Program-made: the position numbers and the translations under genes | Notes under the pieces: model-generated | The model's input: only the letters and a program-made list of their open reading frames with translations | Database searches by the model: none | Told to the model about the DNA's origin: nothing | Shown: positions 1 through 33,218 of the stretch, in pieces | How positions within the stretch are numbered: the first letter of the stretch is position 1 | How the letters are laid out: each line of letters opens with the position of its first letter | NCBI GenBank assembly: GCA_019744885.1 | Contig: JAIETY010000119.1 | Location: 1 to 33,218 of the forward strand | Origin: Sphingomonas sp. | GTDB lineage: Bacteria; Pseudomonadota; Alphaproteobacteria; Sphingomonadales; Sphingomonadaceae | DNA: 33,218 bases | Reading direction: 5' to 3'

Positions 1-1036
1 TTGCGAGGAAGCGGTTGCGCCAGTGGCGCAGTGTTTTCGCGTAGTGCAGCCGCAGCACTTCGACATCGGTCAGGAACATCCGCTGATGCTCGCTCGCCGC
101 GACGATTTCCGACAGCGCGGGGTTATAACCGCCGGGGAAGATATATTTGACCGTCCATTTGTCGGTCACCCCCGGCGGCCCCATGCGCCCGATCGTGTGG
201 ATCAGCATCACGCCATCGGGCGTCAGCAGATCGCGGCACTGGCGGAAGAAGGTGCGGTAATTGGGCGGGCCGACATGTTCGAACATGCCGACCGAGACGA
301 TCCGGTCGAAACTACCGGTGACATGGCGATAGTCGATCAGTTCGAACTTGACCTTGTCGGCAACGCCCGCTGCTTCGGCCCGCGCGCGCGCGACCTTGAT
401 CTGCTCTTCGGAGAGCGTCACCCCGAGCACCTCGGCGCCGGTCTTTTCGTGCAGATAGAGCGCCAGCCCGCCCCAGCCGCAGCCAATGTCGAGCACGCGC
501 ATGCCAGGCGTCAGCGCGAGCTTGGCGGCGATATGTGCCTTCTTGTCGGCCTGCGCCTGTTCGAGGCCATTGGCAGGATCGGTGAAGTAAGCGCAGCTAT
601 ATTGCCGGTCGGCGTCGAGGAAGAGATCGTAGAGCCGGTCGCTCAGGTCATAATGATGCGCGACATTGCGTTTCGACGCGCGCGCCATGTTCACCCGGCC
701 GACGCGGTGGGTAACGCTTTCGAGGGCGCGCGTGAAGAAAGTGGGTTGCAGCGTGTTGGTGCCGCCTTCCCACAAATCATTCATCGTCATCAGCGTGACG
801 AGATCGAGCACCCCGCCTTCGTCGAGCACGAGCCGCCCGTGCATATAGGCCTCACCCGCGCCGAGCGCGGGGTCGCGGATGATCGAACCGGCCGCGCCCT
901 TGTCGGTGAAGCGGATCGTCACATTGGGATAGCCCGGCTCGGGCGTACCGAACCGTTTTTCGCTGCCATCGAAATGACGAACGGTGAGCTGCCCGCGCTT
1001 CACCGCGCGGGCGAGGAAGAGATCAATCAATGCCAT
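1..1036 (-). CDS. cfa: Cyclopropane-fatty-acyl-phospholipid synthase family SAM-dependent methyltransferase (partial, runs off the window start)
   Basis: Minus-strand translation from the ATG at 1036 (MALIDLFLARAVKRGQLTVRHFDG...) contains VLDIGCGWGGLALYLHEKTGAEVLGVTLSEEQ and VSVGMFEHVGPPNYRTFF, typical of CFA synthases. The track lists only the antisense + ORF here. Confidence 0.9.
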   Translation of the reverse strand, partial: MALIDLFLARAVKRGQLTVRHFDGSEKRFGTPEPGYPNVTIRFTDKGAAGSIIRDPALGAGEAYMHGRLVLDEGGVLDLVTLMTMNDLWEGGTNTLQPTFFTRALESVTHRVGRVNMARASKRNVAHHYDLSDRLYDLFLDADRQYSCAYFTDPANGLEQAQADKKAHIAAKLALTPGMRVLDIGCGWGGLALYLHEKTGAEVLGVTLSEEQIKVARARAEAAGVADKVKFELIDYRHVTGSFDRIVSVGMFEHVGPPNYRTFFRQCRDLLTPDGVMLIHTIGRMGPPGVTDKWTVKYIFPGGYNPALSEIVAASEHQRMFLTDVEVLRLHYAKTLRHWRNRFLA

Positions 1037-1054
1037 AAGGTCGCCCGTTAGTGA

Positions 1055-1822
1055 TCAGATACCGGCGAACCAGTCATAATCTACATTGTCCTGCCAATAG
1101 CCGCCATGGCCGCCCTGAATGTGCGAAAAATCTTCGACCAATTCCATGCCGATGACATATTTCGCCTGCTTGTAGCCAAGGTGGCGCTCGGCGCGCAGGC
1201 GCAGCGGCGCTCCGTGCGGCACCGATACCGGCGATCCGTTCATTGCCCAGGCGAGAATCGTCTGCGGGTGGAACGCATCGAACATGTCGAGCGATTCATA
1301 ATAGGGCAGCGCCGCGCCGTGATAATGATCGGCGCAGTGGAAGACGACATATTTGGCCTTCGACTGGACGTCGGCCAGCTTGAGCAGCGACCCCACCGTT
1401 GGCCCATGCCATTGGCCGACCGCCGTCCAGCCTTCGACGCAATCATGCTTGGTGATCTGGGTGCGCGCGGGCATCGAGCGGATCTGCGCCATCGACAGCT
1501 CGAGCGGCTTGTTGACGAGGCCGTAAATCTTCAACCGATAGCTCGTGAACTTGTCGGCGACCCACGCGCTATATTCGGCGGTGCCGGGATTGATCGAGCC
1601 GTTTGCGCGGAACACGGGCGACATCTGGTCCGGGCGATATTCGGGGGCCAGCGACGCATAGCTCGAAAGCCCGCGTTGCAGGAAATAATGCGCCTCATTT
1701 TCCTTGTAGAGGAAGCTGCGGAAGCTGTCGTTGTGGGCCAGCTTGTCGCAACCCGACAGCAGCAGCCCGGCGCCAGCGCTCGCCCCGGCAAGCAGCGAAC
1801 GGCGCGTGATGATTTCAGACAT
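1055..1822 (-). CDS. Molybdopterin-dependent oxidoreductase (sulfite oxidase/MsrP-like fold) with Tat-type signal
   Basis: N-terminus ITRRSLLAGASAGAGLLLSGCDK (twin-Arg plus lipobox-like Cys); TKHDCVEGWTAVGQWHGPTVGSLLKLA and GAPLRLRAERHLGYKQAKYV are sulfite-oxidase-fold motifs. Overlaps/abuts the cytochrome b gene. Confidence 0.88.
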   Translation of the reverse strand: MSEIITRRSLLAGASAGAGLLLSGCDKLAHNDSFRSFLYKENEAHYFLQRGLSSYASLAPEYRPDQMSPVFRANGSINPGTAEYSAWVADKFTSYRLKIYGLVNKPLELSMAQIRSMPARTQITKHDCVEGWTAVGQWHGPTVGSLLKLADVQSKAKYVVFHCADHYHGAALPYYESLDMFDAFHPQTILAWAMNGSPVSVPHGAPLRLRAERHLGYKQAKYVIGMELVEDFSHIQGGHGGYWQDNVDYDWFAGI

Positions 1823-2589
1823 TAATGACCCTCCTCAGGGACTTTCCAGTAACCCGTGATCATCGAACCGACCTCACGAATCGGCCCCGCCAGAATCACC
1901 AGCGCAAGATGGACGACGATGAAGCCGACGATGCCACACATCGCCAGAAAATGGAGCGACCGCGCTGATGCGCGCCCACCGAACAGGTCGAGAATCCATG
2001 GCCACGCCGCATTGATGCCCGGCGACATGCCCAGCCCGGTAAAGATCACCAGCGGCAGCAGGATGAAGATCAGCGTCGCATAGGCGATCTTTTGCAGCAC
2101 GTTGAACGCGCCGGGGTTTTTCGGATCATGGAAGCGCAGCGCCAGATGCTCCTTGATGTCATACCACAGGTGCGACGGCGTGATTTCCGACGGGCGGATC
2201 ACGAGCTGCTTCTGGAAATGGCGGTTGATCAGGCTGGTGATCATGAAGCCGAGCAGCCCGAACGCCAGCACCAGCGCAAAGAACAAATGCCAGCGCCGCG
2301 AGAGCGACAGATTATAGCTTGCCGGAATCGTCACCCAGCTCGGCCAGTGCGGCAGCTCTAGCCACGGCACGTCAGGCTGCGCGCCATGCGGACCCCAATA
2401 GAGGTGCGGGTGCGCATTCAATATGCCGAGCCCCGAGCCGATCATGATAAAAATCGTGACGACATTCACCCAGTGCCAGATCCGCGTCGTCAGCAAATGC
2501 TTGTAAATGTGGCGCGGCGGCGCCGGCGCGGGCGCGACCGGCGCCGGTTCCGGCATCGGCTGCGCCATCGGATCGATCACTGCGTCCAT
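1822..2589 (-). CDS. Cytochrome b/b6-type membrane subunit, partner of the Mo-oxidoreductase
   Basis: TRIWHWVNVVTIFIMIGSGLGI, SRRWHLFFALVLAFGLLGF and RSLHFLAMCGIVGFIVVHLALVILAG are His-bearing TM helices. Its stop meets the start of the Mo-oxidoreductase. Confidence 0.85.
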   Translation of the reverse strand: MDAVIDPMAQPMPEPAPVAPAPAPPRHIYKHLLTTRIWHWVNVVTIFIMIGSGLGILNAHPHLYWGPHGAQPDVPWLELPHWPSWVTIPASYNLSLSRRWHLFFALVLAFGLLGFMITSLINRHFQKQLVIRPSEITPSHLWYDIKEHLALRFHDPKNPGAFNVLQKIAYATLIFILLPLVIFTGLGMSPGINAAWPWILDLFGGRASARSLHFLAMCGIVGFIVVHLALVILAGPIREVGSMITGYWKVPEEGH

Positions 2590-2664
2590 TGCATTCCCCG
2601 TCTATTGTGCGCTCATCGCGCCAATGCCTATGCTAGCGACAGATACGATACCACTCGACAAAAA

Positions 2665-3306
2665 GTGACAGCACAAAAAGGCACCGATTTGGGCGTTTTT
2701 CGCTACTACGAGCCGCGCGACGGACATGACCTTGCGCATGATCCGCTCAACGCGATCGTGGCGCCGCGGCCAATCGGCTGGATCAGTTCGCTGTCGGCGG
2801 ACGGCGTGCGCAATCTCGCGCCCTATAGCTTCTTCAATTTGTTCAATTATGTGCCGCCGATCATCGGTTTCTGCTCGATCGGGCCGAAGGACAGCATCGC
2901 CAACATCGAAGCGACGGGCGAATTTGTGTGGAATCTGGTCAGCCGCGATCTGGCGGAGGCCATGAACGCCTCGTCCGCGAGCGTACCGCCCGACGTCGAC
3001 GAATTCGCTGTGGCGGGGCTTGAGGCCGCACCCTCGCGGATCATCGCCGCGCCGCGCGTGGCAGCAAGCCCGGTGCAGTTCGAATGCCGCCACAGCCAGA
3101 CGCTCCAACTGACCAGCGCCGCGGGCGAAGCGCTGCCCGCATGGCTCGTGCTGGGGGAAGTGGTCGGCGTGCATATCGCCGAAGCGGTGATCGTCGACGG
3201 CAGCTTCAGCACGATTGCCGCCGACCCGGTGCTGCGCGGCGGCGGCTGGGGCGATTATTTCACCGTGTCTGCGGAGGCGCGGTTCCGGATGAAGCGGCCG
3301 GGGTAG
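2665..3306 (+). CDS. Flavin reductase family protein (FMN-binding split barrel)
   Basis: FRYYEPRDGHDLAHDPLNAIVAPRPIGWISSLSADGVRNLAPYSFFNLFNYVPPIIGFCS is characteristic. Likely start is GTG 2665 or TTG 2689. The longer track ORF overlaps the divergent gene. Confidence 0.85.
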   Translation: MTAQKGTDLGVFRYYEPRDGHDLAHDPLNAIVAPRPIGWISSLSADGVRNLAPYSFFNLFNYVPPIIGFCSIGPKDSIANIEATGEFVWNLVSRDLAEAMNASSASVPPDVDEFAVAGLEAAPSRIIAAPRVAASPVQFECRHSQTLQLTSAAGEALPAWLVLGEVVGVHIAEAVIVDGSFSTIAADPVLRGGGWGDYFTVSAEARFRMKRPG

Positions 3307-3499
3307 GGGGCGGACTGGTAAAGCGGGCCTTCGGCTTTCGCCCTAATCCAAGCCGTTTCGTAGCTTACGTTCCGGCGCTAGAAACCGACGTTGGCATCCG
3401 GAGCGAGATGTGTCCGACGATCCTTGGCCAAGCGCGCTTGATGAGCTGTATGACGCTCGTCCCACAACGCGGATCGGCCGAATTGGAGCATTTTGCAAT

Positions 3500-4603
3500 T
3501 TAGTCTTTCGAAGCGCTGGGCTCAGTCTCGCAACCTCCAATCGCCTTAAGGGTCTCAGCCTTGTAAGCATCGAGATCATTAAGACCAACGGCGCGGCGCC
3601 GTGAGGCGACCTCATTTATGTCCTGAAGCGGCAGCGGTTCGAGCCGACCGTTCGTGCATTCAAGCTGCGTTCCGTAACGCTGCTTACTGCTAATCTTCAA
3701 CATGATGCGGTCCAAGAGAAAGGCAAAGTCGGATCCCTCCACTTCACCGTTCGCGACGAGCGGTTCCATGAGGCGTAATGCACGTACTTGAAAAACCGGG
3801 TCGGCATCGGCGTGCTGAACGAGAAGCCATGCCATTTTCGCTGCCAGCCGCCCCACTTCGCTCTTCTTGGGCCAGCCCCGCTTCGCTACCTGCTGTTTCA
3901 ACCAACCTGTATTTTCATGATCCTTTTGCGTAAGTGCGACGGAAATCGCTGCCCTGAATATCGAGCGTTGCCGAGAAGACAGATCGCCTCTTGTGCCCTT
4001 GAAAGCGTCAGGATTGGCCGACCATGCAAGACCAGCCCTCAAGGTCTGATCCTCCAAGGCCCGAGCGATCAGCGCCGGCCCAAAATCATCGCTGTCTGCC
4101 AAGCCGATGTTCCCACTTAGCCTGACAGCGTCCAAAAAGCCGTCGATCGTCGGGCGGGTGATTGCAACGTCGCGCGAAAATCCACTCCAATCGGCAGCGT
4201 CAAGACGTTCGGGAAGCGATGCCACCTGCCCGCAGATGACGGTAGCGTAAGGCATTCGATCTAATTCGGGGCCCGCAATGACTCCGACATCTTTGAGCTC
4301 GGCACGCACTGCTGCGACATCCGATCGGAAGCAGGCTCCCCGCCAAGCCTCGATCTCACGATAATCTGCAATCTGCTTCGGTGTGGCCCCCTCAAACATC
4401 CCTCTGAGCCAATAATAGTCACCCGGTCGAAATTCTCCATCAACAATGTAAGGAGCCAGGACGGACGGCGGTGTGGGGGCTAGAGACGTCGCCGCAGACA
4501 TCGTGCAAGGGAGCAGCGCGCAGGCCAACGCCGCGACTTTCAACGCGGGCTTGTCAGCCAACACTATCAGGTAATTGGCGGAATCTTTGTGGGACTGAAC
4601 CAA
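3500..4603 (-). CDS. Hypothetical protein, probably exported; C-terminus resembles DUF6624-type proteins
   Basis: 367-aa ORF with a hydrophobic N-terminal segment (ALKVAALACALLPCTMSAATS) and C-terminal RRRAVGLNDLDAYKAETLKAIGGC. Flanked by non-coding sequence on both sides. Confidence 0.6.
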   Translation of the reverse strand: MVQSHKDSANYLIVLADKPALKVAALACALLPCTMSAATSLAPTPPSVLAPYIVDGEFRPGDYYWLRGMFEGATPKQIADYREIEAWRGACFRSDVAAVRAELKDVGVIAGPELDRMPYATVICGQVASLPERLDAADWSGFSRDVAITRPTIDGFLDAVRLSGNIGLADSDDFGPALIARALEDQTLRAGLAWSANPDAFKGTRGDLSSRQRSIFRAAISVALTQKDHENTGWLKQQVAKRGWPKKSEVGRLAAKMAWLLVQHADADPVFQVRALRLMEPLVANGEVEGSDFAFLLDRIMLKISSKQRYGTQLECTNGRLEPLPLQDINEVASRRRAVGLNDLDAYKAETLKAIGGCETEPSASKD

Positions 4604-4836
4604 ATTCTTTCCCCTCGTCTTATGACCTAGATCGTTCAGGTAATAACAGAAACAACAGTCTTTTCTATAAACCGGTTCGGGTATGATCTACACACAGTCG
4701 GACTTTCGCGCTTCCGCGCTAACGCTCCAGTCTGAACTTCACGATGGGCGACGCGCTCGCTGTTGCTTCGCTGCGGGAGCAGCGACGGTTGACCACGATC
4801 GCCCATAACCCCCGGCACATCGCGCCAATCTGCCCG

Positions 4837-5346
4837 TCAGCCGAGCAACCCCGGCCCCAGCAGCATCAGCAGCTTCACATCGATCGCCACACCCTCGGCG
4901 CGCTTCGCCGCCACGAAATCGGCGATCCCGCTCAGCGCCACTCGGTGGACAGTAATGTCCTCGCCCGGTTCCCCGCCACCGTCGCTCACCCGCACCAAAT
5001 CAAGCGCGCGGACCAATGTGAAACCTTCCGAGACCATCCCCGGCGAAGAGTGGAAGAACCCGACCGTCTCGACCCGCGCCGGGCGATAGCCGGTCTCCTC
5101 CTCCAGCTCGCGCGCGGCGGCGACCTCGACCGCTTCGCCCTCGGTCTCGTCGCCGACGAGACCGGCGGGGAGTTCGAGGCAGCGCTTGCCAATCGGCACG
5201 CGATATTGCTCGACAAGGATCACGTCGCCATCATCGATCGCGAGGATCACCGCCGCGCCGATCCCCCGCGCGCGCGACGCATATTCCCATTTGCCGTCGA
5301 CCTTCATCGCGATGAAGCGGCCCTGCCAGACGGTTTGCGCGCTCAC
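4837..5346 (-). CDS. NUDIX hydrolase (ADP-ribose pyrophosphatase-like)
   Basis: ELPAGLVGDETEGEAVEVAAARELEEETGYRP contains a Nudix box (GX5EX7REUXEEXGU-like). Confidence 0.9.
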   Translation of the reverse strand: MSAQTVWQGRFIAMKVDGKWEYASRARGIGAAVILAIDDGDVILVEQYRVPIGKRCLELPAGLVGDETEGEAVEVAAARELEEETGYRPARVETVGFFHSSPGMVSEGFTLVRALDLVRVSDGGGEPGEDITVHRVALSGIADFVAAKRAEGVAIDVKLLMLLGPGLLG

Positions 5347-5999
5347 AGTTCGATCAGTCGATCGGGCAATTCGTTGGTGTCGCTGTCGGTCTTGGGGAAA
5401 TGCTCGGCGATAATCGCGCCGATCGAGGCGACGGCGGCGGCCATGCCGGCGCCGGTCCGACCCGCGCGCACTTCGGTGACGAGCGCGGCCATCGCATCGC
5501 CCCAGCGTTCGGGCGGCACCTTGCCGTGGATCGCTTCATCGGCGACGATTTCGGCCATATGCTCAGCTGTCGACAGATAGAGCAGCACGCCGACGCGCTT
5601 GGCGGTTCGCTGTTCCGCGGCGACTTTGAACAAGTCGATTGCGCGCGCGCGCACCCGGCGGCGCTTGGTCGCCTTGGGGGTGAGCGCCAGCCGCCAGTCC
5701 ATCCGCACCAGCGCATAGCGGACGATCAGAAAGGCCACGACTTGCAGGATCATCACGCCGAGCAGCACCAGCCGCTCGTCGGGCGCGGCCCAGCCGTCGC
5801 TGGTGAACGGCAGCAGCGCCGGGTCGATCGCGACAACGGCGGGCACCAGCAGCGCGGCGAGCAAACCATATTGCGGCGGCACATCGCGGTACGCGTCAGA
5901 TACGGGCGCGATCATCGTCACGATTTCGCCATCGGTGCCGGCCTCGGCAGCAGCAACGGCGGCGCTCACCGCATCGCGTTCTTCGGGAGTAAGCCGCAT
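5343..5999 (-). CDS. TPM domain membrane protein
   Basis: MRLTPEERDAVSAAVAAAEAGTDGEIVTMIAPVSDAYRD...; TPM-type domain plus TM segments; start at 5999 overlaps the upstream TPM gene stop (TGATG). Confidence 0.8.
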   Translation of the reverse strand: MRLTPEERDAVSAAVAAAEAGTDGEIVTMIAPVSDAYRDVPPQYGLLAALLVPAVVAIDPALLPFTSDGWAAPDERLVLLGVMILQVVAFLIVRYALVRMDWRLALTPKATKRRRVRARAIDLFKVAAEQRTAKRVGVLLYLSTAEHMAEIVADEAIHGKVPPERWGDAMAALVTEVRAGRTGAGMAAAVASIGAIIAEHFPKTDSDTNELPDRLIEL

Positions 6000-6868
6000 C
6001 ACCAATCCCCCGAGGCGCCACCGCCCCCAAACGAGCCACCACCACCGCCGCTGAAGCCACCGCCGCCCCAGCCGCCGTCGCTCCCGCCGCCACCGCCACT
6101 GCCACCGCCGCCCCAACCCGAGCCGCGATTGTTATTCTCGGCCGCCGCGCGGGCGACTTCGAGCGCGGTCCACAGCGCGACCGACCCCCAATCGCTGCCG
6201 CCGCTCCGATAAGCCCGACCCATCCGGCGCCGCGTCGAGGCAAGCACGATGAAGCCGACGACGAGCAGCCAGAAAATCACGCCCGCGCCAATGCCGAATG
6301 CCGCAGTGCCCGATGATTTCTTTTTGCGGGCCTTGTCGAATTCCTTGATCGCGGCATCGGTGCGCGCCTTGGCTTCGTCGGGATTGGCGCGAAGCTGCGC
6401 GATCAGCGCATCGGTGCCCGCCGTCATTGCGCCCGGCACATCGCCAGCCTTGAGCTGCGGCACCATGATGTCGCGGATCACCTGCGACGAAAAGGCGTCG
6501 GTGAGATAGGGTTCGAGGCCATAGCCGACCTCGATTCTCGGCCCGCGATGCCCCTTGGGCTCATTGGGCGCGATGAACAGGATCGCGCCATTATTGACGT
6601 CCTTCAGCCCGACGCCCCAGGCGCGCCCGAGCCGATAGCCATAATCCTCGATTGGATAGCCCTGCAGGTCGGGAATCGTCGCCACCACCAACTGGCGCCC
6701 GGTCTCCTTCTGCAACGCCTCGAGCTTGGCGGTCAGATCGGCCTTGGTTTCGGGCGGCAGCACATTGGCGGCATCGACGACCAGCCCCGTGAATTTGGGG
6801 AAGGTCTGCGCGGTGGCCGCGCTGCCAAACAGCAGCAGCGCGGCGAGGAAGGCGAGGATTAACCCCAC
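5999..6868 (-). CDS. TPM domain protein (YgcG family) with signal peptide and Gly-rich tail
   Basis: FTGLVVDAANVLPPETKADLTAKLEALQKETGRQLVVATIPDLQGYPIEDYGYRLGRAWGVG and a GGGGSGGGGGSDGGWGGGGFSGGGGGSFGGGGASGDW tail. GTG at 6868 (VGLILAFLAALLLFGSAATAQ signal peptide) is preferred over the track start at 6982, because the extension translates a palindromic repeat. Confidence 0.85.
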   Translation of the reverse strand: MGLILAFLAALLLFGSAATAQTFPKFTGLVVDAANVLPPETKADLTAKLEALQKETGRQLVVATIPDLQGYPIEDYGYRLGRAWGVGLKDVNNGAILFIAPNEPKGHRGPRIEVGYGLEPYLTDAFSSQVIRDIMVPQLKAGDVPGAMTAGTDALIAQLRANPDEAKARTDAAIKEFDKARKKKSSGTAAFGIGAGVIFWLLVVGFIVLASTRRRMGRAYRSGGSDWGSVALWTALEVARAAAENNNRGSGWGGGGSGGGGGSDGGWGGGGFSGGGGGSFGGGGASGDW

Positions 6869-6881
6869 CCCGTTTGCCCTG

Positions 6882-6945
6882 GTGAGCAGGTCGTCAAGCC
6901 CCCCGGGCTTGACTGAAACGTCTGGGGGACGTTTCACCTGCTCAC
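6882..6945. repeat. Perfect three-way-junction palindromic element
   Basis: GTGAGCAGGT (6882-6891) pairs with ACCTGCTCAC (6936-6945) and encloses GTCAAGCCC-ccc-GGGCTTGAC (6893-6913) and GAAACGTC-tgggg-GACGTTTC (6915-6935). Confidence 0.9.
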
Positions 6946-6946
6946 T

Positions 6947-7019
6947 GTCGAAGGGCTGCACTTCTTTTTCCAACCTTAACAAGAGAAGTACGGGGCTTCG
7001 ACAAGCTCAGCCCAAACGG
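6947..7019. repeat. Sphingomonad-type intergenic palindrome (CTGAGCTTGTCGAAG subtype)
   Basis: gtcgaagggctgcacttct ... agaagtacggggcttcgacaagctcagcccaaacgg inverted repeat. Confidence 0.8.
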
Positions 7020-7032
7020 TTATCTTCGTCGA

Positions 7033-7614
7033 TCAGCTCCCAAAATCGACCTTCGGCGCGGCCTCGGCGCCCGGCGTAGTCGCCGCGAACGGCACCTTGG
7101 GCTTGGCGCCGTAAACGATGCTCGCGGTGATCGCGGTCGGGAAGGTGCGGATCGTCGTGTTATACTTCTGCACGGCCGCATTATAATCGCGCCGCGCGAT
7201 GGTGATGCGGTTTTCGGTGCCTTCGAGCTGGCCCAGCAACGTCGCATAATTATTCTGCGACTTGAGTTCGGGATAAGCTTCCTGCAATTTCTGCAACGAC
7301 AGGCCAATGGTGCTTTGCGCACGATCGAACTGAGCGAGCTTGGCTGGGTCCGACAGATCTTCCGACGACACCCGGATCGTGTTGGCGGATGCTCGCGCCT
7401 GCGTCACTTCGACCAGAATGCTCTTTTCCTGCAAGCCCGCGCCCTTCACCGTGGCGACCAGATTGGGGATCAGATCGGCGCGGCGCTGATAGTCGTTCTG
7501 GACATCGGCCCAGCGCGCCTTCACTTCTTCGTCGGCCGTCGGAATGCTGTTGAGCCCGCAACCGGACAGCAGCAGCACCGACGCGGCCAACCCATATCGA
7601 GTACGAGACATCAT
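7033..7614 (-). CDS. lemA: LemA family protein
   Basis: AASVLLLSGCGLNSIPTADEEVKARWADVQNDYQRRADLIPNLVATVKG...EKSILVEVTQARA is the classic LemA motif. Confidence 0.93.
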   Translation of the reverse strand: MMSRTRYGLAASVLLLSGCGLNSIPTADEEVKARWADVQNDYQRRADLIPNLVATVKGAGLQEKSILVEVTQARASANTIRVSSEDLSDPAKLAQFDRAQSTIGLSLQKLQEAYPELKSQNNYATLLGQLEGTENRITIARRDYNAAVQKYNTTIRTFPTAITASIVYGAKPKVPFAATTPGAEAAPKVDFGS

Positions 7615-7703
7615 GACCTATTCCCTCCAAACCCTTGCCAGCGCCCTTTACGCGAGGCAGCATCGGCCCCCAAGCCAATTCGGCGTGTAGAAGGGGCGTG
7701 ACG

Positions 7704-8138
7704 ATGCTGAAGGAATTTAGGGATTTCATTGCGCGGGGCAATGTCCTCGATCTCGCGGTGGCGGTGATCATCGGGGCGGCCTTCGGCAAGATCATCACCT
7801 CGCTGACTGACGACATCATCATGCCGGTGATCGGCAAGATCTTTGGCGGGCTCGACTTTTCGAGCTATTTCATCATTTTGGGCGAAGTGCCCGAGAAGCT
7901 CCGCGGCTCCACCGACTATGCCGCGCTGAAGGCCGCAGGCGTGCCGCTGCTCGGCTGGGGCGCATTCGTCACGGCGGCGGTGAATTTCGCGATCGTCGCC
8001 TTCATCATTTTCCTGATCGTGCGCTCGGTGAACCGGATGACCGCCAAGCCGGTCGAAGCCGCGCCTGAACCTGCGGCTGAGCCAGCCGATGTCGTGCTGC
8101 TGCGTGAAATCAGGGATGCGCTGGTGAAGCGGGACTAG
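7704..8138 (+). CDS. mscL: Large-conductance mechanosensitive channel
   Basis: MLKEFRDFIARGNVLDLAVAVIIGAAFGKIITSLTDDIIMPVIG matches the MscL N-terminus and TM1. Start at ATG 7704. Confidence 0.96.
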   Translation: MLKEFRDFIARGNVLDLAVAVIIGAAFGKIITSLTDDIIMPVIGKIFGGLDFSSYFIILGEVPEKLRGSTDYAALKAAGVPLLGWGAFVTAAVNFAIVAFIIFLIVRSVNRMTAKPVEAAPEPAAEPADVVLLREIRDALVKRD

Positions 8139-8158
8139 CGCGCAGCCATTGCCCACAC

Positions 8159-8235
8159 CCACCGTTTGTGTCGAGCGAAGTCGAGACACGGGCGCCAGAG
8201 ACCGGCCCCTCGACTTCGCTCGGGACCAACGGTGG
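8159..8235. repeat. Sphingomonad-type intergenic palindrome (GTCGAGCGAAGTCGAG subtype)
   Basis: ccaccgtttgtgtcgagcgaagtcgagacac ... ccctcgacttcgctcgggaccaacggtgg. Confidence 0.85.
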
Positions 8236-8258
8236 TTAGCAGATAGGGAAACGCAGCC

Positions 8259-8690
8259 TCAGGCCGCGACCAAATCCTCGGCGATCGCGTCCGCAAGGCT
8301 CGTCCCGTCGAGAATCCGCGCGGTCTCGTCGCGCACCCGTGCCATCGCCTGGCGGATCGCGCAGGCGGCTTCGTCCTTGCAATCAGCGCAGCGGCGGTAG
8401 GCGGTGCGGCTGACGCACGGCACCAGCGCGAGCGGCCCTTCGATCACGCGAATAATCTCACCCAGCGAAATCAGGTGATTGGGGCGCGACAGCACATAGC
8501 CGCCCATCTTGCCGCGGTGGCTATGCAGCAGCCCGGCTTCGCGCAGATCAGCAAGGATCAGTTCGAGGAATTTGCGCGGCACGTTCGCGGCCTCGGCAAT
8601 CCGGTTCATGGGGATCGGCGGACCCCCTGCGGGGGCTTCGGCGAGGAAAAGCATCGCGCGGAGCGCGTATCGGGAACGCTGCGTCAACAT
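8259..8690 (-). CDS. Rrf2 family transcriptional regulator with Cys cluster
   Basis: MLTQRSRYALRAMLFLAEAPAG...IAEAANVPRKFLELILADLREAGLLHSHRGKMGGYVLSRP; Cys pattern C-x8-C-x2-C-x5-C. Confidence 0.9.
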   Translation of the reverse strand: MLTQRSRYALRAMLFLAEAPAGGPPIPMNRIAEAANVPRKFLELILADLREAGLLHSHRGKMGGYVLSRPNHLISLGEIIRVIEGPLALVPCVSRTAYRRCADCKDEAACAIRQAMARVRDETARILDGTSLADAIAEDLVAA

Positions 8691-8770
8691 GATGGCGGCT
8701 CTATGAACCGACTTTGCGGCGAGTGGAAGGCAGTCTTTTCATTAATTGCGCAGTGCCTATATGTGCTTTT

Positions 8771-9115
8771 GTCGGGTTCGCCCGACTATGGCGATAAACG
8801 ATGGCGTGGACTAGGCGCAGCGGACCCGGGGGCAGTACCCGGCGGCTCCACCAAAACCCCTTGCGCAGGCAAGGGGCTCTGACGGGGCCGAACCAGGATC
8901 GACGTGTGTTGAATGGCGCTGTCTTTTGCTCGGAATGGGACCACCGTGACGGCCCATAACCAAGTGCCAACGATAACGAGGCGCTCGCAATTGCGGCCTA
9001 ACCCAAGACTTAACGGTCTAGGTTAGTACGACGAAAGCGCGGTTGGGCTGCACCGGGCAACAGAAGCAGCTACGGCGGTACGGGGAGCACCGAGCAACAG
9101 AAGCTCCCCACTTGG
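8771..9115 (+). ncRNA. ssrA: Transfer-messenger RNA, circularly permuted two-piece alphaproteobacterial type (acceptor piece ~8771-8853, spacer ~8854-8883, coding piece from 8884; 3' end uncertain)
   Basis: Acceptor end GGACCCGGGGGCAGTACCCGGCGGCTCCACCA ends at 8853. The new 5' end GGGGCCGAACCAGGATCGACG (8884) can pair its GGGGCCG with CGGCTCC. Tag reading frame gcc aac gat aac gag gcg ctc gca att gcg gcc taa (8966-9001) = ANDNEALAIAA*. Confidence 0.9.
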
Positions 9116-9197
9116 CCCCAGATTGACCAATCCCAATGTTGGCGATATTTTGCCCACATTACAGCGATAGCGTCGAAATCGTGCGGGGGGAGGGGTG

Positions 9198-9749
9198 ATG
9201 ACGAAGATAGGGGTATGGGCACTGCCGCTGGCAGCTGCGCTTGCATTGCCCGCAGCGGCGATCGCGCAGGAGCAGGCCGCGCCGGAAGGACCCGACATCA
9301 CGATCACCGATCCTGAAAAGATTCCCCTGCCGACGCTGAGTTTCACCGAAACCCCGGCAGACGTCGGCGATTATGACAAATATTTCTATTTCGCACGCGC
9401 CAACACCGATTTCGCGACCGCCTTTGCGGATATCAAGGACTGCGACGATCTCGCGCGCAATCCGAGCGGGAAATGGAAATCTGCGGGCGCTGGCGGTATC
9501 CTGGGCGCCTTGTTGGACAGCGCGATGAACGAGGGGCCTGCGGCGCGGGCGACGCGTCGGGTCAGCATGCGGCGCTGCATGTTCTACAAGGGTTACAGCC
9601 GCTTCGGCTTACCGCGCGCGCTGTGGGTGCGGTTCAACTTTGAAGAAGCGATGGTCAAGAAGGGCGAGCAAGAGCGCGACGCTTACATGCGCCTTCAGGC
9701 GCGCGCTGCCGCCGCCGGGATTCCCGCTACCAAGGAGCTCGAACCATGA
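9198..9749 (+). CDS. Hypothetical secreted protein
   Basis: Strong RBS (gggggagggg), signal peptide MTKIGVWALPLAAALALPAAAIAQE. No recognised family. Confidence 0.75.
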   Translation: MTKIGVWALPLAAALALPAAAIAQEQAAPEGPDITITDPEKIPLPTLSFTETPADVGDYDKYFYFARANTDFATAFADIKDCDDLARNPSGKWKSAGAGGILGALLDSAMNEGPAARATRRVSMRRCMFYKGYSRFGLPRALWVRFNFEEAMVKKGEQERDAYMRLQARAAAAGIPATKELEP

Positions 9750-10561
9750 TCCGCTCATTTTGCGCATTCTTCGCGATCCTGCTCCTCGCCGCACCCACGG
9801 CGGCGCAGGAAAAGCCGGAGCCTGAGGTGCGGAGCTTCAACAAAAAGGCCGTGGTCAACGTCGATCCCAAATCGGGCTATATCTATTTTGACAACTATTT
9901 CGCGGGTCGGGTGGTGCTCGTGCGCCTTCCCGACGACGCAGCGCGCGCGGAGCGTGACGCGAAACGCGTCGAAGCACGCGCCAAGTTTTCGGACGGCAAA
10001 CTCGTGGCTGCGCTTCGCCGGATCGATTATGAAAGTCGCCAGAAGCGCACGGTGGTGGTCGACGTGCGCAGCTTCGTACCCGACGCGCGAGACGAAGAAG
10101 GCAGAAAATGGTTCGGCATATTAACGAAGTTGCCGGCCGGTCGTTATGTCATCGTCGGTTACGACGAATTCGAGTATTTTTGGCCTTCGCTGTGCTTGTG
10201 TCTTGGCACCGTGATGTTCGACGCAGTGCCCGGCAAGATCGTTGATCTCGGGCAAATGCGCAGCTATCGGATCGAGCGGGAAGGGCTCGGCAAGAAGAGT
10301 GCGAGTTCGATCGCGGGGCTGACGCCGGGGCGCGGCGGGCTGACCAGCTTCTACATCGCGCCAAGGGCCAAGCCACCGGTGTTGCCCCGCATCGGCGACA
10401 CGGCGGTGGTTCCGGCGCAATACTATGCCGTCGGTCGACTCTCCAATGCCACGAGCAGCGAGATCGACCGCGTCACCGCCATCGAAGGCGTCATCCGCTA
10501 TGAGCCGGGCAAGGTGATCGACGCGCGGACAAACCAGGCTGCGGAACCGCTCGACCTGTAA
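9746..10561 (+). CDS. Hypothetical secreted protein
   Basis: ATGA overlap with the preceding gene; signal peptide MIRSFCAFFAILLLAAPTAAQ. Confidence 0.75.
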   Translation: MIRSFCAFFAILLLAAPTAAQEKPEPEVRSFNKKAVVNVDPKSGYIYFDNYFAGRVVLVRLPDDAARAERDAKRVEARAKFSDGKLVAALRRIDYESRQKRTVVVDVRSFVPDARDEEGRKWFGILTKLPAGRYVIVGYDEFEYFWPSLCLCLGTVMFDAVPGKIVDLGQMRSYRIEREGLGKKSASSIAGLTPGRGGLTSFYIAPRAKPPVLPRIGDTAVVPAQYYAVGRLSNATSSEIDRVTAIEGVIRYEPGKVIDARTNQAAEPLDL

Positions 10562-10740
10562 TCAAGCCCGCGCCCCGAACTGTCGCTGACTCCCGCGACC
10601 CGGGGCGCGCGCCCGCGCCGTGCGACCGTCAAAAACTTGACGCTGCGGCGCAAAGGGCGCAAGGGCCGCGCCTTGATCAGTCGGCGTAGCTATGCCCGAA
10701 CGATGCGCCGCCACTTTGCGGCCCTCCAACCTGGAAGACG

Positions 10741-12456
10741 ATGACCCTTTCCGAACTCCCCCCGCTTTTGTCGGATGCGCTCGCCGCGCGTGGCTATGAA
10801 GCCCTGACGCCCGTCCAGACCGCTGTCGCAGCGGCCGATGCCGTCGGTCGCGATCTGCTTGTCTCGGCCCAGACCGGGTCGGGCAAGACTGTCGCCTTTG
10901 GTCTGGCGATCGGCAATCAGCTGCTCGGCGAGCATGGCCTGACGCATGGCATCGCCCCGCAAGCGCTGGTGATCGCGCCGACGCGCGAACTCGCGCTTCA
11001 GGTCAGCCGTGAGCTGATGTGGCTTTATGCCAAGGCGGGCGCGCGGATCGCGACCTGCGTCGGCGGCATGGACGCCTCGAAGGAGCGGCGCTCGCTCAGC
11101 CACGGCGCGCATATTGTCGTCGGCACGCCGGGGCGGCTGCGCGATCACCTCGAGCGCGGCGCGCTCGACCTGTCGGCGCTGAAGGTCGCGGTGCTCGACG
11201 AAGCCGATGAAATGCTCGACATGGGCTTTCGCGAAGACCTTGAGGAAATCCTCGACGCGACGCCGAACGAGCGCCGCACCCTCCTGTTCTCGGCGACGAT
11301 CCCCAAGCCGATCGTCGCGCTCGCCAAACGCTATCAGCGCGACGCGCTCCGCATCTCGACCGTCGGCGAGGATCGCGGGCATGGCGACATCGCTTATCAA
11401 TGCGTGACGATCGCGCCGTCCGACACCGAAAATGTCGTCGTCAACATGCTGCGCCTGCACGAGGCCGAGACCGCGATCCTGTTCTGCGCGACCCGCGACA
11501 ACGTCCGGCATTTGCATGCCAGCCTGATCGATCGCGGCTTTTCGGCGGTCGCCTTGTCGGGCGAGCATAGCCAGAATGAGCGTAACGCCGCGCTGCAGGC
11601 GCTGCGCGACGGTCGTGCGCGCGTCTGCGTCGCGACCGATGTTGCCGCGCGCGGGATCGATCTGCCCAATCTGACGCTCGTCGTCCATGTCGAGCTGCCG
11701 CGCGATGCCGAAGCGCTTCAGCACCGTTCGGGCCGCACCGGGCGGGCAGGGCGCAAGGGCACTGCCGTGCTGATCGTCCCTTATCAGCGCCGTCGCATGG
11801 TCGAACGGATGCTCGCGGGCGCGAAAATCGCCGCCGAATGGACCGATCCGCCGACCGCCGACGACATTCGCGCGAAGGACCGCGAGCGGCTGCTCGCGAC
11901 GTTGCTCGCGCCGGTCGAGATCGATGATGACGACCGCGCGCTCGGCGCCAAGCTGCTCGAAACCAAGAGCGCCGAAGACATTGCCGCGCTGCTCGTGCGC
12001 GCGCACCGCGCGGCGATGCCGCAGCCCGAGGAGCTGATCGAACGTGGCGCGACGCCACCGGCGGGCAAGGCCGGCCCCGGCGGCACCGCCAATCACCGCG
12101 CCGGTTTCGACGACGTGCTGTGGTTCAAGCTCGACATCGGGCGGCGCCAGAATGCCGATCCGCGCTGGATTCTGCCGCTGCTGTGCCGTCGCGGGCACAT
12201 CACCAAGCAGGAAATCGGCGCGATCCGGATCGGGCCGAACGAGACCTTCTTCCAGATTCCACGCAGCGTTGCGGGCAAGTTTCAGGACGCGCTCAAGCGC
12301 ACCGTGTCCGAAGATGGCGGCGAGATCGTCCCCGCGCCGCAGGGTCCAAGCGACACCGGCCCGCGCCGTGGTGCCCAACCGCCCGCGCATCGCGGCGCGG
12401 TGCGTCCGACCCGTCCAACCCGCGCACCGCATCGCGGGGCACCAAAGGGGCGGTAA
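10741..12456 (+). CDS. DEAD/DEAH-box RNA helicase with C-terminal RNA-binding (DbpA-like) region
   Basis: AQTGSGKT, PTRELALQ, TPGRL, VLDEADEMLDMGF, SATI, ARGIDLP, HRSGRTGRAGRKG motifs; basic C-terminal tail. Confidence 0.96.
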   Translation: MTLSELPPLLSDALAARGYEALTPVQTAVAAADAVGRDLLVSAQTGSGKTVAFGLAIGNQLLGEHGLTHGIAPQALVIAPTRELALQVSRELMWLYAKAGARIATCVGGMDASKERRSLSHGAHIVVGTPGRLRDHLERGALDLSALKVAVLDEADEMLDMGFREDLEEILDATPNERRTLLFSATIPKPIVALAKRYQRDALRISTVGEDRGHGDIAYQCVTIAPSDTENVVVNMLRLHEAETAILFCATRDNVRHLHASLIDRGFSAVALSGEHSQNERNAALQALRDGRARVCVATDVAARGIDLPNLTLVVHVELPRDAEALQHRSGRTGRAGRKGTAVLIVPYQRRRMVERMLAGAKIAAEWTDPPTADDIRAKDRERLLATLLAPVEIDDDDRALGAKLLETKSAEDIAALLVRAHRAAMPQPEELIERGATPPAGKAGPGGTANHRAGFDDVLWFKLDIGRRQNADPRWILPLLCRRGHITKQEIGAIRIGPNETFFQIPRSVAGKFQDALKRTVSEDGGEIVPAPQGPSDTGPRRGAQPPAHRGAVRPTRPTRAPHRGAPKGR

Positions 12457-12499
12457 CGTCCGCCGCGCACCTTCTGGGGTTGTATCGCGCTTTGTCGAC

Positions 12500-12576
12500 C
12501 CGTTCGTTTCGAGCGAAGTCGAGAAACAGGCCACAAGCGGTGCGCACGGTGTCTCGACTTCGCTCGACACGAACGG
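12500..12576. repeat. Sphingomonad-type intergenic palindrome (GTCGAGCGAAGTCGAG subtype)
   Basis: ccgttcgtttcgagcgaagtcgagaaac ... gtctcgacttcgctcgacacgaacgg. Confidence 0.88.
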
Positions 12577-12671
12577 TTGAGATTCTGTGGGATTGAACAG
12601 GGGGCGTGGAGTCCACCGCAGGTCCTGCGCGCCCGAAGGGGGAGACGGGCGCGCAGGTAGGCGGGAGGGGG

Positions 12672-13406
12672 TTAGATCTTCGCTGCCGACAGGATCGGGC
12701 CGCCCTTGCCGTTCTGGACAAGGATCGCGGTCTTCAGCCCGGCAGGCGCAGCGGGGAGCGCGAAGCTCGCGGCCTTGCCCGACCAGCTGCCGACATTGAC
12801 GAGCTGCTTGACGACATTGCGGTGCGGAAGGGTGACGCCGCCATTCTCACCCGCCTGGATCGCGACGTTGATCGTGCGCGGATCATAGCGGACGACCCAG
12901 ACAGTCGCATTGGCCGCCTTGCCGTCGCCGATCGTGACCTTGCCGTTCGCGGCAGCAATCGCCGGGCCGGTCTTGACGACATTGCGCGCAATCGCCGCAT
13001 TGAGTTCGCCTTCGCGGCTGCCGAGCACGGCGTCACGCCCGTTGACGATCACCTGCGGCGTCGCAACTTGGCTGCGGCCGGCGGTGTGGGCATAGTCCCA
13101 CTGGCGCGCGGTATAGGCGGGGGTCGCAAAGCTGTCCTTCCAGCCGAGGCTATCCCAATAGGTGACCGCGAAGGTCAGCGGGATCACGTCGCCACGATCG
13201 GCGAGGCGGTTGATCACCTTGATCGCGGGCGGGCAGCTCGAGCAGCCCTGGCTCTGGTAGAGTTCGACGACGACGGGATGCGCCGGGTCGCCAGCGAGCG
13301 TGGTCGGCGTGGCGCCAGCGCCTTCGCCCGACGGCGCCGGCGAAGCGGTCGCGCCCGAGCAGGCAGCAAGGAAAAGGGCAGTCGAAACAGCAAGAAGCGT
13401 ACGCAT
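12672..13406 (-). CDS. DUF1223 domain-containing (thioredoxin-like) lipoprotein
   Basis: Lipobox LFLAACSG; VVVELYQSQGCSSCPPAIKVINRLADRGDVIPLTFAVTYWDSLGWKDSFATPAYTARQ is typical DUF1223. GGAG RBS upstream of ATG 13406. Confidence 0.88.
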   Translation of the reverse strand: MRTLLAVSTALFLAACSGATASPAPSGEGAGATPTTLAGDPAHPVVVELYQSQGCSSCPPAIKVINRLADRGDVIPLTFAVTYWDSLGWKDSFATPAYTARQWDYAHTAGRSQVATPQVIVNGRDAVLGSREGELNAAIARNVVKTGPAIAAANGKVTIGDGKAANATVWVVRYDPRTINVAIQAGENGGVTLPHRNVVKQLVNVGSWSGKAASFALPAAPAGLKTAILVQNGKGGPILSAAKI

Positions 13407-13460
13407 GGTCATCACTCCGTAAATGTTCAGGTGGCCACCGGGCGACCCTATGCCCTGCTA

Positions 13461-13486
13461 TTCGTGAGGGTGCCCCCGCTGGTTAC
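13461..13486 (-). promoter_or_regulatory. Putative sigma-F promoter (GTAACC-N16-CGAA) upstream of the DUF1223 gene
   Basis: Plus-strand ttcg-tgagggtgcccccgct-ggttac; the CGAA box lies about 46-55 nt before the start codon. Confidence 0.7.
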
Positions 13487-13492
13487 AACCAA

Positions 13493-14134
13493 TTACCAGC
13501 GCAGCAATTGCGGGCCGAACAGCGCACCGATCGCGGTCGGAATCGCGATGCCGAGCGTGTACCACGTCACCACAAAGCTCGCCGAAACTTCAGGGCAATG
13601 CAGGCCATAAAGCGCCGCGCCGAACGCGCCCGCCGCCAGCCCTGCTGCCGCCCCCGCCGCGCGCAAATTGGTCGGCGCGAGCTGGCGGAACGACCAGAGC
13701 AGCCCCGCGAAGATCGGCAGCGACAACACGCCGACGCGCATCGAACATTGCCGCCAGCTGCTGCCGAGCCACATCGGCACCCAGTGCTCGCTCGGCGTCG
13801 CCGCGAGTTCCACTCCCGCCAGCGCCGCCAGCAGCGCCAGCGGCACCGCAGTTCGCCACAGCCCGCCGCTGCCCGCCGCATCGGGGCGCGCCACATGATG
13901 CACCGCGAGGATCGCGACGACGCCAAGCGCAACCGTATAGGCCGCCTTCATCAGGAAGCGCGCGTTCATCAGCGCGCCGGGCAGATCGGGCCGCAGCCCG
14001 AGGTTCGCGACGACAAGCGCCAGCGTCACTGCGCCGCCCGCGACCAGCCCGATCGCGAGCCGTTGTTCGACGGCGCTCTGAGGGACCGGCCGCGTCTGCG
14101 CGGACAGCGATTGGATCAAGTCTTCGGTACGCAT
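13493..14134 (-). CDS. nrsF: NrsF/DUF1109 family membrane anti-sigma factor
   Basis: MRTEDLIQSLSAQTRPVPQSAVEQRLAIGLVAGGAVTLALVVANLGLRPDLPGALMNARFLMKAAYT with six-TM-like hydrophobicity; directly follows an ECF sigma gene. Confidence 0.85.
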   Translation of the reverse strand: MRTEDLIQSLSAQTRPVPQSAVEQRLAIGLVAGGAVTLALVVANLGLRPDLPGALMNARFLMKAAYTVALGVVAILAVHHVARPDAAGSGGLWRTAVPLALLAALAGVELAATPSEHWVPMWLGSSWRQCSMRVGVLSLPIFAGLLWSFRQLAPTNLRAAGAAAGLAAGAFGAALYGLHCPEVSASFVVTWYTLGIAIPTAIGALFGPQLLRW

Positions 14135-14688
14135 TACTTACCCTTCAGTCGTGCAGCGAGCGCCTTCAGCCCGCGGTGGACGGAAACCTTCACATCGGCT
14201 TCGCTGATGCCATCGGCCTCGGCGGCTTCGGCGACGCTGAGGCCATCAATCTTGGTGCGACGGATCGCGCTGGCCTGTTTGGCCGAAATCTCGCTGAGCA
14301 GCCCGTCGACATCCATCTTTGCCGACGCTGCCTCCTGAAAGCCTTCGGCGACCAGGATTTCCTCCAGCCCTTCGAACGACACATGCTGGCGCTGCCGCCG
14401 GAAATGATCGATCATCTTGTAGCGCGCGACCGCATAGGCCCATGCGGTGAAGGGCCGGTCGCGGTCATAGCTTGCGCGCCGCGTGTGGATGGCAATCAGC
14501 GTTTCCTGCACCAGATCCTCGACATCATCACCCGCCCCGCGCAGCCGCCGCGCGAAGAAACCGCGCATCAGCGGCGCGAGCGCGGTCAGCAACCGGTTCT
14601 GGGCAGCGCCGTCGCCATCAAGGCCCCGCACCATCCAGCCCTTCAGCTGCTCTTCGCTCGCTCTGCCTTGCGCTCCTGATAGAGCCAT
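14134..14688 (-). CDS. sigF: ECF RNA polymerase sigma factor (SigF-like)
   Basis: DDVEDLVQETLIAIHTRRASYDRDRPFTAWAYAVARYKMIDHFRR (sigma2) and GLSVAEAAEADGISEADVKVSVHRGLKAL (sigma4). Overlaps the nrsF start. True start may be ATG 14634 (see findings). Confidence 0.92.
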   Translation of the reverse strand: MALSGAQGRASEEQLKGWMVRGLDGDGAAQNRLLTALAPLMRGFFARRLRGAGDDVEDLVQETLIAIHTRRASYDRDRPFTAWAYAVARYKMIDHFRRQRQHVSFEGLEEILVAEGFQEAASAKMDVDGLLSEISAKQASAIRRTKIDGLSVAEAAEADGISEADVKVSVHRGLKALAARLKGK

Positions 14689-14713
14689 TCGGTTGATCCA
14701 GTGACTTGGTTAC
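14688..14713 (-). promoter_or_regulatory. Putative autoregulatory sigma-F promoter (GTAACC-N16-CGAA) at sigF
   Basis: Plus-strand ttcg-gttgatccagtgactt-ggttac; CGAA overlaps the first base of the annotated ATG. Confidence 0.7.
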
Positions 14714-14755
14714 ACGTCGTGCGATCGGCGTGCTTAGCGCGACTGCGCGACGCTT

Positions 14756-14781
14756 GTAACCAATGCCGTGGTGCGCGCGAA
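14756..14781 (+). promoter_or_regulatory. Putative divergent sigma-F promoter (GTAACC-N16-CGAA) toward the thiolase
   Basis: gtaacc-aatgccgtggtgcgcg-cgaa, exact motif and spacing. Confidence 0.65.
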
Positions 14782-14820
14782 CCCCGGATGTGACCTGCCC
14801 TTTCAGGCCTCCCGGGTCAC

Positions 14821-14854
14821 CGGACGGCGGTGCGTATCTGTATGCCGCCGTCCG
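14821..14854 (+). other. 10-bp perfect inverted repeat / hairpin between the divergent promoter and thiolase
   Basis: CGGACGGCGG (14821-14830) and CCGCCGTCCG (14845-14854). Confidence 0.75.
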
Positions 14855-14921
14855 TAAGGGGCCTGACAACCCCGCGCCGCTCGGCTAGCCTCTCCGCCAA
14901 AATCACAAGAGGAGAGCCCCC

Positions 14922-16112
14922 ATGCGCGAAGCCGCCATCGTCGCCACTGCCCGCACCCCTATTGGCAAGGCCATGCGCGGCGTGTTCAACGTCACCGAAG
15001 CGCCGGTGCTCGCAGGGCATGTCATGAACGCCGCGGTCGAGCGCGCCGGCATCGACCCGAGCCGTATTGACGAAATCTTCTGGGGCGTTGGCAACCAATG
15101 GGGCAGCCAGGGCGGCAATGCCGGGCGGATGGCGGTGTTCGCCGGCAACCTGCCGCAAAGCGTCCCCGCTTTCTCGCTCGATCGCAAATGCGGCTCGGGC
15201 CTCACCGCCGTCGCGCTCGCCGCGCGCTCGATCATCTGCAACGAGATCGACGTCGCGCTCGCGGGCGGCATGGAAAGCGTGAGCATGACCGCGCAGAACG
15301 CCCCGCGCTACATCAACCAGTCGGTGATCGCCAACCAGCCCGCCGCCTATATCCCGATGATCGAAACCGCCGAGATCGTCGCCGAACGCTATGGCATCAG
15401 CCGCGAGGCGCAGGACCGTTACGGCGCCGAAAGCCAGCAGCGCGCCGCACGGGGCCTCGAGACCGGCGCCTTCGTCGAGGAAATCGCCCCGATCACCGTC
15501 GAGCGCGCGCTGATCGACAAGGAAGGCAAGGAAACCGGCCGGGAGCAGGTTACCGTCAGCCAGGACGAAGGCATCCGCCCCGGCACGACTTATGAGGGCC
15601 TGAGCGGTCTGCGCACCGTCTGGCCCGGCGGCGAGTTTACCGGCCCGGGCAGCAACATCACCGCGGGCAACGCCAGCCAGCTGTCCGACGGCGCGAGCGC
15701 GCAGATCGTGATGGACCGCGCGACGGCGGAAGCCGAGGGCAAGGAAATCCTGGGCATCTATCGCGGTTTCCAGGCGGCGGGCTGCGCGCCCGACGAAATG
15801 GGCATCGGCCCGGTCTTCGCCATCCCCAAATTGCTCGCGCGCGCGGGGCTGAGCGTCGCGGACATCGGCCTGTGGGAGTTGAACGAAGCCTTCGCCTCGC
15901 AATGCCTCTACTGCCGCGACACGCTCGGCATCGATCCGGAAAAGTACAACGTCAACGGCGGCGCCATCGCGATCGGCCACCCGTTCGGGATGACGGGGTC
16001 ACGGCTGGTCGGCCATGCGCTGATCGAGGGGCGGAAGCGCGGCGTGAGGTGGGTGGTGGTGTCGATGTGTACGGCGGGCGGGATGGGGGCGGCGGGGTTG
16101 TTTGAGGTGTAG
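14922..16112 (+). CDS. Acetyl-CoA C-acyltransferase (thiolase family)
   Basis: [23 protein letters not shown]...[15 protein letters not shown]...[19 protein letters not shown]...[17 protein letters not shown] aagaggaga. Confidence 0.96.
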
Positions 16113-16180
16113 GGGTTCTTGCAACCCTTAAGCGACCCGCGTTTACCTATTTTGAAGTTTGCGCCGTTTCGTGTGTCTTC

Positions 16181-16210
16181 GGGACCAGTCATCGCTTAGT
16201 GTCTGGTCCC
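16181..16210. repeat. Inverted repeat GGGACCAG-N14-CTGGTCCC between convergent genes (terminator-like or island boundary)
   Basis: gggaccag at 16181-16188 and ctggtccc at 16203-16210, perfect 8-bp complement. Confidence 0.6.
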
Positions 16211-16238
16211 GTTGTGCAGGAAGGTGCGAGGTGATTTT

Positions 16239-18806
16239 TTATCCATTACCTGACCTGCGCCTCACCCGGGCCACTATCGCCCCGATCTCCCGCGATTCTA
16301 AGGGCGCAGCGAACTTATTGAGCCGCTGCGCGCTGTAGATGCCATTCGACATTGCGGTGACGAAGATCTCGACCAGCCCATTCAGGTGAGCATCTCGAGA
16401 GGCTGCCTGCTTCGCATCGGCCTTCATATCCTCAAGTTCAGAGAGCGCGGTCGGCGCCATCAACGCATGACGGGCCATAATCTGCCAACGCTTCAGTTGG
16501 AGTTCGAAGCGATCGTCGTGGGCGATTGCCTCTTTCAGTTCAGCGACTGCAATGTCTGGCGCTCCGCGGAGTTCTGCATGTTCAGCGAGCACCTCGTGGT
16601 ACGCGCCCGTTGCTCCAGGATGAGATCGAAGATCGCTGAGCGCCTCATCGTAGCGCTTTTTGAGGTCTGATGGAGCCGAGTTTCGCAGCGTCGGCGCCTT
16701 GTCCATCCATAAAAGATAGATGCGGCAAAGCGCGTACTTTGTGAAAACCGTCTGACGGACATTCGCCCAGTCTAAAGCATAGCCTTCGGCGAGCCGGAAA
16801 TCAGGGTTCTTAGTAAGAAGAATACACTTTATGAGCGGCCTGTAGATGCGTTCCAGCCGATTTCCCTTTCCCTGATTTAGGCTAAGCGCCTCCTCGTACT
16901 TGGCCTTGGCCTCCAAAAATCGGTTCTGAGATTCCAGGGCGAATGCTTCAAGATAAGAAGCAATCTCCTTGCTATTGTAATCTCCATTCAGGAGAGAGAT
17001 GCAAGTCCCCACATCGTTGCTGTGCCCGGTCCTGATTGCCGCAAGGCCCAAGTATCGCAGGAGTTCTGTCCGCGAGGCATGGGCAAATGATTCCCTTTTC
17101 TCGAACGCCTTCTTAAGAAGGCGGTGTGCTGCAGTATGCTGTCCCGCGTGATAGAGGCGCACGCCCGCTTGAAACCAATGAGATGCGGAGACAAATTTTT
17201 CTATTAGGCTGGGTAGTTCGTCCTTGCCGGTCCAAAGTGAAGCTTGGATGCGGGCTTCGATCCGTATAAACTCATTCTCCTGCGTATCGAAATCGATAGG
17301 AGACTTGGCGAAGTCCTCGATAATCTTGCGCCGCCAACTCACGAGATCGGAACGGACCAGATGGCGAGCCAGTCGACCTGAAAGGAATGGAGTCAGCCTG
17401 TACAGTCCACCACCGTCGCGCTCTACAAAGCCCAGCTTCATGCACTTTGATATGATACTGAGGATCGATTCGTTAGCCTCTCCGAATATTGTGCCCAAGT
17501 CGCGGGGGTCGCATGGACTGACGTCGTTCAGAAACAGGAGGAGACGTTGACAGTTAATGTCGTGTTCTAGCGTCCCAAACGCCCAATCGACATAGTACGC
17601 TATTGACTGGAGAGCTCTATTTTTTGCATGCGTGAACAGTTCGTCGACCTCCCCGAGATCGATTACCGAACTGGCGGCCTTGGTGAGCGTCACTAGCAGA
17701 CCAAAATTACCCTGTGCGGCCTCTATCAGGTCGGCGACCGCCTTCGCCGTCCATCGATCCGGTTGGGGGTCGAAATGTGCTAACAGGGACTCGGTGAAGG
17801 AGGTGACCTCATGGCTAGAAAAACCGGGGACCCGTTGTTCAGCAAGCCTGTCCAAACAGGCCTTCCTGCGTTCAATGGAAAGCGGCATCTGCGATATGAT
17901 GAATAGCTTGGGCCGTTGCGCCGGATCGAGGAATCCCACTACGTCGTCGAACCATTCCGGCAGATCGACATTGTTTTGAAGGATCATCTCGTGCCTGAAT
18001 ACGACGTAGTTTCCGGCTTGAAATATCCGTTCGATTCTCGCGGCCACGCCGGAAGGCAGTTCTGCTTCTGGAGCTTTCTGCACCTGCTCGAGCCGATCGA
18101 AATCCGCACCCAATCCTGCGCTCTCAAGCTTTAGGCATATCTGTTGCGGGAGCGAGGCAGCATTGATATCGACCGAGATTAGGCGCCCGTTCGGCGTCAA
18201 CGACCTATTTAGTTGCTGGACCAACGTAGTTCGTCCGGCACCCGGAAACCCCGAAATCCACATGGCCGGAAAGCACTTGAACCGCTCCTTCTGCGCCGCA
18301 GACCGCATTGGCTCAAGAATGTCATCCCGCGGAAAGATCGGATGGGCAACGTTCATCGCCGGCTCGATAAACCGTTGAACTAGGTGCCTTGCGTCGTCCA
18401 CTGGAATGTTAGGCCGAGAGGTTCGGACACCAAGGAGCCGATCCAAATCTGAAAAAATTGTTCTTAACTCAACGGGCAGTTGATCGACCCAAGTTATTGG
18501 GAAATCATCCAACCTAAGGATCAAGGGCGAAAGCGTTCCTTGGGCGACGAGTTCGGCTGCCTGACGCAATTCCCGCACACAGCCTTGCGCCTTAACATAA
18601 TTCTTCGACCAGAAGACTATGAGATACTTCGAGGATGGAAGCTCTCGGGTGGAAATTTCGTCCCAGAGTTCGGCGCCCTCTTCGCCTGATGCCGAGTAGA
18701 GGTAAGCCCAGTCACGAGGCAGATCGTCCCAAATGACGCGGGCGAATTTCTCGTCCTTTGAACTAACCGAAAGAAAAACGGGGTACATCGAATCGCGAAC
18801 CCTCAA
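16239..18806 (-). CDS. TIR domain - NTPase (STAND-like) - TPR-like repeat protein; candidate immune effector
   Basis: N-terminus YPVFLSVSSKDEKFARVIWDDLP...SASGEEGAELWDEISTRELPSSKYLIVFWSKNYVKAQGCVRELRQAAEL (TIR pattern); MWISGFPGAGRTTLVQQLNRSL (P-loop-like); C-terminal helical repeats (AGQHTAAHRLLKKAFEKRE, ESQNRFLEAKAKYEEALSLNQ). Likely start is ATG 18788. Visibly lower GC than its neighbours. Confidence 0.85.
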   Translation of the reverse strand: MRVRDSMYPVFLSVSSKDEKFARVIWDDLPRDWAYLYSASGEEGAELWDEISTRELPSSKYLIVFWSKNYVKAQGCVRELRQAAELVAQGTLSPLILRLDDFPITWVDQLPVELRTIFSDLDRLLGVRTSRPNIPVDDARHLVQRFIEPAMNVAHPIFPRDDILEPMRSAAQKERFKCFPAMWISGFPGAGRTTLVQQLNRSLTPNGRLISVDINAASLPQQICLKLESAGLGADFDRLEQVQKAPEAELPSGVAARIERIFQAGNYVVFRHEMILQNNVDLPEWFDDVVGFLDPAQRPKLFIISQMPLSIERRKACLDRLAEQRVPGFSSHEVTSFTESLLAHFDPQPDRWTAKAVADLIEAAQGNFGLLVTLTKAASSVIDLGEVDELFTHAKNRALQSIAYYVDWAFGTLEHDINCQRLLLFLNDVSPCDPRDLGTIFGEANESILSIISKCMKLGFVERDGGGLYRLTPFLSGRLARHLVRSDLVSWRRKIIEDFAKSPIDFDTQENEFIRIEARIQASLWTGKDELPSLIEKFVSASHWFQAGVRLYHAGQHTAAHRLLKKAFEKRESFAHASRTELLRYLGLAAIRTGHSNDVGTCISLLNGDYNSKEIASYLEAFALESQNRFLEAKAKYEEALSLNQGKGNRLERIYRPLIKCILLTKNPDFRLAEGYALDWANVRQTVFTKYALCRIYLLWMDKAPTLRNSAPSDLKKRYDEALSDLRSHPGATGAYHEVLAEHAELRGAPDIAVAELKEAIAHDDRFELQLKRWQIMARHALMAPTALSELEDMKADAKQAASRDAHLNGLVEIFVTAMSNGIYSAQRLNKFAAPLESREIGAIVARVRRRSGNG

Positions 18807-18995
18807 AAAAATACAAAATAGATCATATATGAAAGAAAGTGCAAGTTACTCCCTTCCAAAATAGGAAAACCTCCGCCACTCTCCCACCGACTCGCTCTTT
18901 CGCATCCCCCTAACCCCCGCAGCACCCCCCGCGCGCGCAACCTCCAACCGGGGCTACCCCCTAGGATGGTCGTGACTTTTGACACCTTTCGCGCG

Positions 18996-20198
18996 TCACA
19001 CCAGCCGCGTCTTGATCACCGGCGCGCTTTCCAGCGTGCGGTGGACCGGGCATTTGTCGGCGATGACGAGCATCCGCGCGCGCTGGGCTTCGGTCAGCTC
19101 GCCCGCCAGCGTGATGTCGCGGCTCAGCACTTCGATTTTCGGGCGGCCCTCGCCAGTGCTCGCGCAATCTTCCGAATGGCAGCGGTCGTGGCGCAGCAGC
19201 ACCGACACGCCCTCCAGCGGAATATTCTCGCGCTCGGCGACGAGCTTGATCGTCATCGCGGTGCAGGTGCCGAGCGCCGACAGCAGCAAGTCATAGGGCG
19301 TCGGCCCCAAATCGCTGCCGCCGACTTTCAGCGGCTCGTCGGCAAGGAAGCTGTGGCCCGATGAATCGACGATCGTCGTGAATTTGGCGTCGGTGGTGGT
19401 GACGCGGACATGGCCTTCGGGCGGCGCGTCGATCCCTTGCGCGGGCGCGAGGAAGGGCTCGACCCAGGCGGCGATGATCGCGGCGGCATAGGCGGCAGGC
19501 GCGGCTTGGGTGAGCAGATGGTCGGCGGTGCCGAGCGAGACGAAGCTCTTCGGATGCTTGGCCGCGTCGAAGATCTTGCCGGCATTTTCGATGCCGACGG
19601 TCGCGTCGGTCGCCGCATGGAGCACGAGCAGCGCGCGCTTGAGCTTCGCCAGCCGCCCGGCCTGGTCATGCCCCTCGACCGCGTCGAGGAAAGCGCTGGA
19701 GACTTCGAACGGCCGCCCGCCGATCGTCACTTCGGCTTGGCCCTCGGCGCGGACTTTGGCAATCTGGTCGCCGAGCTGGTGGAGCACATGCGCGGGGTCG
19801 AACGGCGCGCCGATCGTGACGACGGCGGTGCATTCGGGAATCTCGCCAGCGGCGGCGATAACGGCCGCGCCGCCGAGCGAATGGCCGACGAGAATCGCGG
19901 GCGCGCCGACGGTGCCGCGCAGATAGTCGGCGGCGGCGATCAGATCGGTGACATTCGCCGCGAAATGGCTGTCGGCGAAGCGCCCCTCCGACTTGCCGAG
20001 CCCGGTGAAGTCGAAGGCGAGCGTGGCGATGCCATGCTCGGCCAGCGCCATGCTGATTCGCCGCGCGCCATGGCTGTTGGCGGTGCAGGTGAAGCAATGC
20101 GCGAATAGCGCGACGGCGCGGACGCGGCCCGGCGGCATTTCGAGCCGCCCGACAAGCCGGTGACCATTGGCGTTGGTGAAATCGACGTCGCGGCGCAT
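18996..20198 (-). CDS. Bifunctional alpha/beta hydrolase / OsmC family protein
   Basis: N-terminal hydrolase (AILVGHSLGGAAVIAAAGE) fused to an OsmC domain (LKVGGSDLGPTPYDLLLSALGTCTAMTIKLVAERENIPLEGVSV...DKCPVHRTLES). Confidence 0.92.
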   Translation of the reverse strand: MRRDVDFTNANGHRLVGRLEMPPGRVRAVALFAHCFTCTANSHGARRISMALAEHGIATLAFDFTGLGKSEGRFADSHFAANVTDLIAAADYLRGTVGAPAILVGHSLGGAAVIAAAGEIPECTAVVTIGAPFDPAHVLHQLGDQIAKVRAEGQAEVTIGGRPFEVSSAFLDAVEGHDQAGRLAKLKRALLVLHAATDATVGIENAGKIFDAAKHPKSFVSLGTADHLLTQAAPAAYAAAIIAAWVEPFLAPAQGIDAPPEGHVRVTTTDAKFTTIVDSSGHSFLADEPLKVGGSDLGPTPYDLLLSALGTCTAMTIKLVAERENIPLEGVSVLLRHDRCHSEDCASTGEGRPKIEVLSRDITLAGELTEAQRARMLVIADKCPVHRTLESAPVIKTRLV

Positions 20199-20277
20199 GC
20201 GGCCTGCCTCCTGCTATTATCCAGCATGGCTTAGCAGGTGGCGGCGGCGAGTCCCACCTCGCCGCGCATCCGATCCG

Positions 20278-21099
20278 TCAGGCGGCGACGCGCAGCCATA
20301 GCGCGCTCCCGTCGTCGGACCGTTTGAAGCGCGGGAAGCGCGTGCACGCGGCATCGCCCGCCTCGATCGCGCGCAGTTCGAACGCCAGCTCAACAAGGCC
20401 GCGCGTGGCGAGGCTCGCCATCAGCTCCTCGGCATCGAGCGCGGCATAGCTGTCGACCAGTGCGGCGAATCCGTCGCTCATCAGCAGCACATCGTCACCG
20501 CGCGCGGCGGGCACGACCGCGAGGCCGAGATCCTCACGCGCCAGCGGCTCGACGCCAAGCACATGGCGCGGCAGCCGCGACCGCGATTGGCGCAGCAGGG
20601 CGGTGATTTCGGGCGGGCGGTCCTTGGCGCCGAGCCCGTGCCCGACGAACTGGGCGGCGTCGCGCGCTTCTCGCTCTCGATCGACGCGCGGGCCGATTCG
20701 CTCAACGCTATCGCCGCGCCGGATCAGCGCTGCGCAATCGGCGGCCCAGGCCAGCTCGATCCCGCGCGGTCCCGCCCTTGCCGCGAGGAACGCCGCCGAG
20801 GGCAATTCCCAGCGGCCCAAAGCGTCGCGGGTCTGGGTGGCGGCGTAGCGGCGCTCAACCTGGTCGAAGACATGCGCGCAGATCGTGTCGATCGACTCGT
20901 CCCGTGCGCTGGCGAAGGCTCTGCTCGCGGCATCGGCGATCCACGCCGCGCCGCCTTGCGTGCCGACCAGCCCGGGCGGGCCGAGATCGGTCGCGCCGTC
21001 GATCACCCACGCGATCGAGCCCGTGCAACCGATGCGGTCATCATTGGGGGTGTCGGCATCGCCCGCAATGCTGAGCGACTGGAGAAGATCGAAGCGCAT
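20278..21099 (-). CDS. PP2C-family protein phosphatase
   Basis: PNDDRIGCTGSIAWVIDGATD, GDDVLLMSDGFAALVDSY and SDDGSALWLRV match PP2C metal-binding motifs. Confidence 0.75.
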   Translation of the reverse strand: MRFDLLQSLSIAGDADTPNDDRIGCTGSIAWVIDGATDLGPPGLVGTQGGAAWIADAASRAFASARDESIDTICAHVFDQVERRYAATQTRDALGRWELPSAAFLAARAGPRGIELAWAADCAALIRRGDSVERIGPRVDREREARDAAQFVGHGLGAKDRPPEITALLRQSRSRLPRHVLGVEPLAREDLGLAVVPAARGDDVLLMSDGFAALVDSYAALDAEELMASLATRGLVELAFELRAIEAGDAACTRFPRFKRSDDGSALWLRVAA

Positions 21100-21154
21100 G
21101 CCCGATGTTTAGCGCAGCCGTGTGACGGATTGGGGATGCGCGCGCCGCAATCCG

Positions 21155-22443
21155 TCAGTCCGCGAACAGCAACACCGGCGTTTCGAGCAATTTCTTGAGT
21201 GCCTGGACAAAGCTCGCCGCGTCCCAGCCGTCGACCACGCGGTGGTCGCAGCTGATCGACAGGTTCATCAGCTTGGCGCGCACGATGTCGTCGCCGACAA
21301 ACACCGGGCGCTCGACGATCTTGTTGGGGCCGATGATCGCGACTTCGGGGCGGTTGATCACCGGCGTCGTCGCGATGCCGCCGAGCGGGCCGAGCGAGGT
21401 GACCGTGAGCGTCGATCCGCTCAGTTCGGCTGACGTCGCTTTGCCGGTGCGTGCAGCCTCGGCAAGCCGGCCGATCTCGCTCGCGAGCTGCCAGACATTG
21501 CGATCCTGCGCGTCCCGAATCACCGGCACCATCAGCCCGGCATCGGTCTGCGTCGCCATGCCGAGATGGACTTGGCCGTGGCGCGTGACCACGCCCGCTT
21601 CGTCGTCGTAGCGCGCATTGATCATCGGGAAATCGGGGATCGCGCGGCAGATGGCGACGATCATCAGCGGCAGCATCGTGAGCTTGGGGCGCTGCCCTCG
21701 ATTATTGTTGAGATCGGCGCGAACGCGCTCGAGCTCGGTGACATCGATTTCGTCGACATAAGTGAAATGCGGGATCGCGCGCTTCGACGCGGCCATGTTC
21801 TCGGCGATGCGGCGGCGCATGCCAATGACTTTCACCGGCTGGTCAGGCCGCGCGCGGCTGGCGTGGGGCGGGTGATAACCCTCACCGCTGCCGTAGCGCA
21901 AATAGGCGTCAAGATCGGCGTGGCGCACCCGGTCGCCGTCGCACTTCACTTGCGCGAGATCGATGCCGAGATCGGCCGCGCGGGCGCGCACGGCGGGGGA
22001 GGCAAGAACGGGCCGATGGGGCAATTCCTCCCTAAGCTTGTCTTGGGGAGGGGGACCGTCCGACGCAGTCGGACGGTGGAGGGGTTCTTCCGACGCGGGC
22101 GAGTGAGGGACTGCCCCCGCACCACCAGCTTCGCTGGCTGTCCCCCTCCCCGAGTCAAGCTCGGGGAGGAGTTGCTCCTCCGCAGGCGTTTCCATCGCCT
22201 CGCCATCGGTTTCGATCACCACCAGCATCGCGCCGATCGCGATCTGGTCGCCTACTTCGCCCGCGAGTTCGATCACCTTGCCCGAAACCGGCGATTCCAT
22301 CTCGACGGTTGCCTTGTCGGTCATCATGTCGGCGATCTGCTGATCCTCGGCGACGGTATCGCCGACCGAGACGTGCCACGCCACAATCTCGGCTTCCGAA
22401 ATGCCTTCGCCGATGTCGGGGAGCTTGAACGTGAACCGCGCCA

Positions 22444-22444
<1 letters not shown>
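21155..22444 (-). CDS. bkdB: Branched-chain 2-oxoacid dehydrogenase E2 (dihydrolipoamide acyltransferase)
   Basis: MARFTFKLPDIGEGISEAEIVAWHVSVGDTVAEDQQIADMMTDKATVEMESP lipoyl domain; ASPAVRARAADLGIDLAQVKCDGDRVRHADL PSBD; C-terminal SISCDHRVVDGWDAASFVQ. Start refined to ATG 22444. Confidence 0.95.
22019..22178. repeat. Palindromic repeat element embedded in the E2 coding frame (linker)
   Basis: Outer imperfect inverted arms gcaattcctccctaagcttgtcttggggaggggga / tccccctccccgagtcaagctcggggaggagttgctcc; inner perfect hairpin ccgtccgac-gca-gtcggacgg (22056-22076) and ccagc-ttc-gctgg (22125-22137). Confidence 0.85.
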
Positions 22445-24794
<2,350 letters not shown>

Positions 24795-24863
24795 TCAGGC
24801 TTCGCGAGCCCTGATCAGGCTTTGCGCACTTTGTTATAAAATTTCAACGGCAATATTTGCGGG

Positions 24864-25769
24864 TCAGCGCCCGCCGAACGCCTCCAGCGCCGCGCGCGCG
24901 ATCGGCTCGCCCCATTCCTGCACGAAATGGCCGCCGCCCGCGATCATCATCGGCTCGGGGCAGCCTTTGATCTGCTTGCGCAGCACTGCCATCTGCGGCG
25001 GGCCGAGCACCGGATCGGCATCGCCCACCGCCATGAAGCTCGCGCCGTTCCACTCGGTCGACCACCACGCGCTGGCCGCGCGGCCATAGTCGGCGCCCGC
25101 CATGTCGGGCTCGATCGGGACGAGCGCCGGGAAAATTTGCGCGCCCGCCTTGTAGCTGGCGTCGGGGTAGGGCGCGTCATAGGCGGCGATTTCTTCGGGA
25201 GTCAGATGCGGCGTGCCGCGCGCGATCAGCGCGCCGATCGGCAGATCGGGCGTCGACATCGCATAGGTCTTCCACGCCATGAAGCCGGGGCCCGCTGGCT
25301 GGCCGGCGCCGATGGCGGTGTTCATCACGATGAGCCGATCGAGCCGCGCGGCAAATTCGGGCACGATTGGCAGGGTGAGGCCGATCAGCCCGCCCCAATC
25401 CTGCACCACCAGCGTGATGTGCTTCAGATCGAGCCGCTCGACCAGCGCGAGCAGATAATTGCGGTGGAAATCGAAGCTGTAATCGCTCTGATTGACTGGT
25501 TTGTCCGACCGACCAAAGCCAAAGAAATCAGGCGCTACCACGCGCGCGCCGTTTTCGAGGAATACCGGGATCATCCGGCGGTAGAGGTAGCTCCAGCTCG
25601 GCTCGCCGTGGAGGCAGAGGAAGGTGCGGTCGGCATCGCGGGGGCCGTCGTCGATGTAGGCGGCGCGCAAGCCTTCGTACCCCGGCAGATCGTCGACATA
25701 ATGCGGCGGCCAGGGAAAGCCGGGGAGATTGGCGAAGCGGTCGTCGGGCGTACGCAGGGCGTCGATCAT
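24864..25769 (-). CDS. Haloalkane dehalogenase (HLD-I, DhlA-like)
   Basis: FLCLHGEPSWSYLYRRMIPVF, VVQDWGGLIGLTLP (nucleophile D and halide-binding W), FMAWK (second W), GDADPVLGPPQM (acid D), AGGGHFVQEWGE (His). Start refined to 25769. Confidence 0.88.
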   Translation of the reverse strand: MIDALRTPDDRFANLPGFPWPPHYVDDLPGYEGLRAAYIDDGPRDADRTFLCLHGEPSWSYLYRRMIPVFLENGARVVAPDFFGFGRSDKPVNQSDYSFDFHRNYLLALVERLDLKHITLVVQDWGGLIGLTLPIVPEFAARLDRLIVMNTAIGAGQPAGPGFMAWKTYAMSTPDLPIGALIARGTPHLTPEEIAAYDAPYPDASYKAGAQIFPALVPIEPDMAGADYGRAASAWWSTEWNGASFMAVGDADPVLGPPQMAVLRKQIKGCPEPMMIAGGGHFVQEWGEPIARAALEAFGGR

Positions 25770-25837
25770 GGAGCTTCCTCGATTCGGCTGTAATGACACG
25801 CTTTATGTCATAACAAATGCGTTGCGCGCAATCGCGT

Positions 25838-26845
25838 TTAGGCCGCCTCGACCGTCTGTTCGATCACGCCGAAGATCGGGTGATGCTTGTCGTCCTCGGC
25901 CCAGATACGGACGGTGTCGCCCGCCTTGAGAAACGGCGTCACCGCCGCGCCGCCCCGGATCGTCTCGACGGTGCGCACTTCGGCGAGGCAGGCATAGCCA
26001 ACGCCACCCTCGGCAATCGGCTTGCCCGGCCCGCCATCGGCGTCGCGGTTCGATACTGTGCCCGAGCCGATGATCGTGCCCGCGCCGAGCGCGCGCGTCT
26101 TCGCCGCGTGGGCAATCAACGTGCCGAAGTCGAAGGTCATGTCGACACCCGCCTCGACCCGGCCGAGCGGCTTGCCGTTCAAGTCGATCATCAGCTTGCG
26201 GTGAAGCTTGCCGTCGGCCCACCAAGAGCCGAGTGCGTCGGGGGTGACGAAGACGGGCGAGAAAGCGCTCGCGGGTTTGGACTGGAAGAAGCCGAAGCCT
26301 TTGGCGAGCTCACCGGGGATCAGGTTGCGCAAGCTCACATCATTGGTCAGCCCGACCAGCCGCACCGCAGCGAGCGCTTCGTCACGGGTCGCGCCCATCG
26401 CCACGTCGCCAGTAACCACGACGACTTCGGCTTCGAGATCACAGCCCCAGCTTTCGTCCTTCAGCGGAATCGTGTCGCGCGGGCCGAGGAAACCGTCCGA
26501 GCCGCCCTGATACATCAGCGGGTCGTGCCAGAAGCTCTCCGGCATTTCCGCGCCGCGCGCCTGCCGCACCAAGGCGACGTGGTTTACATAGGCCGAGCCA
26601 TCGGCCCATTGGAACGCGCGGGGCAGCGGGGCGGCGGCGTCATGTTCGTGGAACCGCCGCATCGGAATCATCTCGTGCTGCAGGTCGGTATGCAGATTGC
26701 GCAGATCGGGCAGCAGCCGGTCCCAGTCGTCGAGCGCCGCCTGCAACGTCGGCGCGATATGCGTCGCGTCGGCGCACCAGGCGAGATCGTTCGACACGAC
26801 CACGAGCTTCCCATCACGCCCATGCTTGAGGCTGGCCAATTTCAT
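25838..26845 (-). CDS. Fumarylacetoacetate hydrolase family protein
   Basis: MKLASLKHGRDGKLVVVSNDLAWCADATHIAPTLQAALDDW...LMYQGGSDGFLGPRDTIPLKDESWGCDLEAEVVVVTGDV...IGSGTVSNRDADGG. Start refined to ATG 26845. The upstream extension in the track translates a repeat. Confidence 0.92.
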   Translation of the reverse strand: MKLASLKHGRDGKLVVVSNDLAWCADATHIAPTLQAALDDWDRLLPDLRNLHTDLQHEMIPMRRFHEHDAAAPLPRAFQWADGSAYVNHVALVRQARGAEMPESFWHDPLMYQGGSDGFLGPRDTIPLKDESWGCDLEAEVVVVTGDVAMGATRDEALAAVRLVGLTNDVSLRNLIPGELAKGFGFFQSKPASAFSPVFVTPDALGSWWADGKLHRKLMIDLNGKPLGRVEAGVDMTFDFGTLIAHAAKTRALGAGTIIGSGTVSNRDADGGPGKPIAEGGVGYACLAEVRTVETIRGGAAVTPFLKAGDTVRIWAEDDKHHPIFGVIEQTVEAA

Positions 26846-26860
26846 CGAAAAATCCTCTCG

Positions 26861-26949
26861 CCGTTTTGCCCTGAGCTGGTCGAAGGGCTGTTCTATCTTG
26901 CTCCGGCTTAGAAGGAAGAGCGGTGCTTCGACAAGCTCAGCACGAACGG
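26861..26949. repeat. Sphingomonad-type intergenic palindrome (CTGAGCTTGTCGAAG subtype)
   Basis: ccgttttgccctgagctggtcgaagggctgttct ... gcggtgcttcgacaagctcagcacgaacgg. Confidence 0.85.
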
Positions 26950-27045
26950 AAATATGATCGACGATCGAAGGGGGCCGCAAGCAGGGATTGACCCGGTCGG
27001 TTTCGACACGCACCCTGTCGGCAAAAGAACCACGAGAGGACTGAC

Positions 27046-28197
27046 ATGCTCGACACGCTCCCCGGCCGCTTCGCCTATAACGAGGACCACGAGGCATTTC
27101 GCCAGACCGTACGCAGCTTCCTGCAAAAGGAAGGCGTGCCCAAGGTCAATGAGTGGGAGGAGAACCGCCTAGTCCCGAAGGAATTCTGGCGCAAGGCGGG
27201 CGAGATCGGCATGCTCTGCCCGACGGTGCCCGAGGCCTATGGCGGGCTGGGGCTCGATTTCGGCTATAATGCGATCATCGACGAAGAAATGAGCTACCTC
27301 GGCGTGCCGGCGGGGTTCTCGCTCCAGTCCGATATCGTCTGCGATTACATCGTTCAGTACGGCAGCGAGGAGCAGAAGAAGCAGTGGCTGCCCAAGCTCG
27401 TCTCCGGCGAGACGATCACCGCCATCGCCATGACCGAACCCGGCACCGGCAGCGACCTTCAGGCGATCCGGACGAGCGCAAAGAAGGACGGCAATCACTA
27501 TGTCGTCAACGGCAGCAAGACCTATATCACCAACGGCCAGAATGCCGATCTGATCCTGGTCGTCGCCAAGACCGACCCCGACGCCAAGCCCGCCTACAAG
27601 GGCATGTCGATCATTCTGGTCGAAGCCGACCGCGAAGGCTTCAAGCGCGGCCGCAAGCTCGACAAGATCGGGCAGGACGCCGCCGATACGTCGGAGCTGT
27701 TCTTCGAAGACGTCCGCGTGCCGATGACGAATTGCCTCGGCGAAGAAGGCAAGGGCTTCATCTATCTGATGAGCCAGTTGCCGCAGGAACGCCTGTCGAT
27801 CGCCGTCGGCACGCAGGCGAGCGCACAAAAAGCGTTCGACGAAACGGTCGAATTCACCAAGACGCGCAAGGCTTTCGCGGGCATGGTGTTCGACTTCCAG
27901 AATACGCGGTTCGTGCTGGCGGACCTGAAGGCCAAGCTACAGGTCGGCTGGGCGCATCTCGACTGGGCGATCAAGCGCCATCTGGCGGGCGAGCTCACCC
28001 CGACCGAGGGCGCCGCCGCCAAGCTGTGGCACACCGAGCTACAATGGGAAGTGATGGACAAGTGCCTCCAGCTCCATGGCGGAGCTGGCTATATGAACGA
28101 ATATCCCATCGCCCGCATGTGGCGCGCGGCCCGGGTCAGCCGGATTTACGGCGGTACCAACGAGATCATGAAGGAACTGATCGGGCGGTCGCTCTGA
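27046..28197 (+). CDS. Acyl-CoA dehydrogenase
   Basis: TAIAMTEPGTGSDLQAIRTSAKKDGNHYVVNGSKTYITNGQNADLILVVAKT; LQLHGGAGYMNEYPIARMWRAARVSRIYGGTNEIMKELI. Confidence 0.96.
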   Translation: MLDTLPGRFAYNEDHEAFRQTVRSFLQKEGVPKVNEWEENRLVPKEFWRKAGEIGMLCPTVPEAYGGLGLDFGYNAIIDEEMSYLGVPAGFSLQSDIVCDYIVQYGSEEQKKQWLPKLVSGETITAIAMTEPGTGSDLQAIRTSAKKDGNHYVVNGSKTYITNGQNADLILVVAKTDPDAKPAYKGMSIILVEADREGFKRGRKLDKIGQDAADTSELFFEDVRVPMTNCLGEEGKGFIYLMSQLPQERLSIAVGTQASAQKAFDETVEFTKTRKAFAGMVFDFQNTRFVLADLKAKLQVGWAHLDWAIKRHLAGELTPTEGAAAKLWHTELQWEVMDKCLQLHGGAGYMNEYPIARMWRAARVSRIYGGTNEIMKELIGRSL

Positions 28198-28274
28198 CGC
28201 GCGATTGACAGCGGGCGGCGTTAGCGGAATGTTGGCCGTCGCAAACGCCGTCCGGGCAAAGGGGAATTCATTAC

Positions 28275-29714
28275 ATGGCACTGAAATTGCCGAGCGGTTA
28301 TGCTCTTCTCGGCGCGCTCGCTGCGTCGCTGGCGCTCGCCAGCTGCGCGACCGATGGCGCCGCCAAGCCCAAGGTCGAAGCGACGACTCCGACGCCGAAG
28401 CCGACGCCCGGCAAGTCGTACAACCACGATCCTTATCCCTCGACGTACAAGCCCTATCCGGGTGTGCCGACGCTGGTCACCAATGTGACCATCTATGACG
28501 GCGAGGGCGGCAAGATCGAGCATGGCCAGGCGCTGTTTGCCGATGGCAAGATCGTCGCGATTGGGCAGACGGTGCAGGCGCCCGCCGGGGCAACCGTGAT
28601 CGACGGTACGAAGAAATACCTCACCCCCGGTATCATCGATATCCACAGCCATCTCGGCGACTATCCCTCGCCCGGTGTGCAGGCCAACTCGGACGGCAAT
28701 GAAGCGACCGGTCCGGTCACGGCGGACGTGTGGGCCGAGCATAGCGTCTGGCCGCAAGACCCGGGTTTCAGCCGCGCGCTCGCCAATGGCGGGGTGACGA
28801 CGCTGCAGATCCTGCCCGGCTCGGCGAACCTTTTCGGCGGGCGATCGGTGGTGCTCAAGAATGTCTATGCGCGCACCGAACAGGGGATGAAATTCCCCGG
28901 CGCGCCCTATGGCCTGAAGATGGCGTGCGGCGAAAATCCGAAGCGCGTCTATGGCAGCAAGGGCCGCCAGCCCTCGACCCGGATGGGCAATATCGCGGTC
29001 GATCGCCAGACTTGGGCGCGGGCAGTCGAGTATAAGCGCCGCTGGGATAAATATGAAAAGGACGGCGGCGACATCCCCACGCGCGACATCGCGATGGATA
29101 CGTTGCGCGGCGTGCTGGCGGGCGAAATTCTCGTCCAGAACCATTGCTACCGCGCCGACGAAATGGCGATCGTCATGGATATGGCCAAGGAATTTGGCTA
29201 TCATGTCAGCGCGTTCCACCACGCGGTCGAAGCGTACAAGATCGGCGATCTGCTCAAGGCCAATGGCACGTGCGCGGCGGTCTGGGCCGATTGGTGGGGC
29301 TTCAAGATGGAAAGCTATGACGCGATCAGCGAGAATCTGCCGCTGCTCGAAAATGCGGGCGCGTGCGCGATGATCCATTCGGACGACGCCAATGGCATCC
29401 AGCGGCTGAATCAGGAAGTGGCCAAGGCGCTGGCGGCAGGCAGGCGGGCAGGGATGCAGATCAGCGACGCACAGGCATGGACCTGGCTGACGATCAACCC
29501 GGCCAAGGCGCTCGGCATCGCTGACAAGACCGGCAGCCTGAAGCCCGGCAAGATGGCCGATGTCGTGCTGTGGAACAACGACCCGTTCAGCGTCTATTCG
29601 CGGCCCGAAAAGGTCTGGATCGACGGCGCGTTACTCTACGACGCCAATGATCCCAAACGGCGACCGGTATCCGATTTCGAACTTGGCCAGCCCGGCTCGG
29701 GAGATGTGAAGTGA
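28275..29714 (+). CDS. Amidohydrolase family lipoprotein/exported protein
   Basis: Lipobox LALASCATDGA; TKKYLTPGIIDIHSHLGDYPSPG; C-terminal NPAKALGIADKTGSLKPGKMADVVLWNNDPFSVYSRPEKVWIDG. Confidence 0.93.
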   Translation: MALKLPSGYALLGALAASLALASCATDGAAKPKVEATTPTPKPTPGKSYNHDPYPSTYKPYPGVPTLVTNVTIYDGEGGKIEHGQALFADGKIVAIGQTVQAPAGATVIDGTKKYLTPGIIDIHSHLGDYPSPGVQANSDGNEATGPVTADVWAEHSVWPQDPGFSRALANGGVTTLQILPGSANLFGGRSVVLKNVYARTEQGMKFPGAPYGLKMACGENPKRVYGSKGRQPSTRMGNIAVDRQTWARAVEYKRRWDKYEKDGGDIPTRDIAMDTLRGVLAGEILVQNHCYRADEMAIVMDMAKEFGYHVSAFHHAVEAYKIGDLLKANGTCAAVWADWWGFKMESYDAISENLPLLENAGACAMIHSDDANGIQRLNQEVAKALAAGRRAGMQISDAQAWTWLTINPAKALGIADKTGSLKPGKMADVVLWNNDPFSVYSRPEKVWIDGALLYDANDPKRRPVSDFELGQPGSGDVK

Positions 29715-31009
29715 AGCGCCTGCTCCTCCTCACCGCGGCGTTTCTCGCCAGCCCCGCTGCTGCGCAATCGGTGGCGATCACCAATGCCCGGCTCGTCATT
29801 GGCGACGGCTCTGCCCCGATCGACGGCGGCACTGTTGTCGTGCGCGACGGCAAGGTCGTCGCGGCGGGCAAGAATGTTGCGGTGCCGCAAGGGATTGAGA
29901 CGGTCGACGCGGGTGGGCGTTTTGTCACGCCGGGCATCGTCGCGGGCTTCACCCGCATGGGCATCATCGAAGTCGACGGCGTCGACGAAACCAACGACGC
30001 GGGGGCGGGGAATTCGCCGTTCCACGCCGGGATCGACATCGCCTCCGCCGTCAATCCGCGTACCAGCTCGATCGCGCTCAACCGCGCCGAAGGCATTACG
30101 CGTGCTGTCGTCGCGCCAACGACGCGCGGCTCGATTTTCGCGGGGCAGGGCGCGATCATCGATCTCGGCGCCGACAACAATAGCGTGTCGACGCCGCGCG
30201 CCTTCCAGTTCATGGAATATGGCGAGTCCGGCGCCAGTGCCGCTGGCGGCAGCCGTCCGGCGGCAATGACGGCGTTTCGCGATGCGCTGAAATCGGCGCA
30301 GGCCTATGCGCGCGCGCCAGGTGCCTATCTCGATCAGGGGCGCGACGTACTCGTCAATCGCGTCGATGCGGCAGCATTGGGCTCGGTGGTGACGGGAAAG
30401 ATGCCGCTGTTGATCCATGTCGAGCGCGCCTCCGACATGCGCGCGCTGATCGCGTTCAAGAAGGATTTTCCGGCGCTGCGGATGGTGTTCGTCGGCGCTT
30501 CGGAAGGCTGGATGATCGCAAGCGAACTGGCCGCCGCCAAGGTTCCGGTGATCGCGTCGGCGCTCAACGATCTGCCCGAATCCTTTGAATCGCTTGCCGC
30601 GACGCAGTCCAATGTCGGGCGGATGAAGGCGGCAGGTGTGCTCGTCGGCATCGGTACGATCAACGACAATGAAGCGCGTCAGGCCCGGCTCGAAAAGCAA
30701 TATGCCGGTAATCTGGTCGCGCTGCATCACGTGCCGGGCGCGACGGGTCTGAGCTGGGACAGCGCCTTTGCCGCGATTACCTCGGCGCCCGCCGAAGCGG
30801 TCGGGCTGGGCGGTGAAATCGGGTCCCTCCGCCCCGGTCGGCGCGGCGATGTCGTGATCTGGGATGGCGATCCGCTTGAGCTCAGCACGGCGGCGGTCAG
30901 TGTCTATGTCGATGGCGTCAAACAGCCCTTGGGTACGCGACAGGGCGAATTGCTCAAACGCTATCGCCAGCCGCAAGAAGCTGCGCTACCAAAGGCCTAT
31001 GAGCGCTGA
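29711..31009 (+). CDS. Amidohydrolase family exported protein
   Basis: GTGA overlap with the preceding gene; signal MKRLLLLTAAFLASPAAAQ; GGRFVTPGIVAGFTRMGIIEVDG; GEIGSLRPGRRGDVVIWDGDPLELSTAAVSVYVDG. Confidence 0.9.
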   Translation: MKRLLLLTAAFLASPAAAQSVAITNARLVIGDGSAPIDGGTVVVRDGKVVAAGKNVAVPQGIETVDAGGRFVTPGIVAGFTRMGIIEVDGVDETNDAGAGNSPFHAGIDIASAVNPRTSSIALNRAEGITRAVVAPTTRGSIFAGQGAIIDLGADNNSVSTPRAFQFMEYGESGASAAGGSRPAAMTAFRDALKSAQAYARAPGAYLDQGRDVLVNRVDAAALGSVVTGKMPLLIHVERASDMRALIAFKKDFPALRMVFVGASEGWMIASELAAAKVPVIASALNDLPESFESLAATQSNVGRMKAAGVLVGIGTINDNEARQARLEKQYAGNLVALHHVPGATGLSWDSAFAAITSAPAEAVGLGGEIGSLRPGRRGDVVIWDGDPLELSTAAVSVYVDGVKQPLGTRQGELLKRYRQPQEAALPKAYER

Positions 31010-31053
31010 GGCGTGGGGCTCGCGCTGTCGATGCGCGTGTGGAGTGAGGCGTG

Positions 31054-32523
31054 ATGGCAATCCGGAAACAGCGGCTGGCAACGGCACTGAGCGTGATTGC
31101 GCTCTTGGCGGGGTGCAGCTCCGGCGGCGGGTCCACCGCGACAAGCGGCGGATCGACCAGCAGCACGGCTTCGGCGCCAACGCCTTCGCCTTCACAAAGC
31201 CCCACGAGCGGCACCTGCACATTGCGCGCGCGGCAGGATTGGGCGCTCGCGCAGTTGAGGGAATGGTATCTCTTCCCCGAAACGCTGCCCGCAAGCCTTG
31301 ATCCGGCACCCTTTACGACCGTCAGTGACTATATCGACGCACTGACGGCGACCGCGCGGTCGCAGAACCGCGATCGCTTCTTCACCTACATCACCTCGAT
31401 TGCGGGCGAGAATGCGTTTTTCAATGCAGGGGCGAGCGCGGGCTTTGGCGTGCGGCTCGCCTATGATTCGGCGAACCGGCTGTTTGTCGTCGAAAGCTTT
31501 GAAGGTGCGCCCGCGCTGGCCGCCGGGATTGATCGCGGCGCGCAGATCGTCGCGATCGGCACCACCACGAGCAATCTCCAGACCGTGGCGTCGCTGCTCG
31601 CCGGCGGCGGCGGCAATGCGGTGACCAATGCGCTGGGGCCGTCTACGGCGGGGACAGTGCGGGTGCTCCAGATAACCGACGCAGCGGGAACGCGCACGGT
31701 CACGGTGACCAAAGCCGACTTCAGCCTCACCCCGGTCTCGTCGCGTTACGGCGCGCAGATCATCAACGATGGCGGGCGGCGCGTCGGGTACATCAATCTG
31801 CGCACGTTCATATCGACTGCCGACCAACAGTTGCGCGATGCCTTCGCCAATTTCCGCGCGCAGGGCATCACCAACGTCATCATCGATTTCCGCTATAATG
31901 GCGGGGGACTCGTGTCGACGGCGGAGCTGATTGGCGATTTGCTCGGTCGCAATCGTTCGACGTCGGAGGTGTTCAGCATCACGGCGTTCCGGCCCGAGAA
32001 GTCGTCGAACAATTCGACCCGCAACTTCGCGACCGTTGCCCAGTCGATCGCGCCGACGCGTATCGCGTTCATCGGTACCAGCGGCACCGCATCGGCGAGT
32101 GAACTCGTGATCAATTCGATGATCCCCTATCTGCGCAGCAATGTCGCGCTGATCGGCACCAACACCTTTGGCAAGCCGGTCGGCCAGATTGCGCTCGACC
32201 AGAGTGCGTGCGACGACCGCCTGCGCGTGGTCGCCTTTGCGACCCAAAACGCCAATCGCCGGGGCGATTATTACACCGGGCTCGCCAGCGTGGTCGAAGC
32301 GAGTTGCCAGGCGCCCGACGATTTCACGCGCCAGCTCGGCGATCCGCAGGAAGCATCGACGCGCGCTGCGCTCAATTATCTGGCCGGGCAGAGCTGCACG
32401 CCAGTGACGGCGAGCACCGGTATCGGCGCGCAGAGTACCACCGCGACGGTGGTGCGCGACCACCAACTGGTCTCGCCCGCACGTCCCGATCCGATGCAAC
32501 GCGAGGTGCCGGGGGCGTTCTGA
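31054..32523 (+). CDS. S41 family peptidase (PDZ, C-terminal processing protease-like) lipoprotein
   Basis: Lipobox IALLAGCSSGGG; VIIDFRYNGGGLVSTAELIGDLL; GTSGTASASELVINSMIPYL (Ser); GTNTFGKPVGQ (Lys). Confidence 0.92.
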   Translation: MAIRKQRLATALSVIALLAGCSSGGGSTATSGGSTSSTASAPTPSPSQSPTSGTCTLRARQDWALAQLREWYLFPETLPASLDPAPFTTVSDYIDALTATARSQNRDRFFTYITSIAGENAFFNAGASAGFGVRLAYDSANRLFVVESFEGAPALAAGIDRGAQIVAIGTTTSNLQTVASLLAGGGGNAVTNALGPSTAGTVRVLQITDAAGTRTVTVTKADFSLTPVSSRYGAQIINDGGRRVGYINLRTFISTADQQLRDAFANFRAQGITNVIIDFRYNGGGLVSTAELIGDLLGRNRSTSEVFSITAFRPEKSSNNSTRNFATVAQSIAPTRIAFIGTSGTASASELVINSMIPYLRSNVALIGTNTFGKPVGQIALDQSACDDRLRVVAFATQNANRRGDYYTGLASVVEASCQAPDDFTRQLGDPQEASTRAALNYLAGQSCTPVTASTGIGAQSTTATVVRDHQLVSPARPDPMQREVPGAF

Positions 32524-32537
32524 CGCGGCGCGACCGA

Positions 32538-33218
32538 TCAGCCGGTTGCGGCGATCTGATAGAAGAAATCAACAAAACCCATCGCGGCGTCGTCCATCCC
32601 CAGCACTTTGGGATTGGCGCTGTCGATCACGAGATATTCGTCGGGGGCATGCGCGCCGCTGCCGTGGCCAAAACCGAACTGGCCCGCCGGCAGCGACACC
32701 GGCGCCGAGGTGAAGACGAACCCTGGCCAAGATCCAGAGAGGCGGGGATAAACCGATGTCTTGAGCCCGGCACGGGTATAGGCTGCCAACTCGGCCTTGA
32801 TCAGCGACGAATTTTCATCGGTTTGCGTGGGATCATAACCGCCGCTCACCTTGACCTCGATGTCGCCATAGCCGCGCTTGGCGAGGTGCGCTTTCAGCTT
32901 GGCGACGCAATCGTCGAACGTCTGATCAGGCACCAGCCGCATGTCGAGCTTTGCAACCGCGCGCGACGGCAGGATCGTCTTGCCGCCGGGGCCGGTATAG
33001 CCCGCAATCAGCCCCTCGATATTGACGGTGGGCATGGCAGCTTCGCGTTCGAGTACCTGCGGCCAAGGCAGGTCGTCGATGAAGTGCTGAATGCCCATCG
33101 CCTTTTTCGCCTGTGCCGGATCGCGCTTGCTCGCTGAATCGGCGATCAATGCTTTTTCGCGGGGCGTGAGCGCGCGCACCTTTTCGAACCAGCCATCGAT
33201 TGCGGGCGTGTTGCCGCC
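32538..33218 (-). CDS. M20 family metallopeptidase, C-terminal part (runs off the window end)
   Basis: PTVNIEGLIAGYTGPGGKTILPSRAVAKLDMRLVPDQTFDDCVAKLKAHL...GSGAHAPDEYLVIDSANPKVLGMDDAAMGFVDFF. Confidence 0.9.
   Translation of the reverse strand, partial: GGNTPAIDGWFEKVRALTPREKALIADSASKRDPAQAKKAMGIQHFIDDLPWPQVLEREAAMPTVNIEGLIAGYTGPGGKTILPSRAVAKLDMRLVPDQTFDDCVAKLKAHLAKRGYGDIEVKVSGGYDPTQTDENSSLIKAELAAYTRAGLKTSVYPRLSGSWPGFVFTSAPVSLPAGQFGFGHGSGAHAPDEYLVIDSANPKVLGMDDAAMGFVDFFYQIAATG

Follow-up and report, generated by a model that had tools for sequence, protein, structure and literature searches.

A solitary TIR-STAND-TPR gene of a Sphingomonas genome is probably a far-diverged member of the TIR-NLR defence family

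Can a solitary gene that joins a TIR domain to an NTPase and a repeat region be assigned to a known defence family, and what would its product do? The question is raised by a stretch of Sphingomonas sp. DNA (contig JAIETY010000119.1, positions 1 to 33,218 of the forward strand; assembly GCA_019744885.1), the whole of which, 33,218 nucleotides, is called the window here. The first-pass annotation, which was made from the letters alone, read an 855-aa frame at 16239-18806 as a candidate undescribed anti-phage system and could not assign it to a named family.

The gene and its domains

The frame at 16239-18806 is indeed open, on the minus strand, but the start proposed at 18806 did not hold. Position 18806 is a TTG upstream of an ATG at 18788, and since relatives align from the latter, the start was set there. 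The gene is thus located at 16239-18788 on the minus strand, with its stop codon at 16239-16241, and encodes a protein of 849 aa. The putative TIR glutamate that had been numbered E79 is therefore E73 (18570-18572). Upstream of the gene, the promoter-like letters TTGCAC-N18-TATTTT are present on the minus strand (18844-18815) as described; however, the promoter that they had suggested was not recovered. A promoter scan returned no site, where chance alone would give 1.1, so the letters carry no weight. Just past the stop codon, at 16180-16211, lies an inverted repeat whose 12-nt arms are separated by 8 nt (CGGGACCAGTCA ... TGTCTGGTCCCG); it is possibly a terminator or a regulatory hairpin.

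Along its length, the 849-aa protein matches three Pfam families in succession: first TIR_2, whose E-value of 1.6e-8 passes the cut-off, then AAA_16 at 2.3e-4 and finally TPR_2 at 1.3e-3, the latter two falling short of theirs. The TIR domain spans about residues 1-135 (18384-18788) and the STAND-type NTPase domain about residues 150-400 (17589-18341), including a Walker A motif, GFPGAGRTT, at residues 180-188 (18225-18251). Model secondary structure and the family alignment place a helical/winged-helix-like linker at about residues 401-530 (17199-17588), and TPR-like helical repeats follow at about residues 531-849 (16242-17198), all on the minus strand. An AlphaFold2 model built with 19 sequences is of moderate confidence (mean pLDDT 73, pTM 0.53) and is composed of a TIR-like alpha/beta N-terminal part, an alpha/beta NTPase core and then an extended helical stretch. 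In the PDB, its fold is best matched by the STAND-TPR protein 6mfv (E 2.5e-9), plant RPP1 (1e-6), CED-4 and Avs5. Whole-chain TM-scores of these matches are low (0.2-0.3), so they back the domain type, not the detailed geometry. HMM search and structure prediction thus both returned the TIR and NTPase domains. The annotated TIR-NTPase-repeat architecture and its likeness to NLR/STAND proteins were borne out by Pfam, by segment matches to a family profile (see below), by the predicted model and by the fold matches: an N-terminal TIR domain, a central STAND NTPase and a C-terminal TPR region in one protein, which is the architecture of TIR-NLR.

The site and the acquisition of the gene

The gene lies between a thiolase gene (14922-16112, plus strand) and a hydrolase-OsmC gene (18996-20198, minus strand), which are 2883 bases apart. 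As had been noted, this patch is visibly richer in AT: its GC content is 0.53-0.56 versus 0.64-0.69 in the flanks, and GC3 of the gene is 0.60 versus 0.80-0.88 for neighbouring genes. Other genes in the window encode a DbpA-type DEAD-box helicase, NrsF with a sigma factor, a PP2C phosphatase and a branched-chain oxoacid dehydrogenase cluster. A defence island at this site was ruled out, the neighbours being housekeeping genes. PADLOC found no defence neighbours among the window genes; only helicase models were matched, as expected because of the DbpA-type helicase.

In the genus mate G019, the thiolase gene (84% DNA identity) and the OsmC gene (84% protein identity) are only 850 bases apart, the gap is filled by a different sequence and the gene is absent. 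It is also absent from G022, in which the gap is about 500 bases. Therefore, the gene was gained at the window site or else lost in these relatives, and its low GC content favours gain. A sequence search of 294 other genomes of the genus gave no match at E <= 1e-3, and the remaining matches among the 295 genomes searched were all partial, with E >= 2.5e-3. By profile search, a single further member of the family at full length was found in the genus, in the genome G013 at a different location. The gene is thus not a conserved, syntenic gene of the genus. Low GC and GC3, absence from the 294 genus mates and the lack of the gene at this site in two of them support the earlier view of a single-gene cargo, acquired horizontally and, it seems, recently.

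Carriers of the gene were sought in phage and plasmid records. No phage or viral carrier was found in IMG/VR, and phage records gave matches only at chance level. On plasmids, tblastn found only distant relatives of full architecture, in Zymomonas (23% identity) and Photobacterium (22%). The gene is flanked by 14-nt imperfect inverted repeats that are 93% complementary, at 16141-16154 and 18857-18870 (GTTTACCTATTTTG / CAAAATAGGAAAAC). A small mobile element with these repeats as its termini was rejected, as 17 of 400 shuffled flank pairs score equally. The repeat motif is absent from the two closer relatives described below (G833 and G711), and no second copy of the left flank was found in the window genome.

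Relationship to the TIR-NLR family

TIR-NLR is a validated single-gene anti-phage system composed of TIR, STAND and TPR domains, which was found in P4-like satellites (Rousset et al. 2022, PMC9122126). Its founding member, a single gene, shields E. coli from many phages (PMC9122126). We searched GTDB species genomes in a profile-guided scan with a single TIR motif, FLS[HV][SH]S[KA]D[KE], and found 18 homologs of matching length and domain order. Reliance on one motif skews the sample toward its carriers, and relatives nearer to the window protein may have escaped the scan. Although the motif allowed V8 and E13, none of the full-length homologs recovered with it has V8. The 18 homologs are from Pseudomonadota, Thermodesulfobacteriota, Bacillota, Bacteroidota, Balneolota, Cyanobacteriota, Melainabacteria and Acidobacteriota. 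Together with the proteins of Zymomonas (recovered again as G865), which is of the same taxonomic family as the window genome, Photobacterium and G013, they made a family profile of 21 homologs, from which the window protein was left out.

All 21 homologs match the PADLOC model of TIR-NLR (PDLC03015), with a best E-value of 2.7e-200 in the run on the 18 scan homologs and 9.4e-277 in a later run. Their profile matches the window protein with an E-value of 4e-56 over residues 1-662, so that the last 190 or so residues are outside the alignment. None of 200 shuffles of its residues was reported. Separate segments match as well (TIR, 3.5e-10; NTPase, 4e-15; residues 401-849 with the TPR, 8e-23), and residues 141-849, with the TIR removed, give 2.5e-41, indicating homology beyond the TIR domain. 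The PADLOC TIR-NLR model itself does not match the window protein at E <= 10, nor does any other PADLOC family, including the Avs models; the AVAST (Avs) families were thereby rejected. Since the broader profile detects the protein, we read the PADLOC miss as a limit of a narrow model. From this sequence homology, the window protein is in all likelihood a far-diverged member of the TIR-NLR family already described. An undescribed family was ruled out by the profile match and by the PADLOC matches of all the homologs, and the named family that the first-pass annotation lacked would be that of Rousset et al. 2022 (PMC9122126), with the window protein in an outlying subclade.

Some surroundings of the homologs were recorded. 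Genes near the 18 scan homologs give strong matches to models of type I restriction-modification, BREX, SngBC and PD-Lambda-1. In G013 (L033:11286-15283), genes that may form a second defence operon lie beside the TIR-NLR gene: they encode a ThsB-type TIR protein (PADLOC ThsB 1.8e-49), a nucleoside deoxyribosyltransferase-like protein and a patatin-like phospholipase of 997 aa. On the Zymomonas plasmid pZMOB03 (L031:2237-4951), about 1 kb separates the TIR-NLR gene from an upstream gene for a 904-aa protein with HD-CE and an HSP90-like ATPase, which is possibly its partner or a separate system. Elsewhere (L008:1396-3159, G652:C74), a 587-aa ORF with a protein-kinase-like N-terminal part and then a C-terminal TIR-like segment (KAFASYSSADRAEVLRRIQGMQ) adjoins an ABC transporter ATPase.

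When 401 genomes of the order were searched, two proteins nearer to the window protein came to light, in G833 (46% identity) and G711 (32%), both genomes being of the same taxonomic family as the window genome. In the tree, the three proteins form a clade with support of 100/100 and a long stem (2.3 changes per column). The subclade is known from these three members. The PADLOC TIR-NLR model does not match the other two at E <= 1 either. The three genes lie alone at unrelated chromosomal sites: the thiolase/OsmC site in the window, RelE-HTH/lepA and glnB-glnA. In G833 (L122:6745-7459), the gene is between a RelE/HTH toxin-antitoxin pair and lepA.

Comparison with other systems places the protein further. 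The window gene shares with TIR-NLR a single gene of about 820-850 aa, the three domains, homology over residues 1-662, an Arg-type Walker A motif, Glu73 and a sporadic occurrence on mobile or variable DNA. It differs in being below detection by the PADLOC model, with only about 20% identity to other members, in its replaced residues of the TIR pocket, Walker B and GxP, and in its surroundings, where no phage satellite is recognisable. PDB entries 9m0n/9umd ('Tetratricopeptide repeat protein', 824 aa) are matched by the family profile over their full length (E 1e-219); a literature search found no paper on them. Their domain order is that of the window protein and their length is that of the PADLOC model, but they have His8, Asp31, the Asp of the Walker B region and the Pro of the GxP region. 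Avs5 / SIR2-STAND and Avs4 (AVAST) likewise have an N-terminal effector, a STAND core and a C-terminal repeat sensor; their effector is SIR2 or a nuclease whereas that of the window protein is TIR, and the likeness is by fold match, with no detection by sequence. Plant TIR-NLR RPP1 and CED-4 match its TIR/NB core at the level of the fold only, RPP1 having leucine-rich repeats instead of TPR and CED-4 no TIR. Thoeris (ThsB TIR with ThsA) was rejected: there is no ThsA-like gene among the window genes, and the TIR is fused to STAND-TPR.

Altered motifs and proposed function

By analogy with the TIR-NLR family, the window protein is most likely a phage-sensing abortive-infection protein, in agreement with the sensor/effector role that the annotation gave it. 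The C-terminal TPR region would sense an infection cue, and the central STAND-like module would then allow oligomerisation. The clustered N-terminal TIR domains would be the toxic effector that halts the infected cell, probably through consumption of NAD+. We infer anti-phage defence on this ground.

Cat1, the TIR NADase of type III CRISPR, has a TIR domain homologous to that of the window protein, with a CARF sensor in place of STAND-TPR. Its H8, D33, S68 and E74 line the NADase site (PMC12162218). In vivo, Cat1 is no longer toxic once it carries D33A, S68A or E74A, whereas activity of the purified D33A protein is lowered only in part (PMC12162218). These four residues align with V8, Y31, A67 and E73 of the window protein. 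The catalytic glutamate, E73, is invariant in all rows compared, and Ser7, Ser9, Ser10 and Gly38 are also retained in all three subclade members. In contrast, all three have Val and Tyr for the His8 and Asp31 that the rest of the family conserves, and either Gly or Ala for the Trp/Tyr that stands four positions ahead of Glu73; two of them have Ala for Ser67. Thus, of the annotated degradation of NAD+ through the TIR glutamate, the conserved Glu stands but cleavage does not follow as a matter of course. In the NTPase, the usual Lys of Walker A is Arg. This is a family trait, as Arg is also found in 19 of the 21 other members (GxxGxGR); Lys is kept by only two, both Acidobacteria. At Walker B, each of the three subclade members carries Arg (Arg265 in the window protein) instead of Asp, a residue that a few other family members lack too. 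For the GxP Pro, the three have Gln, Ala or Asp (Gln359 in the window protein). Because the whole subclade shares these changes to the pocket, Walker B and GxP, the NAD+ substrate and nucleotide-controlled oligomerisation are the less certain, weakest steps of the proposed mechanism for this subclade.

It is rather doubtful, but conceivable, that the sphingomonad lineage has rebuilt its effector pocket (Val8, Tyr31 and Gly/Ala69 with Glu73 kept) together with the nucleotide switch (Arg in both Walker motifs, no GxP). It might then form some other TIR product or have no need to hydrolyse NAD+, and might fire without an ATP/ADP cycle. A related reading, possible although on the unlikely side, keeps the defence role but holds that the TIR has lost NAD+ cleavage and either makes another product or serves as a scaffold, the NTPase being a nucleotide-independent switch. 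The replacements of His8, Asp31, the aromatic residue, the Walker B Asp and the GxP Pro in all three members are consistent with this, as is the loss of toxicity in the equivalent Cat1 mutants D33A and S68A. Moreover, in a leave-one-out comparison at 38 columns whose conservation among the remaining members is 90% or more, the subclade members deviate at 14-18 and every other member at 0-4. The retention of Glu73 and the four other residues in all three members and the partial activity of purified Cat1 D33A argue against it.

The same deviations could mean that the protein is a decaying remnant of TIR-NLR with lost function. This is very improbable: the 849-codon frame is intact, and the relatives at 46% and 32% identity are intact too and share the replacements and 181 invariant residues. 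Shared replacements and intact frames point to purifying selection on a lineage-specific form. With 181 invariant residues and long intact frames in three members, the subclade changes look like a maintained alternative form, not decay. Improbable as well, if less so, is a role outside defence, in which a STAND regulator with TIR as a protein-interaction domain would serve the regulation of its own cell or a stress response. The largely housekeeping neighbours at all three subclade sites and the STAND regulators among the fold matches would suit such a role. The very sparse distribution, the low GC content and the absence from genus mates speak against it, as do the tested anti-phage activity of the founding TIR-NLR and the defence genes near other homologs.

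In conclusion, what is new, as judged from sequence, is a TIR-NLR subclade with shared replacements that the PADLOC model misses. A named bacterial NLR-like defence family is thereby extended to a lineage beyond the reach of the current defence-gene profile, and because the profile misses this lineage, TIR-NLR is probably undercounted in alphaproteobacteria. The Walker A Arg raises the question of the nucleotide switch for all TIR-NLRs. The shared replacements in the TIR pocket and NTPase motifs amount to a natural experiment on the extent to which a TIR-NLR depends on its NAD+ pocket and its nucleotide switch.
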